Assembly (NCBI RefSeq): GCF_002162375.1
Contig: NZ_CP021425.1
Coordinates: 4,667,001-4,731,000, forward strand
Reading direction: 5' to 3'
DNA from: Oleiphilus messinensis
Lineage (GTDB): Bacteria > Pseudomonadota > Gammaproteobacteria > Pseudomonadales > Oleiphilaceae
DNA length: 64,000 nucleotides
Below, piece by piece: positions 1-64,000 of this stretch. The notes beneath the pieces were generated by a model. That model searched no databases, was not told where the DNA came from, and saw only the letters and a program-made list of their open reading frames with translations. The position numbers and the translations under genes were made by a program. Within the stretch, counting starts at the first letter, position 1, and the number at the start of each line of letters is the position of its first letter.

Positions 1-324
1 TGTCTGATTTTATTGTTATGCTGATTTTTATTTTTTCTGACATGTCAAAGGTTATTTTTATTCTTCTGCGATTGTCGTTATCACCTTCTCTATTGCTTGA
101 ATGTATGGCTCGTTTTTCATTCTGGAGAACAAAAAACGGCCGTCCGTGGCAGAGGTAATATCCTATAAATTGCACCACTCAGAGCGAGAGCGATCATCTC
201 AAAATCACAGAAAAACAGAAGTAAAATAAAGGTCAAATTAGGTAAAAATAAACCTAACTAATTGTTTAATATAGCAATAGCATTAAGGACATGAAATAAA
301 AATTACGCGGGAATAACGTGAAAT
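1..324. other. AT-rich intergenic stretch, no gene seen
   Basis: This stretch lies downstream of the minus-strand hybrid kinase and holds no convincing reading frame. A short inverted repeat, TTAGGT...ACCTAA, sits around 238-257. On the minus strand it is followed by a moderately T-rich run, so it could be a weak terminator for the kinase operon. The signal is too poor to call firmly. Confidence 0.4.
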
Positions 325-3300
325 TCAAGCGTACAACTTTTCGATCAAAGCAATTTGATGGTTAATTATCGCCTGATCCGGTGCCTCCAGTTCACACTGG
401 GCAAGTACAAAGTTTGCCGTACGAACGACCGAACGCCAACGGGGATGGGCAGGCAGGGTTTTGGGACTCAGGTATTTATCAAAGGTTCGGGTTTTCACGG
501 TGCCACCGTCAACATAGACCCGCCAGCATTTGCTTTCCTCGGCCAGTGCCGTTTTCGATTTGGTGGTATAGCGCTCCCAATAATTCAAGGAAATTCGCAA
601 TAATTCCACCAAGGCTTCACGTCGCTCAACACCAGAGGGCGTGACAGGTTGAGTGCGGTTCTGAGTTTTCCCCTGTAGCAACTCAACAGCCTGCTTCGAC
701 TGTTGTTGCGATAGAAGCCGAGTAACCGCGTGCAAGGCGGTTTCCAGGGCATCCAATCGACCACGACTCTCATTTAGCTCTGTGGACAAGGTTGATATCA
801 CTTGCAGGGGTTCGGGCTCTTCAGTCTCTGTTCCAAACAAACCATCCGATAACCAGGCCTCGCGGTAGGCGCTGCGTTTGTGATGGATCTCCAGTGCGAT
901 GTAGATTTCATCTTCCTGCTGGCAGCTTTTGGCAATTAGAATCGCCTCACAGGGTTGCCGACGATCCGTGTCGGTCTCGATGGGGAACACCTCAGAGAGC
1001 GTTCGCCCCGTATCCCGCTCCGCGCTTGAGAAACAGACGGCGAATTCGCAAGTTTCCTGATCAGTCGTTTCCAGCAAGCCATTTAATGCATTGATGACGA
1101 CCTGCCCCAAAATCTGTTCAGGATCAGGCAAGATCTTGTTCGGAATTCCAAACCAGTCACGAAATGCCCAATTGAAGTAGAGCAATTCCAGATCCCGATC
1201 CAGCAGCGCCATCGCCTGCTCCGCCTGATTCAATACCTGTAGCAAACGTTCATTGCTCTGCCGTAATGCACTTTCTGCATCAATCCGGCGATTAATTTCT
1301 TCGTTTAGCCGCTGATTCTCCTCACGGGCCTTCCAAAGATTGCGAACACTCAGCAACGATTGAATCCGCGCCACCAACTCCTGCTGATGATATGGTTTGG
1401 TCAGATAGTCATTGGCCCCCTGTGACAGCGCTCTGACAATATCGGCAGACTGGTGTCGAGCGGTCAACATGATCACCGGCAATTCATAAGCGTCGAACTG
1501 TTCCCGAATGTGTGCACAGACCTCAAAGCCATTGAGATTTGGCATCATCAAATCCAGTACAACCAAATCCGGTACTTTGCACTTAAGACGCTGCAACATT
1601 GCGCCACCACCCGCAAAGGCTTCTGTTGCGTAGCCAGCCTGTTGCAATTGCTTTTGCAGCAAATGCCGGTTCAACTCTTCATCATCCACAAAAAAAATCA
1701 GCGCAAATTCTTCGGATTTCGGGGACAACAGTCTCGAAGATGCATTCGCCGAGGTGCCAAACTTCGTCCCGCCATACCGAGAAAATGCCCCATCGGGTTC
1801 CATTCGCGCCTCACGTGAATCAGATCCCGAGCGCATCATCACTTCACCTGTCGGCACCTTGATTGCGTGATTTGCACCACGGGAACTGCTTTCCTCATTG
1901 AGGTAAGGCGAATCGGCGGACTCTATTTCAGTATTTTCTGCTCCGATCACGCCGGTTCCCCCCTCTGATGAAGGCACTTGCGGCTCAGCCGCAGGCAATG
2001 TAAACCGGACAGTTGTACCAATATCCGCCCGACTTTCCAGAATCATCTCCCCCCCCTGCATTTCCACCAGCTTACGACTGATTGACAGCCCTAACCCGGT
2101 CCCTTGGTAGGCCGTAGCCTGATTTTGGGAGAGTTTTTCGAACGGTTCAAAAATAATATCCATCTTGTCCGGCGTTATTCCCACTCCGGTATCAATCACT
2201 TCGATTTCAACCGCCACGCCTTTTCGCCTGGATTTAAGCAGGATAAAACCTTCCTCGGTGAACTTGATGGCATTACCCAACAGGTTAAATAATATTTGCT
2301 GTACACGGTTCGCATCCGCAAAGACAAATTTAACACTGTCATCCACATCTGTGGTCAGCACAATATCCTTGGTGCCGATCAACGGCTCGACATTGTCGAT
2401 GACTGCGACGATTAGACTCCGCAGTTCAACCACTTCCTGTTGCAGATCCAGACTACCGTGTTTGATTGAGGCAAAATCCAGGATGTCGTTCACCAGATTT
2501 CCCAGACGGGTGGCCGTAGCCGAAATCAGCTCGACATTGTGTCGTTGTTGATGCAGCGGCACCAGTGCCGGATCTTTAAGCAGAATTTTGGCCAGACCAT
2601 CAATACTGTGCAATGGCATTCTAAGTTCATGGGAAGTCGTCGCCAGAAACTCATCTTTAAAGGCACTCATGCTTTCCAGCTCGGCATTGCGCTTTTGCAG
2701 GAGATCTGACATATCTTCAACCATCGAAAGGCTTTTCACATAGCGCCGATTCAGGACAATAGACTGGAATATCACAAAAGCCAGCCACCCCAGAGTAATC
2801 ACGGGCTGACCGGAGATTAACAGATTGTGTAGCAGCACGTCGTGGATAATCGCGGCGGAGAACAGCACATGACTGGTGGCAAAAAGGCCGCCACCGGGTA
2901 ATTGCTGCCGCACGATCTGAACGCTACACAGCAGGCAGTAGACCACCACGATTAAAACCACAATCTGATAGGGAACGGCGAACAATGCAAAAAAGCGAAC
3001 CGGGCTAAACAAGGCGACAAAACAAAACACCGCTGCGATCAAGGTTGTAGCGGGCAGTAACTTTGCCGACACGGCAGACGGGAACAGGCTACGGATAAAC
3101 CCTGCGAAAAAAGGTACGGTGACATAAAAGCAGAGAAACTCCAGTAGCTGCAGCACATCCCAACTAATCCAGTCCGCCTGATGGAGCAAGCGCTGATCCA
3201 CTAATAAGGTTCGCAGGCAGATGATCAGACAAAGCATACCGAAGTAGGCTGCGGCTTTCTCCTGGGAACGCATGGCAAAAATCGCAAGGTGATACAGGCC

Positions 3301-4113
3301 AATGGTGAACAAGACGGCAAAGACAAACACGTTCAATAACAGCGGCCAGTCCTGCAAAAAGAAGATGCCCGAACCATCGGTCAATTCAGGACTGCGCCAG
3401 AGCCCACCTTCGATAAAGTGGTGATTACTGATCTGCAAATGTAGATTCAGCACCCCGTCGATTGGTCTCAGCTGAACCACCTTGGGTAAAAAACGGGGGA
3501 CCTCGGACTCGAAGTCACGACCAACCCGCCCCACAGAAGCTTCCAGTAAACCGTTGACATAAAGCCTAAACGCACTTGGCGTATCCGGCACAGCAAGGTA
3601 TAGGCTGGTGATATCGGAAGGAACGATGATACATCGGTGCAAAGTGCCATAGCCGACGCGTGTGTAAGCCGCACGCTCAGCCTCCGCCGAATTCCAGATC
3701 CCCGGAACCTGGTAGGTTACCGGGGGTTTGGCATCGATCTCCCGACCGGTGAGCAATGCCTGCCAATAAAATGACCATTTACCGGCCAACGAAAAAATTT
3801 CCCCCTGCCCCCACACCGCTTGCCGGAGATCAAGCACCGGGGCATCCGGCTGGCATTCATTCAAAACAAGGCCCAGCGCACCTTGGGCGTCTGAATCAGG
3901 AGCGTCGGTGCGGGCATATTCCAAACGTTTAGAATCGAAGGTTCCGGAATGGAAAGCGTCTTCCGAAACGGTTTGGGAAGCCTCCATAACTCGAAAAGGT
4001 GTAAACAATAGCACAAGTGCGACAACGACACAGGCCAAGTTGAGCAATACATGCCACCGGGGGAACAGTGCTTGTTCACCACCACAAGGGTGCGGTTTAG
4101 GGACCGAGGTCAC
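325..4113 (-). CDS. 7TMR-DISM hybrid sensor histidine kinase/response regulator
   Basis: A membrane-bound hybrid sensor kinase of 1262 residues. One membrane segment lies near 22-40, and an extracellular beta domain of the 7TMR-DISMED2 type spans about 90-245. Seven membrane helices follow (about 255-455), then a coiled coil and a HisKA domain with the phospho-acceptor His near 495 (ATTSHELRMPLHS). The HATPase has an N-box near 610 (NLLGNAIKF), and a receiver domain contains VVLDLMMP near 855. After the receiver come a coiled coil, a PAS-like segment (about 965-1045) and a C-terminal helical segment of about 90 residues that I do not recognise as a named domain. It starts at GTG and overlaps the stop of the upstream gene by 4 bases (GTGA), so the two are probably translationally coupled. 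The ligand is unknown; 7TMR-DISM proteins are thought to sense carbohydrates or other small molecules. Confidence 0.9.
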   Translation of the reverse strand: MTSVPKPHPCGGEQALFPRWHVLLNLACVVVALVLLFTPFRVMEASQTVSEDAFHSGTFDSKRLEYARTDAPDSDAQGALGLVLNECQPDAPVLDLRQAVWGQGEIFSLAGKWSFYWQALLTGREIDAKPPVTYQVPGIWNSAEAERAAYTRVGYGTLHRCIIVPSDITSLYLAVPDTPSAFRLYVNGLLEASVGRVGRDFESEVPRFLPKVVQLRPIDGVLNLHLQISNHHFIEGGLWRSPELTDGSGIFFLQDWPLLLNVFVFAVLFTIGLYHLAIFAMRSQEKAAAYFGMLCLIICLRTLLVDQRLLHQADWISWDVLQLLEFLCFYVTVPFFAGFIRSLFPSAVSAKLLPATTLIAAVFCFVALFSPVRFFALFAVPYQIVVLIVVVYCLLCSVQIVRQQLPGGGLFATSHVLFSAAIIHDVLLHNLLISGQPVITLGWLAFVIFQSIVLNRRYVKSLSMVEDMSDLLQKRNAELESMSAFKDEFLATTSHELRMPLHSIDGLAKILLKDPALVPLHQQRHNVELISATATRLGNLVNDILDFASIKHGSLDLQQEVVELRSLIVAVIDNVEPLIGTKDIVLTTDVDDSVKFVFADANRVQQILFNLLGNAIKFTEEGFILLKSRRKGVAVEIEVIDTGVGITPDKMDIIFEPFEKLSQNQATAYQGTGLGLSISRKLVEMQGGEMILESRADIGTTVRFTLPAAEPQVPSSEGGTGVIGAENTEIESADSPYLNEESSSRGANHAIKVPTGEVMMRSGSDSREARMEPDGAFSRYGGTKFGTSANASSRLLSPKSEEFALIFFVDDEELNRHLLQKQLQQAGYATEAFAGGGAMLQRLKCKVPDLVVLDLMMPNLNGFEVCAHIREQFDAYELPVIMLTARHQSADIVRALSQGANDYLTKPYHQQELVARIQSLLSVRNLWKAREENQRLNEEINRRIDAESALRQSNERLLQVLNQAEQAMALLDRDLELLYFNWAFRDWFGIPNKILPDPEQILGQVVINALNGLLETTDQETCEFAVCFSSAERDTGRTLSEVFPIETDTDRRQPCEAILIAKSCQQEDEIYIALEIHHKRSAYREAWLSDGLFGTETEEPEPLQVISTLSTELNESRGRLDALETALHAVTRLLSQQQSKQAVELLQGKTQNRTQPVTPSGVERREALVELLRISLNYWERYTTKSKTALAEESKCWRVYVDGGTVKTRTFDKYLSPKTLPAHPRWRSVVRTANFVLAQCELEAPDQAIINHQIALIEKLYA

Positions 4114-6707
4114 TCAGCCTCCCCTTTATTCCTGGCTGTATTCCAGGTCCGCAACAACGAAGAAATACCTTGTTGCTGGTCGACGTAGGACACCAGTTGG
4201 CGGAATGCATTATCGGTTTCAAACAACAAATGCTCGATTTCCGAATCTTGGCTCAGATCTTCATCCGGCCCCGTTTCAGGGTTCCCCGAAAGCCGAAGAC
4301 AAAGCGCTTCCGTCAAGCCTGCAGCGCAGTGATGAAGTTGCCGGGCTGGCACATCTGCAGCCAGTTTAGCCAACAACCGAACGGCCCGTTCCGCCAACCG
4401 GTAATCGCGCTGATCGAACGCATCCAGCAGAATATGTAACTGGTCCTTTTGCTCGTTCAGCAAAATGGCCAGCCGCTCCTTGAGCGTATCTTCAGATCCA
4501 TCCGAATGCTCCAGAGCCTGACGCCAGTCTACAAGGGGAACAGTTTGGGACTCCGGTTTAGAAGCAGGAAGACTGAAGGACATCGACAGTAAATCCTCGT
4601 GCTCCTCTTCAAGCACCTTTTCATAACTGATTCGCTGCTCCCCCCCCGTATTTTCTGATGGCTCAGGCACGAAACGCCCTGCCGATTCTGACGTTATTAA
4701 CACCTCAGGCTCTCTACCCTGTTCAGCGACTGAATCGAGCTCGTTATCCACCTCGACATCCACCTCAGAACCGCCTCTGAGGGTTGCCGCCGGATGAGCA
4801 AGTAACGGGTGGTGCACATCAAATTCCGCTTTTGCCTGCAACATCTGTGTATGCATTACCTCAATATCGCCCCCAGGTTTAACGAGACTAATCCCGAGTT
4901 GCCGGCACTGGTGAATATATGCTGCATCCAATGCCTCCACTTCCATAAGCATAGGCACCTTGGTGAAATTCGCAATACCCTCACATTTTTGAAGGTCTTT
5001 AATGAGTGCCGCAAAGCTGTACCCGGAAAATATTACTCGATCAATACTGTCAAAACCGTTCCGGGCAATTGACGTCAGCGTTTGAAAAAGCAACGCCCCA
5101 CCCCAGATTACGGAAGACTGCCAACGATCCGTTTTCACGGCTGCGACACCACGATGCGGTGGTTCAATACTGAGATTTTTTGCATGGGACTGCTCCAGCG
5201 ACACAATGACCAGCAGCCGTAGTGGATGTTGTCCATCTTTATCTTCAAGAGCAACGTTATCTTCAGGAGCCGCATTTTCGTCACCATCGTGATCTTCAAT
5301 CCAACTCTCCAATTGCGCCATGTCATGTTTATGAATGGGTACGGTTTCAGACTGTATAGAAGGTTCCCCTCGGACGGCTTGATGTGCGCTATTTCGCATT
5401 CGGCTTAGTAAGGCTAGAGAGAGCAACATTAGCGCCAACAGCACCGTCCATGGTTGAATATTCTCAACTGCCAGACTGTCTTTGAGAACACCTTGTCGGC
5501 TTAATACATCGATCCACATACCGATTAAGTAAATCAGCCAGGCACCGACAAACAACACTCCAGGCATGAGCCAGTATCGAATCATAATGGTGCCCAATAG
5601 CAACAGCACAAGCACATAGACCGGCTCCAGCAGCATATACCCGTTTATATATCCATCAATAGTGGCCAGACCGGGTACCCACCAGGACAACCCCGCGACG
5701 ACCAGAGCGGCCAGGATCAGGAGAGACAGGCCGTATCCCGCCCACCGGGACTGGACGAGCGGATTGAACAAAGACTTCGAATAGAGGACTGCCACGGCGA
5801 ACGCCAACGGCATCAGTACTTGCTCGTAATGTAATAAACGCTGCCGGTCGGCCAGGGCATCCACCACAGCCAATCCATGAATAGGCAATGCTGAGGCAAA
5901 AAGCTGTACGCCACCAAACACCGCCCATAAGAGCAACGCGTGAAATTGAACAGGCTGGCGATGGAGGCACCAGAGAAAAAGGTGCCAAATCATCAGCCCC
6001 AACAACAGCCCGGCATACAGGCCGCCAAAATAAACTCGCTCACGGGCGACGCCTTCAAGTGTTGAAGTGGTGTAGAGTCTGACTGTGGGGAAAACCGGTC
6101 CATTCCCGCGAACGTTGACAAGCACATCAACCTGATGGTTGAGCCGATAAGGTAATAAAAGTGGCAGGTGACGGAATTCAGACCACACCAGTGAATCAGG
6201 GTTTGTAGGTCGTTTATGACTAACTTCTGACGACCACTCCGGGTAAACATAAGTCTCTATCTCCCAGATACTGGCACCATCAAATAGTAGCCAATAAAGT
6301 TCAGCCTGATCCGCGCTAGCGGACAATTGCTCGGAATGAAAGCCCAAACGGAGGAAATACCAGTGCTCCGTCTCCGATACGGACGTTGCCCCTGACTCAG
6401 ATTTCCCACCTTGAAGCTGTAAGGCATGGCTTTGAGGTCCGGCGAATTTAAATCGTGCCCGCTCCTGATGTTCGACCCAGTGGTAGATCTCTTTTGCTGA
6501 TGCGAATTCTGAATTGGCTTTCGTTTTGATTTCAGCGTCGAGCTGGACACGCCATAGCCCGAGCAGTTGCGGGTCTGGCGTTCGCTCACTGATCCAAAAT
6601 GGAAAAAATGGATCATCGGGCGAACCGTGCGCACCGGGCATCACGAGCAGCATTAAGCTGCCGAACACAAACAGGAGCACAATACGGAGTTCGGAGATCA
6701 TCAACAC
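4110..6707 (-). CDS. 7TMR-DISM membrane signalling protein with degenerate C-terminal relay region
   Basis: An 865-residue membrane protein paired with the hybrid kinase downstream. It has a signal anchor or signal peptide (about 8-28), an extracellular domain (about 30-220) and seven hydrophobic helices (about 225-436). A low-complexity cytoplasmic region follows. Around 470-640 one segment looks like a very degraded receiver fold, and the last 140 residues form a helical bundle like an Hpt domain. No HxxKG phosphotransfer motif is visible in that bundle: the expected place reads RLLAKLAAD. There is no kinase domain, so it is probably a co-sensor or signal partner of the kinase. The open frame begins at GTG; an in-frame ATG at 6701 is an equally good start. 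Confidence 0.75.
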   Translation of the reverse strand: MLMISELRIVLLFVFGSLMLLVMPGAHGSPDDPFFPFWISERTPDPQLLGLWRVQLDAEIKTKANSEFASAKEIYHWVEHQERARFKFAGPQSHALQLQGGKSESGATSVSETEHWYFLRLGFHSEQLSASADQAELYWLLFDGASIWEIETYVYPEWSSEVSHKRPTNPDSLVWSEFRHLPLLLPYRLNHQVDVLVNVRGNGPVFPTVRLYTTSTLEGVARERVYFGGLYAGLLLGLMIWHLFLWCLHRQPVQFHALLLWAVFGGVQLFASALPIHGLAVVDALADRQRLLHYEQVLMPLAFAVAVLYSKSLFNPLVQSRWAGYGLSLLILAALVVAGLSWWVPGLATIDGYINGYMLLEPVYVLVLLLLGTIMIRYWLMPGVLFVGAWLIYLIGMWIDVLSRQGVLKDSLAVENIQPWTVLLALMLLSLALLSRMRNSAHQAVRGEPSIQSETVPIHKHDMAQLESWIEDHDGDENAAPEDNVALEDKDGQHPLRLLVIVSLEQSHAKNLSIEPPHRGVAAVKTDRWQSSVIWGGALLFQTLTSIARNGFDSIDRVIFSGYSFAALIKDLQKCEGIANFTKVPMLMEVEALDAAYIHQCRQLGISLVKPGGDIEVMHTQMLQAKAEFDVHHPLLAHPAATLRGGSEVDVEVDNELDSVAEQGREPEVLITSESAGRFVPEPSENTGGEQRISYEKVLEEEHEDLLSMSFSLPASKPESQTVPLVDWRQALEHSDGSEDTLKERLAILLNEQKDQLHILLDAFDQRDYRLAERAVRLLAKLAADVPARQLHHCAAGLTEALCLRLSGNPETGPDEDLSQDSEIEHLLFETDNAFRQLVSYVDQQQGISSLLRTWNTARNKGEAE

Positions 6708-6824
6708 CAGACCAACAGCCTCTCACTCTAACTACCACAATAAATCGGCGACAGATAAGGTAACTTTCAAGCTCACTTTTTCAAAGTATAGTTCTAGTAT
6801 AGACGAAGGCTATTAGCGGTTATT

Positions 6825-6843
6825 GCACCTGAACTTCAGGTGC
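6825..6843. terminator. Hairpin downstream of the DUF815 ATPase gene
   Basis: GCACCTGAA-C-TTCAGGTGC is a perfect inverted repeat 22 bases beyond the stop of the minus-strand ATPase gene. There is no T-run after it on either strand. It could aid termination or protect the 3' end, but it is not a textbook intrinsic terminator. Confidence 0.4.
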
Positions 6844-6864
6844 CCGGATCCGTTTCATTCACAC

Positions 6865-7692
6865 TTAGTTAAATTCACCGGAATAGGCCCGATAAAACTG
6901 TTTTGCTGCCCGGCCACTGCGAACGCCTTTAGTGTAGGCAAACTTTAATGCAGCCCGGTGTAGTGCTGAGCGCTCTTGCACCGCTGGAAAAAGATGATCG
7001 ACAATGTTCAGGTATTCGTCCTGGCTAATCGGGTAAAAGGACAACCATAATCCAAACCGATCCGAAAGCGAGATTTTCTCTTCAACGGCTTCGCCATGGT
7101 GCAACTCGCCATCCACGACTTTAGAATTGTCGTTATCACTCATATATTCCGGCAGCAAATGGCGTCGGTTCGATGTCGCGTACACCAGCACATTGTCCGG
7201 AGGCAGTTCAATGGAGCCTTCCAGTGCGCTTTTCAGCGCTTTGTATTGAGACTCTCCGGCATCAAAAGACAAGTCATCACAATAGATTACGAAGCGATGA
7301 CTCTCATCCCGGATATCATCGATAATATCATTCAAATCGAGCAAGTCGTTTTTATCGACCTCAATAATCCTCAGGCCCTCTGTGACATATTCATTGAGCA
7401 AGGCTTTAATCAGTGAGGATTTTCCGGTCCCCCGCGCCCCCCATAACAACACATTATTAGCGGGCAACCCGCGAAGGAAACGTTCTGTATTATGCCGCAA
7501 CGCAGCCACTTGGCGGTCCACCCCCAGAAGATCTGAAAACCGGACCGGATCCAACCGGGTTACGGGCCTCAATATGCCTCGCCGGGCACGCCAGATAGCA
7601 GCCGGTACCCGGTTCCACTCCAGGCCTCGTTCTGTTATGTCATCAGAATTCAACGCAGCGCCGCTGTCATCTTGATTTAGTTTTTGAGTCAT
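6865..7692 (-). CDS. AAA+ ATPase of the DUF815 family
   Basis: A cytoplasmic P-loop ATPase of 275 residues, the usual size for the DUF815 family. The Walker A motif is at about 85-92 (GARGTGKS), and a Walker B-like IYCDDLSFD lies near 134-142. A lid segment with LSDRFGLWLSFYPIS is typical of AAA+ sensor regions. The biochemical role of the family is not established. It starts 10 bases after the stop of ubiX and so is likely co-transcribed with it. Confidence 0.85.
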   Translation of the reverse strand: MTQKLNQDDSGAALNSDDITERGLEWNRVPAAIWRARRGILRPVTRLDPVRFSDLLGVDRQVAALRHNTERFLRGLPANNVLLWGARGTGKSSLIKALLNEYVTEGLRIIEVDKNDLLDLNDIIDDIRDESHRFVIYCDDLSFDAGESQYKALKSALEGSIELPPDNVLVYATSNRRHLLPEYMSDNDNSKVVDGELHHGEAVEEKISLSDRFGLWLSFYPISQDEYLNIVDHLFPAVQERSALHRAALKFAYTKGVRSGRAAKQFYRAYSGEFN

Positions 7693-7702
7693 ATGTTCAA
7701 CC

Positions 7703-8329
7703 TCATGTCAGGCGGGATTCGCCCCAACGGGATACCAGAGTCTGCTGCACATCAAGGTGATCTAAAATTCGGGCCACAATAAAATCAACCAGATCATCAA
7801 TGCTCTTCGGCTGGTGGTAAAAGCCGGGACTCGCGGGCATCACGATGGCTCCCATGCGGGTCAGGGCCAGCATGTTTTCCAGATGAATCGCAGAATAGGG
7901 TGTTTCGCGCGGGACAATAATCAGCTTACGACGCTCTTTCAGCGCCACATCTGCGGCCCGCTCAATTAGATTATCACAACCGCCACGGGCAATTGCCGAC
8001 AGCGTACCGGTGCTACAGGGACAAATCACCATGTGACTGGGGGAAGACGAACCCGATGCCACCGGAGACATCCAATCCTCCTTGCCAAAGACGCGCAACT
8101 GACCGGGGTCTGAAGCAAAATATTCAGTTAAAAACGCTTCCATCGCCGCAGCCTGTCCCGGCATTTTCAGGTCAGTCTCTGTTGACAGCACAACCTGAGC
8201 GGCTTTTGAAATCAGAAAATAAACAGTATGGCCTTCTTCCAGCAAGCACTCGACCAAGCGCAAGCCATACTGGGCACCAGACGCCCCCGTCATCGCCACC
8301 GTTACGGTATGTCGATTGAATTGATTCAT
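7703..8329 (-). CDS. ubiX: UbiX flavin prenyltransferase
   Basis: UbiX joins dimethylallyl phosphate to FMN to make the prenyl-FMN cofactor needed by the UbiD decarboxylase in ubiquinone synthesis. The 208-residue protein has the family's N-terminal flavin-binding motif [15 protein letters not shown] (about 10-24). The middle holds [14 protein letters not shown], and the C-terminal half has the conserved [15 protein letters not shown] and [11 protein letters not shown] segments. In Pseudomonas ubiX lies next to mpl. Here a TRAP transporter pair sits between them. Confidence 0.95.
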
Positions 8330-8471
8330 GATATCCCCCTATCTTAATGGCAAAGATATCGAAAGTTGGCAGAAATGCAATACAGCGTCATAAATCGCGA
8401 CAAAAATCGCTCGATACAAATGCGATGCAAATGGACAGGCGTAATACCTACGGCAGATAGCCCCTAACACC

Positions 8472-8497
8472 TGGCAAATAGCACATGGCAAATAGCA
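8472..8497. repeat. Short direct repeat, two copies with 14-bp period
   Basis: TGGCAAATAGCA occurs at 8472-8483 and again at 8486-8497, in the spacer between the TRAP permease and ubiX. It is probably a small slippage duplication without known function. Confidence 0.5.
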
Positions 8498-8520
8498 GAT
8501 TTTCAGGAAAGAAAGAAAAT

Positions 8521-8542
8521 GCCGGGCCCGATCAGGCCCGGC
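8521..8542 (-). terminator. Intrinsic terminator of the TRAP operon
   Basis: GCCGGGCC and GGCCCGGC form an 8-bp GC-rich stem with a 6-base loop just after the stop of the TRAP permease gene. On the minus strand it is followed by ATTTTCTTTCTTTCC, a T-rich tail. This fits a rho-independent terminator separating the TRAP operon from ubiX. Confidence 0.8.
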
Positions 8543-8550
8543 TGGATAGC

Positions 8551-10677
8551 TTACATTGGCGCCGGTGCGCCCAATAAAAAACTATAAGCCCAACTCGATG
8601 CCTCCGGGGTAAAGGTCACGATTAGCAACGCGGTCCCCATCACCAGTACCGGCAGAATGTAACGGAAATTGCGTTGCCAGAAAGTACCGTGCAAACTTTC
8701 CCATTCTGTCGGCATTCCAACCACTTGCCGGGTCAACAAGTGGTTGAGTGCAACCGGTGGCGTCAGGTACCCCATTTCAAAGGCCAGAACGGTCATCACC
8801 CAGAAATGCAGCGGATTAATGCCATTTTCCAAGGCAATCGGGGCCAGTGTGGCGTTAACGAGCAAGACTGCACCATAGGGGTCCATAATCATGCCGATAA
8901 TCACCAGCATCCCCATCAGCAGGGCCAGCGTTAACCAAACCGAGCCTAGATCATGGGGGAACAGTTCCAGCAATCCGGAACGCTCTATTAATCCCCCCAT
9001 GCTGACAGACAACGCCATCAGCATAAGCAGCGCACCAATCAGAGCTGTGGAATCATCGGTGGCCCGCATGACGGCAGGGCCAAATCCGCGAGGCGCTGAT
9101 TCTTCCGCTTCGTGCTCAGGGTCATGCTCTTTCAACAGAAAACGTTCCATCGCCAGTATCATCAACATCACAATTGGCAAAATCGCGGGTGCGGAAAATT
9201 CATCCAGCCCCCGACCGAGCAGAAACTCCCATGCCATAATCACAACGACAAAACAGGCAATGTAGGGCAGCAGCGGGAGCAGCGCCTTTAACATACCCGG
9301 TATTGCGACTCGGGGTGATGCAACTTTTAATGTGGATTTGCCGCCCAGGAACAGCACATAGACGGTGTACAGGAACGCTGTCAACAATAAAACCCGTGCT
9401 CCTGCGGCAAACAGCTCATCAGTGGTCACACTGTTATTCAATGTCGCTACAATGACGACCAGCAAACAAGGTCGCAGCATGGTACCCATAGAGCCGGATA
9501 TGGCCGTTGTCGCCAATGCGAGTTGCTCTGAGGTCCCGGCACGCCGCAGTTCACGGTACAGCGTCATCCCCGCGGCAAGTATAAAGATACCGGACGCACC
9601 ACTGTAGGCCGTCGGCAATGCCGTCAAGAGCAATACCACAACCCCCAACCACTTCGGCGGTAATTCCCAGGGCCGGATCAGGGCAAATACTTTTTGCGGT
9701 AGATGGGTTCTTGCCAGCAGCATCCCCACCCAGACATACAAACCCAAGCTCAGAAACAGCGCCGAGAGCTCCGCCATCATATTCAGATAAACCGCAATAC
9801 CGTGGTAAAAACCATGCCAGGCAAATTGAGCTGCAGCAGTAAGACACATAAAGCTGTACAGCGGGATACTCAACAAAGACCGCCCCCAGCGTCCGCCTGC
9901 AGGCAAATCGGTTCGGGTCTGTCGTAACTGCCAGGCGGAAATCAGTGTCAGCGCACCAAACCCGGTCACCCACACATCATGCATAAACAGATGGGCCAGC
10001 GGCATACCCGCTTCAGCCTGGGCTAACTCCTGCTGTCGATAAAGCAACGCGGAAAAAGTCAAAATGCCGTTTGCCAGCAACTGTGTAACGGTTGCAACCA
10101 GATCATCACGCTGGGTTTCAACCGGTCTCAGTGCAATATGCTGGCGGCGCAACGTCGCTGCAGCGGCACAGAATAACAACATCAACCCCAGCAGGACTCG
10201 CCGATTACCCGTGACCAGAACCACGCCTTGAGATAATCCCGTCTCAAAGGTTGCAAAAGCACGAACAGCAGGTGTATCCAGTGATTGAATATGCTCCCAA
10301 TTCTGCCATTGCGCAGCACAGGCTGCCGCTTGCGCTTCTATGGACGAGGCTATTTCCGAGCGATCAATGGCACCACCAAACACATCTGCGAACGGGTCAT
10401 TAGCCATTTCCGCCTGGCGTTGTTTTACCGCTTTGTCGATTGCACTTTCAAGGTCTGGAGTGGCATTACAAGTCGGTGCCTGAACATGGTCAAGGACTCG
10501 CAAGTTAAAATACTCTGGCCAGGTTGCCCCACCAATTTCAAGCAATCGCGAGTGTAGCGTCTCACCCACTGACGCCATTAACGTCAGCAGGAGGATGGTT
10601 AGCATGGGTAGCCCGGATACCCAGCGACTGAGCCCCCTTCCCTGGGCAGCAACAAGGGCTTCAGTTCGAACTGTCAT
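8551..10677 (-). CDS. TRAP-type large permease with extended, possibly DctQ-like N-terminal part
   Basis: An inner-membrane permease of 708 residues, much longer than a usual DctM (about 430). The C-terminal two thirds carry DctM-type features: GASGIFILAAGMTLYRELRRAG, SGSMGTMLRPCLLVVIVA, and MGYLTPPVALNHLLTRQV near 650. The N-terminal 300 residues contain one membrane helix (about 22-42), a soluble periplasmic stretch with two to three cysteines, and four or more further helices. This part could replace the small DctQ subunit. It ends 3 bases from the solute-binding protein gene upstream, so the two form an operon. The substrate is unknown. Confidence 0.8.
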   Translation of the reverse strand: MTVRTEALVAAQGRGLSRWVSGLPMLTILLLTLMASVGETLHSRLLEIGGATWPEYFNLRVLDHVQAPTCNATPDLESAIDKAVKQRQAEMANDPFADVFGGAIDRSEIASSIEAQAAACAAQWQNWEHIQSLDTPAVRAFATFETGLSQGVVLVTGNRRVLLGLMLLFCAAAATLRRQHIALRPVETQRDDLVATVTQLLANGILTFSALLYRQQELAQAEAGMPLAHLFMHDVWVTGFGALTLISAWQLRQTRTDLPAGGRWGRSLLSIPLYSFMCLTAAAQFAWHGFYHGIAVYLNMMAELSALFLSLGLYVWVGMLLARTHLPQKVFALIRPWELPPKWLGVVVLLLTALPTAYSGASGIFILAAGMTLYRELRRAGTSEQLALATTAISGSMGTMLRPCLLVVIVATLNNSVTTDELFAAGARVLLLTAFLYTVYVLFLGGKSTLKVASPRVAIPGMLKALLPLLPYIACFVVVIMAWEFLLGRGLDEFSAPAILPIVMLMILAMERFLLKEHDPEHEAEESAPRGFGPAVMRATDDSTALIGALLMLMALSVSMGGLIERSGLLELFPHDLGSVWLTLALLMGMLVIIGMIMDPYGAVLLVNATLAPIALENGINPLHFWVMTVLAFEMGYLTPPVALNHLLTRQVVGMPTEWESLHGTFWQRNFRYILPVLVMGTALLIVTFTPEASSWAYSFLLGAPAPM

Positions 10678-10680
10678 AAT

Positions 10681-11799
10681 TTACTCAACCGGATTGGTGC
10701 ATTCTTCTCGGCTGCTATCGGTGCGACAGCGGATTTTACGCTGCAAGGTCAGCATTTCCCCGCTGTAATAGCCCTCATCTCGCAGTTGTAAACGGGCCTG
10801 TTGCATCATTTTTTCATACTCAACCCGGTCTGGATCGGGAATACTGATCCACCATTTTTCGGGTACCCGCTTCTCTTCCACCTCAACGCGGCTGATAATT
10901 TGATCAAACCCTTCAAAAAATGCTTCCCGAACAAATTGCGCGAGCTCGTTGGGCACGATCTCCGTTCGGCCAATCAGTTGCATGGTAATGTGGGTCAAGG
11001 GAAGATCGATAATCCCGCCATCGGGCGACAGCCCTTTGTACAGTTCCAATACTTCATAACCCGCCAAGGGTGCAGCGAGCACATCCACAACACCAGTGTT
11101 AAACATGTTTGGCGCATTCACGATATCGGCAACCACCGGCGTGGCCCCTACCCCTGCGATCATGCGCGCTTGTGTTGGATCATAATCCAGCACCACAACT
11201 CGTTTACCCGAGGCTTTTGCCAGGGTATTAATACTGCGGTCATTGACAAACACATGGGCCGCGCCACCCGGTGCAATGCCCATCACCACATACTCACCAC
11301 TGACCATACGCTCTGCACTGCGTGGATCTGCCATTAATTGCAGCGCCAGACGCATTTGATTTCGCTCCGGGAAGCCACCAATGGAATCCAGTGTCCCGGT
11401 GTATTTGTTGAACAGCCGTGCGCGCAAGCCACTCATTAATGCTGCATCACAGGTACCGGATTTTAACTCTTCCACCATGATCGACTCACTGGTGTAAGCC
11501 ACCATTTCAACATTGATTCCGTACTTCATGATCTTGGTGCGCTGCTGCTGGGCGGCCGCGAAAATAGGGCCGGATCGGCCAAAAATATCCCAGATACAGA
11601 TACGATAAACCCGGTCGGCATCGGGCTTCAGACCCGTGAACGCCTGCATGGCCGCAATGCGCTCCTGAATCGGCAAGGACTGGTCATAAATGCGATCTCG
11701 CAAAGTGGCATCAGCCGCAAAAACCAAAACAGGGAACAACATTATTGCCGCGAGCATTGCCTGGAAGCCGCTCACTCTCTTTGAGGATCGATTCGTCAT
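10681..11799 (-). CDS. Periplasmic solute-binding protein of the TRAP system
   Basis: A secreted binding protein of 372 residues with a signal peptide (about 1-29, ending VLVFAADA). It matches what I recall as the DUF6091 'putative solute-binding protein' family rather than classical DctP. Six cysteines are visible (YRICIWD, SGTCDAA, and a C-terminal pair of CX8-10C type), which suggests disulfides. It is the first gene of the two-gene operon with the fused TRAP permease, and the 250-base region upstream would hold the promoter. The ligand cannot be read from sequence. Confidence 0.75.
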   Translation of the reverse strand: MTNRSSKRVSGFQAMLAAIMLFPVLVFAADATLRDRIYDQSLPIQERIAAMQAFTGLKPDADRVYRICIWDIFGRSGPIFAAAQQQRTKIMKYGINVEMVAYTSESIMVEELKSGTCDAALMSGLRARLFNKYTGTLDSIGGFPERNQMRLALQLMADPRSAERMVSGEYVVMGIAPGGAAHVFVNDRSINTLAKASGKRVVVLDYDPTQARMIAGVGATPVVADIVNAPNMFNTGVVDVLAAPLAGYEVLELYKGLSPDGGIIDLPLTHITMQLIGRTEIVPNELAQFVREAFFEGFDQIISRVEVEEKRVPEKWWISIPDPDRVEYEKMMQQARLQLRDEGYYSGEMLTLQRKIRCRTDSSREECTNPVE

Positions 11800-11994
11800 G
11801 AAATTTATTCCTGGTCATCTGGTAACATTTTTTCTAAGAATACTTATCGGTACACCCTGAAAACCGAGGCGCAGACTTTGGCACCGGCGTACACAATAAT
11901 TTCAGGCTACGCGGGATCATAACAGGGGTTATTGGTCAGATTGACAGGATACAGCCGCATTTCGGCAAAAATTTCATTTTTCAAGACTCGGTCA

Positions 11995-12010
11995 CAGTCC
12001 AGACGGACTG
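11995..12010. other. Small hairpin between mpl and the TRAP operon
   Basis: CAGTCC-AGAC-GGACTG is a perfect 6-bp stem about 40 bases past the end of mpl. No adjacent T-run follows on the minus strand, so terminator function is uncertain. Confidence 0.3.
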
Positions 12011-12049
12011 CAACCACAGATAAAGACAATACGACACAGCCGGAGACGA

Positions 12050-13459
12050 TCAGGCCCACTTTGAAATTTGCTGGCTTAGTTTTTCATGGATTCCGCCGAA
12101 CCCGCCATTGCTCATCACAACAACATGCACTTCTTTTTCCGGATCTTGCTCGCGAAACATTCGAACGGCGTTTTCGGTGAGCGCCAACAGCTCGTCAATA
12201 TTTTGTCCCAGTTCATGCTGACCGGACTCAACCTGAGCTACCGACTTTTCCAGCCAGCCCAATCCACCCAGATTTGCCCAAATAACATGATCAGCCTGTT
12301 CGGCAGAAGGCAATAGAGAGGTTTGATGAACCCCCATTTTCATGGTGTTGGAGCGGGGTTCAATCAAGGCAACGATTCGGCTCTCCCCCACGCGCTTGCG
12401 CAAACCGTCCAGCGTGGTCTTTATCGCGGTTGGGTGATGGGCAAAATCATCATAAAGAAACAAACCGCCGGCTTGAGACAATAGCTCCATACGCCGTTTT
12501 ACCCCGCCGAAAGCACACAATGCCTGCGCCGCAACTTCAGGCATAATCCCGACGTGACACGCTGCCATCATCGCCGCGATACCATTGCTGACATTATGCA
12601 AACCGGTCATTCCCCAGCGCACTTCCACTTCATGAGTCTTCGCCATGCAGTCTCCAGTACTGACGAGGAAATGGCTGCCATCCGGTTGCAGCAATTGAGC
12701 GTTCCAGTCCCCGCTTTCGCTTTCTGATTCCACAACAAAGGGTTGTTGCTCCGCCCAGCAACCTTTATCCAGAACAGCTTGAATATGCGCATCATGGGCG
12801 GGATAAATCACCTGGCCGATCCCGGGAACAGTCCGGACACAATGATGAAACTGGGTTTGAATCGCGTCCAGATCCGGGAAAATATCAGCATGATCAAACT
12901 CAACATTATTAATGATCAGCGTTCGTGGCCGATAATGGACAAACTTTGAGCGTTTGTCGAAAAATGCACTGTCGTACTCGTCCGCTTCGACCACAAAGAA
13001 CGATGATTCCCCCAGTCGAGCCGAGGCTGAAAAGTTTTGCGGTACACCGCCAATCAAAAATCCGGGTGCCATGCCGGCATAGTCCAGAATCCAGGCCAAC
13101 ATGGTGCTGGTGGTTGTTTTACCGTGGGTTCCGGCGACTGCAAGGGTCCAGCGCTCACGAAGAACGTAACGGGCTAGCCATTCCGGGCCCGAAACATAAT
13201 CCAGCCCCTGATTCAACACATATTCTACTGCAGGATTGCCCCGGGACATGGCGTTGCCAATGACGACCATATCCGGGTGTGGCTGCAAGTGCTTGGGATC
13301 ATAGCCTTGCATAAGTTTGATTCCCTGGCTCTCGAGCTGAGTACTCATGGGTGGATAGACGCCCTGATCAGACCCGGTTACTTCGAATCCCATTTGTTTA
13401 GCCAACACGGCCAGGCTACCCATAAAGGTGCCGCAAATCCCCAGAATGTGTATATGCAT
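12050..13459 (-). CDS. mpl: Mpl, UDP-MurNAc:tripeptide ligase of murein recycling
   Basis: Mpl joins the recycled tripeptide L-Ala-gamma-D-Glu-meso-DAP to UDP-N-acetylmuramate in the cytoplasm, returning it to peptidoglycan synthesis. The 469 residues fit the family (about 450-460). Visible motifs are the N-terminal nucleotide fold (HIHILGICGTFMGSLAVLA), the Mur-ligase P-loop AGTHGKTTTSTML (about 110-122), NVEFDHADIF near 190 and the YDDFAHHPTAIKTTLDGL segment near 345. It is divergent from the phosphofructokinase gene, with about 105 bases between the start codons. Confidence 0.95.
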   Translation of the reverse strand: MHIHILGICGTFMGSLAVLAKQMGFEVTGSDQGVYPPMSTQLESQGIKLMQGYDPKHLQPHPDMVVIGNAMSRGNPAVEYVLNQGLDYVSGPEWLARYVLRERWTLAVAGTHGKTTTSTMLAWILDYAGMAPGFLIGGVPQNFSASARLGESSFFVVEADEYDSAFFDKRSKFVHYRPRTLIINNVEFDHADIFPDLDAIQTQFHHCVRTVPGIGQVIYPAHDAHIQAVLDKGCWAEQQPFVVESESESGDWNAQLLQPDGSHFLVSTGDCMAKTHEVEVRWGMTGLHNVSNGIAAMMAACHVGIMPEVAAQALCAFGGVKRRMELLSQAGGLFLYDDFAHHPTAIKTTLDGLRKRVGESRIVALIEPRSNTMKMGVHQTSLLPSAEQADHVIWANLGGLGWLEKSVAQVESGQHELGQNIDELLALTENAVRMFREQDPEKEVHVVVMSNGGFGGIHEKLSQQISKWA

Positions 13460-13564
13460 TATTGACTCTTTCGTACTATGTTGGTTTGGGTGTGTACTGT
13501 TTTTCGACTCGAATTCGCGTATTATGCGCGGCTATTTTTAGTGAACAAGAGGCAAGTTGTGACG

Positions 13565-14827
13565 ATGGCAATCAAAAATGCATTCTATGCTCAGTCCGGC
13601 GGTGTTACCGCAGTGATCAATGCAACAGCCTGCGGCCTGATCGAGACCGCCAGAGCTAACGCTGATCGAATCGGAAAAGTATATGCAGGCCATAATGGCA
13701 TTATTGGCGCGCTACGGGAAGAGCTGATTGATACCAGCCTGGAATCCGATGCGACCATAAGTGCTCTGAAGCACACTCCCGGCGGGGCGTTTGGCTCTTG
13801 TCGCTATAAACTGAAGAACATGACTGAAAACAAGCGTGAATACGAGCGATTGATCGAGGTGTTTCAGGCACACGATATCGGTTATTTTTTCTACAACGGT
13901 GGTGGCGACTCACAGGATACCGCATACAAAGTCTCCCAACTGAGTGAAAAAATGGGCTATCCCATCACCTGTATTGGTGTGCCCAAAACGGTTGATAACG
14001 ACCTGCCATTCACAGACAACTGCCCTGGCTTTGGCTCCGTTGCCAAATATGTTGCGGTGTCGATTCGTGAAGCCGGGCTGGACATCGCCTCAATGTGCGC
14101 GTCATCAACCAAGGTGTTTGTCCTGGAAGTCATGGGCCGACATGCAGGCTGGATCGCGGCAGCCGGAGGACTGGCAGCCGAACAGGAAGGCCAGCCGCCA
14201 CACGTGATCATTTTCCCTGAAATCCACTTTGACCGTACCCGCTTTCTAAAGAAAGTAGACGAGAGTGTCAAAAAATATGGCTTCTGCTGTATTGTTGCAT
14301 CCGAGGGCGCACAGTATGAAGATGGCCGCTTCCTCGCCGATGCCGGCACCACAGATGTGTTTGGTCACACACAATTAGGCGGTGTCGCGCCCATGCTGGC
14401 CAATATGATCAAAGAGGCCCTGGGCTATAAATATCACTGGGCGACCTCCGATTACTTGCAACGCTCTGCCCGTCACGTTGCCTCTGCCACCGACGTTGAT
14501 CACGCTTATGCCGTCGGGAAATCCGCCGTTGAATTCGCTCTGGCCGGTAAAAATGCAGTGATGCCTATCATTGTCCGGAATCCTGGTGAAACCTACAGCT
14601 GGAGCATTGGCGAAGCGCCACTGAGTCAGGTGGCAAACCAGGAGAAGAAAATGCCAATCCATTACATCTCGGATGATGGCTTCGGCATTACGGATGAGTG
14701 TCGGGAATACCTCATGCCGTTGACACTCGGAGAAAACTACCCGCCCTACAAAAATGGCTTGCCGGATTACGTGCAATTGCAAAACCAGATGGTCGCGAAA
14801 AAACTCGATACTGATTTTGAGCTTTAA
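13565..14827 (+). CDS. pfp: Pyrophosphate-dependent 6-phosphofructokinase
   Basis: It phosphorylates fructose-6-phosphate reversibly in glycolysis and gluconeogenesis. From the ATG at 13565 the protein has 420 residues. The open frame extends 29 codons upstream, but MAIKNAFYAQSGG is the family's natural N-terminus. The donor-specificity residues are informative: GGGDS (112-116) has Asp at the position that is Gly in ATP enzymes, and PKTVDND (140-146) has the Lys typical of PPi enzymes. Both point to pyrophosphate as phosphoryl donor. A strong terminator follows, so it is monocistronic. Confidence 0.93.
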   Translation: MAIKNAFYAQSGGVTAVINATACGLIETARANADRIGKVYAGHNGIIGALREELIDTSLESDATISALKHTPGGAFGSCRYKLKNMTENKREYERLIEVFQAHDIGYFFYNGGGDSQDTAYKVSQLSEKMGYPITCIGVPKTVDNDLPFTDNCPGFGSVAKYVAVSIREAGLDIASMCASSTKVFVLEVMGRHAGWIAAAGGLAAEQEGQPPHVIIFPEIHFDRTRFLKKVDESVKKYGFCCIVASEGAQYEDGRFLADAGTTDVFGHTQLGGVAPMLANMIKEALGYKYHWATSDYLQRSARHVASATDVDHAYAVGKSAVEFALAGKNAVMPIIVRNPGETYSWSIGEAPLSQVANQEKKMPIHYISDDGFGITDECREYLMPLTLGENYPPYKNGLPDYVQLQNQMVAKKLDTDFEL

Positions 14828-14858
14828 GTCCCATCGGGCTCGACTGTGCTGATATAAG

Positions 14859-14884
14859 CCGGATCACTCCAGATCCGGTTTTTT
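14859..14884 (+). terminator. Intrinsic terminator of pfp
   Basis: CCGGATC and GATCCGG form a 7-bp stem around a short loop, followed at once by TTTTTT. This lies 31 bases after the pfp stop codon and is a textbook rho-independent terminator. Confidence 0.9.
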
Positions 14885-14891
14885 CATCTCC

Positions 14892-14918
14892 ATTCATTCA
14901 GGATTCATTCAGTTTGAC
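14892..14918 (+). promoter_or_regulatory. 11-bp-period direct repeat abutting a -35-like TTGACT
   Basis: ATTCATTCAG occurs at 14892-14901 and again at 14903-14912, one helical turn apart. TTGACT at 14913-14918 follows immediately. Tandem half-sites with 11-bp spacing next to a -35 box are the usual architecture of OmpR/PhoB-type response-regulator sites. The PhoP-like regulator encoded at 16170 is the obvious candidate, which is an inference. No clear -10 hexamer is visible. Confidence 0.5.
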
Positions 14919-14964
14919 TTTTGTATGCTGTAACCATAGCAAAACAGAACAAGAGGCTTACGAC

Positions 14965-15597
14965 ATGGACAATCTGAAAACAATTTCGACTCATACCGAC
15001 GAAACAACCAACACGTTACCCGTCATGCGGGCCGAAGCTAAAAGACCCCATAAATACGGTCCTAAGCTGGCCACGACCTTACTGGCGTTCACTTTGGTTA
15101 CTGCGCCAAGTGCCTGGGCTGGCCATAAAGATCGACATATCACGTACGCCAAAGTGACCAACGTGAAACCAGTGACAGAGACCATCGTAACGCGAGTACC
15201 TCACGAAGAATGCTGGACCGAGCGGGTGCGCTACGAGGAACCCGCACGCGATAACCGCTCCTATACCGGCACCATTTTAGGCGGAATTATCGGTGGTGCG
15301 GTGGGTCACGCAGTCGGCCATAAAAAACGCAACAAGCAAGTGGGTACTGCCGTGGGTGCGGTACTGGGTGCATCAATCGGTCATGATTTATCCAACCGCC
15401 ACTACACAAATAATCGGTCTACCACGCACTATCGTGACGAACAGCGTTGTGAGACCTACTATGAGAAAGAATATACTGAAAGCGTAGTGGGTTATGATGT
15501 ATGGTACCGCTATCACGGCGAAGTGTATCAAACCCGGATGGCGGAGCATCCCGGAAAACGTATCCCGGTGAGAGTTTCTGTGAGCCCTGTTCGTTGA
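14965..15597 (+). CDS. Glycine-zipper 2TM domain envelope protein
   Basis: A probable envelope protein of 210 residues. The start at 14965 is chosen because AAGAGG lies 8 bases upstream; the open frame could begin 17 codons earlier. A hydrophobic signal segment (TTLLAFTLVTAPSAWAG) ends near residue 54, after an unusually long polar N-terminus. A glycine zipper (GGIIGGAVGHAVGHKKRNK and GTAVGAVLGASIGHDL, about 100-140) follows, of the Rick_17kDa_Anti type. The C-terminal part is rich in Tyr and charged residues and contains two cysteines. It precedes a PepSY gene and a PhoP/PhoQ-like pair, and may be part of an envelope-stress regulon. Confidence 0.75.
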   Translation: MDNLKTISTHTDETTNTLPVMRAEAKRPHKYGPKLATTLLAFTLVTAPSAWAGHKDRHITYAKVTNVKPVTETIVTRVPHEECWTERVRYEEPARDNRSYTGTILGGIIGGAVGHAVGHKKRNKQVGTAVGAVLGASIGHDLSNRHYTNNRSTTHYRDEQRCETYYEKEYTESVVGYDVWYRYHGEVYQTRMAEHPGKRIPVRVSVSPVR

Positions 15598-15660
15598 TCG
15601 ATTCCGATTGCGAGCAGCAATCACCGGAAGAAAAAGAATCAAGACGACGAGAGTGACTAT

Positions 15661-15714
15661 GAGGCATCACCTTATTGAGAGGCATCACCTTACTCAGAGG
15701 CATCACCTTATTGA
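15661..15714 (+). repeat. 18-bp tandem repeat, three copies
   Basis: Three 18-bp units beginning GAGGCATCACCTTA run head to tail at 15661-15678, 15679-15696 and 15697-15714, the middle one with three changes. They lie in frame upstream of the PepSY gene's likely start and would encode RHHL(I/T)(E/Q) repeats if translation began at 15659. Confidence 0.85.
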
Positions 15715-15748
15715 GAGCCAACAACTGAGTCAGCCACGACAAAAGACA

Positions 15749-16084
15749 ATGTCAGCCCCCCTGCACGGGGTGCACATCAGGCCACATCTGTATACTCTCC
15801 TGATCTTTGTACTCTTTGGCGGTATTGGTGTAAACATCGCTCATAGTGCCCCCCGCAGTCCCGAAACCATTCAGTTTCTCGCTCAGGCAGACCAGGTATC
15901 CGAGCGCGAAGCGGCCGATATCGCCAAGGACAACGCGGAAGACAAAATCCTCTTAATCGAGCGAGTTGATCTCGACGGCGTGCCCGGCTACCGGGTTAAA
16001 ATCCTGAAACGCAATGGCCGCGTCAAGTCCGTGTTCGTCAATGCACAGAATGGCCGAAGAATGTCTTTGGGTAAACGACGTTAA
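15749..16084 (+). CDS. Secreted PepSY-domain protein
   Basis: A small periplasmic protein of 111 residues from the ATG at 15749. That start gives a normal signal peptide (about 13 polar residues, the hydrophobic run LYTLLIFVLFGGIGVNI, then AHSA). An upstream ATG at 15659 would add 30 residues made largely of RHHL repeats. The mature part is one PepSY unit (DQVSEREAADIAKDNAEDKILL, then VPGYRVKILKRNGRVKSVFVNAQNG). Such proteins often lie next to PhoP/PhoQ-like or CarRS-like two-component systems and may modulate the sensor or proteases. Here the response-regulator gene starts 85 bases downstream. Confidence 0.75.
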   Translation: MSAPLHGVHIRPHLYTLLIFVLFGGIGVNIAHSAPRSPETIQFLAQADQVSEREAADIAKDNAEDKILLIERVDLDGVPGYRVKILKRNGRVKSVFVNAQNGRRMSLGKRR

Positions 16085-16169
16085 CGCGCAAGGCATAGGC
16101 ATCTGATAACTGCGTTAAAAATCAGCGCAAAAAAACAGCTGAGAAAAAATTGGATGAGTATCGACTGAA

Positions 16170-16856
16170 ATGAAAGTGCTAATAATCGAAGATGACGCCG
16201 TGTTACGCCAGCAATTGGAAGAGATTCTGGTCAAGCAGCAATATGCCGTCGACAGCGCCGCCGATGGTGAACAAGGTCTCTACTATGGCCAGGAATACGA
16301 CTATGACTTGGCGATTATCGATATAGGCCTCCCGAAGATGACAGGCATTGAAGTCATCCAGAAACTGCGATCAGAGCAAAAGCGATACCCCATTCTGATT
16401 TTGACCGCCCGCGGCGACTGGACAGACAAAGTGGATGGTCTGGAGGCCGGTGCTGATGATTACCTTGTCAAGCCGTTTCATGTAGAAGAAATGCTGGCCC
16501 GTGCTCGCGCGTTAATCCGCCGTTACTCCGGTGCGAGCCAACCACAATTGGAGTTTGGCCCGCTGCAGCTTAATCTGACCGAAAAGTCAGTGATGCTTGA
16601 AGGGAAAGCCGTTGAGTTAACGGCTTATGAATACAACACCCTGGAGTATCTGGCGTTAAATCGCTCTAAAGTTATTTCCAAAACGGAACTCACCGAACAC
16701 CTTTATGCCCAGGATTATGACCGGGACAGCAATGTGATCGAAGTGTTTGTAGGCCGATTGCGTAAAAAACTGAGTACACCGGAATACAACTGTCCGATTG
16801 TAACGATTCGGGGTCAGGGGTATCGGTTTTCACCACCCGCTGAAGAATCGGTCTGA
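16170..16856 (+). CDS. OmpR/PhoP-type response regulator
   Basis: A 228-residue DNA-binding response regulator. The receiver domain (1-115) has acidic residues ED at 7-9, phospho-acceptor Asp51 (AIIDIGLP) and Lys near 101 (YLVKPFHVEEML). A winged-helix OmpR-type domain fills 130-225 (ELTAYEYNTLEYLALNRSKVISKTELTEHLY, then GRLRKKL). It is followed after 3 bases by its sensor kinase. It probably controls the upstream glycine-zipper/PepSY genes, where 11-bp-spaced direct repeats are seen. It resembles PhoP, PmrA and CarR, and I cannot tell which. Confidence 0.92.
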   Translation: MKVLIIEDDAVLRQQLEEILVKQQYAVDSAADGEQGLYYGQEYDYDLAIIDIGLPKMTGIEVIQKLRSEQKRYPILILTARGDWTDKVDGLEAGADDYLVKPFHVEEMLARARALIRRYSGASQPQLEFGPLQLNLTEKSVMLEGKAVELTAYEYNTLEYLALNRSKVISKTELTEHLYAQDYDRDSNVIEVFVGRLRKKLSTPEYNCPIVTIRGQGYRFSPPAEESV

Positions 16857-16859
16857 TCC

Positions 16860-18215
16860 ATGGGTTCCATACGTTCCCGTTTCCTGATTAGCAGCCTGAT
16901 TCTGATCCCTCTGGTGCTGGGGGCAATGGGGATCGTCCTGTCCAGTATCCACGAGCAAAGCCTCAGGGCCGGTGAAAAAGAAAAGCTAAGGTTACACACC
17001 ATCAATTTGATGACCACAACAGAATTATCGGGTGGTCAGCTCAGCATGCCCGATTACCTGCAAGACACCGCATTCAACTCACCTGCGTCCGGGCTTTACG
17101 CGCTGATTCGTGATAAACAGGGCGAAATCCTCTGGCGCTCTAAATCCACAACCATCTTACCGGGCTATCTTCAGCTCCCTCCCCCTGCTGCTGAAGCAGG
17201 CGTTCTCAGTCTGGAAACGCTGGCAAGCCAACACCTTGGTTCTTCATTCGCCAGCATCTGGGAATTTGATGGCCGGGATATCTGGTTGGAGTTTATCGTC
17301 GTGAGTGATGCCGCTGAATTCAATCAGGCCGTGAAGACTTACAACCAATCCCTCTGGATTGCCACGGCTGTGATCGCCCTGTGTCTGGTCGCGTTTTTTA
17401 CATTATCCATCAGTTGGGGCTTACGACCACTCGCCCAGTTAGCCGCAGAAATTCACGAACTGGAACAGGGAAATATCCGGCAACTCGCCCACCAATACCC
17501 CAAGGAAATCGACCCGGTCGTACAAAACCTGAATACCCTGCTGGACACTGAAAAAAATCAGCGGGAGCGCTATCGAAATACCCTCGGCAACCTCGCCCAC
17601 AGCCTGAAAACCCCGCTCACAATCGTCCGCAGTGTCGCCAATGATTTAGCCGAGAAGAACAATGATCCAAGCGCCTTGGAGCAACAAAGAGCATTGCTCT
17701 CCGAACAAGTGGAAACCATGAATCGTCTGGTGGAATACCAGTTACAACGGGCCGTAACCTCTTCCGCGCACCACCTGATGGAACGCATCGATATCGCATC
17801 CACCCTGAACCGTTTGATCAATGTGATGGACAAAGTCTATATCGATAAAAAGATGACACTCACCCAGGAAGTTGACCCCAGTTTGCGCATCCCGTTTGAT
17901 GACCGCGACCTCACCGAAGTCATCGGCAATTTACTCGACAACGCCTACAAATACGGTCACAGCAAAATCGCAGTCACCTTGGCGCTGGATGCCAAACAGC
18001 AGGTCTGCCTGAAAATAGAAGACGATGGCCCCGGCATCCCCGAAGACCGGCGCAGCACCATCCTGCAACGCGGCACCCGACTCGACACCCAAAACCATGG
18101 ACAAGGCATCGGATTAGCAGTGGTAGACGACATCATCGATACCTACACTGGTCGATTAACCATTTCCGAATCCAGCTTGGGTGGGGCACTTTTCAGCATC
18201 TATTTTAAGTCCTGA
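16860..18215 (+). CDS. PhoQ-like sensor histidine kinase
   Basis: An inner-membrane sensor kinase of 451 residues, partner of the preceding regulator. Membrane helices lie at about 8-30 and 165-185 and enclose a periplasmic domain of about 135 residues. A HAMP-like segment follows (LRPLAQLAAEIHELEQGNIRQL). The HisKA His is near 247 (GNLAHSLKTPLTIV), the N-box near 360 (GNLLDNAYKYG), then EDDGPGIP and GQGIGLAVVDDI. The NLAHSLKTPLTIV box is typical of PhoQ-type kinases. No acidic Mg-binding patch like that of enterobacterial PhoQ is obvious, so the signal is open. Confidence 0.9.
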   Translation: MGSIRSRFLISSLILIPLVLGAMGIVLSSIHEQSLRAGEKEKLRLHTINLMTTTELSGGQLSMPDYLQDTAFNSPASGLYALIRDKQGEILWRSKSTTILPGYLQLPPPAAEAGVLSLETLASQHLGSSFASIWEFDGRDIWLEFIVVSDAAEFNQAVKTYNQSLWIATAVIALCLVAFFTLSISWGLRPLAQLAAEIHELEQGNIRQLAHQYPKEIDPVVQNLNTLLDTEKNQRERYRNTLGNLAHSLKTPLTIVRSVANDLAEKNNDPSALEQQRALLSEQVETMNRLVEYQLQRAVTSSAHHLMERIDIASTLNRLINVMDKVYIDKKMTLTQEVDPSLRIPFDDRDLTEVIGNLLDNAYKYGHSKIAVTLALDAKQQVCLKIEDDGPGIPEDRRSTILQRGTRLDTQNHGQGIGLAVVDDIIDTYTGRLTISESSLGGALFSIYFKS

Positions 18216-18332
18216 TAGCGGATAGACACCCAACAGATTGAATATCGCGACCTGGGGTCTGTTAACGTTTCCGGTTTAACTTTCACGCAAAATTTCACAC
18301 TTACACAAATAAATTAAACTTTTTATCATTTT

Positions 18333-18368
18333 TTAATTTACATACATTCATGCTTGTATGTAAATTAA
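18333..18368. promoter_or_regulatory. AcrR-like operator palindrome
   Basis: TTAATTTACATACA (18333-18346) and TGTATGTAAATTAA (18355-18368) are perfect 14-bp inverted arms around TTCATGCT. The core TACATACATT...TGTATGTA at 18339-18362 matches the known 24-bp operator of the E. coli acrR-acrAB region, as I recall it, almost base for base. It lies 55 bases before the remains of an acrR-type gene. Confidence 0.8.
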
Positions 18369-18405
18369 ACCTACGGACAGATCCTTTCCTAATCAACTAA
18401 GAAAA

Positions 18406-18654
18406 GTGAACCCAACAGGCCTATGGCTCGAAAAACGAAAGAAGAAGCCGAAAAAACCAAATGAAATTCACTCGGATGCGCCAGTCCCCATGATGGCCTC
18501 TGCAATATCATCTTACCTGATGGGACTGGCTCAGACCTGGTTATCTCACCCGGAAAGCTATTCCCTCGCTGAACAAGCCGATACGCTGGTTGACTGTTTT
18601 TTTAAAGGTTACCTACCCACGTCTATTACAAGTACGTCAGATAATGCTCCCTAA
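18406..18654 (+). pseudogene. acrR-like: Remnant of an AcrR/TetR-type repressor, internally deleted and frameshifted
   Basis: An ATG at 18423 opens a frame reading MARKTKEEAEKTK and stops at a TGA (18462-18464). That is the characteristic N-terminus of AcrR-type repressors. In another frame, from about 18480 to 18610, the sequence reads ISSYLMGLAQTWLSHPESYS and then SLAEQADTLVDCFFKGY, which looks like the C-terminal helices of the same family. About 145 residues in between, including the whole helix-turn-helix, are missing. The open frame starting with GTG at 18406 would make an 82-residue hybrid without a DNA-binding domain, so I treat it as a dead gene. The operator upstream is intact. A functional acrAB pair does not flank it here. 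Confidence 0.75.
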
Positions 18655-18691
18655 GGACACGCCCCCAATTGAGTCGAGGTCGCTGAATAAT

Positions 18692-19261
18692 ATGTTGAAA
18701 AAAAAGATGCTGAAAGTTACATCACGATCTGCAATATCAAGCTATCCCCTGCCCCGTTGGTGCCTGGGATTTTTGCTTGTCAGCTTGAGTTTTCAAGCTT
18801 TTGCCACGTCCTTGGAAGTCACTTCGAAAACGATCCCTAGAATGACCTACTTGTACAACCCATATGAATTTGCCAAGACCTCACTAGAAACCGACATTAA
18901 AAACAAAGCCACTCACCTTGCAACCAACGCCATACGACGCGCCAAAGTCACCCTTGAAGGGCCGTTAACACTGATATTTGATCCAATGCCAACTCCAGAT
19001 AGCAAATCAATCAGCCTTCAACTCGGCTACCCCATTTCCGGACCGGTCTCACGCCGAGGGCGCTTCAAAATCGAAAAAGTACCGGAATTCAAATGCCTGA
19101 CGCTTAGACTCGATCCGCAACAACACAACACAGATACAGCCTGGCAACAACTGTATCAAACAGCCCAACAACAAAACCTGGAACTGACCGGAGAAGGCCG
19201 AACCGTAATCCGTGAAATCGATGATCGATTGGAAATGGAATTACAACTGGGGATTCAATAG
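18692..19261 (+). CDS. Secreted protein of unknown function
   Basis: I do not recognise this family. From the ATG at 18692 it has 189 residues; another start at 18710 is possible. The N-terminus is strongly basic (MLKKKMLKV), followed by a hydrophobic run (WCLGFLLVSLSFQAFAT), so export is likely. The mature part is mixed alpha/beta with segments such as TLIFDPMPTPDSKSISLQLG and FKCLTLRLDPQQHNTD, and a single cysteine. A GyrI-like/effector-binding fold is conceivable but not supported by any motif. It stands alone between the acrR remnant and the convergent lipase foldase gene. Confidence 0.6.
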   Translation: MLKKKMLKVTSRSAISSYPLPRWCLGFLLVSLSFQAFATSLEVTSKTIPRMTYLYNPYEFAKTSLETDIKNKATHLATNAIRRAKVTLEGPLTLIFDPMPTPDSKSISLQLGYPISGPVSRRGRFKIEKVPEFKCLTLRLDPQQHNTDTAWQQLYQTAQQQNLELTGEGRTVIREIDDRLEMELQLGIQ

Positions 19262-19305
19262 CTTGGATGGATTCAGGATTTATGCAAAAGGAAGTGCATT
19301 CTGCT

Positions 19306-20379
19306 CTATGAATTCTCGATCCTATCAATACGAACAACCTCCCGAATCTCCCTATCAGAAAAGTGAGTTTTACGAAGATTTTCAATGGCTCGGCTCAATT
19401 CTCTATCGGTTAAGGACTGATCGGAAGAAAGTACTTTCTTTGCATTACTGTAAGCGTCATAACGTGTTCGCCAATTATCCGATGCTGCTTCCGCGTCTTG
19501 AATTCTAAGTGCAGCTTTATGGCCATAAACATCGGCTCTAAGGTGGTAAATCAAGTCTTTATCAGCACCTTGTTCCCTGGCATAATTTACTTCCACCTCC
19601 ACTTGCTTGAACTGCTCAATACGATTCAATTTTTCCTGATAATCCCTAGGTAATGAACGTTGAAGTTCAGTGAGCTGTTGTTGTTTTTCATAATCAGAAA
19701 ATGCAGGATTAGTCTCTATCACTTTTTTACCAATATAATATCGGTCACGCAATTCTTCTTGTTCAAAAAAAGCAACGGCCACCTCTTCTCCCAAAAACTC
19801 TCTGCGACTCTCCTGCAATTCCATTAGGTGATCATAGATGGATTGAAAATCAGAATGTTCAAATTTAAATTGGCCGGAGGAATGAATACCCTGAGGTTTA
19901 TTTTCTTCATAGGCAATAAAACGATCATATAACGCCATAAGCTGTGTTCTAGCGGTTGCAGACAACTCCAAAGTAGCTAAAGAAATTACTTCTTCTCGTA
20001 TGCTTTCTAACGATTGTTCACCAAGGGTGCTAAGAAAATATTCAAATACAAATCTTACATTCTGATCGACAATCAGTTCTCCATTCGAGTCCATTGCTAA
20101 CTGGCCCGCAATTGAAGAACCTGTCAGGGATCCATGGACTTGGTATTCTCTAACCGGGATAGCCAAGTTACTGGATTCTTTAAGTCGATTAGTAGACAAA
20201 GTATCATCTACATTCGACTCAACAAACGTTATATCTTCGTCAGCCGAAGTGATACCAGTATCGATTGGCTGGTAGTTTCTTTTTGGAACCTGTTGCTTAA
20301 ACCAGTAAGTGCTTGCCATACCCAGCATTATCAACAAACACAGTAGCGCAATGGGTATAAAATATGGTCTGTAGTTCAT
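19306..20379 (-). CDS. lifO: Lipase-specific foldase (Lif), first copy
   Basis: A membrane-anchored periplasmic steric chaperone that folds the LipA lipase before type II secretion. It has 357 residues with one N-terminal anchor (about 8-26). The foldase signature RxxFDYFLSxxGE appears as RFVFEYFLSTLGE at 109-121, with Glu for the usual Asp. A long alpha-helical domain rich in Glu, Arg and Gln follows and would wrap the lipase. It lies 57 bases downstream of the lipase gene, with a perfect hairpin in the gap. Confidence 0.92.
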   Translation of the reverse strand: MNYRPYFIPIALLCLLIMLGMASTYWFKQQVPKRNYQPIDTGITSADEDITFVESNVDDTLSTNRLKESSNLAIPVREYQVHGSLTGSSIAGQLAMDSNGELIVDQNVRFVFEYFLSTLGEQSLESIREEVISLATLELSATARTQLMALYDRFIAYEENKPQGIHSSGQFKFEHSDFQSIYDHLMELQESRREFLGEEVAVAFFEQEELRDRYYIGKKVIETNPAFSDYEKQQQLTELQRSLPRDYQEKLNRIEQFKQVEVEVNYAREQGADKDLIYHLRADVYGHKAALRIQDAEAASDNWRTRYDAYSNAKKVLSSDQSLTDRELSRAIENLRKTHFSDREIREVVRIDRIENS

Positions 20380-20402
20380 CTAATGCATTCCTACTATCAA
20401 CC

Positions 20403-20422
20403 GGGGGCATCTTCATGCCCCC
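20403..20422 (-). other. Intercistronic hairpin between lipase and foldase genes
   Basis: GGGGGCAT and ATGCCCCC form a perfect 8-bp stem with a 4-base loop in the 57-base gap between lipA and lif. There is no T-run after it on the minus strand. It may stabilise the upstream lipase mRNA or lower read-through into the foldase gene. Confidence 0.6.
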
Positions 20423-20436
20423 AGTTTAAACAATCG

Positions 20437-21408
20437 TTATAGTCCTTGATTCTTCAATCGATTAACTTGAGTCTTATAAAGAGTGACAGGATTAGGGGAG
20501 AAAATTGCTCTTAAACCGAATAACTGATTGACGGTATCAAAGTGATCCAACTTGTAGTCATTGCGAATCACTTTACCCAGGTGACTACTACATACCGTTA
20601 CCAGGCCATCATTTACCTCTCCATTAGCCAGCGCTAGAGAAAGAGCTTTATCTAAATATGAAAATGGATCAAGAAAGTTTGTGAAATCCCGATTACCAGT
20701 CCACGAGTAGAAGTAGATCCCATTATCAACGAGTGGTCCTTCACCACAATACTCCTCTGGCAGACCAGCTGGATAGTTATCATTGAATGTAGAATCTGTC
20801 ATCCAACCTCCCGCTTCTACTGAAATGAAAGCGCGTCCATCCATATCATAACCGGCGCCAGTCATGTAATCGATGAAATAACCAAATGTCTCACCAGTAG
20901 AAAGTATGAGATCCATCAAAGTGGATTCCATATCTACGTAATTTGCAAAATTACTGACAATACTCCCATGGTTCGGCCCAGACACGGAAGTAACTGATGC
21001 CACCAACTCTGGCGCCTCACCAGCAACATAGCGGGCATCAAGCGTTCCCTGGCTATGGGCAATCAAATTCACCTTTTCAGCCCCCGAAATAGCTAAAATA
21101 CAGCGTACTTTCTTGAGTAATTGGTCGCCTCTCACCAAACTTGAGTTCATTGCCGCTTGTTGTGTGACATAAACAGTAGCGCCGTTATCGGTCAGCTTAT
21201 CAATAATACCGTACCAATAATCAACGCCAAGCAACTCGTCAAAACCAAACCAACCATGAGCCATCACAATTGGATATTTTGTTTTATTGTAAGTTCCAGA
21301 GTTAGGTGCTGGCTCATGAATTGATATATTGGAACAATCCATCTCAAATGCGTGTGACTGGGCGGCAAACAACACAGCTAACCCGGCCAAAATTTTTCTT
21401 ATGCTCAT
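20437..21408 (-). CDS. lipA: Secreted triacylglycerol lipase (family I.1/I.2), first copy
   Basis: An extracellular lipase of 323 residues with a signal peptide (about 1-20, AQSHA). The oxyanion-hole segment is MAHGWFGFDELLGVDYWYGI (HG at 51-52). The nucleophile Ser119 lies in IAHSQG, where most of the family has GHSHG or GHSQG. The Asp (NDGLV) and His (DHFDTVNQLFGL) of the triad are present near the C-terminus. Cysteines in EEYCGEG and VTVCSSH match the family's disulfide. The gene is followed by its foldase and preceded by a NarL-type two-component system on the same strand. A perfect palindrome lies 72 bases upstream of its start. Confidence 0.95.
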   Translation of the reverse strand: MSIRKILAGLAVLFAAQSHAFEMDCSNISIHEPAPNSGTYNKTKYPIVMAHGWFGFDELLGVDYWYGIIDKLTDNGATVYVTQQAAMNSSLVRGDQLLKKVRCILAISGAEKVNLIAHSQGTLDARYVAGEAPELVASVTSVSGPNHGSIVSNFANYVDMESTLMDLILSTGETFGYFIDYMTGAGYDMDGRAFISVEAGGWMTDSTFNDNYPAGLPEEYCGEGPLVDNGIYFYSWTGNRDFTNFLDPFSYLDKALSLALANGEVNDGLVTVCSSHLGKVIRNDYKLDHFDTVNQLFGLRAIFSPNPVTLYKTQVNRLKNQGL

Positions 21409-21480
21409 TACTCTATCTTCCCGGTTTCAAAAGAATTGTTAACAGAGTGTGTAATAAGCCAGATTATTAGGAGGCAAAAT

Positions 21481-21496
21481 AGTGACTAAAGTCACT
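21481..21496. promoter_or_regulatory. Palindrome upstream of lipase gene 1
   Basis: AGTGAC-TAAA-GTCACT is a perfect inverted repeat 72 bases upstream of the first lipase start. A near copy, AGTGAC-AAAA-GTCAT, lies 105 bases upstream of the second lipase gene. It is a candidate binding site for one or both NarL-type regulators encoded between the two lipase modules; this assignment is inferred. Confidence 0.5.
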
Positions 21497-21514
21497 TGTA
21501 AGAAAAAGTGTGAC

Positions 21515-22105
21515 CTACGCCAAACCTAAAGATTTAAGTCTAACAATTGCTTCTGCACGGTTTCGTACATCTAGTTTATTAAATAAATTCGAAGTGTAAT
21601 TTTTTACTGTCCCTAAACTCAAGCATTGTGCATCAGCAATTTCCTGATTGGTTTTCCCAGCAACCAACGCTCTGGCAATTTCATTTTCTCTCGAAGTAAG
21701 ACGCTCATGAGAAGCAGCCTGAGATCCCGAGATCAGAACTTCTCCGTTTGATACCCGCGCAATCGTGTTTATCAATACTTGTACATCAACATTTTTTAAT
21801 AACCAACCTTGCGCACCATTTTTTGCGACTTGTCGGCACAGGAAAGGATCCTCAAACGTAGTCAAAAAAATAACGGGAATGCTATGCTCTTTTCGAATAG
21901 CCTTTAAAGTTTCTAAGCCATTTAGGTCAGGCATCTGGACATCTAATAAAATCACATCAGGAAGCACACCATCTGAAAGCTGTTCCAAACATTGCCTACC
22001 ACTTTCTGCCGTTGCTAATACATCCACTTTTCCAGATAGTTTGAGTAATGTAGCGATACCTTGTAAAACAATCGTTTGATCATCAACGACCATTACCGTC
22101 TTCAC
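21515..22105 (-). CDS. NarL/LuxR-type response regulator 1
   Basis: A 196-residue response regulator. The receiver domain has DD at 8-9, phospho-acceptor Asp55 (VILLDVQMP) and Lys near 104 (WLLKNVDV). The LuxR-type helix-turn-helix spans about 130-190 (LTSRENEIARALVAGKTNQEIADAQCLSLGTVKNYTSNLFNKL). It starts at GTG and overlaps the stop of the upstream kinase gene by 4 bases, so kinase and regulator are coupled. It lies directly upstream of the first lipase gene and is the likely regulator of lipase expression. Confidence 0.9.
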   Translation of the reverse strand: MKTVMVVDDQTIVLQGIATLLKLSGKVDVLATAESGRQCLEQLSDGVLPDVILLDVQMPDLNGLETLKAIRKEHSIPVIFLTTFEDPFLCRQVAKNGAQGWLLKNVDVQVLINTIARVSNGEVLISGSQAASHERLTSRENEIARALVAGKTNQEIADAQCLSLGTVKNYTSNLFNKLDVRNRAEAIVRLKSLGLA

Positions 22106-23295
22106 TTCTGATCTCCATTTGGTATGGTTAGTTGGAGTTTAAATCCCCGATCCTGCTTTACTTCATAAGAAGCATTTCCCTCGATCAAAGCCAATCTCTC
22201 CTGCATCCCTGTCAGTCCATTGCCTGAATTAACCGACTGTGCCAGGCTACCGTTATCCACTACCTCGGCAACAAGCATTTCACCTGCGTGAAATAACCGG
22301 ATCCACACTTTATCCGCATTACTATGCTTTAAAACATTGGTTATTCCCTCTTGAATACAGCAAAGCAACTGTTCGGACTTATGTTGGTCTTTAATCCTTA
22401 AGTCGGGGTCGCAGTCTATATCAATATTCAATTTTGGAACTTTATCCACAATTTGAAGCAAGGAATCATAAAAGTATTCAAAGGTCTGCTGCTTTAATTC
22501 ATCTACAACATGCCCAAGGGTGAGATAGGCCTTTTGCGCGGCACTTTTCGCATTGTTTAGAGAGTCATTAGGCGTTTCACTATCGGATTCGCTTAAAAGC
22601 GCTTGTTCGCAAATTTGCAAATTTATATTAATCGCGGCAAGCTCGTGGCCCATTTTATCGTGGAGATCTCTACGAATCTGGCTACGTTCCTCCCTGCGAC
22701 TTGACTCAGCTAATTGCGCCTGAGCCATTTTCAACTGGGCTTGGCTAACTTTTAACCGCTTAGTTTCATTAATCTCATTAAATAGGCCATACCCTAATGA
22801 CCAAAGCACAAGTTGTTGGGTAAGTATATAAGCACCAATGTAGAATCTGTCAGGGTGATCAATTTGCAGGGTATAAAGCAAGGCAACCAATACGATTGAA
22901 GGCACTCCAATAAATGTAGAAAACCTGATGAACTGAACAGACAAGATAATTATCATGAACGATAACAATATCTGGTCCAGCGGACCAATATCCATCCAGT
23001 GGTTTATAAGAAATGCTGATCCATGGGAAGCAAAGAGCAACGACCAGCACACCCAGTCATCATCCTTTGTTAACCAGCTCACCCTGTTTATTAATATATT
23101 GTGCAATAACCAAATAGCATTGGCTAAGAAGAATACACCATTGGCGACACCCAAAAAAAGAAGCGGTAATGCTGTCTCAGAGTTATCTTGAGAAGCGAGG
23201 ATATAAACTCTACTAAAGGCAATAAACCAGGCAATCGACCCCAGCCCCCCTAAAATTGAGGCTCGAGCAACCACTGTCAGTTTCAATTTTGGCAT
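22102..23295 (-). CDS. NarX/DesK-type sensor histidine kinase 1
   Basis: A membrane sensor kinase of 397 residues with about six hydrophobic helices in the first 165 residues and little periplasmic sequence. This suggests it senses the membrane or a membrane-soluble signal. A coiled coil (about 175-205) leads to the HisKA_3 box RRDLHDKMGHELAAININLQ with His near 212. The HATPase has an N-box near 310 (CIQEGITNVLKHSNADKVWI) and NSGNGLTGMQERL near 362. It forms an operon with the regulator. Its closest visible relative in the window is the divergent kinase at 23748. Confidence 0.9.
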   Translation of the reverse strand: MPKLKLTVVARASILGGLGSIAWFIAFSRVYILASQDNSETALPLLFLGVANGVFFLANAIWLLHNILINRVSWLTKDDDWVCWSLLFASHGSAFLINHWMDIGPLDQILLSFMIIILSVQFIRFSTFIGVPSIVLVALLYTLQIDHPDRFYIGAYILTQQLVLWSLGYGLFNEINETKRLKVSQAQLKMAQAQLAESSRREERSQIRRDLHDKMGHELAAININLQICEQALLSESDSETPNDSLNNAKSAAQKAYLTLGHVVDELKQQTFEYFYDSLLQIVDKVPKLNIDIDCDPDLRIKDQHKSEQLLCCIQEGITNVLKHSNADKVWIRLFHAGEMLVAEVVDNGSLAQSVNSGNGLTGMQERLALIEGNASYEVKQDRGFKLQLTIPNGDQK

Positions 23296-23747
23296 TAAGA
23301 CTAAGCCCCTAAAGTAACTGTCTGATCAGCTAACAGGAAACGAAATGGTAATAAGGGGTATTGGCTAAAGATACCAAGCGATCTCGTGGTCGGTAAAGTC
23401 ATGGCAAAATCCTTTTTGCTTCGAAAGGTGAGTTTGCTGAACGATATTATGGGGAAGTCATACTGTCAATTCGTCGTGATTAAATTTTACTGGCCGTGCC
23501 TGTCCCTGCTGCAGCTGTACAGGCTTAATGTCTCTAGCAGAAGCGCGCGTTAGGGCGATACTGCCTTGGGATGCCAACTTGTTATGTTGCTGATACATTA
23601 CGGCTTTGAATTTGCTCGGCGATAGGATATTTGAATTACTGGCGATTCAGAGAGTTAGCAGGCATTAGGTGGTGTCATAATTCAATATGGTACAATTGCG
23701 CATTAATTTGTATGGTGATTCAGACTCTTATCGCATAAAACAGGTTA
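23296..23747. other. Divergent intergenic region with transposase debris
   Basis: This 452-base spacer separates the two divergent sensor-kinase genes. Its left part (23335-23505) is a degenerate copy of the 5' end of the RAYT gene at 28253-29221. The remaining 240 bases hold the presumed promoter of the plus-strand kinase. No further gene is seen. Confidence 0.7.
23335..23505 (-). pseudogene. Truncated 5' fragment of a RAYT transposase gene
   Basis: The sequence matches 29158-29322 over roughly 165 bases by eye, including the start codon (CAT at 23400-23402 corresponds to CAT at 29219-29221) and 80 bases upstream. Four extra bases after codon 4 shift the frame. The shifted frame then reads RLVSLANTPYYHFVSC and stops, matching RLVSLADTPYYHIVSR of the intact gene. 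The rest of the gene is absent. The fragment ends with the repeat GGCCGTGCCTGTCC at 23492-23505. Confidence 0.8.
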
Positions 23748-24953
23748 ATGGTATCAATGGACGTGGCATCTAATACTGATTTCAATCCGGTCAAAGCTCC
23801 TCCCGTGGTTTGGCGCGTTATCTTGCTGTTAGTAGCGGGATTTGTCGGATGGGGGGTCGTCGTAAGTGAGTTTTTAGGGTATAGCGGACCTCGCTCTGAT
23901 GTTTATTTATTAACGGTTTCCTTTTCTTTCTTGCATCTAGTGCTACTTACCTTGGCCACGCTACGATTTAGCAATAAATTTAAAGGCGTCGATCCTCATC
24001 AACTTTCTGAATTAAAGTATAAGCCTTCCACTTGGTTTTATGTAATTGCGGTTTATATCAACGCGCTCGCCTTGATTTACAGCGCATCGTTGCTGAACGC
24101 GAATTTATATGTGCTTTCCTTTATTTTGCTAAGTGGTGCGGCAATTATCGCTATTCTTCCTATTGTAGCGGTGCTGTTTATCACTGTTTTTTCGTCATTG
24201 ATATTCTATGTCATTACCCCTGAAACGTTCTCAGGGAGTTATGTCTTCTTTGTTTTGATTCAACAGCTTATGTTGGTTGTTCTGACGCTTTCTGCGCTCA
24301 AAGAGCAAAAAAAGGGGGAGTTACTAGCCAGAAGTCACCAAGAATTGTTTGCCACTCAATTGCTGTTAGAAGAAACGGCACGTAAAAACGAGCGTCGAAA
24401 ACTTTCGTTTGATCTTCATGACCAGATGGGACATACCCTGACGGCGGTTAATTGGAATTTGCAATATCTACAACATACGCTTGATGGGGAGCTGCTGAAG
24501 AAGGCCGAGGACACACTCGATCTGGTGACTAATCTATCAAAAACACTGCGTGAGCTGGTCAGCGAGATGAGAGAAAAATCTCAGGTAGACGTAAAACATG
24601 CCATTGAGCAGCTTGTAAATGTTACCCCGGGTCTTGAAATCAAATTAAATATCGATCAGTCGTTTGATTATTCTCTCGTTTTAGCCGAAGTGATTTTTCG
24701 CTGTTGCCAGGAAGCAATTACGAATGTTTTGCGTCATGCTAAAGCAACGCTGATGACAATATCTATTTCTGATAGTCATGATTTCATTGTCATGGTTATT
24801 GCAGACAACGGTGTTGGTATGAGCGATGCGCTCCCTGGCAATGGATTAACAGGAATGAAAGAGAGAATTGAACAGCTGAATGGTAGCTTCGAAATGCGGG
24901 AAAGTAGGGCGTCAGGCGTTTGTTTGTATATTACATTGCCGGTGAGTTGTTAG
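23748..24953 (+). CDS. NarX/DesK-type sensor histidine kinase 2
   Basis: A 401-residue membrane kinase, architecturally a twin of the divergent kinase at 22102. About six hydrophobic helices fill residues 20-175. A coiled coil leads into ERRKLSFDLHDQMGHTLTAVNWNLQ (His near 224). The N-box region CCQEAITNVLRHAKATL (about 325) and GNGLTGMKERIEQL follow. The two proteins are similar in layout but clearly diverged. The gene starts at 23748 (AGG six bases upstream); an ATG three codons later is possible. Its cognate regulator begins 4 bases after the stop. Confidence 0.9.
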   Translation: MVSMDVASNTDFNPVKAPPVVWRVILLLVAGFVGWGVVVSEFLGYSGPRSDVYLLTVSFSFLHLVLLTLATLRFSNKFKGVDPHQLSELKYKPSTWFYVIAVYINALALIYSASLLNANLYVLSFILLSGAAIIAILPIVAVLFITVFSSLIFYVITPETFSGSYVFFVLIQQLMLVVLTLSALKEQKKGELLARSHQELFATQLLLEETARKNERRKLSFDLHDQMGHTLTAVNWNLQYLQHTLDGELLKKAEDTLDLVTNLSKTLRELVSEMREKSQVDVKHAIEQLVNVTPGLEIKLNIDQSFDYSLVLAEVIFRCCQEAITNVLRHAKATLMTISISDSHDFIVMVIADNGVGMSDALPGNGLTGMKERIEQLNGSFEMRESRASGVCLYITLPVSC

Positions 24954-24957
24954 TTAG

Positions 24958-25548
24958 ATGATTAATGTGTTACTGGTTGATGACCAGCATATTGTTCGTC
25001 AGGGGATCGCTTCTTTGCTGAATTTGTCTGATGAAGTTTTGGTGCTTGCCGAAGCGGAGAGTGGCGAGGCTGCTTTAACGTTTCTGGCGAAAGCTGTACC
25101 GGATATTGTGCTAATGGATATTCGTATGCCTGGGATGAACGGTGTTGAAACGCTCATAGAAATGCGAGAAAGGAATATTCATTGCCCGACAATATTATTA
25201 ACTTCTTTTGAAGATACCGATTTGGTTCAAAAAGGATTAGCGGTGGGGGCTGTAGCGAGCCTTTTGAAGGATGTAACCATTGATGAGCTGCTTCGTGTGA
25301 TAAAAACGTATGCTTCAAATGGCCAGAAAATTAGGGCGAAGGAGTCACCAGATAACAACTTTAACACGTTAACTCCCCGTGAAAGCCAGGTACTTAGGTT
25401 AATTTCCCAAGGGTTGTGCAATAAAGAAATTGCCACTCAGTTGGGGCTTAGTACAGGTACGGTCAAAAACCATACCTCAAATATTTTTAGTAAGCTCGGT
25501 GTTCGTGATCGTATTCAAGCAGCGTTGAAATATAATCACCATTCATGA
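24958..25548 (+). CDS. NarL/LuxR-type response regulator 2
   Basis: A 196-residue response regulator, the same length as regulator 1 and similar in sequence. The phospho-acceptor is Asp54 (IVLMDIRMPGMNG). The C-terminal LuxR helix-turn-helix reads LTPRESQVLRLISQGLCNKEIATQLGLSTGTVKNHTSNIFSKL. It is coupled to kinase 2. Its 3' end overlaps the convergent foldase gene by 6 bases. It probably controls the second lipase module, the first, or both. Confidence 0.9.
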   Translation: MINVLLVDDQHIVRQGIASLLNLSDEVLVLAEAESGEAALTFLAKAVPDIVLMDIRMPGMNGVETLIEMRERNIHCPTILLTSFEDTDLVQKGLAVGAVASLLKDVTIDELLRVIKTYASNGQKIRAKESPDNNFNTLTPRESQVLRLISQGLCNKEIATQLGLSTGTVKNHTSNIFSKLGVRDRIQAALKYNHHS

Positions 25549-26643
25549 GTTTTGTTTAATTCGAGCGATATGATCCAGCGCCTCCATGCGTTTGATGTCT
25601 GCCTGACTTAATCCCATGGTATTACGCATCAGGTGATTGATCGCCGCTTTTTTGTCGGCATCGGTCATGCCAGAATGACTTTCAATGATAGCCTTCTCGG
25701 CAAGATACTGAAGCCGCTTCTTTTCCCATTGTTTTTTTCGTTCATCAATCAGTGCTAGCCTATCTGCAGCGGCAGAGCCAACCAAATCAACCCGTTTTTG
25801 ATAAATTTCTTCCTCACTGGCATTTGAACTTCTTAGTGACTTTTCTACGTGCTTGAGATTCATTGCGGAAAAAGATTTTTGTCTTTGCTCATACTGTTGC
25901 AGGGGGATCGTCTGTTCTAGCGCTGAAATACGTTGGCGCTTTTGATCGTTATTCAGGTTTGGATCACTGCTTACTTTTAGTATGGCCAAAGAGAGGTCGT
26001 CATAGGCGATATCTTCGCCAAACAGTGCCTCGGTTTCGGTGGTGGTGAAGACGTTATCTCTCACGGTTTGTCGAAGTGCTAGTAATTCTTCAACGGTTGA
26101 AAGCCCTTGGTGATTATCCCATGGGAAGTAAGGCTGTTCTTCCGGTAGGTTATTCTTATAAGCCATCAGTCGGTCATGGTAATCGATATATTTATCTAGC
26201 AGCATCAAAGCTTCACTTTGTGCAGGTTCGCTGAGGCGGTCCTTAATATAATGCGTAATTCGCAATGCTATCTGAGCTTGAGTCTCTTCCCCTCTAGCGG
26301 TGAAAAAATAATCAAACACATGACGTACACTTTGATTCAATATTAAGTGTCCATTGCTGTCTTGCTCAAGAGACCCTGTCACTTGTGTATTAATAAGCGA
26401 GTGGGGGAGTGATTTTAAGTCGAACGACTTATGGACTCCATTGCGTTTCAATTCCTCCTTCTTAACAAGGGCAGATTGTTTTTCCGAGGTATAAGAAGGC
26501 GTTTCTGCATATGGTTGTGTTGATCGGACAGCTTGGCTCTCCACATCTGATACGTGCGACCAGGTGTGGATGCCAATGGCACATAATCCACTTATTAGTC
26601 CTAATAATAGGACTATATACCGATGTTTAAGTGTCATTTGCAT
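25543..26643 (-). CDS. lifO: Lipase-specific foldase (Lif), second copy
   Basis: A 366-residue membrane-anchored periplasmic chaperone for the adjacent lipase. The N-terminal anchor is at about 8-26. The signature is RHVFDYFFTARGEE at 107-120, here with the canonical FDY. The helical C-terminal domain contains many charged heptads. It starts 17 bases after the stop of lipase 2. The 3' end overlaps the convergent response regulator by 6 bases. Similarity to the first Lif is clear (the motif ITGSL/QVTGSLEQDSNGHLIL region) but moderate, so the copies are old. Confidence 0.92.
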   Translation of the reverse strand: MQMTLKHRYIVLLLGLISGLCAIGIHTWSHVSDVESQAVRSTQPYAETPSYTSEKQSALVKKEELKRNGVHKSFDLKSLPHSLINTQVTGSLEQDSNGHLILNQSVRHVFDYFFTARGEETQAQIALRITHYIKDRLSEPAQSEALMLLDKYIDYHDRLMAYKNNLPEEQPYFPWDNHQGLSTVEELLALRQTVRDNVFTTTETEALFGEDIAYDDLSLAILKVSSDPNLNNDQKRQRISALEQTIPLQQYEQRQKSFSAMNLKHVEKSLRSSNASEEEIYQKRVDLVGSAAADRLALIDERKKQWEKKRLQYLAEKAIIESHSGMTDADKKAAINHLMRNTMGLSQADIKRMEALDHIARIKQNS

Positions 26644-26660
26644 ACCCTGCTGAGCCTGGA

Positions 26661-27713
26661 TTATAGATTATCTGCGCGTAGACGACTGACATGAGAGGCG
26701 TAAATAGCAGGAATCGAGACGCCATTAAACCAGGGTATTCCCGCAATTTGGTTAATGGCATCAAAATGTGTTGCTGTGTAGTCTAGTCTGATAACTTTAC
26801 CAAGAGCGTGGCCACAGGTTGGCATAAATCCATCCCACTCGTAATTGTCTGGGTCCGCGACGGACCACTGTACGAAATATTTAACGAAGTAGCGGGAGAA
26901 CAGGTCGAAGAGTTCCGTATTGGTGGTCGTTTCTTCATTGCCTCCCCACGAGTAAAAACGGATGGTATGTGGCCCGTTATCATCATAAAGTGTGACCAAA
27001 TGATCGCCATAGTGGTTTGCGGCTACTTCACCGGTCGTACCATTATTAATGGCCATACAATCTTGTTTGGGTAAGCCTGCGGGGTATTGTTGATTGAACT
27101 CGGCAACAGCTTCAGGCGTTGTTGCATGGCCCATCGTCACAAAAGATTGGTTGAGAGGGCGAGTTTCACTATTAAACTCTCCATCACGGGAAGGGGTAGA
27201 AATTATTTCAAGGAAGTTAAAGGCCCAGTTAGGGAAAAAAGACAATATGTTTTCAAGAACATCATTCTCTCCGGGTACGGCTGCCAACAATCCGGAAGCG
27301 TAATGCAGTCCCTTGTTTAAACCGTGTACACTGGTGATAGATGCAATCTGTCCGGGGATGATATATGCGGCATAGCGAGACGCCAGCGCTCCCTGGCTAT
27401 GGGCGATCAAGTTAGCTTTTGGCGCGTCTGCAATGGCGAGAACCTTTTGTATATCATCAACCAACTCTTCTCCCCGGGTAAAGTTATCGCTCAATGAGCT
27501 TAGGTTGACGACATAAACATCGGCCCCTTCTTTTATAAGACGAGAACGAATGCCATACCAGTAGTCGTATCCCAGCACACTATCAAAACAAAAGGCACCG
27601 CAAACCAGAATGATTGGATATTTCAATGATTTGGACGTATTGGCTGAAGCGGTGGATATCCCCTGAAGCAGAAACCCAGAAAACAGTATGGACAGTATTA
27701 TTCTTTTAAACAT
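26661..27713 (-). CDS. lipA: Secreted triacylglycerol lipase-like protein, second copy
   Basis: A LipA-family protein of 350 residues from the ATG at 27713. That start is chosen because AAGGAGAG lies 7 bases upstream and a normal signal peptide follows (about 1-24). A longer frame runs to 27848. The nucleophile Ser106 is in IAHSQG, and Asp and His are in WDGFMPTC and THFDAINQIAGI. The oxyanion-hole motif is altered: the family's HG reads CG here (ILVCGAFCFDSVLGYDYWYGI). An insertion of about 30 residues relative to copy 1 lies in the lid/C-terminal half. The altered motif raises the possibility of changed catalysis. Confidence 0.88.
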   Translation of the reverse strand: MFKRIILSILFSGFLLQGISTASANTSKSLKYPIILVCGAFCFDSVLGYDYWYGIRSRLIKEGADVYVVNLSSLSDNFTRGEELVDDIQKVLAIADAPKANLIAHSQGALASRYAAYIIPGQIASITSVHGLNKGLHYASGLLAAVPGENDVLENILSFFPNWAFNFLEIISTPSRDGEFNSETRPLNQSFVTMGHATTPEAVAEFNQQYPAGLPKQDCMAINNGTTGEVAANHYGDHLVTLYDDNGPHTIRFYSWGGNEETTTNTELFDLFSRYFVKYFVQWSVADPDNYEWDGFMPTCGHALGKVIRLDYTATHFDAINQIAGIPWFNGVSIPAIYASHVSRLRADNL

Positions 27714-27818
27714 TGCGGCCCTCTCCTTAGTGATAGTGTGTGTGAGTGCTTTTATCACTCTATCCTGTTGATAATAATATGAAGGAGTTATTTTATTTGT
27801 GCGGACAAATCGGGCAGA

Positions 27819-27833
27819 AGTGACAAAAGTCAT
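27819..27833. promoter_or_regulatory. Palindrome upstream of lipase gene 2
   Basis: AGTGAC-AAAA-GTCAT lies 105 bases upstream of the second lipase start and shares 13 of 15 bases with the perfect palindrome upstream of lipase 1. Its core TGAC-n4-GTCA is fully symmetric. It is a candidate site for a shared regulator. Confidence 0.45.
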
Positions 27834-28041
27834 GGGTCGCCATTGCAAAGTTGATTGTCAATTTGATATTTGTTGGATGCAGTCATGTATTAAGCCTCGT
27901 CTGCACTTTTTTTTCACGGACTACCCAAAATTTAAAAAAGTCAGAATTGAATTATTTTTGGAGGGTGGCAAAGATTCGTAACAGGCTGATGACGACGAAG
28001 AAAGAAGAAAGGGGTATGAACTCCAGACAATGAACTCCAGA

Positions 28042-28054
28042 GGACAGACACTGC
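28042..28054. repeat. REP-family element, left of the RAYT gene
   Basis: GGACAGACACTGC is the inverted form of the GGCAGTGCCTGTCC copies found on the other side of the RAYT gene. The pair could mark the ends of a mobilised unit. Confidence 0.6.
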
Positions 28055-28252
28055 TAAAATTCCATAAGCCAATACAAAATATATTCTCAAAACACTGAAC
28101 TCTACAGGTGAAATAATGGTGAATTTGCCGTCCTGATGATTAAAAGTATAGAATTTTGAGTAATTTCAGGGCGATCAACATTTCGAAGACAAAAGCGACT
28201 CCTCGCTTGATAAAAAACGAGTCAGGACAGCAGTTTTAAAGGGTGGGAATAC

Positions 28253-29221
28253 TTAGGCTGCGATGGACTTGAGCTTTCGCCGTGAATACTGCCGCTCGTA
28301 TATCGCTTCAAATTGCGTTGATCGAGTTAACCAATCATGATTGCTCAAGCCTAATCGACAAAGTATGGACGGAAGGTGTTCTGGTGTACTGCCCCGCTTC
28401 GAGGGATGCACAGCTCGTCCGGTATAATCCACTAAGTGCAGGTAATCTTGCCAAGTAAAAGGCAAGCCCACTTGAACAGACCCCTTAATCGTTTCTTCGA
28501 AGTGAAGCAAGGGTTTGATCGATAAATTAAAACTGAATAAGGCCCCTTCCGAAATTTGGTTCTGTATTGCCTTTGCAGGATCAAATGCCGGACGTGCCCG
28601 TTCTTTCAGACTGGTGTGATCAGCTTCCTCGGGTGTATCCGCCATATTCGCCCGCACTGGATTGAGATCGACATAGGCCATGCAACTCAACAACGCCTCT
28701 TTCGTTAACAAGGCCTGCGACCGAAAGCGCCCTTCCCAGAAATGCCCTGTACAATCATCTTCTCGATTGGCCATGCGAGCAATGGGTTCATTGAGGCATT
28801 TCATAAACCAGCTCAGATCTGTGAGCCTTTTCCGATAGAGTTTAACCAGCGTTCCTAACGTGTTCTTCTCCGCAGTATCCAGCCTGTCGCCACGGAGATA
28901 TTTCCGTACAATCAAAGGCCCCTTGAACACTGAACACCAGCGTGCAAGTACATCATCCTGCGACCAATCCAGAGCTTCATCCGGATTCAACTTGATCACG
29001 AGATGATAGTGATTGGACATTACAGCATAAGCACAAATATCAACGGTGAAAAGCGATGATAGCAAGCGGATACGGTCTTCGATCCACTGCCTCCGGTGTT
29101 CAAAACTCTGACCGGTTTGATGATCCGTGCCGCAAAGGAATGTGCGACGCACGCAACGGGAAACGATATGGTAATAAGGGGTATCGGCTAAAGATACCAA
29201 GCGATCTCGGGGTACAGTCAT
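28253..29221 (-). CDS. REP-associated tyrosine transposase (RAYT, Y1_Tnp/IS200-like)
   Basis: A single-strand-specific HUH nuclease of the TnpA-REP family, 322 residues. The N-terminus MTVPRDRLVSLADTPYYHIVSR is typical of RAYTs. The HUH motif is HYH at 71-73 (AVMSNHYHLVIKL). The segment GHFWEGRFRSQALLTKEALLSCMAYVDLNPVRA near 175-205 contains the candidate catalytic Tyr. A C-terminal extension of about 100 residues ends in the basic RRKLKS. Such enzymes are thought to spread REP/REPIN repeats rather than move like insertion sequences, and matching short repeats flank this gene. Confidence 0.93.
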   Translation of the reverse strand: MTVPRDRLVSLADTPYYHIVSRCVRRTFLCGTDHQTGQSFEHRRQWIEDRIRLLSSLFTVDICAYAVMSNHYHLVIKLNPDEALDWSQDDVLARWCSVFKGPLIVRKYLRGDRLDTAEKNTLGTLVKLYRKRLTDLSWFMKCLNEPIARMANREDDCTGHFWEGRFRSQALLTKEALLSCMAYVDLNPVRANMADTPEEADHTSLKERARPAFDPAKAIQNQISEGALFSFNLSIKPLLHFEETIKGSVQVGLPFTWQDYLHLVDYTGRAVHPSKRGSTPEHLPSILCRLGLSNHDWLTRSTQFEAIYERQYSRRKLKSIAA

Positions 29222-29311
29222 GGCAAAATCCTTTTTGCTGCGAATGATGGGTTGGCTTGAAGATATTATGAGGAAGCCACACTGTCAATTCGGAGTGGTT
29301 AAATTTGTGAT

Positions 29312-29362
29312 GGCAGTGCCGATGGCAGTGCCTGTCCTAGCCTGTGATGGCAGTGCCTGTCC
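29312..29362. repeat. Cluster of three REP-family copies
   Basis: GGCAGTGCC occurs at 29312, and the longer GGCAGTGCCTGTCC at 29324-29337 and 29349-29362. The last two belong to a 25-bp tandem duplication. They are inverted relative to the copy at 28042 on the other side of the RAYT gene. Confidence 0.75.
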
Positions 29363-29464
29363 TAGCCCATCATCAAGAATGGCGGAATGGCGGTACATTT
29401 TGCATAAGCGCCCCCGTAGTGCAATTAAACTACATTCAAAATAATATAGAATTTACCGAACCTC

Positions 29465-29517
29465 GGACAGACACTGCCCAAACTGAGTGGTTAAATATGT
29501 AATGGCCGTGCCTATCC
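29465..29517. repeat. REPIN-like inverted pair of REP elements
   Basis: GGACAGACACTGCC (29465-29478) and GGCCGTGCCTATCC (29504-29517) face each other across 25 bases. Paired inverted REPs of about this size are the form (REPIN) usually mobilised by RAYTs. Confidence 0.6.
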
Positions 29518-29538
29518 CTGTTTATACAATTTGTTATC

Positions 29539-29925
29539 TCAAGCCTCTCTCTGGATGCTCCCAAAATATAATAAGCCTGAGATTAAAAACATGGTAATTA
29601 ATTCTATGACAAGGAATGTCACTTGAATATTGTTTATTTCTTGTTCTACAGCATAACCTATTGCACGCCCCATGAATAGCGAGGCAATAACTGCCAGTAC
29701 ACAAACCAGACCCGCTTTTATATTGTTTTTTAAACAATAGATTAGATAAATCCCTATACCTAAGATAAGCCCACCATATGCTCCCATAAATTCCATAAGC
29801 GCTCCTTGACGATTGAACTTATAACCAAGTTGGAATGCAAACCAATCAGGAAAGAAAAATGCCGGAATGCTAAACAGGAAAAAGCAGGCGACATAAAATA
29901 TAAGTGTGTATTTTTGAATTTTCAT
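29539..29925 (-). CDS. Small four-helix inner-membrane protein (DUF4345-like)
   Basis: A 128-residue membrane protein with four hydrophobic helices, at about 5-25, 43-64, 70-90 and 100-120. Polar positions are consistent with the DUF4345 group as I remember it; function is unknown. The gene is markedly AT-rich compared with the flanking core genes. Its ribosome binding site (AAAAGGA, 7 bases before ATG) is the right arm of a hairpin, so translation may be conditional. It stands alone among REP-family repeats and may have come in with that segment. Confidence 0.65.
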   Translation of the reverse strand: MKIQKYTLIFYVACFFLFSIPAFFFPDWFAFQLGYKFNRQGALMEFMGAYGGLILGIGIYLIYCLKNNIKAGLVCVLAVIASLFMGRAIGYAVEQEINNIQVTFLVIELITMFLISGLLYFGSIQREA

Positions 29926-29927
29926 CT

Positions 29928-29960
29928 CTATATCCTTTTATAAAAAAATAAAGGATATAG
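29928..29960 (-). promoter_or_regulatory. Hairpin sequestering a ribosome binding site
   Basis: On the minus strand CTATATCCTTT (29960-29950) pairs with AAAGGATATAG (29938-29928) around an A/T-only loop, and the ATG follows after two bases. The right arm contains the Shine-Dalgarno sequence AAAGGA and the left arm its complement TCCTTT. The A/U-rich stem would melt easily, the layout of an RNA thermometer or other translational switch. Confidence 0.6.
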
Positions 29961-30061
29961 AAGGCTCTAAAAAATTCGATTACCTCCGAGGTAACGCAAG
30001 AAGTAACGAGACTGTAGAAAAAACCTAACGCCTCTTTCAGGTGACGCGCCGCGCAAACCTC

Positions 30062-30095
30062 GGACAGACACCGCCCAAACCCGACAGACACCGCC
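30062..30095. repeat. Two REP-family copies in tandem
   Basis: GGACAGACACCGCC (30062-30075) is followed by CGACAGACACCGCC (30082-30095). Both are variants of the GGACAGACACTGCC element seen around the RAYT gene. Confidence 0.65.
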
Positions 30096-30280
30096 CCGCC
30101 CAAACCAGATACTATGCAGGATAGGCATAGCTCTTCTCAGCATTTGCTTCTTTGAGAGTTACCAACCACCTCAAATCCGGTTGGTAGTTATCCAAGTCGA
30201 ACCGGGTATTCCTTTCCCTCTCAGCCTGAACCAGATCCTAAATTGTATAGCCTGCTGGATACTTCATCATTTATTTGTGT

Positions 30281-30322
30281 GGTGCCTGTCCAATTCAAAA
30301 ATCGTGTCCAATTCAAAAATCG
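30281..30322. repeat. REP-family end plus 18-bp tandem duplication
   Basis: GGTGCCTGTCC starts at 30281. TGTCCAATTCAAAAATCG then occurs twice head to tail at 30287-30304 and 30305-30322, eight bases before the stop of the TetR gene. Confidence 0.7.
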
Positions 30323-30330
30323 ATAACGCC

Positions 30331-30936
30331 TTAGGCTTTTATTCCGGTATACAAAAGACTCAGCGATTTATCCAACTGTACTTCTGCCAGATCTTGGTCT
30401 GTACAGGCAAAGCGGTCATCGATTATCAGGCTTGCCAGTCCATGTACCAGTGCCCAGGCGGAGTTTGCGTAGACTAAGGGGTCTTCCTGACGAAATTCAC
30501 CAGAATCTATGCCCTGCGAGACGATGTCGACCATGGATGAAAAGGACCGGCTGCCTGCGTCCCGCAGGAGTTCATGGTCTGAATTTGCCGGGATCATGGG
30601 GCCGAACATAAGCTTGTATAAGTCGGCATTTTTACGGGCAAAACACACGTAGGCCCGCCCCGCTGCAACCAGTTTTTCCGCACTATTTTTACAGGACTCA
30701 GTTGCCTCCATTACTGCGTAATAAAGGAGATCGAAGCCTTCCGCTGCGAGTGAGGCCAATAAATCGGTTTTGTCTTGAAAATGGCGATAAGGTGCGGTTT
30801 GCGATACCCCGACATCGCGAGCCAATGCTCTCAGGCTGATTTTGTCTGGGCCACACTCCCGTAGATGCAGACGTGCCTGGGCCAGAATGGCCTTGCGCAA
30901 ATTGCCATGATGATAGGGTTGATGTACTACTGTCAT
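30331..30936 (-). CDS. TetR/AcrR-family repressor next to the RND pump
   Basis: A TetR-type transcription factor of 201 residues from the ATG at 30936 (AGAGGA lies 12 bases upstream); a longer frame runs to 30990. The helix-turn-helix is ISLRALARDVGVSQTAPYRHFQDKTDLLASLA (about 31-62). The C-terminal ligand domain contains ARKNADLYKLMFGP, seen in the TetR group with a WHG-type C-terminal domain. It is transcribed away from the RND adaptor/pump genes, with 579 bases between the starts, so it most likely represses them and itself. The inducer is unknown. Confidence 0.9.
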   Translation of the reverse strand: MTVVHQPYHHGNLRKAILAQARLHLRECGPDKISLRALARDVGVSQTAPYRHFQDKTDLLASLAAEGFDLLYYAVMEATESCKNSAEKLVAAGRAYVCFARKNADLYKLMFGPMIPANSDHELLRDAGSRSFSSMVDIVSQGIDSGEFRQEDPLVYANSAWALVHGLASLIIDDRFACTDQDLAEVQLDKSLSLLYTGIKA

Positions 30937-31515
30937 TACTTTATTAATTCCTCTTACCTTGGTGCCCCAAACCGGGGTCAAGCGCCCCATATTGTAATCG
31001 CATTAGCGCCTCTCCTCCAAAAAACTCCCATTAAAGAGCTCTGTTTTCTCCAGTTCCGCACAAAATATATGCACTTAGCACTCAACAGCAATTACAGCAC
31101 CAGTATTCTTATTTTAGTTCGAAGCAGCTTTCATACCGCTGCGAATGTGTTTTTTTATGTCTCTTGTTTTATAACTCGAAGTGGCGCGAGCTTAACTCAC
31201 CGTCACGGTACCGTATCTATCTGAAACCAAGGGTATGCAGCAAGTAATACAGAGTTCTATCCCGTAACTTCCGTAACTTCCGTAACTTCCGTAACTTCCG
31301 GTGTTTACGCTATTAACTTTGTTTACCCTGGTAACATTGTTGACTTCAGTAACATTGTTTACCCTAACAACATTGTTGACACCGCTTACTTCGAGTTTTA
31401 ACATGGTCTCATGTTTACATTGTTCACATCAATATCAAAACAGCAATTTTTGAGACCAGTGGACAAATAACGTTGGCATTGCCCAACATACACCAATCGG
31501 ACTGAGGGTCACCCG
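30937..31515. other. Divergent regulatory spacer between tetR and the RND operon
   Basis: The 579-base spacer is AT-rich and holds a 9-bp-period tandem array at 31262-31384. A hairpin GCAGC...GCTGC followed by seven T lies at 31124-31156 and looks terminator-like on the plus strand, though no gene precedes it. GAGGGT, eight bases before 31516, is the ribosome binding site of the adaptor gene. A small minus-strand frame across the array only translates the repeats and is not called. Confidence 0.6.
31262..31384. repeat. 9-bp/18-bp period tandem array
   Basis: CCGTAACTT occurs four times head to tail at 31262-31297. Four 18-bp units follow at 31313-31384, three of which carry AACATTGTT at exactly 18-bp intervals (31333, 31351, 31369). 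The two blocks keep a common 9-bp rhythm. AACATTGTT is nearly self-complementary, so the units could be protein-binding sites. Confidence 0.8.
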
Positions 31516-32640
31516 ATGAATGCTATTGTCCTCCCCAACATCAAACACAAATCAGGTCGTTCTGTGTCCCAGACTATTTTGACCGTGATACTGGGCATGT
31601 CGTTGGTCACCTCTCCAGGTATCGTATTCGGTGGCGCTACTGGCGCGACACCTTCCGATGTTGCAACGTCAAGCCATGAACAGTCGCCGGGTAATACGAT
31701 TAGTGTGCACACTTCTACGGTTGAATATCAGGCCATCAGTCGCCCCATTTATTCCAGTGGCAAGCTGGTTCACAAAACCACACAAACGCTATCGTTCAAA
31801 GTCAGCGGAGAGGTCAACACGTTGCAAGCCGAGGAAGGCGAGACGGTAAAAGCGGGACAAATTCTGGCCGCATTGGATCAGGTGGAAATCAAAGCTCAGC
31901 TCAACAAAGCGAAAAGTGTCTACGAACAAAGCAAGCGAGACCTTGAGCGCCTGGAATCCTTATATCAAAAGAAAGTTATTCCGTTGGGGCAGCTCCAATC
32001 TGCACAAACGGAGCTGGATGTGGCCCAAGCCAACCTGGAACTTGCGAAGTACAACCAAAAGCATTCGGTCATCCGCGCGCCTCAGGATGGAACCGTTTTA
32101 ACCCGCATGATCGACAAGAATGAGCTCGTTGCGCCACACCAGGCAGCTTTTATTATTTCCGGAGAACGCCAGGGCTGGATCATTCGCACTCAGGTGAGTG
32201 ACAAAGACATTGTGCGAGTGAACTACGGTGACGAAACCAAAATTCTGTTCGATGCCTACCCGAATGAACATTTCACCGGGGTTATTTCCGAAATCGCTGC
32301 TGCCGCAAATCCGCAGACTTTGTTATTCGAAGTTGAAATCAGCTTAAACCCGACCCCGAAAAAGCTGTTCTCCGGTTTTCTGGGACGCATGGAAATTCAC
32401 CCGGAACAAACCAGCCGGGTCGCCATTGTGCCGGTTGAGGCCGTGGTTGCCGCCAGTCGTGGTAAAGCCAAGGTATTTCAAGTCAACCCGCAGAATGAAG
32501 CGGAACTGAAAGAAGTTTCCGTTGCCTGGCTCGATGCCGGTCGAGTTGCAATTCAGGATGGACTCGACGCAGGCGCGCAAATCGTGACGCTCGGAGCAAC
32601 CTTCCTCCAGGATGGTTCACTGATCAATATCAGCCAATAA
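31516..32640 (+). CDS. RND efflux periplasmic adaptor (membrane fusion protein)
   Basis: A 374-residue adaptor that links an inner-membrane RND pump to an outer-membrane channel. After an N-terminal hydrophobic export segment (TILTVILGMSLVTSPGIVFGG) comes the split lipoyl/barrel-sandwich domain (LSFKVSGEVNTLQAEEGETVKAGQILAALD, about 90-120). A coiled-coil hairpin spans about 120-180 (LNKAKSVYEQSKRDLERL and following). The second lipoyl half is IRAPQDGTVL, and a beta-barrel domain follows. It is the first gene of the operon, with the pump 57 bases downstream. No outer-membrane factor gene lies nearby, so a shared TolC-like channel is likely. Confidence 0.93.
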   Translation: MNAIVLPNIKHKSGRSVSQTILTVILGMSLVTSPGIVFGGATGATPSDVATSSHEQSPGNTISVHTSTVEYQAISRPIYSSGKLVHKTTQTLSFKVSGEVNTLQAEEGETVKAGQILAALDQVEIKAQLNKAKSVYEQSKRDLERLESLYQKKVIPLGQLQSAQTELDVAQANLELAKYNQKHSVIRAPQDGTVLTRMIDKNELVAPHQAAFIISGERQGWIIRTQVSDKDIVRVNYGDETKILFDAYPNEHFTGVISEIAAAANPQTLLFEVEISLNPTPKKLFSGFLGRMEIHPEQTSRVAIVPVEAVVAASRGKAKVFQVNPQNEAELKEVSVAWLDAGRVAIQDGLDAGAQIVTLGATFLQDGSLINISQ

Positions 32641-32697
32641 TTCAGCCCATATAGCCCACGGCCACCTGTCAGCCTGCTGTTACCCTGGAGAAGGTTT

Positions 32698-35600
32698 ATG
32701 AATATCCCTAAACTGGCGCTGAACAATCATCAGTTCACTTCGGTCATCATTCTGCTTTTCATTGCGTTGGGTGTTGCTTCCTTTTTCTCCATGCCGCGCT
32801 CTGAAGACCCGCAATTCGATTTCCCGACCACCATCACGACCATTGTTTATCCCGGAACAAATCCCAGCGATCTGGAAAAACTGGTGGTGGATCCGGTGGA
32901 GTCCGCCATCAAGGAGATTGATGATATCAAAGTGATGCGCACTCAAATTGAAGATGGTTTGGCAGTCGTGCGCACCGAGTTCCTGTTCGGCTCTGACCCG
33001 GATGAAACTTACGATGATATTGTCAGTGCAGTAACGGCCATATCAGATACATTGCCTACGGAAATCAAACAAATTAAACATGAGAAGGTCTCGCCTGCTG
33101 ATACCTATATCATGCAAATTGGCCTGACCTCAGCTTCGGCTTCATATAGTGAACTGCACTACTGGTCCGACAAACTGGAGCAGCAGCTGGAACGGGTTGC
33201 CGGAGTCAAACGGGTCGATATCGATGCCCTGCCCGAGCGGGAAATCCATATTCGCCTGGATCTGGTTCGCATGAGTGAACTGGGCCTATCGATACAACAA
33301 GTCAGCGCAGCGATTCAATCTGCAGGCCAAAATATACCGGGTGGGCATGTACAAAGTGAAGGCCGACGTTTCACCGTTCAAACCAGTGGTGACTTTGACT
33401 CCCTGGATCAAATCAGGCAAATCGTGATCCGGGCAAATGACAACGCTGCACTCTATCTGCAAGATATTGCAACGGTTGAGGTGGGCGATGAACTCGCTCG
33501 ACATGAGGCTTATTATCAAGGACAGCGCACTGTATTTATCTCGGTTGTACAACGTAAGAGCACTAATATTTTTGATGTCAGCACCGGCTTACATAAAATA
33601 ATTGATCAATTTTCCAGCCAGATCGATTCCCATATTCGCGTGGATATGATATTCGACCAAAGTTCCAGTGTTTCCCACCGTGTTGATGGCTTTTTCGAGA
33701 ATTTGCTGCAGGGTTTGTTGTTGGTGGGGCTCTTTACCTTGGCGATCCTTGGATTCCGTGCTGCCACGGTGGTGATCCTGGCGATACCACTTTCGATTTT
33801 CATCGGTATCGGCTGGCTCGATCTGGCAGGTTATGGCTTGCAGCAGATGAGTATTGCTGGTTTGATTATTGCTCTGGGACTGCTCGTTGATAATGCGATT
33901 GTGGTCACCGAGAACGTCGGTCGATTTATGCGGGAGGGGCACACGAGGGAATACAGCGCCTTGCATGGTGCATCTCAAGTGAGTTGGGCCGTCATTAGCG
34001 GGACACTGACAACGGTTTTAGCGTTTTTCCCGATTCTTTTATTGCCCAGCGGATCGGGGACATTCATGCGCTCGATGCCGGTCACGGTGATACTGACATT
34101 GTGTGCGTCACTGATAATCGCAATTGCGCTGACACCACTTATTGCGAGCCGATTCCTCAAGGGTAAGTCAAGCCAGTCTCGCTTCACATCCCCCGTTCTG
34201 AAGGGATTGAATTATATTGCAGCAGGGCCCTACACCCAATTATTACAATTCAGCCTGCGCTTCCCGAAAACAGTAATGTTATTGGCCTTGCTGATTCTGA
34301 TCGGCTCCTTGTCGTTATTTAAAGACATCGGAGTAAGCCTTTTTCCCAAGGCCGAAAAGCCAATTATTTTAGTCAATATTGAAACCGCAGAAGGCACCAG
34401 CTTTGATCAAACCCGACGTCTTGCGCAACGTATTTCCGGGGAGATTCAACACCATGCCCAGGTTAAAAGCAGCACCGTCAATGTCGGAAAAGCCAATCCC
34501 CGCATTTATTACAATCTCGCCAACAGCATGGAAGCGGCTAATTTCGCGCAAATACTGGTCCAGTTGAATTTTGAGGAACAGGATGGTTATCAGGTAATTG
34601 AAGACTTCGTCGCGCAAACTCGGACACAGTACAGTGCCATCCCTGGAGCACGGGTCACCGTTCAGGAATTTATGCAAGGCCCGCCTTATGTGGCACCAAT
34701 TACAATTCGTATTGTTGGCGAGGAACTCGATCAACTCCAGCACATTGCCCATGATGTCGAAAAAATTATATTGGCAACCGAAGGCACCATCAGTGTTGAT
34801 AACCCGGTTGCGCGCCATAAGGTCGATGTCGCCATTCACGTGAACCGTGAGAAAGCGGCGATGATGAATGTCGATATTTCGCAATTGGACCAGACCATTC
34901 GCGCCAATCTGGTCGGGCTACCAGTGGGCACTTACATTGACAGTCTGGGCGAGGATCACACCCTGATGCTCCGGGGCGACACTATCGGTGAACCTAAATG
35001 GGAAATTTTCCACAACCTGAAAGTTCAATCCCGAAGCGGCCATGCGATTCCACTGCAACATATTGCAGAGATTGAGCTCGTAAATGTGATTCCCCGCTTC
35101 CAGCACTACAATACAGAGCGTATGGTTCAGGTCACATCTGACGTTAAACCCGGGTTTCAGGCGGATGCGCTAACCAATCAGATTGTACAGGAACTGGATC
35201 AGTACCCCTGGCCAAGTGGCGTGCATTATGTCGTGGGTGGGGAACAGGAAAACCGGAAGGAGTCCTTCTCGGGCATGACGCAAGCATTATTAGTCGCGCT
35301 GATGGGAATTTTTGCCGTGCTAGTGATGCAATTCCGGTCCTTTTCACAACCGGTTATTATCTTCGCCGCAATCCCTTTTGCCTTGACTGGTGCAATCCTC
35401 GGTTTATGGATCACCGGATATACCTTCTCGTTCACAGCCTTTGTCGGCCTGACATCGCTGGTGGGTATTGTGGTCAATAATTCGATCATACTTGTGGACT
35501 ACGCTAACCAGAAGCGCAGTGAATTCCCGGATTTAGCCATCGCCGATGCCATTGCAGACTCCGCTCGCACCCGGCTTTTACCCATTGTGCTGACCACACT

Positions 35601-35805
35601 GACCACGATTGGGGGCCTCTTACCCCTGACCCTTTCCGGATCATCCATGTGGTCGCCAATGGGCTGGGCCATTATTGGCGGGTTGACTGTTTCAACGTTG
35701 TTAACATTGATTGTGGTACCGGTGCTGTATATCTGGTTCACGCCGGCTCAGAGCGGTAGCTCCGTACAAACGGAACCACCTCTACACCCGAATACGCAAC
35801 ACTGA
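32698..35805 (+). CDS. RND-family efflux pump, inner-membrane subunit
   Basis: A 1035-residue proton-driven exporter with the standard twelve-helix layout and two large periplasmic loops. TM1 is at about 12-30. The TM4 motif GLLVDNAIVVTENV lies near 393, with a single Asp where AcrB has two. GIVVNNSIILVDYAN marks TM10. The porter regions are normal in length. The MPRSEDPQFDFPTTITTIVYPG segment and the single Asp resemble the group of RND pumps outside the AcrB/MexB core. The substrate cannot be read from sequence. Regulation is probably by the divergent TetR protein. Confidence 0.93.
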   Translation: MNIPKLALNNHQFTSVIILLFIALGVASFFSMPRSEDPQFDFPTTITTIVYPGTNPSDLEKLVVDPVESAIKEIDDIKVMRTQIEDGLAVVRTEFLFGSDPDETYDDIVSAVTAISDTLPTEIKQIKHEKVSPADTYIMQIGLTSASASYSELHYWSDKLEQQLERVAGVKRVDIDALPEREIHIRLDLVRMSELGLSIQQVSAAIQSAGQNIPGGHVQSEGRRFTVQTSGDFDSLDQIRQIVIRANDNAALYLQDIATVEVGDELARHEAYYQGQRTVFISVVQRKSTNIFDVSTGLHKIIDQFSSQIDSHIRVDMIFDQSSSVSHRVDGFFENLLQGLLLVGLFTLAILGFRAATVVILAIPLSIFIGIGWLDLAGYGLQQMSIAGLIIALGLLVDNAIVVTENVGRFMREGHTREYSALHGASQVSWAVISGTLTTVLAFFPILLLPSGSGTFMRSMPVTVILTLCASLIIAIALTPLIASRFLKGKSSQSRFTSPVLKGLNYIAAGPYTQLLQFSLRFPKTVMLLALLILIGSLSLFKDIGVSLFPKAEKPIILVNIETAEGTSFDQTRRLAQRISGEIQHHAQVKSSTVNVGKANPRIYYNLANSMEAANFAQILVQLNFEEQDGYQVIEDFVAQTRTQYSAIPGARVTVQEFMQGPPYVAPITIRIVGEELDQLQHIAHDVEKIILATEGTISVDNPVARHKVDVAIHVNREKAAMMNVDISQLDQTIRANLVGLPVGTYIDSLGEDHTLMLRGDTIGEPKWEIFHNLKVQSRSGHAIPLQHIAEIELVNVIPRFQHYNTERMVQVTSDVKPGFQADALTNQIVQELDQYPWPSGVHYVVGGEQENRKESFSGMTQALLVALMGIFAVLVMQFRSFSQPVIIFAAIPFALTGAILGLWITGYTFSFTAFVGLTSLVGIVVNNSIILVDYANQKRSEFPDLAIADAIADSARTRLLPIVLTTLTTIGGLLPLTLSGSSMWSPMGWAIIGGLTVSTLLTLIVVPVLYIWFTPAQSGSSVQTEPPLHPNTQH

Positions 35806-35854
35806 ATACACAGCCCTGAATACGGACCTTGATAAAAATAATCAACCGCTAGTG

Positions 35855-35884
35855 GATTAGTCTTTCAACGATTAGTCTTTCAAC
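35855..35884. repeat. 15-bp tandem duplication across a stop codon
   Basis: GATTAGTCTTTCAAC occurs at 35855-35869 and 35870-35884. It duplicates the last codons and stop of the minus-strand gene ending at 35872; the second copy lies beyond the stop and is not translated. Confidence 0.85.
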
Positions 35885-36138
35885 AACGGGTGGTTCGCCG
35901 GCAACAGGCGGGCCACCCAGAGTGCCAGCTTATGCTTCATATTGGGAACGTTCTCCTGATCTTTAGCCAGGGGTTGTATTTGCTTGTCATGGACTAAAAG
36001 GCGATAGATATATTCCGCTTTTGCATTGGCAGAATCCGTGTTCTCAAATGTCGCCACCCCCCTTTTTTCCACATAGATCGCTCCGACCCGAAGTGCTTCT
36101 TTCAACAACTCAGCTTCATGCTTGAGCTTTTTCATCAT
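35872..36138 (-). CDS. Small conserved protein (DUF5062-like)
   Basis: An 88-residue soluble protein with the pattern KLKHEAELLKEALRVGAIYVEKRG and DKQIQPLAKDQENVPNMKHKLALWVARLLPANHPLL. I associate this with DUF5062, found in gammaproteobacteria, with no known function. It starts ATGATG and overlaps the stop of the DUF302 gene by 4 bases, making it the last gene of a four-gene coupled operon. The stop region carries a 15-bp duplication. Confidence 0.7.
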   Translation of the reverse strand: MMKKLKHEAELLKEALRVGAIYVEKRGVATFENTDSANAKAEYIYRLLVHDKQIQPLAKDQENVPNMKHKLALWVARLLPANHPLLKD

Positions 36139-36608
36139 ACGCCTCCTGCTTTTCGTGCCAATCCAGCCAATGCTTTTGACATTTTTTCCAACACATCTTC
36201 ACAACCTACAATTGAATGTCGCTTGATCAGATATGCAGGTGCGTTATAGCTGATCTGAACTTTGTTTGCCTGATTTTTCCAAATCAACATTTTCTGAGGC
36301 AAATCCAGCGCCACGGTCTGCTGACATTGCATAATCGGCGCGCCCATCTTGGGATTACCAAAGATCAGTAGCTCTGTGGGCCGCAGATTTACACCCACTG
36401 CGCTTGCCCCCTCAGAGTGGGGAATACGGGCAAATAATTTCAGACCCTTTGCCTTTACCATACGTTCCAGACGATTGGCGGTTTCCAGCACGGTAAACTT
36501 GGATTCAATGGATAGCATGCCCTCCACTCCATCGTCAGCTTGAGCGGTATTGCCCACAAAGCAGCTTAACATGACGAATGCTCCCAATAGCGATGAAGCT
36601 TTTTTCAT
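36135..36608 (-). CDS. Periplasmic DUF302-domain protein
   Basis: A secreted protein of 157 residues with a signal peptide (about 1-24, ending AQA). A DUF302 domain follows (KFTVLETANRLERMVKAKGLKLFARIPHSEGA, then RPTELLIFGNPKMGAPIMQCQQTVALDLPQKMLIW). DUF302 proteins are small periplasmic or cytoplasmic proteins of unresolved function. Two cysteines are present in the mature part (IMQCQQ and VGCEDV). It overlaps both neighbours by 4 bases, so it is co-translated with the hybrid kinase upstream. Confidence 0.88.
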   Translation of the reverse strand: MKKASSLLGAFVMLSCFVGNTAQADDGVEGMLSIESKFTVLETANRLERMVKAKGLKLFARIPHSEGASAVGVNLRPTELLIFGNPKMGAPIMQCQQTVALDLPQKMLIWKNQANKVQISYNAPAYLIKRHSIVGCEDVLEKMSKALAGLARKAGGV

Positions 36609-39600
36609 ACCTGTTCTTCCTCCAAGCGTTGTTTTAATTGTTCAAAGGCGGATTTAACCTGAGGCCACAATAACACAATTTGATCGACTTCTTCATGTAG
36701 GGCTGCTTGTTCCAGTTGTGAAGCGTTTTCCTGTAACGCTTTGGCGCTGATATTGGCCGCAGCGCCCTTGACACTGTGAGCCAGCGAACGAATTTCCGGG
36801 CAAGGTAAACGTTCTTGATGTGCAGCGAAACAGACCACCTGAAGTTGGTCGATCTGTTCAGGAATTGTTTCCAGAAAACTATTTACCAGCTTATTCAACA
36901 GCGCATCCCGACCACGAATACGCTTCAATGCATCTGCTTTATCCCAAACGGGAATGTCCGATTCAGGTTCCGGCAGTGATTCAGGCACCGGATCCACAGT
37001 GGCTTCATGCTGACGATCAAGCTGAAACAGCCAATGGGACAATTTATCCTCAAGTTGGTCGGGATCGATCGGCTTGCTCAAATAATCATTCATCCCCGCT
37101 TCGAGACATTTTTCCCGATCCCCGATCATGGCATTGGCCGTCATCGCGATAATCACAATGTCCGGGTCTGGCACACCAGCCTCCCCCGAACGTATGGAAC
37201 GGGTTGCCTCGTATCCATCCAACTCCGGCATCTGGCAATCCATTAATACCAGGTCGTACGGGTTACTATCTCTCGCTTCACGCAAGAAGGATATGGCTTC
37301 TAAACCATTACATGCTGTATCCACCAGATAACCCAGGTCGTCCAGAACACCTTTAGCAACTTCCTGATTTACGAGGTTATCTTCAGCCATCAGGATGCGT
37401 TTGGACTTTTTCATCGCGATGAGATCTTCAGACTCACGCAACAAGACCTGCTCCGTCCGGCGTTTCAAACTACGCACATGATGGCGCGTAACCAGTGGTG
37501 TCGCCTTTTCCAGCGCCTCACCATCATCAATCAATACGCACAGTGCATCATGCAGACTTTGCGGCGTCGCCGGTTTGCAAAAGTAGGCTGAAAACCCCAA
37601 GTCCGCGTAATACTGCGCATCCCCACGCACCCCGATCGAGGTCATCAAAACCATTTTGATGCGGTTATATTGTTCAACACTGCGTACTTTTTTGCCCAGG
37701 GTTGCACCATCCATCTGGGGCATTTGCATATCCGTGATCAACATGGTGATATTGGACATGTCTTCACTCGCCAACTTTTCCAATGCAGACTTGCCATCAC
37801 AGGCCTCATAAACTCGCGCCCCCCAGGATTCGAGCAAGGAGCGCAGTACGCAGCGATTGGTATAGTTATCATCAACAATCAACACCTCCTGCCCAGCTAT
37901 ATTGGCATCCGGTAGATTGATCTGCCCCTTGCTGGCATGCCCCAGCTTGACGTTAAACATAAACGTTGTGCCTTGCCCAACAAGACTGGTTACACCAATG
38001 TCCCCCCCCATCAGATCACACAATTGGCTTGAAATCGCCAAGCCCAATCCAGTCCCACCGAATTCCCGTGTAGTTGAAGCGTCTACCTGGGTAAACGGGT
38101 CAAATAGTCCTGCCAGTTTCTCCTCGGGAATGCCAATACCAGTATCTTCGACTTCGCAATAGAATTCATATTGTGCCTTGTCCGCCGGATCCTGCCGTAA
38201 TTCAGCCCGAACTAACACTTCACCGGTCTGCGTAAATTTGATCGCATTGCCCACCAGATTGGTCAAGATCTGCCGTAACCGTCCGGGATCACCTTTAACG
38301 ATGGGGGTTTTGATTTTTGAAACATCCAGAATCAATTCCAGTCCCTTATCGTGGGCCCGGTAAGCCATTGCTTCGGCAAAGTCAGAGAGCTGACTGGGTA
38401 AATCAAACTCGAGAATTTCGAGCTCCATTCGACCCGCTTCAATTTTGGAAAAGTCCAGAATATCATTGATAATGACGAGCAAGGATTCAGCACTGGATTT
38501 GGCGAGCTGAGCATAACGACGCTGTTCCAGGTTTAATTCCCCCCGTAACAGCAACCCCAGCATTCCCAAAACACCATTCATCGGCGTTCGAATTTCATGG
38601 CTCATACTGGCCAGAAACTCTGATTTTGCCTGAGTCGCAATTTCCGCCTTTTCTTTCTGCTCTTCCATGGCCCAGGATTGGAATTCCAGGTCACGGGCAT
38701 ATTCCTGCAACCGTTCTTCATTTTTTTTGGCTTCGGTAATATCTTCGACGCAGACAAAAAAACCCACGACGTCACCGCTATCATTTGTATCCGGAGTGTA
38801 GGTTGCGTGGGTATATCGTTCTGACGAGCCAATGACAAGGGCCTGAGCTTCGAAAGTCACCACCTCGCCAGACAGCACCCGTTCGATATTGGGCTTAATC
38901 AACTGAAACTGCTCTTCACCCACCTCAGCAGAAATGGTTGAACCGATAAACGAGTCCGTCGTTCGACCAAACCAGCGTTCGTAGTTTTTATTTACAAATT
39001 GGTAACGCAATTCACGGTCCACGTATGACAGAAGTACCGGCACTTCATTGGTTATCACATCGATGTACTGTCGGGTATGACGCAGCTCGGCATCACGTTC
39101 TGCTTTTTGTTGATTCAATTCATTATATGAGCGCGCCAAAAGCCCTAACTCGTCTGCACTGTGCAAATCCACAGAAAGTGGCTCAAGGGTGTATCGTTGT
39201 CGTCTAGTGGTTTGCAAAAAAGAACTGAGTGGATTTAGCAGCACTCGCCGCTGTGTCGCAAAGGACGCCAGCAAAGTCACCAAAAAACCAAAACTGAAAA
39301 TCAGGATTACTTTGATCAAGTCCTGTTGCTCACTTTGAATCAGGCGACGCTTGTCATAACTGAGCAGGATCGTATGGTTTCGGATTCGATTGATTTCGGG
39401 GTCAAGCAGGTTCACGTTCACGGCGTGAATAAATGTGTTTCCGGTAGATGTGGACAAAGGGGCCGGCCTGGTCTGCCGCTTGAAACGCTGCAACAGCTCC
39501 AATTCTGCGGGGTAAAGCACTTCCGAAACAATCGCACCAATGTTTACCGCCTGGTTATCCGCGACAATTCGTTCCGCATCCTGATTAACAATGCGCAGGT

Positions 39601-39850
39601 GCTCAATATTATTCTTAGCTGCGAGGGTTGCGACAATACGATTCATCGCGCCGTGGGAATTATTAGATGACAGAGCAATAACCAAGGTATCGTTAATATA
39701 GGCCACTTCTCTGAGAATCTGTTGATCTACCTTTTTCTTTGCAGAGAGCACTAATGCCAGGCACACGGCCACAAGGACGAGCAAGCTCACAACCGCCATG
39801 GGCATGTTTAATTTGATCGCGAGCGAATAACGTTTTTTGATTAACTTCAT
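36605..39850 (-). CDS. Tripartite hybrid histidine kinase (PAS, two receivers, Hpt)
   Basis: A 1081-residue membrane kinase. Transmembrane helices at about 16-36 and 186-208 enclose a periplasmic domain of about 150 residues, followed by a HAMP-like linker (about 210-255). A PAS domain spans about 262-380 (PVLLSYVDRELRYQFVNKNYERWFG). The phospho-acceptor His is near 419 (ASMSHEIRTPMNG) and the HATPase N-box near 530. Receiver 1 is near 655-770 (VLIVDDNYTNR, TDMQMPQMDG). Receiver 2 is near 815-930 (ILMAEDNLVNQ, LMDCQMPELDG). A C-terminal Hpt has SLAHSVKGAAANI near 1032. This is a complete His-Asp-His-type relay without a DNA-binding output. The substrate-binding lipoprotein gene immediately upstream suggests a ligand-presenting partner. 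Confidence 0.93.
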   Translation of the reverse strand: MKLIKKRYSLAIKLNMPMAVVSLLVLVAVCLALVLSAKKKVDQQILREVAYINDTLVIALSSNNSHGAMNRIVATLAAKNNIEHLRIVNQDAERIVADNQAVNIGAIVSEVLYPAELELLQRFKRQTRPAPLSTSTGNTFIHAVNVNLLDPEINRIRNHTILLSYDKRRLIQSEQQDLIKVILIFSFGFLVTLLASFATQRRVLLNPLSSFLQTTRRQRYTLEPLSVDLHSADELGLLARSYNELNQQKAERDAELRHTRQYIDVITNEVPVLLSYVDRELRYQFVNKNYERWFGRTTDSFIGSTISAEVGEEQFQLIKPNIERVLSGEVVTFEAQALVIGSSERYTHATYTPDTNDSGDVVGFFVCVEDITEAKKNEERLQEYARDLEFQSWAMEEQKEKAEIATQAKSEFLASMSHEIRTPMNGVLGMLGLLLRGELNLEQRRYAQLAKSSAESLLVIINDILDFSKIEAGRMELEILEFDLPSQLSDFAEAMAYRAHDKGLELILDVSKIKTPIVKGDPGRLRQILTNLVGNAIKFTQTGEVLVRAELRQDPADKAQYEFYCEVEDTGIGIPEEKLAGLFDPFTQVDASTTREFGGTGLGLAISSQLCDLMGGDIGVTSLVGQGTTFMFNVKLGHASKGQINLPDANIAGQEVLIVDDNYTNRCVLRSLLESWGARVYEACDGKSALEKLASEDMSNITMLITDMQMPQMDGATLGKKVRSVEQYNRIKMVLMTSIGVRGDAQYYADLGFSAYFCKPATPQSLHDALCVLIDDGEALEKATPLVTRHHVRSLKRRTEQVLLRESEDLIAMKKSKRILMAEDNLVNQEVAKGVLDDLGYLVDTACNGLEAISFLREARDSNPYDLVLMDCQMPELDGYEATRSIRSGEAGVPDPDIVIIAMTANAMIGDREKCLEAGMNDYLSKPIDPDQLEDKLSHWLFQLDRQHEATVDPVPESLPEPESDIPVWDKADALKRIRGRDALLNKLVNSFLETIPEQIDQLQVVCFAAHQERLPCPEIRSLAHSVKGAAANISAKALQENASQLEQAALHEEVDQIVLLWPQVKSAFEQLKQRLEEEQV

Positions 39851-40818
39851 TTTATTTTGTACATCAAATCAGGATAGTTGGCACACTCATAATCAAGGGC
39901 ATTGACATGTACCAACGTACGACAGACTTGCTCTACCAATGCTGGAATTTCAGATCCGGACAGCATTGATGCCTGATCCTTCGCAGTTAAAATCTCCATA
40001 TCTGCCAATGCTGCAGAAAAGTCGGAAATCGACAACCGCTCGCGTTTGGCCATCTTCGCGACCGCCTCATCCGGATTTTGTTCGACATACTCGAGCGTCA
40101 ATTTCCAGGCTTGATGAATTTTGCTCACCAGGTCGGGATGTTCCTGCAAAACCCGTTCTGATATCGATAGCGTGTCTATGATTTGCCGGGGGATTTCGGC
40201 GCTTGAAAAAATTAGATTTATATCAGGTTGTTTGAGTAGCTCAATCGAAGTCGGGGGATAGGTAACCAGGGCATCAATCGCTTGATGCAGCATATTATCC
40301 TTACCTTCCGGCTGCTCTTGATTGACAACGTTTACCTGATCCAGAGACATGCCCGCCTGTGCGAGCGCACGTTCCAGAACATAAATGCCCAGTGACGATA
40401 TCTCACATCCCACTTGCTTGCCACTCAAGTCCTGAATGGATTGGACCGGCGAGCGGGCCAGAATAACATCACCACCATTGCTGTAATCTGTAAACAGCAC
40501 GATTTTTAGCGGTTCTCCACCAAATGGTTCTGCCTGAACCGCTTCCACCAGCGTCGACGCAAACCCGTCAACATGGCCATTCGTATAGGCACGTAAACTT
40601 TCGGTGAGGGAACCTAACTCCACGATGGTAATGTTCGCCCCCACCTGCTCAAAATAGCCTTGCGCCTTGGCCAGGTAGATAAATTCATAACCCGGCCAGG
40701 GACTGATGGCGAGCTTAACCGCAGGACGCTCAGATACCGGGCTTGAACACCCCATCAGAACAAATTGGACGAGCAGGACAAAAATGAAACGCTTGTAATG
40801 ACGCCAATACATAACCAT
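39847..40818 (-). CDS. ABC-type substrate-binding lipoprotein (NMT1/THI5-like)
   Basis: A 323-residue binding lipoprotein with a lipobox LMGC (Cys near 24). The mature sequence has the NMT1/SsuA/TauA-type pattern (VKLAISPWPGYEFIYLAKAQGYFEQVGANITIVELGS, then DGFASTLVEAV and CEISSLGIYVLERAL). No ABC permease or ATPase gene is nearby. Instead the gene overlaps the hybrid kinase by 4 bases (ATGA), so it probably delivers a ligand to the kinase rather than to a transporter. The ligand could be a small organic or nitrogen/sulfur compound, by family only. Confidence 0.85.
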   Translation of the reverse strand: MVMYWRHYKRFIFVLLVQFVLMGCSSPVSERPAVKLAISPWPGYEFIYLAKAQGYFEQVGANITIVELGSLTESLRAYTNGHVDGFASTLVEAVQAEPFGGEPLKIVLFTDYSNGGDVILARSPVQSIQDLSGKQVGCEISSLGIYVLERALAQAGMSLDQVNVVNQEQPEGKDNMLHQAIDALVTYPPTSIELLKQPDINLIFSSAEIPRQIIDTLSISERVLQEHPDLVSKIHQAWKLTLEYVEQNPDEAVAKMAKRERLSISDFSAALADMEILTAKDQASMLSGSEIPALVEQVCRTLVHVNALDYECANYPDLMYKIK

Positions 40819-40911
40819 TTAACTCTCGAGCCAGCGTGAACAAGACACAGGTTAACGTAAGGTTAGGCGATCACCGAAAAGAGTCAATCGAGCGAAAATG
40901 GGCGGGTGAAA

Positions 40912-41610
40912 CTACAACCAGAAACGGTGTTCGTTGTCCCGGAGCCATTTTCGACATTCTTTGTAATCGGGACAGAGCTGTTCGACCTGCTGCCAAAAAC
41001 GTGGCGAATGATCCAGGTAACGCAAATGGCTAACTTCATGCGCAATTAAATATTGGATAACCGGATCTGGCGCCATCATAATCAGCCAATTAAACTGAAT
41101 AACCCCCTGGCTGGAGCAATGCCCCCATTTGCTGCGGGTTTTACGGAAACGGACCTGACGTAACTTGTGCTGCAAATCCGCTCGCTCAGCAAGGGCCTCG
41201 GTACAGGGCAGCATATGTAATTTGGCCTGTTCCTTTAGCCAGGCCGCAAAAATTGTTTTCACCACCTCAGCTTCTGCCGACGTGGATGTGATGTACAGAT
41301 GTTGACCAATAATACGCGTTGAAAAACGGGGACTGGGCTCAACGCAAATTCGATACAGTTCCCCTCTGAACGGGACCAATTCACCATCCCTCAACTGGAC
41401 CCGTTCTGCCGCCTTTTGCTCCGCTAACTCCAGCTTTTCCTGAATCCACCCGGACTTACTCAGAACAAACTGATGCAAATAATCCGGACAGGTTCGAAAA
41501 GGAGCCCTGACTTGAACTTCGCCATCACGAATATGCAACGCAACGGTGCTGCGCCGGGAAAACCTGACCTGATAATCAAAGGGCAAGCGCGTCTCGTTTA
41601 CTAGGGCCAT
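40912..41610 (-). CDS. YgjP-type zinc metallopeptidase
   Basis: A 232-residue soluble protein of the YgjP-like (DUF45, WLM/SprT-related) metallopeptidase group. The zinc motif HEVSH sits near 189-193, in IAHEVSHLRYLDHSPRFWQQVEQLCPDY. The preceding KTRSKWGHCSSQGVIQFNWLIMMAP segment is a hallmark of the family. The N-terminal part is beta-rich (RSTVALHIRDGEVQVRAPF). Its cellular substrate is unknown. It stands between the hybrid-kinase operon and the PP2C-kinase gene, with no overlap to either. Confidence 0.9.
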   Translation of the reverse strand: MALVNETRLPFDYQVRFSRRSTVALHIRDGEVQVRAPFRTCPDYLHQFVLSKSGWIQEKLELAEQKAAERVQLRDGELVPFRGELYRICVEPSPRFSTRIIGQHLYITSTSAEAEVVKTIFAAWLKEQAKLHMLPCTEALAERADLQHKLRQVRFRKTRSKWGHCSSQGVIQFNWLIMMAPDPVIQYLIAHEVSHLRYLDHSPRFWQQVEQLCPDYKECRKWLRDNEHRFWL

Positions 41611-41671
41611 CCCGGAACGTAACTCCTTTTCAATGAACGGATAAAGCGACTGCTTAATGTACTGATAATCA

Positions 41672-43429
41672 CTACTGCATCAGAAAACCGATTGTCAGAA
41701 CCTGCGTGACAAGCAGTATTAGCGTGAGCGACTTCCAGAATACCAAAGGATTGCGTTCGATCAAGGGCCTTTTTGACGACTTTAAGAAAGATTTGTTGGG
41801 GTGCTTCAAGTCGAAAATAAATTCTGACAATGAATCGTATCGGGATTCCCTGGAAATACTGCAGCCCTTGCGTAACGCACCATCAATCCAATCGGGCACC
41901 ATCGGGTTATATTGCCAGGCCGGTGCGTATTTTAACTGGCTGAAATCACGAATATCCTGACATTCTTCATAGGCCTTCCCATAGGGGTGATATCCGGTAA
42001 GCATCTCGTAGGCGACCACCGAAACCGAAAACAAATCTGACTGGACACCGGTTGATCGGCGTAAACGATACTCCGGTGCAGAATAGGTGGCCGTCCCCAG
42101 AACCTGATCCCGCTCAATTGGCACCTGAATTTCATCGATACCCGCGACCTTGCACGAGCCAAAATCGATAATTTTCACCGTTCCATCCCTGTTGACCATG
42201 ATATTGGCGGGCTTGATATCCTGATGCAACGTATCCTTGCGATGAAACGCCCGAAGCCCCTGAACAATTTGCTCTGCAATACGGACAATCTGTTCAACAC
42301 CACTTGACCGGTTTTGACCTATCCAGCGCTCCAGACTCGCCCCTGCGACATACTCCGTCAAGTAGTACAACCATTTTTTGTCCCTCTCCGGTTCAATGAC
42401 GCGAACAACATGGGGACTGTTAACCCGCTTGCCAATCCATTCTTCGAGTACAAATCGTTCGATGTAGGCCGGATCATCCACAAAATTGACGGACGGTGTT
42501 TTCATCACCCAGTGTTGGTGGCTTTCAGTATCTTCGACCAGATAAACCTGACTGCGACTACTGGCGTGCAACTCCTTAAGTATCCGATAACCATCAAAAA
42601 TCATCCCCTCACTTAAAAACGGCGGAAAGGGTAAGGTGTTCAACTTATGGCAGTATTCATCCGCATCACCATCCGGCAATTCCGTAACCTGAATAACCTG
42701 ACAGGTGGTGTTATCATCACTGCCACGGGCGAGTGCATCCGCAACAATCCGGTTAGCCGTGGATTCTGCATCCTCATCGGAGTCCGGGTCTTGCAGCGTT
42801 TCCAGATACTGTGACAGCTCTCGACGCGGCAGAAAGTCATGCACCCCGTCTGTAGTCAGCAGAAACACATCACCGCTCTGCAACGGTTCCGTTTTGTAGT
42901 CAACATCCAGCCCCAGATCCATCCCCATCGCCCGTGCCAGATACGCCTTGCCTTGTCCAACCGCGACACTATGGTCACGGGTCAGGAGTTCAAGATCACC
43001 AGACCTGAAACGGTAGATTCGGGAATCCCCGATATGGAAGATCGATGCGGTGGTGGATTTCAGAATCAGTACTGACATCGTACTGATGTACCCCTTGTGA
43101 TCATTATTTTCAAACCGGGAACTAATGGAGCGCAAGCTCTGGCCATACAACCATCGATTCAAGGCACTTAGAACGCGATGGGCTGATGTTTTAACCGACC
43201 AGGTATCCGGTGTGCTCAAATAGTCTGCAATAAAGTTCTTCACACAAGCGGCACTGGCTTCCTTTCCGGCATCAGCGCTGCTGACCCCATCGGCAATAAC
43301 AGCAACCACCCCTTTGTTTGCCAGGGTGAGCCCTGAAGGCGTGGCAATCCCCATTGAGTCTTCATTTTCAGGCTTGGGCCCCGGATCGGACTTCTGCCCG
43401 ACGCTGACTTTTAACATCCCATTGTGCAT
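41672..43429 (-). CDS. PP2C phosphatase/Ser-Thr protein kinase fusion
   Basis: A bifunctional regulator of 585 residues. The N-terminal PP2C domain (about 8-255) has the metal-binding segments ENEDSMG, IADGVSSADAG, FHIGDSRIYRF and TTDGVHDF. A protein-kinase domain (about 278-535) has HQDIKPANIMVNRDG (catalytic Asp near 398, with HQD instead of HRD) and IIDFGS as the DFG motif. A single membrane helix ends the protein (about 560-582). The glycine-rich loop is weak (ELHASSRSQVYLV). In Pseudomonas a protein of this architecture lies in the assimilatory nitrate/nitrite gene cluster, and here it is divergent from the nitrate reductase operon. Confidence 0.9.
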   Translation of the reverse strand: MHNGMLKVSVGQKSDPGPKPENEDSMGIATPSGLTLANKGVVAVIADGVSSADAGKEASAACVKNFIADYLSTPDTWSVKTSAHRVLSALNRWLYGQSLRSISSRFENNDHKGYISTMSVLILKSTTASIFHIGDSRIYRFRSGDLELLTRDHSVAVGQGKAYLARAMGMDLGLDVDYKTEPLQSGDVFLLTTDGVHDFLPRRELSQYLETLQDPDSDEDAESTANRIVADALARGSDDNTTCQVIQVTELPDGDADEYCHKLNTLPFPPFLSEGMIFDGYRILKELHASSRSQVYLVEDTESHQHWVMKTPSVNFVDDPAYIERFVLEEWIGKRVNSPHVVRVIEPERDKKWLYYLTEYVAGASLERWIGQNRSSGVEQIVRIAEQIVQGLRAFHRKDTLHQDIKPANIMVNRDGTVKIIDFGSCKVAGIDEIQVPIERDQVLGTATYSAPEYRLRRSTGVQSDLFSVSVVAYEMLTGYHPYGKAYEECQDIRDFSQLKYAPAWQYNPMVPDWIDGALRKGCSISRESRYDSLSEFIFDLKHPNKSFLKSSKRPLIERNPLVFWKSLTLILLVTQVLTIGFLMQ

Positions 43430-43496
43430 CGGAAATCATTTCTCTCCAAAAGGTGACAGGCTTTCCATTTAATCCTGCAAATTCAGCTAAAACAGT

Positions 43497-43512
43497 TGCA
43501 ATTGGAAACCCT
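43497..43512 (-). promoter_or_regulatory. Possible sigma-54 promoter of the PP2C-kinase gene
   Basis: On the minus strand AGGGTTTCCAATTGCA has GG-n10-GC spacing and a perfect -12 half (TTGCA). The -24 half matches only GG. It lies 68 bases upstream of the start codon. Confidence 0.35.
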
Positions 43513-43536
43513 AAAACCCAAATACTAGCAACTTAA

Positions 43537-43708
43537 GCACCAAAGTGGCTTCAATCCCACTTAATCATCATATTACCGACCCACGGGCTCTACTGGCGGC
43601 ACAAATATGCACCCTTTAAGATCACCAATCAAAATACGCACGCACCAATTTGGAGCACTCAAACCAAACTTAAAAACCAGCTCGCACCAAATGGCACCGA
43701 AATGGGGT
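43537..43708. promoter_or_regulatory. Three NtrC-like binding sites
   Basis: Compared with the consensus GCACC-n5-GGTGC, GCACC-AATTT-GGAGC (43642-43656) differs at one base and GCACC-GAAAT-GGGGT (43694-43708) at two. GCACC-AAAGT-GGCTT (43537-43551) differs at three. They lie about 100-270 bases upstream of the sigma-54 promoter, the usual enhancer position. Confidence 0.65.
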
Positions 43709-43805
43709 TTTTAGCCCCTCCCTCCACCCTGCTCTACCAGAGCAACTTGCCAGTACTCTAAAAATATCATTATAAATTCAATCACTTGAAGAAATACAAA
43801 AATAA

Positions 43806-43821
43806 TGGCATGAGCTGTGCT
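43806..43821 (+). promoter_or_regulatory. Sigma-54 promoter of the nitrate-assimilation operon
   Basis: TGGCATGAGCTGTGCT matches the consensus TGGCAC(G/A)-n4-TTGC(A/T) with exact GG-n10-GC spacing. Transcription would start near 43832, giving a leader of about 48 bases before the ATG at 43880. Confidence 0.8.
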
Positions 43822-43879
43822 TCTACTCCCAGCACTGAACCTGAATTCAGCTGAAGTCAAGATTGGGGGTGCGTTTACC

Positions 43880-45202
43880 ATGAAGCAGAAATTGGTCGTT
43901 ATTGGAAATGGCATGGCAGGTATGCGCACAATTGAGGAACTATTGAAAGTCGCACCTGAGCAGTATGACATAACCGTATTCGGCGCTGAGCCCTATGGTA
44001 ACTACAACCGCATCATGCTCTCCCCTGTGCTCAGTGGTGAGATGAAGTTCGACGAAATTATTACCCATGACCTGAACTGGTATAAAGAACACCACATTCA
44101 GCTTTTGGCCGGTCAAGACAAAAAAGTTGTAGCCGTTGATAGAGGCTCACAGCAAGTCATTGCTCAAGATGGCACTCGCGTTCCCTATGACCGCCTCTTG
44201 ATTGCAACGGGTTCTAATCCGAACCGGCTACCGATTCCAGGCAATACACTGAAAGGTGTGCTGGCGTTTCGCGATATAAATGATGTCGAACAAATGCTTC
44301 AAGCTGCCCGTACGCGCAAACATGCAGTCGTTATTGGTGGCGGACTGCTGGGTCTGGAAGCCGCGAATGGCTTGGTTAAGCAGGGCATGAATGTTACGGT
44401 CATTCACCATGCGCAACGATTACTCAACCGCCAACTCGACGCGCCTGCATCGACCTTACTGCAGCAGGCACTGGAAGCGCGCGGCATACGCTTCAAAATG
44501 ATGACCCAAACGGCATCGCTGGAAGGAGACCAACAAGATCAAGTGCAAAAAGTACACTGTGCTGACGGCAGCTGCCTGGATGCAGATCTTGTCGTGATGG
44601 CAACCGGTGTCCGACCCAATATCGAGCTTGCCCGTGCCATCGGTTTGCATTGCGAACGCGGTATTATTGTCAGCGACACCATGCAAAGTTTCGACCCCAA
44701 AATCTATGCCGTCGGTGAATGTGTACAGCACCGTGGCGAAGTATTTGGTCTGGTGGCACCGCTATGGGACCAAGCCAAAGTTTGTGCAAATCACCTTGCC
44801 GGAATGGGTGACCTGACCTATCGATCAATTGTTGTGGCAACCAAACTCAAGGTGACCGGTATAAACCTGTATTCCGCTGGTATCTTTCGCACCGCAGAAC
44901 ATTGCGAAACAGTAGTCTATCAGGATTCAGCCGCAGGAATTTACAAGAAAATTGTCATCAGAAACCAACGCATCGTCGGTATCGTGTTATATGGCGACAC
45001 GGATGACGGTAACTGGTACTTCAAGATGATGCAGGAAGCGGTGGATATCACCCCATTGCAAGAGGCACTCATCTTCGGACCCGCATACCTGCCCGATACT
45101 ATATCAGATTCCCAGCTTGAGCCCTCCGCACCCGCCAATTACGGAGGGCCCGGAAGTGCGCATTCTTCTACTCCCAAGGAAGATGCGCACTTCACTTTAT
45201 AA
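43880..45202 (+). CDS. FAD/NAD-dependent oxidoreductase, NasB/NirB N-terminal type
   Basis: A 440-residue flavoprotein, equal to the N-terminal FAD/NAD half of NirB. The start at 43880 is chosen for the Shine-Dalgarno GGGGGTG and because MKQKLVVIGNGMAGMRTIEELL is the family's N-terminus; the open frame begins 21 codons earlier. It has a first dinucleotide fold (GNGMAGMRT), an NAD-binding fold HAVVIGGGLLGLEAANGLVKQG (about 150-172) and a second FAD motif IYAVGECVQHRG (about 275). The siroheme/Fe-S half of nitrite reductase is absent. It therefore most likely passes electrons from NAD(P)H to the nitrate reductase encoded next. The genes are 52 bases apart. Confidence 0.85.
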   Translation: MKQKLVVIGNGMAGMRTIEELLKVAPEQYDITVFGAEPYGNYNRIMLSPVLSGEMKFDEIITHDLNWYKEHHIQLLAGQDKKVVAVDRGSQQVIAQDGTRVPYDRLLIATGSNPNRLPIPGNTLKGVLAFRDINDVEQMLQAARTRKHAVVIGGGLLGLEAANGLVKQGMNVTVIHHAQRLLNRQLDAPASTLLQQALEARGIRFKMMTQTASLEGDQQDQVQKVHCADGSCLDADLVVMATGVRPNIELARAIGLHCERGIIVSDTMQSFDPKIYAVGECVQHRGEVFGLVAPLWDQAKVCANHLAGMGDLTYRSIVVATKLKVTGINLYSAGIFRTAEHCETVVYQDSAAGIYKKIVIRNQRIVGIVLYGDTDDGNWYFKMMQEAVDITPLQEALIFGPAYLPDTISDSQLEPSAPANYGGPGSAHSSTPKEDAHFTL

Positions 45203-45254
45203 TCTCCGCTGCGGGATAATGGAAAAACGCCAATAAATTGCTTAGGTGAAGAAC

Positions 45255-47981
45255 ATGTCCAGTTACGAACGCAAAACGACTTGTGCCTACTGCGGTGTCG
45301 GATGTGGCATCAAAGCTGTTGTCTCTCACACTGACATACCGTCCCGCAATGAGGACAGCACGCCTTCCTTCCAGATCACGGTATCCGGTGATGAAGATCA
45401 CCCGGCTAATTATGGTCGTTTATGTGGTAAAGGCAGCGCATTGGCAGAGACGGCCATTCCTGAGGGGCGACTGTTGCAGCCTCGGGTTAATGGTCAAGTG
45501 ACTGATTGGAATACAGCCATTGGCACCGTAGTGGAACGTTTCAAAGCGATCAAAGATGAACACGGCCCGGAGGCCATCGCATTTTACCTGTCTGGACAAC
45601 TTCTGACCGAAGATTACTATGTCGCCAACAAGCTGATGAAAGGGTTTATCGGCTCTTCGAATGTCGATACCAATTCCCGGCTGTGTATGTCCTCTGCGGT
45701 ATCCGCACACAAACGAGCCTTCGGGGAAGATGTGGTACCCGGCTGCTATGACGACCTTGAGCAGGCCGATCTACTCATTCTGACCGGCTCCAATACTGCC
45801 TGGTGTCACCCGGTGTTATTCCAGCGGATTCGCGCTGCCAAGGCATCACGACCGGAACTTAAAATCGTCGTAATCGATCCTCGCCGCACGGCCACCTGTG
45901 ATATCGCAGATCTGCACTTGGCGCTGGCACCGGGAACGGACAGTTTTTTATTCAATGGCTTGCTGTCATATCTGCACACCCAAGGAAAAATCAATCAGGA
46001 TTTTCTGAGTGCAACTGAAGGTTTCGACGCAGCACTCGCTTCAGCCCGGCAATCGGCCCCTGATATTCGTCAGACGGCGCTCGCCTGTGATGTCGATGAA
46101 CAGCTGGTGAAACAGTTCTTTGACTGGTTTGCCGATACAGATAAAACCGTTACCGCCTTTTCCCAAGGGATCAATCAATCCAGCCGGGGCTCAGACAAAG
46201 GCAACAGTATTATTAACTGCCATCTCGCCACAGGCCGAATCGGCAAGCCGGGAGCAACCCCGTTTTCACTCACCGGACAACCCAATGCAATGGGGGGTCG
46301 TGAAGTTGGCGGATTAGCCAACCAGTTAGCCGCCCACATGGATTTCACGCCAGAGGATATCGACAGGGTGAGCCGCTTTTGGGCTACCGATACTCTGGCA
46401 ACTGCACCGGGCCTGAAAGCTGTGGATCTTTTTCGCGCCGTGCGGGAGAAGAAAATCAAGGCCATCTGGATTATGGCAACGAATCCAGTCGTCAGCCTGC
46501 CCGATGCCAACCAGATCAAAGCAGCACTTTCTGACTGTGATTTTGTCGTGGTATCAGACTGCATTGCCGAAACGGACACGACGGCATTTGCAGATGTGCT
46601 ATTACCATCAGAAGGCTGGTCCGAAAAAGATGGAACCGTGACCAATTCAGAACGTCGTATATCCCGGCAACGGCGACTGGTCGACAGTATTGGGAAGGCC
46701 AAGCCGGACTGGTGGATTATTACACAAGTCGCCCGAGGGCTAGGGTTTGGTGATGCGTTTGACTATGGGTCTGCAAGGGATATTTTTGTTGAGCATGCAC
46801 GCTTGAGTGGCTTTGAAAATAATGTCCAGCACCACCGGCGAGCCTTTGATATCAGTCTGTATGATGCACTCAGCGAATCAGAGTATGATGACCTGGCACC
46901 ATTTCAATGGCCCGCGCCTCGAAACAACGCTGTAAACAAACCCGAAACCACTTCAGATCGACTTTTCGGTGATCAGTTTTTTTATACAACTTCCGGTAAG
47001 GCGCAATTCGTTCCGGTGCTCAGTGAAGGTCCCCACAATTCACTCAATAGTGAATATCCTCTGGCTCTGAATACGGGCCGAATTCGGGATCAGTGGCACA
47101 CGATGACGCGAACCTCACTGGCAAGGCGCCTCAACGAGCACAAGCCCGAGCCGTTCGTTGAAATACACCCTGACGATGCCGTGAAATACGGGCTTGAACC
47201 GGGATCACTCGCCACTGTAACCAGTGCCTTCGGCAGCATGATCGCTCGGGTCGAAGTGACCGACACGACTCGGCAAGGCAGCCTGTTTGTGCCCATGCAC
47301 TGGACCGAGCAGATGAGTTCTGCCGGACGCGTCGGTGCATTGGTCAACCCGGTTGTTGATCCGGTATCCGGCCAACCGGAAAGCAAATTTACCCCGGCTC
47401 GAATTCAACCTTATCGGGCCACGTGGCATGGCTTCGTCCTGTCCCATAAACCATTAACATTCCCCGGGGTTGAATATGTGGTCAAAGTACCGGGAACCGC
47501 ATTCTTCCGATACGAACTTGCCGGGGCGTCTCCCATTGCAGAATGGAACACCGTTACCAAACGCTGGCTGGAACCGGCAGCAACGACCGATACCCATTGG
47601 CTCGATTTTGAAGATACCCAGGCTCATCGATACCGCGCTGCAGTCGTCACAAGCGAAGGGTTGCAATGCTGCGTGTTTCTATCAGCCAAAATCGATTTGC
47701 CTGAACGCAGCTGGCTCGCAGGACTCTTTACCAAAGAAACGCTAAGTGACGAAGATCGGCGCTCTATTCTTGCTGGCCGGCCCCCGTCTGGAACTCAAAC
47801 GGCAGGCCGAACCATCTGTTCCTGTTTTGGCGTTGGCGAGAATACCCTGAAGGATACCATTCGGGAAAAAGGCTTGAGCAGCGTCGAACAAATCGGAGAC
47901 TGCCTTAAAGCCGGAACCAATTGCGGATCATGTGTACCGGAACTGAGAACAATCCTGAACAATGTCTCCAAAACGGGTTAA
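45255..47981 (+). CDS. nasA: Assimilatory nitrate reductase, catalytic subunit
   Basis: A cytoplasmic molybdopterin enzyme reducing nitrate to nitrite for nitrogen assimilation, 908 residues. The start at 45255 is preferred because AGGTGA lies 4-9 bases before it; a GTG three codons earlier is the frame's end. The N-terminal [4Fe-4S] site is CAYCGVGCG with a fourth Cys near 57 (GRLCGKG). The molybdopterin domains span to about 730 (NSRLCMSSAVSAHKRAFGEDVVPG, MGGREVGGLANQL). A C-terminal BFD-like [2Fe-2S] domain has CSCFGVGENTLKD and GTNCGSCVPEL. The BFD tail matches the bacterial Nas type fed by an NADH-flavoprotein, here the upstream gene. Nitrite reductase and transporter genes are not in the window. 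Confidence 0.94.
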   Translation: MSSYERKTTCAYCGVGCGIKAVVSHTDIPSRNEDSTPSFQITVSGDEDHPANYGRLCGKGSALAETAIPEGRLLQPRVNGQVTDWNTAIGTVVERFKAIKDEHGPEAIAFYLSGQLLTEDYYVANKLMKGFIGSSNVDTNSRLCMSSAVSAHKRAFGEDVVPGCYDDLEQADLLILTGSNTAWCHPVLFQRIRAAKASRPELKIVVIDPRRTATCDIADLHLALAPGTDSFLFNGLLSYLHTQGKINQDFLSATEGFDAALASARQSAPDIRQTALACDVDEQLVKQFFDWFADTDKTVTAFSQGINQSSRGSDKGNSIINCHLATGRIGKPGATPFSLTGQPNAMGGREVGGLANQLAAHMDFTPEDIDRVSRFWATDTLATAPGLKAVDLFRAVREKKIKAIWIMATNPVVSLPDANQIKAALSDCDFVVVSDCIAETDTTAFADVLLPSEGWSEKDGTVTNSERRISRQRRLVDSIGKAKPDWWIITQVARGLGFGDAFDYGSARDIFVEHARLSGFENNVQHHRRAFDISLYDALSESEYDDLAPFQWPAPRNNAVNKPETTSDRLFGDQFFYTTSGKAQFVPVLSEGPHNSLNSEYPLALNTGRIRDQWHTMTRTSLARRLNEHKPEPFVEIHPDDAVKYGLEPGSLATVTSAFGSMIARVEVTDTTRQGSLFVPMHWTEQMSSAGRVGALVNPVVDPVSGQPESKFTPARIQPYRATWHGFVLSHKPLTFPGVEYVVKVPGTAFFRYELAGASPIAEWNTVTKRWLEPAATTDTHWLDFEDTQAHRYRAAVVTSEGLQCCVFLSAKIDLPERSWLAGLFTKETLSDEDRRSILAGRPPSGTQTAGRTICSCFGVGENTLKDTIREKGLSSVEQIGDCLKAGTNCGSCVPELRTILNNVSKTG

Positions 47982-48066
47982 ACCGGAGTATATGAACGCT
48001 GTTGAGTTCATTTACAATCAACGCTATGGTTAATTTAAATCCATAGTTAGACCAGGGACATACTGA

Positions 48067-49554
48067 ATGGGGCAAAATATCGGTACAGACCACTTTACGG
48101 ATGAACACTACTCCCGATTCACCAGCAAGGTTCAACAAGAGCTGGAAATACTGAGGCAGGTTCTCACTGACCCGGACTTTGGCGCAGGCGATACCACAGT
48201 CGGTGCTGAACTGGAGTTTTACATCGTCGATCAGGCAGGTCGCCCCGCATTAATCAACGATACCTTATTCAAGGACATGGCTCACCCCCAGTTACAACAC
48301 GAGCTGAATCAATTCAATATTGAATATAACCTTTCTCCCCAAAAACTCGCTGGACAACCCTTTACCGCATTCGAACAGGAGATTGGCACCATATGGACGA
48401 AACTCAATCACAAAGCTGAACCCCATGGAGCGGAACTCATTCCCATTGGCATCCTGCCCACCTTGAAACGTGAGGACTTTTCACCCGAGTGCATGACCGA
48501 TTTACCGCGCTATCGAGCCCTGGATGAAGGTTTGAGACGCATGCGCAACGGCCCCTTTGAAATCCATATTGAAGGTGAAGATGCGCTGCATATTGAAAGT
48601 AATGATGTAACACTGGAAGGAGCCAATACGTCATTTCAATTTCACTGGCGTGTTCCCTCCCGGGATTTTGTTCGCGCATTCAATGCCGTTCAACTGGTCA
48701 CGCCCCTCACGGTTGCACTGGCGGCGAACTCCCCTTTTCTCTTTCACCGAGCCTTGTGGGCCGAGACCCGCATATCCCTGTTCAAACAGTCAATTGATGT
48801 ACGCCCCCAGTCTACCCATGTTTGGCGGCCCCCCTCCCGAGTCGATTTTGGTCCGGGCTGGGTGCGACAAAATGCGATCGAGCTATTCGATTATTCTGTA
48901 TCCCTGTTTCCACCTCTGTTACCCTATATTGATCAAACCGATGCGCTCGAAGACTGGACAGACCGAAGGTTACCCGAGTTAAACAATTTAAAACTCCACC
49001 ACGGGACAACCTGGACCTGGAATCGTGCAATTTACGATCACCATGGCGATGGGCATTTACGCATCGAACTGCGGGCCTTGCCTGCCGGTCCGACCCTGAT
49101 CGATATGATGGCCAATGCAGCCTTCACAATTGGTTGTGCGATGGCGATCATGCCCAAAATTGATGAAATGGTCACTCACCTGCCATTCAAGTACGCTGAA
49201 CATAATTTTTATGCGGCGGCACGGAGTGGGTTGCAAGCCCAATTAATTTGGCCAAAACACGATCAGGTACAACTGTGCGAACGGTCTGCTATCGAGATCG
49301 CGCACTGTTATCTCAATCCAGCATTCGATAGTCTCCTGGCACACGGCGTAACGAATAAAGAAGTGGCGCGCCTGAAGACGGTTATTGCAAACCGCCTGGA
49401 TTCGGGCATCACCGGAGCCAGTTGGCAACGCACTATGGTTTCAAAACTGGAGCAGCAGCATAGCCGGGAGGCGGCCTGTGCCCAGATGTTTGACCATTAT
49501 CGGACACAACAGAAGTCAGGTCGTCCAGTATCAGACTGGTCTACGGCGATTTAG
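48067..49554 (+). CDS. GCS2-family glutamate-cysteine ligase-like enzyme
   Basis: A 495-residue carboxylate-amine ligase of the GCS2 (YbdK-like) family, longer than YbdK (about 370). Visible family segments are VGAELEFYIVDQAG (about 40-53), NIEYNLSPQKLAG, NDVTLEGANTSFQFHWRVPSRDF (about 180-202), and HLRIELRALPAGPTLIDMMANAAF (about 330-353). GCS2 proteins make gamma-glutamyl bonds. Whether this one makes gamma-Glu-Cys for glutathione or a different amide is open. The next gene encodes an AstE-like M14 enzyme 23 bases downstream, and the two probably act together. Confidence 0.8.
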   Translation: MGQNIGTDHFTDEHYSRFTSKVQQELEILRQVLTDPDFGAGDTTVGAELEFYIVDQAGRPALINDTLFKDMAHPQLQHELNQFNIEYNLSPQKLAGQPFTAFEQEIGTIWTKLNHKAEPHGAELIPIGILPTLKREDFSPECMTDLPRYRALDEGLRRMRNGPFEIHIEGEDALHIESNDVTLEGANTSFQFHWRVPSRDFVRAFNAVQLVTPLTVALAANSPFLFHRALWAETRISLFKQSIDVRPQSTHVWRPPSRVDFGPGWVRQNAIELFDYSVSLFPPLLPYIDQTDALEDWTDRRLPELNNLKLHHGTTWTWNRAIYDHHGDGHLRIELRALPAGPTLIDMMANAAFTIGCAMAIMPKIDEMVTHLPFKYAEHNFYAAARSGLQAQLIWPKHDQVQLCERSAIEIAHCYLNPAFDSLLAHGVTNKEVARLKTVIANRLDSGITGASWQRTMVSKLEQQHSREAACAQMFDHYRTQQKSGRPVSDWSTAI

Positions 49555-49577
49555 GTTAACGAGGTACTCATCCTGAC

Positions 49578-50648
49578 ATGCGACGATATCGCAAACACAT
49601 TTCCATCTGGGACAACCCGGAGACACAGACACTTGGCAGTTCAGCAGAAGAATTTCTACGTAAACTTCCCGGCCCAACCGTTATCTTCGTCCGTGGCAAG
49701 CGGACTCAGGAGACCAGAGCTGTCTGTACGCTGCTCCATGGCAACGAACCCTCAGGTACGTTAGCGGCTTATCACTGGCTGAAGCGCAGACAGCAACCGG
49801 CATGCAACGTTGCACTGTTTATCGCGAGTGTCGAAACAGCTCTAACGGCTCCAGGATTTCACTATCGACAACTACCCGGTAACCGGGATCTCAACCGCTG
49901 TTTCATTCCCCCATTTAATGACCGGGAGGGTGAGATTGCGCAAGAGTTTATGGCGTACCTGGACGAGATCCAGCCCACATCGGTACTCGATATCCACAAT
50001 ACCTCGGGCGATGGCCCTGCCTTTGCGGTCAGTATTATTCATGATGATGTACACCTGCGCCTGGCTTCGTTTTTTACGCACCGGATCATTCATACTCCAC
50101 TTCGCATGGGTGCACTCATGGAACTCAGCCAGCATTCAATGCCAATTGTTACCATTGAATGCGGGGGGGCACGGGAACAGGAATCCCATGAACTGGCGTT
50201 AAACGGCTTGACGCGCTATCTAAACGCGGAACAGATTGACACCATTCATTCAGAGGAAACTTTTGAGCTGTTTCACAATCCCGTCCGGGTTGTGATGCAA
50301 AAAGAAAGCTCAATTGATTATCAGGAATACAACAATCATCAGGTTGATATTACCCTGAGCCCCGGTATCGAGCGCTTCAACTTCGGTATTGTGCAACCGG
50401 AAACACAGCTGGGCTGGCTGAGCAGTGGCGACCTGAATCACCTGCAGGCAATCAACAGTTATCAGGAAAATGTCATTGACCATATTCTGAAAGTGGTCGA
50501 TCGGAAGATTTATCCCGCCCGTGCCATCAAACTGTTTATGGCGACGACGAACCCGACAATCGCGAAGAGCGATTGCCTGTTTTATGTGGTCGATGCAGAT
50601 GGCCGGGAAATTGTAAGAGGCCCTGTGTCCGAGCACGATAACGATTAA
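49578..50648 (+). CDS. AstE/aspartoacylase-like M14 zinc hydrolase
   Basis: A 356-residue zinc-dependent deacylase or amidohydrolase of the succinylglutamate desuccinylase/aspartoacylase family. The zinc ligands are visible in LLHGNEPSGTLAAYHWL (HxxE near 54-57) and in LDIHNTSGDGPAF (His near 141). The GNRDLNRCF segment near 101 is also typical. VTIECGGAREQES near 195 supplies the catalytic Glu. It is not placed in an arginine-catabolic ast operon, so a role in trimming a gamma-glutamyl or N-acyl product of the neighbouring GCS2 enzyme is more plausible, though inferred. Confidence 0.82.
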   Translation: MRRYRKHISIWDNPETQTLGSSAEEFLRKLPGPTVIFVRGKRTQETRAVCTLLHGNEPSGTLAAYHWLKRRQQPACNVALFIASVETALTAPGFHYRQLPGNRDLNRCFIPPFNDREGEIAQEFMAYLDEIQPTSVLDIHNTSGDGPAFAVSIIHDDVHLRLASFFTHRIIHTPLRMGALMELSQHSMPIVTIECGGAREQESHELALNGLTRYLNAEQIDTIHSEETFELFHNPVRVVMQKESSIDYQEYNNHQVDITLSPGIERFNFGIVQPETQLGWLSSGDLNHLQAINSYQENVIDHILKVVDRKIYPARAIKLFMATTNPTIAKSDCLFYVVDADGREIVRGPVSEHDND

Positions 50649-50677
50649 AACGAATTGCCTTCACAGACTCCTTGGAC

Positions 50678-51106
50678 ATGGACTATTTACTGGTTTTCAG
50701 CACCTCATTCCTGGCTGCGACCCTGCTCCCTGCAGCATCCGAAGTCGTACTGGGTACATTGGTAGCTCAAGGCCACGCACCTTGGGTGCTATGGGCTTTG
50801 GCAACCGCCGGGAATACCCTAGGATCGGTGGTGAACTGGATACTCGGACGCTACCTTCTGCACTTTCAAGATCGCCGCTGGTTTCCCGTATCTGGCAAAC
50901 AGCTCGATCAAGCCCAAACTCGATTCAGTCGCTATGGTAGCTGGTCATTGCTATTTGCCTGGGTTCCGGTCATCGGGGATCCACTGACATTTGTCGCCGG
51001 CATCATGCGAATAAGACTTCTGCCGTTTCTTTTCTGGGTGACATTGGGAAAAGGGACGCGCTATGCTATCGTGGTGTACTGGAGCGGGCAGATCAGTCCG
51101 TCATGA
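50678..51106 (+). CDS. yqaA: YqaA-family DedA-like membrane protein
   Basis: A small inner-membrane protein of 142 residues from the ATG at 50678, the same length as E. coli YqaA; the open frame starts at a TTG two codons earlier. It has the SNARE-associated/DedA core pattern (SEVVLGTLVAQGH, AGNTLGSVVNWILGRYL, FSRYGSWSLLFAWVPVIGDPLTFVAGIMR). It is 23 bases downstream of the AstE-like gene. Proteins of this superfamily are proposed lipid transporters or scramblases; YqaA itself has no established role. Confidence 0.85.
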   Translation: MDYLLVFSTSFLAATLLPAASEVVLGTLVAQGHAPWVLWALATAGNTLGSVVNWILGRYLLHFQDRRWFPVSGKQLDQAQTRFSRYGSWSLLFAWVPVIGDPLTFVAGIMRIRLLPFLFWVTLGKGTRYAIVVYWSGQISPS

Positions 51107-51165
51107 AACACCACGCCGAAGAACCCCATATCCCCAACGAATAATTTCTAAGGAACACGAGAGTC

Positions 51166-51966
51166 ATGAGCAAAGCACTTGAAGGACAGGGAAAAACAGT
51201 ACTGATCACCGGCGCATCTGCAGGTATCGGAAAAGCGTTTGCGGATGTATTCGCCACTAACGGATTCGATGTCGTTCTGGTGGCAAGACGCATTGAAAAG
51301 CTGGAAGAGGTCGCCTCGGAACTTGAATCAAAGCATGGTATTTCCACCCGCTGTATTGCAGCAGATCTCGCCAAAAGCACCTCGGCCAAGAAAATTTATG
51401 ACGAACTGAAACGCGAAGGCGTCACCATCGATGCACTGGTCAACAATGCAGGATACGCCATAACAAAACCCTTTACCGAAGCCAAATGGAAAGATCACAG
51501 CGATTTGATGAATGTTATGGTCAATTCAGTGACCCAACTGTGTTATTTGTTCGCCAAAGATATGAAAGCCAACGGCTATGGCCGCATTATCAACCTTTCA
51601 TCGGTAGCTGCCTTCTCCCCTCAATATGGCGGCAATTTATATGGCGCTACCAAAGCATTCGTAAAAGACTTGTCTGAAGCACTGGATCTGGAACTGAAAA
51701 AGCATAATGTTTATTGCACAGCCCTGTGCCCTGGATTCACACGCAGTGAGTTCCACGACGTCATGGGTGTGAGCTCCGCGATGGACAAACTGCCAAAATG
51801 GATCTGGATGGATGCTAAAACGGTAGCAAATCAGGGCTATCGCGCGGTAATGCGCGGTGATGTACGCTACGTAAACGGGATCTTAAATAAATCCCTGGTT
51901 ACGGCAATGGGATTTCTGCCCGGAAAAGTAAAATATTTCCTCTCAGAAAAACAGAACGTTTTCTAA
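51166..51966 (+). CDS. Short-chain dehydrogenase/reductase (SDR)
   Basis: A classical NAD(P)-dependent oxidoreductase of 266 residues. The cofactor motif is TGASAGIG (about 16-23) with VARRIEKLE after beta-2, which favours NADP. NNAG is near 92. The catalytic Ser-Tyr-Lys are in INLSSVAAFSP, YGATKAFV (Tyr near 160, Lys near 164). CPGFTRSEF follows. A good Shine-Dalgarno (AAGGA) precedes the start. The substrate is not evident; the overall sequence resembles SDRs of the YqjQ/DltE type. It is convergent with the ABC1 kinase gene. Confidence 0.88.
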   Translation: MSKALEGQGKTVLITGASAGIGKAFADVFATNGFDVVLVARRIEKLEEVASELESKHGISTRCIAADLAKSTSAKKIYDELKREGVTIDALVNNAGYAITKPFTEAKWKDHSDLMNVMVNSVTQLCYLFAKDMKANGYGRIINLSSVAAFSPQYGGNLYGATKAFVKDLSEALDLELKKHNVYCTALCPGFTRSEFHDVMGVSSAMDKLPKWIWMDAKTVANQGYRAVMRGDVRYVNGILNKSLVTAMGFLPGKVKYFLSEKQNVF

Positions 51967-51982
51967 CGGCCTCGAACCCAGG

Positions 51983-52008
51983 TTATCCTGCGCTTAAGCG
52001 CAGGATAA
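51983..52008. terminator. Bidirectional hairpin between convergent genes
   Basis: TTATCCTG-CGCTTAAGCG-CAGGATAA is a perfect 26-base palindrome between the SDR gene and the convergent ABC1 kinase gene. No T-run follows on either strand, so termination efficiency is uncertain, but the position fits a shared 3' element. Confidence 0.6.
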
Positions 52009-52054
52009 ACGGATAAAATGGAGGAGGTCCAGGTAAGAGGTTCAGGAATGACGT

Positions 52055-53482
52055 CTAGGAAAGACCAATATATTTTTTCAGAATATCCCGCCCGTTAAAC
52101 TCCGCGTCCAACACAGAAATAAACGTGTATACGCCAACAAGTTTACGGTTGAGAAAAACAAATTCCTTGGGCGGAATCTTGAAGTAGCGATTTACCGCAG
52201 AGAGTGCAGCCCGTTTTGCTATTCGGGTTGGCAGATCGCTCCCTTTCCAGCGATACTCCCCTTTGTCATTCAACGCACTCGCGGGTATTTCCACATCTTC
52301 ACGGGCAAGCGGCTCCAATACCGCCATACAAACTTCGCCAAATTCATTCAGCACTTTTTCAGGCCATTCCGGTTGCATAAAGTGCAGTTCCACTCCACCT
52401 TCAACAACCGCTTTCAGGTCTCGCTCATAGGATGCCTTGATCATGTTGCAGACAGGCCCGAGTACCGACATGGGGTACTTCTGTACCGCTCCAAAATCCA
52501 GCAATACGATCTGGTCGTGCTCCTGTTCAGACTGAGCAATCCGGATTCGATAATTACCAAAGTTAGGATCGGTTTGCAATTCACGCCATTCGAACAACTC
52601 TTTTAAAAAGATTTCCAGAGATGCCTTGGCCAGATGGTTTCGCCGCGCTTGAGATAGCCCCTGAACGCTGGGATCGTTAACGGACCAGCCCTCTTCAAAG
52701 CTCGTCGCCATAACGTGTGAGGTCGAATATTCCTTGAATATTGTCGGTACGATGAAGCGGTCATCATCTTTCAGCATTTCACCAAACCGCTCCGTGGTGC
52801 GCGCCTCGAGTAAATAATCAACTTCTCGATGCATCATGTGACGCACTTCTTCCAGCCACTCATCAAAGCTGGGCCCCAATGACACCACTTTTGCGATTTT
52901 AAGCAGTTGAGCAACAGAGTTAAGATCCGAATCCACCGCTTCTGCGACACCGGGATATTGGATTTTCAGACAGATCTGAGCGCCATCATGCTTCCGGGTA
53001 GCTCGATGAACCTGACCCAAGGAGGCGGCACCAATCGGCTCTTCTTCAATTTCCAGCTCGGACAGGCGATGACTACCCAGCTCTCGTTCCAGAACTTTAT
53101 GGATCGCCGGCCAATCAAGCGAAACAGTTTTATCTTCCAGTGTATGCAGGGCCTCGGTGACTTCTACCGGCAAAAAATGCTCACCGTACAACGCCATGAC
53201 CTGACCGATTTTAACCACACTGCCTTTGAGCTTACCCAATTCATCAACCAGAAACTGCGCTTGTTTGGACATCATTTTACGATGGCGCTCTTTACGTTTG
53301 TCCTTACTGACAAACATATTGGTTGCCACATGAGTCGCCACGCGGGTACCAGCAAATAACCCGGCCTTGGTGAGGCTCAGGCGGCGTTCAAAACTTCCTG
53401 TTTTTATCCGGCTTACCGATTCTTTTTTAGGCTTGGATTCCATGAAACTACTCACCTTAGTTTTGCTCTGCATCGACGACAT
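52055..53482 (-). CDS. ABC1/AarF (UbiB-like) atypical kinase
   Basis: A 475-residue member of the UbiB/ABC1 atypical kinase family. The signature KIGQ motif is GSVVKIGQVMALYGEHFLP (near 92), and the Ala-rich loop PIGAASLGQVHRA (near 155) replaces the usual P-loop. The catalytic region includes QTDPNFGNYRIR and LLDFGAVQKYP. There are no C-terminal membrane helices, unlike UbiB, so it is closer to the soluble ABC1 group. Members support ubiquinone synthesis or other lipid pathways. The gene is single, on the minus strand. Confidence 0.88.
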   Translation of the reverse strand: MSSMQSKTKVSSFMESKPKKESVSRIKTGSFERRLSLTKAGLFAGTRVATHVATNMFVSKDKRKERHRKMMSKQAQFLVDELGKLKGSVVKIGQVMALYGEHFLPVEVTEALHTLEDKTVSLDWPAIHKVLERELGSHRLSELEIEEEPIGAASLGQVHRATRKHDGAQICLKIQYPGVAEAVDSDLNSVAQLLKIAKVVSLGPSFDEWLEEVRHMMHREVDYLLEARTTERFGEMLKDDDRFIVPTIFKEYSTSHVMATSFEEGWSVNDPSVQGLSQARRNHLAKASLEIFLKELFEWRELQTDPNFGNYRIRIAQSEQEHDQIVLLDFGAVQKYPMSVLGPVCNMIKASYERDLKAVVEGGVELHFMQPEWPEKVLNEFGEVCMAVLEPLAREDVEIPASALNDKGEYRWKGSDLPTRIAKRAALSAVNRYFKIPPKEFVFLNRKLVGVYTFISVLDAEFNGRDILKKYIGLS

Positions 53483-53657
53483 ATCAGATTCCCATGATTT
53501 CTCAGCTGCGGCGCTTTTTACGAACGCGCTCTAAACGGGCGCACTGTAAACGAATAGTGTGTCACGATAAAGCTTTCGCATCACAGAAATGCACATTTGT
53601 TCCAGTTCCTCCCCTGTCACAGAGATTCAATGTACCCGCTTACGGGCACAGAACACG

Positions 53658-54719
53658 TCAGGACACCTTCTCCCCGTGAGCTTGTAAATCAGCATGATAC
53701 GAGGAACGAACCATTGGCCCACTGGCAACGTGCTTGAAGCCCATGGATTCAGCAATTGCACCTAATTCCTCGAACTCCTGGGGGGTCACGAAGCGCTCAA
53801 CCGGAAGATGGTCACGGCTGGGTTGTAAATACTGCCCCAAGGTCAGCATATCCACATCATGTGCGCGTAAGTCCTTCATGACTTCGATCACTTCGTCATT
53901 TTCTTCACCCAAACCCAGCATCAAGCCAGATTTGGTTACCACATCGGGCGCACGACGTTTAAATTCTTTGAGTAATTTGAGTGACCACGCATAGTCAGCA
54001 CCGGGACGTGCTCGCGCATAAAGCCGGGGAACCGTTTCAAGGTTGTGGTTAAAAACATCAGGTGGACAGGCTTCAAGAATATCGAGTGCAACATCCATAC
54101 GTCCACGGAAGTCAGGTACCAGCGTTTCGATTTCAATACTGTCCGAACGTTGACGGGTCTCGGCGATACAATCCGCAAAATGTTGTGCACCACCATCTCG
54201 CAAATCATCCCGATCGACCGAGGTGATTACCACATAACGGAGTTGCATATCAGCAATCGCAGTTGCCAAGTGGCGAGGTTCATCGGGGTCCAATGGATTT
54301 GGACGACCATGGGCTACATCACAGAATGGACATCGCCGGGTACAAATATCTCCCATGATCATAAATGTCGCGGTACCGCCACCAAAGCACTCCCCAAGAT
54401 TGGGGCACGCAGCCTCTTCACACACAGTATGCAATTTGTGCGCACGCAGCTTGGTTTTGATTTCATTAATTCGCGGAGTTGAAGGGATACGCACCCGGAT
54501 CCAATCGGGTTTACGTTGCGGTTTGTCGGTTGCAATAACTTTTACCGGGTTGCGGGCCACTTTCTCAGCGCCACGTAACTTTTCCCCCCGGACAACCGGT
54601 TTGACTTTCTTTGCAGAACGATCCTGTTGAATGGCGGCCTTCTGGCTTGAGGTTTCAGTAACCGAGCCCTGTGCCGCTTGATCCTGTACATTAAGTGAAG
54701 GCGTTTCGTGCTGCGTCAT
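53658..54719 (-). CDS. lipA: Lipoyl synthase
   Basis: A radical-SAM enzyme that inserts two sulfurs into protein-bound octanoyl groups to form lipoate. It has 353 residues, about 30 more than E. coli LipA owing to a polar N-terminal extension. The auxiliary cluster cysteines are in [12 protein letters not shown] (about 100-111), and the radical-SAM CX3CX2C is CTRRCPFC (about 126-133). [21 protein letters not shown] and the C-terminal VRSSYHA motif follow. It is the last gene of the lip/mrd block and starts 12 bases after lipB. The same symbol as the lipases is coincidental. Confidence 0.96.
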
Positions 54720-54731
54720 GTAAATCTAATC

Positions 54732-55394
54732 CTATCCTGATGGCAAATGCCCGTAAGTATCGGCCACATTATACCCCATTAATGCAATGAATTCGCTCAG
54801 TAATTGATCCTGCACCTGGGCCAGCCTGACACCACTTGCAAGATCGTTGAGGCGAGTCATAACCATATTTTGGTAGCCACAGGGGTTAATTCGCCGAAAT
54901 GGCTCCAAATCGTTCACGACATTCAAGGCAAGGCCATGATAAGACCTGCCATGACTGATTCTCAGCCCGAGAGACGCAATTTTTTCATCGCCGACATACA
55001 CCCCGGGCGCATCCGCCCTGGGTTGGGACGCAACGTTATAATGAGCGAGTGTATTGACCAAGGTTTGCTCAACACGACTCACCAATTCCCGCGCCCCGAT
55101 TCGCAAACGCTTCACATCGAGCATCATGTAAGCAACCAATTGACCTGGCCCGTGATAGGTTACCTGCCCCCCACGATCCACCTGCACAACCGGGATATCA
55201 CCAGGGAACAGGACGTGTTCGGCCTTTCCTGCCTGACCTTGGGTAAATACAGGGTCATGCTCGAGCAACCAGATTTCATCAATGGTGTTCTCCGATCGGC
55301 CCTGAGTGAACTGCTTCATCGCCTCCCAAACCGGCATGTAGGACAGACGGCCCAGATTCCGAACGATCAGCTCCGGTTTGTTTGCATCACTCAT
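54732..55394 (-). CDS. lipB: Octanoyl-ACP:protein octanoyltransferase
   Basis: LipB moves the octanoyl chain from acyl carrier protein to lipoyl domains, the step before lipoyl synthase. The 220 residues show the family's VDRGGQVTYHGPGQLVAYMML motif (about 70-90), the catalytic Lys in GDEKIASLGLRI (about 135) and the catalytic Cys in NPCGYQNM (about 170). It is 10 bases from ybeD and 12 from lipA, so all three are one transcription unit. Confidence 0.96.
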   Translation of the reverse strand: MSDANKPELIVRNLGRLSYMPVWEAMKQFTQGRSENTIDEIWLLEHDPVFTQGQAGKAEHVLFPGDIPVVQVDRGGQVTYHGPGQLVAYMMLDVKRLRIGARELVSRVEQTLVNTLAHYNVASQPRADAPGVYVGDEKIASLGLRISHGRSYHGLALNVVNDLEPFRRINPCGYQNMVMTRLNDLASGVRLAQVQDQLLSEFIALMGYNVADTYGHLPSG

Positions 55395-55404
55395 TCAACA
55401 CACC

Positions 55405-55674
55405 TTACAGAACCATGTGGACTCGACCACTTGACTTGAGATCCTCGAACAAGGCTTCCAACTGCGGTTTTCCCGTCGCGACGATCGTAACGCGCACAGA
55501 TAGAAACTTGCCATTTCGACTGGAGTTCATCGTAATTTTGCCGTGATCCAGGTCTGGCGCATGCTTGGTGAGAACCCGCACAACAAAGTCTTTAAAATCC
55601 GGTGCAGCGTCACCGATGATTTTGATGGGATAATCGCAAGGAAATTCTATTTTGGGGGCTTCGGGCTGACTCAT
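55405..55674 (-). CDS. ybeD: YbeD/DUF493 family protein
   Basis: A small alpha/beta protein of 89 residues (IEFPCDYPIKIIGDAAPDFKDFVVRVL at the N-terminus), equal in length to E. coli YbeD. YbeD has an ACT-like fold and is almost always found between dacA and lipB, as here. Its function is not established; an allosteric role in lipoate metabolism has been suggested from context. Confidence 0.93.
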   Translation of the reverse strand: MSQPEAPKIEFPCDYPIKIIGDAAPDFKDFVVRVLTKHAPDLDHGKITMNSSRNGKFLSVRVTIVATGKPQLEALFEDLKSSGRVHMVL

Positions 55675-55697
55675 AAATGTACCTTTACTACGGCCGG

Positions 55698-55716
55698 CAG
55701 GCCTTGCTCAGGCCTG
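55698..55716. other. Hairpin between dacA and ybeD
   Basis: CAGGCCT-TGCTC-AGGCCTG forms a perfect 7-bp stem in the 65-base gap. No T-run follows on the minus strand. It may be an attenuating or processing element between the cell-wall and lipoate parts of the block. Confidence 0.45.
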
Positions 55717-55739
55717 TCGACTTGCTACTGAAATGAAAC

Positions 55740-56921
55740 TCAAGAGAACAATTGAACAAAAAACAGCTTGATCAAATCCCAGATCCGCTTGAAAAAGCCT
55801 GCTTCTTCAACTTGCTGCAGTGCAATCAGGGGTTGATCAGCCAGAATTTCGCCTTCGTAAGACACTTTAACGCGCCCTAACACATCACCAATATTCAATG
55901 GCGCCTTGATCACAGAGTCAACATCGACCGAAACGACTAAAGCCTCTTTCTGGCCTTTCGGGATCGTCAGGGTCACATCCGAGGCAACCCCCAAATCTGT
56001 TTTATCAAGTTGTCCACCCCAGACCTGGCTATCAATCAACTTGACACCCGAACTGTAGAGCGGCAGGCTCTCGTAATACCGGAATCCGTAATTCAGGAGT
56101 TTTTGCGTTTCACGGGCACGGGCCTCTTCGCTTTTCGTGCCCATCACAACGCTGATCAAACGCATTCCGTCTCGAACAGCTGATGACACCAGACAATAAC
56201 CTGCAGCATCTGTATGGCCGGTTTTCAAACCATCCACAGACTTATCCCGCCATAACAGTCTGTTGCGGTTCGGTTGACGGATATCGTTGTAGGTGAAGTA
56301 TTTTTCTGAATAAATCGAGTATTGATCCGGGAACTCGGTGATGATGGCCTTGGCAAGCTTTGCCAGATCACGCGCGGAAGCAAAGTGATTTTCGTGGGGT
56401 AAACCGGTCGCATTTTCAAAGTGCGAATTTTGCATCCCCAATAATTTGGCATGCTGGTTCATGATATCCGCGAAGGCGCTCTCACTACCGGCAATGTGCT
56501 CAGCAACAGCAACACTGGCATCGTTACCGGACTGGATGATGATACCGCGCAACAAATCTTCCAGAGCGACCTGAGTACCCTCTTTGATAAACATTTTTGA
56601 GCCGCCGGTTTTCCAGGCATTTACACTGATCAAGACACTGTCGGACAGGCTGATGTTACCGCGCTCAGCTTCATATTCAACAATATAGGCCGTCATCATT
56701 TTGGTTAAACTTGCAGGCGGTAACTGCTCATCCGAGTTACTCTCAACGATCACTTTACCGCTCGCGGCATCCATCAGGATGTAAGAACTGGCCGCAACTT
56801 GAGGAGGCGCAGGAATCAGATTCGGCTGACTGCTCACAGTAAACGAACTTAACATTAACAGCAGTGTCAGAATGGATAGAATGGGGGTAGATAAATTGGA
56901 TTTTCGAGTCAACATGAACAT
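55740..56921 (-). CDS. dacA: D-Ala-D-Ala carboxypeptidase (PBP5/6 type)
   Basis: A low-molecular-weight penicillin-binding protein of 393 residues that removes the terminal D-Ala from peptidoglycan pentapeptides in the periplasm. It has a signal peptide (about 8-31), SLTK as the SxxK nucleophile motif (about 71-74), SGND (about 137) and KTGHT (about 240). A beta-rich C-terminal domain ends with the amphipathic anchor FFKRIWDLIKLFFVQLFS, typical of PBP5. It follows rlpA after 111 bases and may have its own promoter there. Confidence 0.96.
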   Translation of the reverse strand: MFMLTRKSNLSTPILSILTLLLMLSSFTVSSQPNLIPAPPQVAASSYILMDAASGKVIVESNSDEQLPPASLTKMMTAYIVEYEAERGNISLSDSVLISVNAWKTGGSKMFIKEGTQVALEDLLRGIIIQSGNDASVAVAEHIAGSESAFADIMNQHAKLLGMQNSHFENATGLPHENHFASARDLAKLAKAIITEFPDQYSIYSEKYFTYNDIRQPNRNRLLWRDKSVDGLKTGHTDAAGYCLVSSAVRDGMRLISVVMGTKSEEARARETQKLLNYGFRYYESLPLYSSGVKLIDSQVWGGQLDKTDLGVASDVTLTIPKGQKEALVVSVDVDSVIKAPLNIGDVLGRVKVSYEGEILADQPLIALQQVEEAGFFKRIWDLIKLFFVQLFS

Positions 56922-57032
56922 TTCTGGTCTTTTTTCGTTTCTCGGTTAATAGAGATGGCGTATACGGGAATTAATCGCGGAAAAAATAGTAACCGATAAT
57001 CCGGCAACATTCACCTAAATGCCATTTGAAGT

Positions 57033-57905
57033 TTATTTTTCTGTCTTCGCCACCGGGACAGAAGCAAGATCTTCTGCCGCGAGCGGTCGGGTAAGCACAA
57101 TGGGTTGCCCCAATTGATGTTCAAGCAGCTTTAGCCGCTTTTGGTTTGCCTCTTCGCGCTGCAGAAAAGGACCAACACGAACCCGGTACACCGGCGCTCC
57201 GGTCTCATTCAATTCTGCGAGAAATACTGAAGTGCCCAACAATGATTGAGCTTGCTGTTGCAGCCGCATTGCAGATTCCCTGCTGCTGTACGCGCCCAGT
57301 TGCACATAGTAGCCAATCAACAATTCAGCACGATTGACTGAACCCGCCTTGTCAACAACTGTCGGGGCATCGGGTACCAGTGCAGTCACTTCAACACGTG
57401 CTGTACCTTTATCCGCATACCCCAGCTTTTGGGCTGCAGCATAGGACAAATCAATGATTCGGCCTTCGTGAAACGGCCCTCGATCATTGATTCGTACAAC
57501 AATCGTTCGACCATTATCTAAATTTTTGACCTGGACATACGAGGGGATGGGCAATGTTTTGTGTGCAGCGGTCATTTTGTACATGTTGTACACTTCGCCG
57601 TTGGATGTGTGGTACCCATGAAACTTTTTACCATACCACGAGCCCATACCGGTCTCACGGTAACCCTTCTCTGTATCCAGTACGTGGTAGGTTTTTCCGA
57701 GAATAGTATACGGGCTTTTATTCCCGGCTATCGTTCGCTTTTCATGTTTGGGTATTGCATCTGGAATATTGGACGCATCGAAACCAGACTCGGGTGCAGC
57801 ATCTTTGTCCATGCTGTAACGAGACGTTGTACAAGCCTGTAACAAGATCATGCTCAAAACAGCAAAAATTAAAGGCTTGATATCAATAATTCGGAACGTA
57901 TCCAT
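57033..57905 (-). CDS. rlpA: RlpA septal-ring lytic transglycosylase
   Basis: A lipoprotein of 290 residues that cleaves peptide-free (denuded) glycan strands at the septum. The start is placed at the ATG at 57905, which puts the lipobox LLQAC at Cys 24; the frame extends upstream only to a TTG. The double-psi barrel RlpA domain has GMGSWYGKKFHGYHTSNGEVYNMYKMTAAHKTLPI and VRINDRGPFHEGRIIDLSYAAA, with the catalytic Glu and Asp visible. A SPOR domain that binds denuded glycan fills the C-terminus (YVQLGAYSSRESAMRL, YRVRVGPF). It lies just downstream of mltB. Confidence 0.94.
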   Translation of the reverse strand: MDTFRIIDIKPLIFAVLSMILLQACTTSRYSMDKDAAPESGFDASNIPDAIPKHEKRTIAGNKSPYTILGKTYHVLDTEKGYRETGMGSWYGKKFHGYHTSNGEVYNMYKMTAAHKTLPIPSYVQVKNLDNGRTIVVRINDRGPFHEGRIIDLSYAAAQKLGYADKGTARVEVTALVPDAPTVVDKAGSVNRAELLIGYYVQLGAYSSRESAMRLQQQAQSLLGTSVFLAELNETGAPVYRVRVGPFLQREEANQKRLKLLEHQLGQPIVLTRPLAAEDLASVPVAKTEK

Positions 57906-57948
57906 TACATTAAGGCTCTTTTCCTTGTGACCTGTTTCAATGCCCAAG

Positions 57949-58989
57949 CTATTTCAATGCCTGTGATAACTGGAAGACGGCCATTGCATACAGCTCACTA
58001 TGATTGTAACGGGTGATCGTATAAAAGTTATCGAGCGCCAACCAATATTCTGTACCCGACTCACCTTGCAAAGGCATTAACCTCGCCATGGTATCATCCG
58101 GGAGTGAATCCGCCGTATCAAGCGTAACACCCGCTTTTTTTAACGTGCCCCAGGAATATTTTGGCTTTAAATCCTTATGAACAAATTCACCGAACGCCGA
58201 TCCCTGAACCGTAACCGGTAACACCACTTGTTGCTTCCGTTGCCACTTGTGTGCAACAAAATAATTGGCAACACTGCCGATGGCATCAACAGGGTTATGC
58301 AATATATCCACAACACCATCGTCATCGAAATCGACAGCAAAATTTCGATAACTGCTTGAAATAAATTGCCCGTAACCCATTGCACCGGCGTATGAACCGG
58401 TTAACGACTGAGGATCAAAGCCCTGCTCCCGACTGAGCAGAAAGAAATGCTCCAGTTCTGACCTGAAGAAGTCTGATCGGGGGGGATAATCAAAGGCCAG
58501 GGTCGCAAGCGCATCAATGACTCTGTGTTTCCCTGTAAATTTACCGTAGCGTGTTTCAACGCCAATAATTGCAGCTACGACCTCTTTAGGGACACCGAAT
58601 TCACGCTCCATTCGATTAAAAGTCGATTTGTGCGTCTCCAGGAAGACCTTCCCGCCCTGGATGCGATCCTCTGTCATGAATATTTTACGATAGTCCTTCC
58701 ATTCTAAAACTCGTTCGGCAGGACGACTGATGGCATCAAGAATCTTTTGCTGCCTTTCCGCTTTGGCTAATTGCGCCAGCAACCAAGCGTGTTCAAAGGC
58801 ATGGTTCTCTGCGACTTCATCGATAAACTTCTGAACTTCGGGTTGCTCGGTATAATTGCCAAAACAACTCGCCGACGAGAACAGCATCAGCACAAAGCCA
58901 ATCACGCCTGACAGTCCACCGGTACGACTTACAACTCTGATTCCTGATATATTTTCCGCTAAACAGCTTGAGAACGACTGCCCCTTCAT
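57949..58989 (-). CDS. mltB: Lytic murein transglycosylase B
   Basis: A periplasmic peptidoglycan-cleaving enzyme of 346 residues making 1,6-anhydromuramyl ends. The N-terminus holds a hydrophobic export segment (about 27-43) with SASC near 43 as a non-canonical lipobox. The catalytic Glu is in IIGVETRYGKF (near 143). FDYPPRSDFFRSELEHFF, GAMGYGQFISSSYRNFAVDFDDDGVVDI and the C-terminal TITRYNHSELYAMAVFQLSQAL are family hallmarks. It sits between rodA and rlpA, as in Pseudomonas. Confidence 0.95.
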   Translation of the reverse strand: MKGQSFSSCLAENISGIRVVSRTGGLSGVIGFVLMLFSSASCFGNYTEQPEVQKFIDEVAENHAFEHAWLLAQLAKAERQQKILDAISRPAERVLEWKDYRKIFMTEDRIQGGKVFLETHKSTFNRMEREFGVPKEVVAAIIGVETRYGKFTGKHRVIDALATLAFDYPPRSDFFRSELEHFFLLSREQGFDPQSLTGSYAGAMGYGQFISSSYRNFAVDFDDDGVVDILHNPVDAIGSVANYFVAHKWQRKQQVVLPVTVQGSAFGEFVHKDLKPKYSWGTLKKAGVTLDTADSLPDDTMARLMPLQGESGTEYWLALDNFYTITRYNHSELYAMAVFQLSQALK

Positions 58990-59047
58990 CTATTGGTATC
59001 CCTGTTAACTTTTGTTTTTCTATTCATGGTGCCCCCAAAATAATTCA

Positions 59048-60193
59048 CTATTTGGCCAACATTTTTTTGTGGGTATGCACGGACATCAAAACCCCGAATG
59101 CAGCCATTAATGTCACGATTGAGGTACCACCATAACTCACAAGTGGCAGCGGAACCCCGACCACAGGTAATAAACCACTGACCATTCCGATATTGACAAA
59201 AACGTAAACAAAAAAAGTAAGGGTCAGACTACCGACCAAGAGCCGGGAGAACGAGTCCTGTGCCTGTGAGGCAATATACAAGCCGCGGGCGATGATGAGC
59301 AAATACATACCCAAAAGCGCCAGGACGCCAACAAAACCAAATTCTTCAGCCAATACCGCAATTATAAAATCGGTATGACTTTCCGGCAGAAAATCCAGCT
59401 GGGATTGCGTCCCCTGCAACCAGCCCTTGCCATACACACCGCCAGAACCGATCGCCGTCTTCGACTGAATAATATTCCACCCCGTTCCCAAAGGATCACT
59501 TTCAGGGTTCAGAAAGGTTAAAACTCTCTGCTTCTGATAGTCACGCATGACCACAAACCACATGATCGGGGCGGCAGCCCCAGCCATAGCGATAAATCCG
59601 CCGATATAAGCCCAGCTCATACCTGCAAAAAAGAGCACAAACACACCAGACGCCAGAATCAACAATGAGGTTCCCAAATCGGGTTGCTTGACGATCAAAA
59701 CCACAGGCACAATGATAATAACCAGAGCGAAAAACAAATGCTTCAAACGCGGGGGCAAATAACGCTTCGACAAGTACCAAGCCACCATCATGGGCAACGC
59801 TAACTTCATAAACTCAGAGGGCTGAAAGCGGGGAAGTCCGGGCAGCTTTAACCAGCGCTGCGCCCCTTTCGCCCCCGTCCCCATCACCAGCACTCCAATC
59901 AGAGCAACAATTCCGATTAAAAACAACCAGGGTGCCCAGCGACGGTAAACCGAAGGATCCAGCTGCGCAAATGCGAACATGACACCATACGCCAACACAA
60001 ATCGAATCGCCTGGCGACGCACATCCTCAATACTTTCACCACTGCCACTGTAGAGGATGAACAACCCCGCACAAGACAAAACAAACAGCATGATCAAGAG
60101 TACGGGGTCAATGTGCAAGCGCATCATCAAGCTGGTGGGTTGCCCGAGATGCTTTGATGCATCGGGCATTTGTCTCACAAAATCGTTGCTCAC
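59048..60193 (-). CDS. rodA: RodA peptidoglycan glycosyltransferase
   Basis: A SEDS-family integral membrane glycosyltransferase of 381 residues that polymerises glycan strands during cell elongation with PBP2. About ten hydrophobic helices are visible. Family motifs are KLPGLPRFQPSEFMKLALPM, VKQPDLGTSL, GTGWNIIQSKTAIGSGG-type (about 240) and VPLPLVSYGGTS near 350. It starts at GTG and overlaps the end of mrdA by 4 bases, coupling the two partners of the elongasome. Confidence 0.97.
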   Translation of the reverse strand: MSNDFVRQMPDASKHLGQPTSLMMRLHIDPVLLIMLFVLSCAGLFILYSGSGESIEDVRRQAIRFVLAYGVMFAFAQLDPSVYRRWAPWLFLIGIVALIGVLVMGTGAKGAQRWLKLPGLPRFQPSEFMKLALPMMVAWYLSKRYLPPRLKHLFFALVIIIVPVVLIVKQPDLGTSLLILASGVFVLFFAGMSWAYIGGFIAMAGAAAPIMWFVVMRDYQKQRVLTFLNPESDPLGTGWNIIQSKTAIGSGGVYGKGWLQGTQSQLDFLPESHTDFIIAVLAEEFGFVGVLALLGMYLLIIARGLYIASQAQDSFSRLLVGSLTLTFFVYVFVNIGMVSGLLPVVGVPLPLVSYGGTSIVTLMAAFGVLMSVHTHKKMLAK

Positions 60194-62124
60194 CGCTGCA
60201 TACCTACCAAGTTGTCCGTGGAGAAGTTTTTATCTGTGGAAACATTTTTCAAAGTGCTGTTTTCTGCGTCCAGATAGCCATATTCCAGCAACCAGGCATC
60301 GAACAGCTGTCTCGCTACCGGCGCGGCAGAACTGCTTCCACCACCACCATTCTCCACCAGAACCGCCACCGCAATTTTCGGGTTTTCAACGGGGGCAAAG
60401 CCGACAAAAAGAGCGTGATCACGAAGCCGTTCCGCGAGTGCCTCAGCATCGTACTTTTCACCCTGGGCAATACCGACTACTTGCGCGGTACCGGTTTTTC
60501 CGGCCATTCTGTAGCCCGCATCTGCGCCACTTTTTCGCGCAGTACCCCGTTTGCCGTGCATTACCTCTTCCATCGAAGCAAAGATGAAATTCCAATCATC
60601 TTCATTTTTCAATTTAATGTCCGGTGGTGGTTCAGGCAAATGAGGCGAAACCTCGAGGCCATTCTCATCGGTCATGGATCGAATGAGTCGCGGCAATTTC
60701 CAGTGCCCCCGATTCGCAAGAACGGCCGTAGCCGTTGCGAGCTGGAGAGGGGTTGCCAGCATAAACCCCTGACCAATCCCCATATTCACTGAATCACCGG
60801 GAAACCAGGGCTGTCGCCTTGCATTTCTTTTCCATTCCCGAGACGGCAGAATACCATCGCGCGCTTCCTGAATGTCGGCTGCCATGGAGTGCCCGAAGCC
60901 GAAGTGGGCCATGTACTCATGCATCGTATCCACTCCAGCCTTGAAAGCCAGATCGTAAAAGTAAATATCACAGGATTGCGCAATGGATTGGAACAAATCC
61001 ATCTTGCCATGCCCACCCCGCTTCCAGTCACGAAAGTAACGTTTATTCCCCCGGATTTGATACCACCCTGGATCCCAAATCGTGGTCTGCCGTGTCACAG
61101 TGCCCGTATCCAGCCCCATAATTCCCATCATCGGCTTGATCGTTGAGCCTGGAGGATATTGCCCTCTCAGCGCCCGATTGAACAAAGGTATATCCGGAGA
61201 GTTACGCAACGCCTTATAGCTTTTAGAATCAATACCCGTGACAAATAAATTGGGATCAAAGGTTGGTGTGCTCACCAACGCGAGTATGCCCCCCGTTTCC
61301 GGTTCGATCGCCACAACCGCCCCCCTGCGTTCTCCGAGAGCGGCTTCTGCACGGGCCTGCAAACGACTGTCGATGTGCAAGGTCAGGTTATTACCTGGAA
61401 CGGGATCAACTCGTTCGAGCACCCTTAAAACACGACCACGAGCATTGGTCTCGACTTTCTGGTAGCCCACCTGACCGTGAAGCTCATCTTCGTAGAATTT
61501 TTCAACGCCCAATTTGCCAATGTAGTGGGTACCGGAATAGTTCGTGGGATCAACTTTCTTTAATTCATCTTCACTGATTCTTCCGACATAGCCCAACATG
61601 TGAGCCATCGAGCCCGCCAAGGGATAAAAACGCACTAACTCCGCTTCAACTTCCACACCAGGAAAGCGATATCGATCCACTGCAAGACGTGCAATCTCTG
61701 CCTCGTCCAGCTTGACTTTGATTGGAACCGACTCGTACGGACGTCTGCGTGCTTTAAAGCGCTGCTCAAACCGGGAAAGCTCTTCGGGTGTCAGATCAAT
61801 GATTTTGCCGAGTTCCTGCAGCGTAGCATCGATATCATCCGTCAGTTCTTTGACCATCGTAACGCTGAACACTGGGCGGTTATCGGCCAGTAATTCACCA
61901 TTTCGATCATAGATCAACCCCCGCGTCGGCGCGACAGATTGTAATTGCATCCGGTTTTTGTCAGACAATGTCTCATACAGCGTGTGATCCACAATCTGTA
62001 ACGTATACAACCGAAAGATCAGGACAAGCGTTACAAACAACACAATAAATGCTGAGACTAATGCACGGTTGGTAAAGACTTTCTTTTCTTTGACCGGATC
62101 TTTTAGCGTTCTGGATTCTACCAA
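60190..62124 (-). CDS. mrdA: Penicillin-binding protein 2
   Basis: The class B transpeptidase that crosslinks peptidoglycan in cell elongation, 644 residues. One membrane anchor lies at about 22-42 and a pedestal domain at about 60-240. The transpeptidase domain has the active-site motif STIK (about 327-330), SCD near 385, and KTGTAQV near 545. The frame starts with TTG; no ATG lies near it, so TTG may be the real start. It forms the elongasome pair with rodA downstream. Confidence 0.96.
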   Translation of the reverse strand: MVESRTLKDPVKEKKVFTNRALVSAFIVLFVTLVLIFRLYTLQIVDHTLYETLSDKNRMQLQSVAPTRGLIYDRNGELLADNRPVFSVTMVKELTDDIDATLQELGKIIDLTPEELSRFEQRFKARRRPYESVPIKVKLDEAEIARLAVDRYRFPGVEVEAELVRFYPLAGSMAHMLGYVGRISEDELKKVDPTNYSGTHYIGKLGVEKFYEDELHGQVGYQKVETNARGRVLRVLERVDPVPGNNLTLHIDSRLQARAEAALGERRGAVVAIEPETGGILALVSTPTFDPNLFVTGIDSKSYKALRNSPDIPLFNRALRGQYPPGSTIKPMMGIMGLDTGTVTRQTTIWDPGWYQIRGNKRYFRDWKRGGHGKMDLFQSIAQSCDIYFYDLAFKAGVDTMHEYMAHFGFGHSMAADIQEARDGILPSREWKRNARRQPWFPGDSVNMGIGQGFMLATPLQLATATAVLANRGHWKLPRLIRSMTDENGLEVSPHLPEPPPDIKLKNEDDWNFIFASMEEVMHGKRGTARKSGADAGYRMAGKTGTAQVVGIAQGEKYDAEALAERLRDHALFVGFAPVENPKIAVAVLVENGGGGSSSAAPVARQLFDAWLLEYGYLDAENSTLKNVSTDKNFSTDNLVGMQR

Positions 62125-62227
62125 GGGTAATCTCTGGGAATAGTTAGTGGCAGCCTGCCAATCTGCCAGTCAATATAAGGATCAGACGTCAATGAAGTGC
62201 GTATTATCCGGATCGTGCCCCATGATT

Positions 62228-62698
62228 TCAGGCGCGGTGATACGGATGATTTGCCAGTATACTCCAGGCCCGGTAAAACTGTTCCGCAAGTACGATCCGA
62301 ACGAGAGGATGGGGCAATGTCAGTTCTGATAACGAAAGTTTATAGTCTGCTCGCTTCAAGCATGCTTCTGCATTGCCATCCGGGCCACCGATAAGTATAC
62401 AGATATCCCTGCCATCCTGTTGCCAGGACGCCAGTTTTTGTGCCAATTTCTCAGTACTGAGATGTGCTCCGCCAACCTCGAGTGCGATAACAAAATCATT
62501 GGCTTTGATTTGCTCTAAAACTTTGTTGCCTTCTGCTTTGATAGCACGCTCAATGTCAGGGTTCTTGCCCCGCTTCGCCATTGGGATCTCGATTAATTGT
62601 ACCGGCAACTCCGGTGGCATTCTCTTAACGTACTCGGTAAACCCGGTTGCCACCCAAGACGGCATTTTAGTACCCACTGCAATAATCTTAATGCGCAT
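62228..62698 (-). CDS. rlmH: 23S rRNA pseudouridine-1915 methyltransferase
   Basis: RlmH methylates pseudouridine 1915 in helix 69 of 23S rRNA. The 156-residue protein is the usual length for a SPOUT methyltransferase of this family. MRIKIIAVGTKMPSWVATGFTEY is the N-terminus, and ILIGGPDGNAEACLKRA and LSELTLPHPLVRIVLAEQFYRAW form the knotted SAM-binding part. It is the first gene of the mrd/lip block here. The usual neighbours rsfS and nadD are not found upstream. Confidence 0.97.
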   Translation of the reverse strand: MRIKIIAVGTKMPSWVATGFTEYVKRMPPELPVQLIEIPMAKRGKNPDIERAIKAEGNKVLEQIKANDFVIALEVGGAHLSTEKLAQKLASWQQDGRDICILIGGPDGNAEACLKRADYKLSLSELTLPHPLVRIVLAEQFYRAWSILANHPYHRA

Positions 62699-63090
62699 AA
62701 CTCAACAAAGTCCACCAAAGGACCACTTCACTCTTCAATAAATTGATTACAAATAGTTAACGCACCAGTAACTCGAATGATTCTGAAACTCAAACGATTC
62801 AGTAACTCAAATCATTCAATAAGTTAAATCTTAAAAAATATGGTGCCGCGCTTTTTTTCCAGCCACAGCTGCACCCTGACAAAAACCGGAACACGGAAAA
62901 AACGGCCGAAAAGTGTGACGCAAAGGTTAAACACCGTCAACGAAATATTATGATATCCGACTTTTGAATCAAAAAATCCCCCCGCATATCCATAGCGCAT
63001 TTCAACCCAGTCGGCTAAATTTTAATTATGGATTAAAGCACTATCCGCCAGGTAACCCAATTCAAGCCTTCAGTAACCACCGAGAAACCG
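62699..63090. other. Divergent spacer upstream of rlmH
   Basis: No gene is seen in this 392-base AT-rich spacer. A degenerate tandem repeat of about 17 bp, three units resembling GTAACTCAAATCATTCA, lies at 62768-62819. Promoters for rlmH (minus) and the gene at 63091 (plus) must lie here, but no clear boxes stand out. Confidence 0.6.
62768..62819. repeat. Degenerate 17-bp tandem repeat, three units
   Basis: Three related units run head to tail: GTAACTCGAATGATTCTG, then AAACTCAAACGATTCA, then GTAACTCAAATCATTCAA. They lie about 70 bases upstream of rlmH and may be slippage products. Confidence 0.55.
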
Positions 63091-63918
63091 ATGTGGATCA
63101 ACACGAATCGCTTTAAACGTATCACATTCTATTTGCTTATCTGCTGGTCAAAACTCACTCAGGCAGAGCAGATTGATTTGACCATCGGTATGATTAATGC
63201 GGGTGGCCAAGCGTATTTTATTGAACTGTTGGAACAGGCTCTGGGCGCTGCAGGACACACCGTCTCGATTACGACACAAGGACCTTTCCCGCAGAAACGC
63301 GTAATGTACCTGCTGGAGAATGACAAGGTATCACTGATGTGGTTATTGCGAAGTCCGGCACGGGACAAACGTTACACTCCGGTAAATGTTAACCTGACCA
63401 ACGGTCTGATCGGTCATCGTATACTGCTTATTCCCCCGGATGCCCAGGAAGCCTACCGTGGTATCAGAAATCTGGATGATTTTAGAAAAACGGAAAAAGT
63501 CGGTGTCTTTGGTGAGCATTGGTATGATACGGAGATCTGGCGCTTCAACCAATTACCTTTTGTGATCAGTCGAGGCGATTGGCAGCGCAATGTGTACCGA
63601 CTCATCGCAGCTCAAAATCGGGGCATTGACTACTTTTCCAGAGGTTTTTTTGAGGTGATGGAAGAATCTCGGGAACACCCTTACCTGCACATCGAAGAAC
63701 ACTTGGTATTCATCTATGAGCGTGATTTCCAGTTGTACTTAAGCAAAAGTTTTGCCCAATACAAGCCGCTCCTGGAAAATGCACTGAAATTCGCCAGAGA
63801 CAGTGGACTCATGGCGGTATTAATACATAAACATTGGGCCGATGCCTTCGCACGCCTCAACCTTGAGCAGCGAACAAAGATACATTTGGCCACCCCTGCA
63901 CATTCCCGCCTTCCTTAA
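63091..63918 (+). CDS. Periplasmic binding protein-like (SBP family 3-like)
   Basis: A secreted protein of 275 residues. A short basic N-terminus and hydrophobic segment (ITFYLLICWSKLTQAEQ) act as signal peptide. The fold resembles family-3 periplasmic binding proteins (IDLTIGMINAGGQAYFIELLEQALGAAGHTVSIT, then RGIRNLDDFRKTEKVGVFGEHWYDTEIW and a C-terminal KHWADAFARLNLEQR). No transporter genes are adjacent. Similar stand-alone proteins of about 270 residues are common in marine gammaproteobacteria, and their ligands are unknown. The 3' end overlaps the probable convergent gene by 4 bases. Confidence 0.75.
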   Translation: MWINTNRFKRITFYLLICWSKLTQAEQIDLTIGMINAGGQAYFIELLEQALGAAGHTVSITTQGPFPQKRVMYLLENDKVSLMWLLRSPARDKRYTPVNVNLTNGLIGHRILLIPPDAQEAYRGIRNLDDFRKTEKVGVFGEHWYDTEIWRFNQLPFVISRGDWQRNVYRLIAAQNRGIDYFSRGFFEVMEESREHPYLHIEEHLVFIYERDFQLYLSKSFAQYKPLLENALKFARDSGLMAVLIHKHWADAFARLNLEQRTKIHLATPAHSRLP

Positions 63919-64000
63919 GCAGGGAAACAGGCAAACTTTACTTTTCCATCGATCACTTCTATACCAAAAACCAGGGCAACTTGATCATTTTTTGATCCAC
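63915..64000 (-). CDS. Probable 3' end of a gene entering from beyond the window
   Basis: On the minus strand one frame is open from the window edge and reads GSKNDQVALVFGIEVIDGKV and then KFACFPA before a TAA at 63917-63915. The composition looks like real coding sequence and the stop is placed convergently with the preceding gene. With only 27 codons visible, no product can be named. Confidence 0.35.
   Translation of the reverse strand, partial: GSKNDQVALVFGIEVIDGKVKFACFPA

Follow-up and report, generated by a model that had tools for sequence, protein, structure and literature searches.

Two lipase/foldase modules of Oleiphilus messinensis share a candidate operator of a DesK-like two-component family

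Results

Two lipase/foldase modules adjoin two two-component systems

O. messinensis ME102 is a marine, obligate hydrocarbonoclastic bacterium (PMC5847120), and lipases go unmentioned in the paper describing its genome (PMC5847120). A 64-kb stretch of the chromosome (positions 4,667,001 to 4,731,000 of NZ_CP021425.1), hereafter the window, was analyzed, and coordinates are positions within it unless the chromosome is named. Two complete LipA/Lif modules lie between 19306 and 27713, together with two two-component systems of the HisKA_3/NarL type, HK1-RR1 and HK2-RR2 (Table 1). The gene order read in a first-pass annotation, lif1-lipA1-RR1-HK1 on the minus strand, HK2-RR2 on the plus strand, and lif2-lipA2 on the minus strand, was confirmed, with all eight genes intact. 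The HK1 and RR1 genes overlap by 4 bp, and RR2 and lif2 are convergent, with a 6-bp overlap. The start of lipA2 had been placed at 27833 and was corrected: that ATG is part of a regulatory box, and the real start is the ATG at 27713, which is preceded by the Shine-Dalgarno sequence AAGGAGAGG and followed by a signal peptide.

Table 1. Features of the lipase and two-component block (positions in the 64-kb window)
Feature	Position	Strand	Evidence
lif1, membrane-anchored lipase foldase, 357 aa	19306..20379	-	Pfam PF03280 (Lipase_chap), 1.2e-31
lipA1, secreted LipA-type lipase, 323 aa, serine elbow AHSQG	20437..21408	-	1EX9, E = 9.1e-78
RR-family box upstream of lipA1, GTGACTTTAGTCACTATT	21478..21495	-	PWM rank 2 in the window, 17.55 bits
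RR1, NarL/DesR-type response regulator, GTG start, 196 aa	21515..22105	-	Response_reg and GerE
HK1, DesK-type histidine kinase, multi-TM sensor	22102..23295	-	HisKA_3; DesK, 9.8e-17
Divergent HK1/HK2 promoter region, without box	23296..23747		Best PWM score -0.1
HK2, DesK-type histidine kinase, ~6 predicted TM helices	23748..24953	+	HisKA_3 and HATPase_c; hydropathy; AlphaFold model
RR2, NarL/DesR-type response regulator, 196 aa	24958..25548	+	DesR, 6.8e-34
lif2, lipase foldase, 366 aa	25543..26643	-	PF03280, 5.3e-37
lipA2, LipA-type lipase, 350 aa, serine elbow AHSQG	26661..27713	-	Lipase C12, 6.4e-40; 1EX9, 1.8e-38
RR-family box upstream of lipA2, ATGACTTTTGTCACTTCT	27816..27833	-	PWM rank 1 in the window, 21.65 bits

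The claim that both lipase/foldase modules are complete held, as Pfam identified a Lipase_chap domain in both Lif proteins and an alpha/beta hydrolase in both LipA proteins. In each module, a PF03280 protein thus adjoins an alpha/beta-hydrolase lipase, the defining arrangement of the LipA/Lif class, and both LipA proteins match solved lipases of the I.1/I.2 type (Table 1). The catalytic residues S119, D267, and H289 are invariant in an alignment of four LipA paralogs of this genome. The serine elbow of LipA1 and LipA2 reads AHSQG in place of GHSxG, and the oxyanion loop of LipA2 has CG where HG is expected. The foldase motif is usually FDY; Lif2 has FDY, and Lif1 has RFVFEYFLST at this position.

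The genome encodes six Lif and six LipA proteins, whose genes make up five complete modules and leave one lif and one lipA as orphans (LipA2, which appears as two pieces in the genome LipA listing, was counted once). For this order, several Lif proteins per genome are nothing unusual, and some genomes give as many as eight matches. The six O. messinensis LipA proteins occupy six separate places in a tree of 113 LipA rows, where the long branches of lipA1 and lipA2 do not group as sisters. The two modules, earlier taken for two diverged copies, are therefore not local duplicates, and local duplication of a whole lipA-lif-two-component unit was ruled out on the same grounds.

HK1-RR1 and HK2-RR2 resemble DesK/DesR

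Response_reg and GerE domains were found by Pfam in RR1 and RR2, and a HisKA_3 domain in HK1 and HK2; HATPase_c scored above the curated cut-off in HK2 and was weak in HK1. Among solved structures, HK1 is nearest DesK, and RR2, a NarL/FixJ-type regulator, is nearest DesR (Table 1), which agrees with the DesK-like type previously claimed for the pairs. Both kinases had also been described as six-helix sensors with almost no periplasmic part. This description fits HK2, for which hydropathy and a low-confidence AlphaFold model (pLDDT 63) indicate about six membrane-spanning helices joined by short loops; HK1 was less clear by hydropathy. By their predicted architecture, a HisKA_3 domain and a sensor with several TM helices and no evident periplasmic domain, HK1 and HK2 fall into the DesK-type class.

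The two pairs are diverged from each other (27% and 43-45% identity), and a third paralogous pair, HK3-RR3, is encoded at 1.47 Mb beside mipA, far from any lipase gene. The kinase tree joins HK1 and HK2 as sisters (support 98/89), subject to a long-branch warning. The enclosing clade (99/98) also contains HK3 and kinases from many gammaproteobacterial families. RR1 and RR2 retain the recognition-helix region GTVKN..SN..KL, which in them is nearer the family consensus than in RR3. Because the linker of RR1 and RR2 is shortened and HK1 and HK2 lie on long branches, regulator specificity may have drifted.

The likeness to DesK/DesR of Bacillus subtilis consists of the HisKA_3 kinase class, the multi-TM sensor, and the NarL-type response regulator. 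No fatty acid desaturase was recognized among the genes at 15-33 kb of the window, and we therefore do not classify the pairs as DesKR itself. Unlike the B. subtilis system, the O. messinensis pairs occur in a Gram-negative organism, in a block without a desaturase target, and their candidate operator is an inverted repeat of the AGTGACT-TT-AGTCACT type at lipase promoters.

The arrangement is known from a single genome so far

Distribution of the arrangement was analyzed from both sides. A profile that detected every fetched kinase of the HK1/HK2 type found no such kinase near lip/lif in 176 other loci with flanks, which were drawn from a set of 80 named loci and a set of 100 belonging to the same order. 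Conversely, neither LipA nor Lif was found near relatives of HK1 and HK2 (0 of 17 fetched loci). Among 163 genomes of the same family, full-length kinase relatives occur in two besides O. messinensis. Comparison of gene order across relatives, which had been proposed as a check, thus showed that the block is absent from them and is not ordinary synteny; the combination of lipase and HK-RR genes is so far unique to the O. messinensis genome.

The block is AT-rich, as had been noted by eye: GC content of its eight genes is 0.40-0.46 (GC3, 0.31-0.45), versus 0.48-0.53 for the remaining O. messinensis lipA and lif genes and 0.52 for HK3-RR3. Acquisition is possible because of this AT-richness, and long drift is possible as well. 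The "transposase debris" cited as a sign of acquisition proved to be one intact, full-length gene (28253-29221, 322 aa) of ordinary GC content (0.487), and a transposase-driven island was rejected. This gene, which adjoins the lipA2 promoter and resembles REP-associated tyrosine transposases, is weak evidence for either acquisition or long drift.

Both lipA promoters carry the same box

The 14-mer TGACTTTWGTCACT is common to the upstream regions of lipA1 and lipA2, with 13 of 14 bases identical between them, and its exact form has two occurrences in the 6.38-Mb genome, one upstream of each of these genes. With a flanking A, the lipA1 box reads AGTGACT-TT-AGTCACT (21481-21496), a perfect inverted repeat whose 7-2-7 spacing is known for NarL-type regulators. 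A terminator scan flagged this repeat; that reading was rejected, since the lipA2 copy has arms of only 4 bp and yet keeps the 14-mer. When the two upstream regions were shuffled, a common 14-mer arose in 20 of 2,000 pairs, and one that was an inverted repeat in both regions in 2 of 2,000. By itself, the shared 14-mer is only moderate evidence.

Upstream of the lipA1 box, at a distance of 14 nt, is another GTCAC half-site (21481-21513), and the three half-sites at lipA1 may form a longer operator. By eye, a -10-like hexamer can be read 23-24 nt past each box, at a spacing that would fit activation from about -42; a sigma-70 scan does not list this hexamer, detected no promoter where one would be expected, and showed the region not to be enriched in promoter-like sites.

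The box is a conserved feature of kinase promoters in relatives

The same site was sought upstream of the kinase genes of relatives. Among 41 such regions, 9, 18, and 28 contained it at no more than one, two, and three mismatches, respectively, compared with 0.005, 0.16, and 2.3 in shuffled controls. After removal of two duplicate loci, a motif model was built from the remaining 39 regions. De novo analysis of the relatives alone returned [AG]TGACTTTTGGCACT, and GACTTTTGGC is present in 18 of the 39. The resulting position weight matrix (PWM) was trained on kinase-gene promoters of other Gammaproteobacteria and includes no sequence of the O. messinensis genome.

Across the window, the PWM ranked the lipA2 site first (21.65 bits) and the lipA1 site second (17.55 bits), the next score being 11.7; per-position p values were ~1e-7 or less for lipA2 and ~6.5e-7 for the lipA1 score. 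Since the top scores of 20 random 64-kb sequences ranged from 10.6 to 18.8, the lipA1 score by itself is within reach of random sequence of this length, and it is the position just upstream of lipA1 that counts.

The promoter of HK3-RR3 carries the box (17.2 bits). HK3 is thus a clade member with the box at its own promoter, whereas HK1 and HK2, in the same clade, lack it at theirs (Table 1). The PWM was applied to the window and to sets of upstream regions, and the whole genome was searched with a relaxed IUPAC consensus, which gave nine matches: six within unrelated genes and three in promoters, those of HK3, lipA1, and lipA2. The relaxed consensus was picked after the sites had been seen; the PWM was not, but the choice of promoters examined was. 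No box was found at the other lipA and lif promoters of O. messinensis or in 172 lipA upstream regions of other genomes. The box is therefore not a general lipA promoter element, and an element common to the remaining lipases of O. messinensis was likewise rejected.

Box-bearing DesK-like HK-RR genes form a gammaproteobacterial family (loci L270, L272, L274, L323, L324, and L045) and are often divergent from a gene for a DUF2306-like membrane protein or MipA. In two loci from the same family as O. messinensis, L323 (22.2 bits) and L324 (17.6 bits), the box lies between HK and the divergent membrane-protein gene, and L324 is beside mipA, as is HK3. The pairs of L270, L272, L274, L323, and L324, which lie beside mipA or a DUF2306-like gene, share the kinase clade and the box with O. 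messinensis. They differ in having the box at the HK-RR promoter and no lipase nearby, whereas the O. messinensis HK1/HK2 block has it at the lipA promoters instead. Our literature search found no description of this family.

Discussion

On sequence grounds, the link between regulators and lipases now goes beyond mere proximity, because the two best window sites of a motif trained on relatives precede lipA2 and lipA1. We consider it likely that the two lipase/foldase modules are under the control of a DesK/DesR-like two-component family, which would act via one kind of operator. The multi-helix kinases, with almost no periplasmic part, would sense a membrane or lipid-derived state, a reasonable guess from their likeness to DesK, and would phosphorylate their NarL-type regulators, as kinases of this family do. 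A regulator dimer is then predicted, from phylogenetic footprinting, to bind the inverted repeat TGACTTTnGnCACT that precedes lipA1-lif1 and lipA2-lif2 and would probably activate both modules. Ordinarily, the box marks the promoter of its own HK-RR genes, an arrangement that HK3-RR3 retains; the divergent promoter of HK1 and HK2 has no box, and two lipase promoters carry it instead. Its presence at both suggests one dedicated lipid-digestion switch. A broader reading, more tentative but plausible, is that a membrane-sensing DesK-like system was duplicated and rewired, losing the operator from its own promoter and gaining it at two unrelated lipase promoters, to make a dedicated lipid-sensing and lipolysis switch.

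Binding would be by RR1 and/or RR2, with RR3 possible; since all three regulators could bind the box, control does not have to lie with the neighboring pairs. That RR3 of the distant pair regulates both lipA promoters, with HK1-RR1 and HK2-RR2 having other or lost targets, is unlikely. HK3-RR3 does keep the box in its own promoter, has normal GC content, and has an ortholog next to mipA in a different genome of the family, and the HK1/HK2 promoter is without a box; yet the box-carrying lipases adjoin exactly the two extra pairs and nowhere else, and the recognition helix is better preserved in RR1 and RR2 than in RR3.

Still less probable are two insulated circuits, RR1 acting on lipA1 and RR2 on lipA2, as the first-pass annotation had it. 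The divergence of the pairs, the adjacency of each to one module, and the co-directional HK1-RR1-lipA1-lif1 genes would suit such circuits, but the boxes at the two promoters are nearly identical and RR2 converges on lif2. With the same box at both promoters, lipA2-lif2 convergent with HK2-RR2, and a box-bearing HK3-RR3 elsewhere, the tie of each lipase to its own pair is not supported; of the proposed two-component/lipase island, the regulator-lipase link receives real support, through the footprinted box at both lipA promoters, and the separate circuits do not. Mere chance, that is, unrelated neighbors in an AT-rich, loosely organized stretch with a coincidental box match, could appeal to the 14-mers shared by some shuffled pairs and to an arrangement known from one genome, but is very improbable given that training on relatives only ranks both lipA sites at the top of 64 kb, with a joint probability of ~1e-8 (a rough estimate from the per-position p values and ~150 bp upstream of each gene).

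Direct control of lipA by a two-component system is described for LipQ/LipR of Pseudomonas alcaligenes and CbrA/B of P. aeruginosa (PMC12134079), and according to this review, direct two-component control of lipase genes involves NtrC-type systems only (PMC12134079). LipQ/LipR and CbrA/B are NtrB/NtrC types that work with sigma-54, whereas the O. messinensis pairs are HisKA_3/NarL, and Pfam found no NtrC or sigma-54 activation domain in RR1 and RR2. Nothing relevant on DesK/NarL-type regulators of lipases (HisKA_3/NarL controlling LipA/Lif) was found in the literature. The block would tie a membrane-type sensor family with an identifiable candidate operator to lipases in an obligate hydrocarbon degrader and, if the proposal is true, is a clean case of regulatory rewiring. 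The candidate operator also offers a testable binding site for an apparently uncharacterized HK-RR family that spans several gammaproteobacterial orders.

The lipases themselves resemble the I.1/I.2 subfamily systems of P. aeruginosa (LipA) and Burkholderia glumae in gene pairing, fold, Ser-Asp-His triad, and foldase domain, and the 1EX9 and 2ES4 lipases are among their structure matches. They differ from those systems in the AHSQG elbow and long branches of LipA1 and LipA2 and in the number of genes, five modules and two orphans in one genome. The orphan lif, without a lipase, lies near 5.22 Mb (chromosome 5220480-5221064; locus L044, 7421-8524, minus strand), and the orphan lipA, without a foldase, near 5.40 Mb (chromosome 5396422-5397300; locus L282, 6330-7304, plus strand); encoded in the same genome, the two may be partners in trans.

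Follow-up and report, generated by a model that had tools for sequence, protein, structure and literature searches.

A TGAC-N4-GTCA palindrome before two lipase–foldase operons of Oleiphilus messinensis as a candidate operator of DesR-like response regulators

Two lipase–foldase operons of Oleiphilus messinensis, both within one 64,000-nucleotide (64-kb) stretch of the genome (herein referred to as the window), are each preceded by a palindrome with the core TGAC-N4-GTCA, and we propose that both palindromes are probably the operator of the DesR-like response regulator RR1, and perhaps of its paralogue RR2 as well. The proposal is built on comparison of sequences: direct computation gives the two sites and where they lie, shows the dyad recurring next to RR1-like genes of another bacterial family and yields the match to the DesR core.

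Sites and layout of the lipase loci

The first locus runs along the minus strand in the order HK1, RR1, site 1, lipase 1 and foldase 1 (table 1). Site 1 (AGTGACTAAAGTCACT; AGTGACTTTAGTCACT when written gene-ward) leaves 72 bases to the start codon of lipase 1 (ATG, with its A at 21408, minus) and 18 to the stop codon of RR1 (21515–21517). HK2 and RR2 run the opposite way; beyond them, again on the minus strand, lie foldase 2 and lipase 2, with site 2 (AGTGACAAAAGTCATG; gene-ward CATGACTTTTGTCACT) 105 bases before the start codon of lipase 2 (ATG, with its A at 27713, minus). Both palindromes and both distances had been reported in the first-pass annotation, and they are exact. The sites are identical at 13 of 16 bases, and TGAC-N4-GTCA is found in the window at these two places only. 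The words "lipase" and "two-component" are absent from the main text of the paper on O. messinensis ME102 (PMC5847120).

Table 1. Features of the two lipase loci, in window coordinates
Feature	Position	Strand	Remarks
Site 1, AGTGACTTTAGTCACT	21481..21496	-	Proposed DesR-like operator; longest inverted repeat of the RR1–lipase 1 gap
Site 2, CATGACTTTTGTCACT	27819..27834	-	Proposed DesR-like operator with one imperfect half; not the leader's longest inverted repeat
Lipase 1, 323 aa	20437..21408	-	Abhydrolase_1
Lipase 1 foldase, 357 aa	19306..20379	-	Lipase_chap
RR1, response regulator with LuxR-type HTH, 196 aa, GTG start	21515..22105	-	Response_reg + GerE
HK1, HisKA_3 membrane kinase, 397 aa	22102..23295	-	4 hydrophobic segments
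HK2, HisKA_3 membrane kinase, 401 aa	23748..24953	+	5 hydrophobic segments
RR2, response regulator with LuxR-type HTH, 196 aa	24958..25548	+	Response_reg + GerE
Lipase 2 foldase, 366 aa	25543..26643	-	Lipase_chap
Lipase 2, 350 aa	26661..27713	-	Abhydrolase_1; 34% identical to lipase 1
TAAAAT, putative -10-like hexamer	27790..27795	-	About 31 bases from the site 2 centre

The dyad beside RR1-like genes in Thalassolituus

RR2, used as the query across 390 genomes of the order, brought up L077, a locus of RR1-like type that carries AGTGACAATTGTCACT just past the regulator. A search of the family of L077 with RR1 then gave 12 places, spread over 9 of 44 genomes; all 12 fall in one genus (which includes Thalassolituus oleivorans). 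At four of the six loci of close RR1 relatives (50–58% identical), a dyad resembling AGTGAC-N4-GTCACT, scored as present at two mismatches or fewer, lies between the regulator and the next gene; the six loci of more distant relatives (47–50%; 3.6 kb each) have none. The dyad thus stands beside the same kind of sensor and regulator genes in relatives, and is therefore probably the landing site of that regulator. This supports the suggestion of the first-pass annotation that the palindromes are a candidate operator for one or both of the NarL-type regulators, with the comparative evidence concerning RR1. Beyond this genus, an RR1 search of 369 genomes at the level of the class added one further match (45%), and among the 80 of 530 relatives listed in an RR1-alignment scan only L176 is close (54%), the rest being 28–39% identical. 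With lipase 1 as the query, no relative was found in the named genomes.

Written gene-ward, the four dyads are AGTGACAATTGTCACT (G447), AGTGACATTTGTCACT (G556), AGTGACAAAGGGCACT (G553) and TATGACAAATGTCACT (G334). In a motif-free test no other inverted repeat in the gaps of G447 (where the dyad is 18 bp and perfect), G556 or G553 matches the length of the dyad, and in G334 the dyad is tied for longest (arm of 5); this result is not circular, because no motif was used, although the regions were chosen in the knowledge that the dyad lay inside. The genes downstream of all four dyads have exported-looking products: a beta-propeller protein in G447, G553 and G556, whose three aligned leaders have the dyad as their longest conserved block, and a 405-residue DUF6160-like protein in G334 (a weak match, E 0.007). 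G553 carries a second dyad, CATGACAAAGGTCACT, at the start of the kinase gene.

The two remaining genomes with close RR1 relatives, G554 and G263, have no dyad adjacent to the regulator and instead have one on other contigs, before a counterpart of the G334 target (75–78% identical); the stretches examined there contain no regulator match. G447 has a further dyad in front of a homologue (41% identical) that is present as a broken tandem copy. The exported target gave 25 matches across the Thalassolituus genus and 21 in other genera. Inspection covered the former, less two fragments (G556 C16 and the 3' piece of that broken copy in G447); of these 23 homologues, 4 have the dyad, so that the site tracks certain targets and not the whole protein family. 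In a shuffled 403-bp leader, a dyad arises by chance in 1.2% of cases.

The nine genomes with RR1-like genes show no over-representation of AGTGAC-N4-GTCAYW (40 hits vs 56 for the control); the other 35 genomes hold 44 hits vs 148, so that the nine are only less depleted. The places inspected all lie within the nine genomes, where they comprise all but those on G554 C1, C69, C82 and C86 and on G555 C175 and C212. A matrix built from the genus sites alone gives the two lipase sites the top two ranks in the window, which none of 200 column-permuted matrices matched; this ranking is partly circular, because the genus sites were collected with a pattern derived from the lipase sites.

Five of the nine sites (site 2, G334, G263, G554 and the second G447 site) share a polarity, with ATGAC as the gene-distal half and GTCACT as the gene-side half; only in G553 does the mismatch fall on the side of the gene. 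In four (site 2, G263, G554 and the second G447 site) a TANNNT hexamer starts 30–31 bases past the site centre, a spacing noticed post hoc that would fit an activator placed over the -35 region.

Likeness to DesK–DesR and the competing readings

NarL-type regulators recognize half-sites of the heptamer TACYNMT. The 7-2-7 geometry of such sites matches site 1, whereas the half-sites found here are not TACYNMT. A closer likeness is to DesK–DesR, which similarly pairs HisKA_3 membrane kinases with regulators made of a receiver and a LuxR-type HTH. The best solved relative of both kinases is DesK (9.8e-17 for HK1 and 3.8e-13 for HK2), and hydropathy gives five membrane segments in HK2 and four in HK1, against the five helices of the DesK kind. 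The DesR box of Bacillus subtilis, ATGACA-N2-TGTCAT (PMC11034029), has the same TGAC-N4-GTCA core as both lipase sites, a second point in favour of the operator reading. The full box is not reproduced: counted by eye, site 2 fits at 10 of 12 positions and site 1 at 8 of 12, with the outer bases of site 1 differing. The same source gives ATGACATTTGTCAT as the motif of the pneumococcal regulator RR11 (PMC11034029), from which the G554 site, ATGACATTTGTCAC, is one base removed. The extra half-site of the DesR promoter has no constant place at the nine sites: TGAC or GTCA occurs within 45 bp, at varying offsets, in five and is absent in four.

The regulators themselves are less clear-cut. The best solved relatives of RR1 are VraR (1.1e-28) and then, by a small margin, DesR (1.7e-27). 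Over 52 HTH positions, RR1 shares 24 identities with DesR and 26 with VraR, and RR2 shares 25 and 29, respectively; the HTH domains being no nearer to DesR than to VraR, we liken the working of the site to that of a DesR box, without calling RR1 a DesR. For the Thalassolituus regulators the corresponding counts do favour DesR, with 24 for DesR vs 19 for VraR (G447) and 27 vs 20 (G334).

Which paralogue uses the sites bears on the strongest competing reading, that they are an operator for RR2 only or are divided between RR1 and RR2. RR2 is nearest to DesR by sequence search (best solved relative, 6.8e-34) and adjoins lipase 2; RR1 and RR2 are 45% identical, and their recognition helices are similar (GTVKNYTSN and GTVKNHTSN). 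We nevertheless consider this unlikely: the loci that bear dyads are those of RR1 relatives, and among the 30 best-match loci of RR2 a TGAC-N4-GTCA adjacent to the regulator gene, and outside the coding sequence of that gene, occurs only in the RR1-like L077.

The dyads also resemble CRP/Vfr sites, with GTGA-N6-TCAC-like halves, and cAMP–CRP could control the lipases. A CRP gene is encoded in the genome (NCBIfam equivalog, 374.6 bits; cut-off 266). Lipase relatives occur in 134 of 163 genomes (that of O. messinensis included), and of the 29 from the family whose upstream regions were taken, the best one per genome, 11 have TGTGA-N6-TCACA at one mismatch or fewer within 600 bp upstream; lipases there may therefore be CRP genes. 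At the sites described here, however, this consensus is matched poorly, with two mismatches at site 1 and three at site 2, T in place of the outer A in all nine sites and ATGA for GTGA in one half of five; moreover, the dyads come after RR1-like genes, and the genome shows no enrichment of TGTGA-N6-TCACA (8 places vs 7 for the control). CRP control of these two operons consequently appears distinctly improbable.

Slightly less credible still is that two short palindromes fell before two lipase genes by chance. The core count is at random level: the window has 2 occurrences vs 0.99 expected, with at least two in 24 of 100 shuffles, and the whole genome, scanned as one contig of 6,379,281 bases, has 83 places vs 111 for a reversed-pattern control, so that neither shows enrichment. 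The first-pass annotation had named random frequency in a genome scan as a result that would refute its reading, and for the bare core the scan does come out at random; it is not an apt test, because a regulon of few sites cannot register in a count of this kind. Its accompanying expectation, that hits would cluster at lipid genes, was not borne out, with no site of fewer than three mismatches upstream of the four other O. messinensis lipases (best 3 mismatches at L054 and L055, 4 at L053 and L056). Three of those four are accompanied by a foldase gene. O. messinensis thus has five lipase–foldase gene sets, and the dyad is found only at the two beside kinase–regulator pairs, a point for the operator reading.

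In the whole genome, AGTGAC-N4-GTCA gives 7 hits, which fall at 6 places (control 6 + 9 hits); an all-A/T spacer is confined to the two lipase sites. For RTGAC-N4-GTCACT there are 5 hits, at 4 places (control 6 + 2 hits). Two of these places are the lipase sites, the others lying inside an AbiEii-like CDS and in the intergenic stretch that separates a 5'-nucleotidase gene from a beta-helix-like one. When leader pairs were resampled, 86 of 5000 had any 4-base-arm dyad of the same spacing in common, which leaves some room for coincidence, whereas only 5 of 3000 reached the observed 13-of-16 identity; recurrence beside RR1-like genes is likewise hard to square with chance. The unusual feature is the position in both lipase leaders together with this identity, and not the motif count.

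Least probable of all is that the dyad acts as RNA, site 1 being a weak intrinsic terminator of the HK1–RR1 transcript and site 2 unrelated: site 1 does form a 6-bp stem on the minus strand (-6.9 kcal/mol, a value that none of 200 shuffles equalled) with ATTTTG after it, and is one of 15 candidates in a terminator scan (7.3 expected), but the site 2 stem reaches only -3.3 kcal/mol with no T run, and no T run follows the stem of the G447, G556 and G553 counterparts. Both the CRP and the terminator readings fit worse than the operator of a regulator.

A proposed membrane-linked switch for exported lipases

On the operator reading, HK1, and perhaps HK2, would act as a membrane kinase that phosphorylates its regulator, and a dimer of RR1, possibly also one of its paralogue RR2, would bind TGAC-N4-GTCA beside the -35 region or overlapping it, most likely activating the lipase–foldase operon. 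We infer the binding itself, activation as opposed to repression and the identity of the acting regulator; by analogy with DesK, the signal could be the state of the membrane.

The type of switch is known, and its use for lipases looks new. DesK–DesR controls a desaturase, whereas the gene set here is a lipase–foldase operon and, in the relatives, genes for beta-propeller or DUF6160-like exported proteins; RR11 and other Gram-positive DesKR relatives have their sites before ABC transporter genes, whereas here they precede secreted lipases in a gammaproteobacterium. The literature covered, that outside subscription papers, describes neither a lipase operon under a DesR-like box nor a two-component operator for lipase–foldase operons, which are of industrial interest.

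We tentatively hypothesize, as a reading less likely than not, that marine bacteria specialized as obligate oil degraders have turned DesKR-like systems, which monitor the membrane in Bacillus, to the control of exported proteins while keeping the TGAC-N4-GTCA box (in Oleiphilus, lipases together with their foldases; in Thalassolituus, large proteins of beta-propeller type and DUF6160-like ones), such that lipase output would follow the physical state of the membrane, as changed by alkanes and lipids, and two paralogous pairs may read one box. If true, this would make the sharing of one box by two paralogous regulators testable, would take the DesR box beyond membrane control in Gram-positives, to the exported enzymes of gammaproteobacteria, and would provide a direct handle on the switching of lipase secretion in oil-degrading bacteria.

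Repeat between the window's kinase genes

The gap between the genes of the two HisKA_3 membrane kinases, HK1 and HK2, holds a stretch 84-93% identical to a second copy in the window, which lies at the start of a Y1-transposase-like gene. Judged by this resemblance, the stretch is a putative mobile-element remnant lying between both kinase genes.

Sites resembling the CRP/Vfr consensus

CRP/Vfr-like sites (TGTGA-N6-TCACA, at most one mismatch) lie upstream of 11 of 29 lipase relatives from the window's taxonomic family, for example at loci L037 and L040. A further site in the Oleiphilus messinensis genome, TGTGACATACGTCACT, matches the CRP consensus with one mismatch and the proposed DesR-like operator equally well.

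Dyads in the Thalassolituus genus

G554 and G263, Thalassolituus-genus genomes with close relatives of RR1 (the response regulator beside lipase 1), carry the exact 16-mer of site 1, the lipase 1 dyad; it stands upstream of a lipoprotein-like gene and of a conserved small gene of 99/103 residues with 68% identity. In G554 no dyad adjoins the RR1-like gene, and the neighbouring kinase gene is split into two open frames; AGTGAC-GCAT/ATGC-GTCACT occurs at four places in this genome (contigs C39, C69, C82 and C86), perhaps as a repeated element.

In six Thalassolituus-genus genomes a carbonic-anhydrase gene carries at its 3' end a dyad resembling AGTGACTTTAGTCACT, and this dyad precedes a 288-residue gene. 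The six loci are orthologues, and the genomes are the same six that carry more distant RR1 relatives (47-50% identical), which may be the regulators of this dyad.

Positions of the features, by examined locus (L) or window coordinate
Feature	Position	Setting
Repeated stretch	window 23332-23487	HK1-HK2 gap
Repeated stretch	window 29155-29306	
TGTGACATACGTCACT	L175:1501-1515 (genome 5627662-5627676)	gap, 5'-nucleotidase gene to beta-helix-like gene
Exact site 1 16-mer	L151:7822, L151:10468, L152:7299	G554 and G263
Split kinase gene	L162:6347-7534	G554
AGTGACTTTAGTCACT-like dyad	L153:7601, L154:7530, L155:6924, L156:7517, L158:7186, L168:7009	carbonic-anhydrase gene
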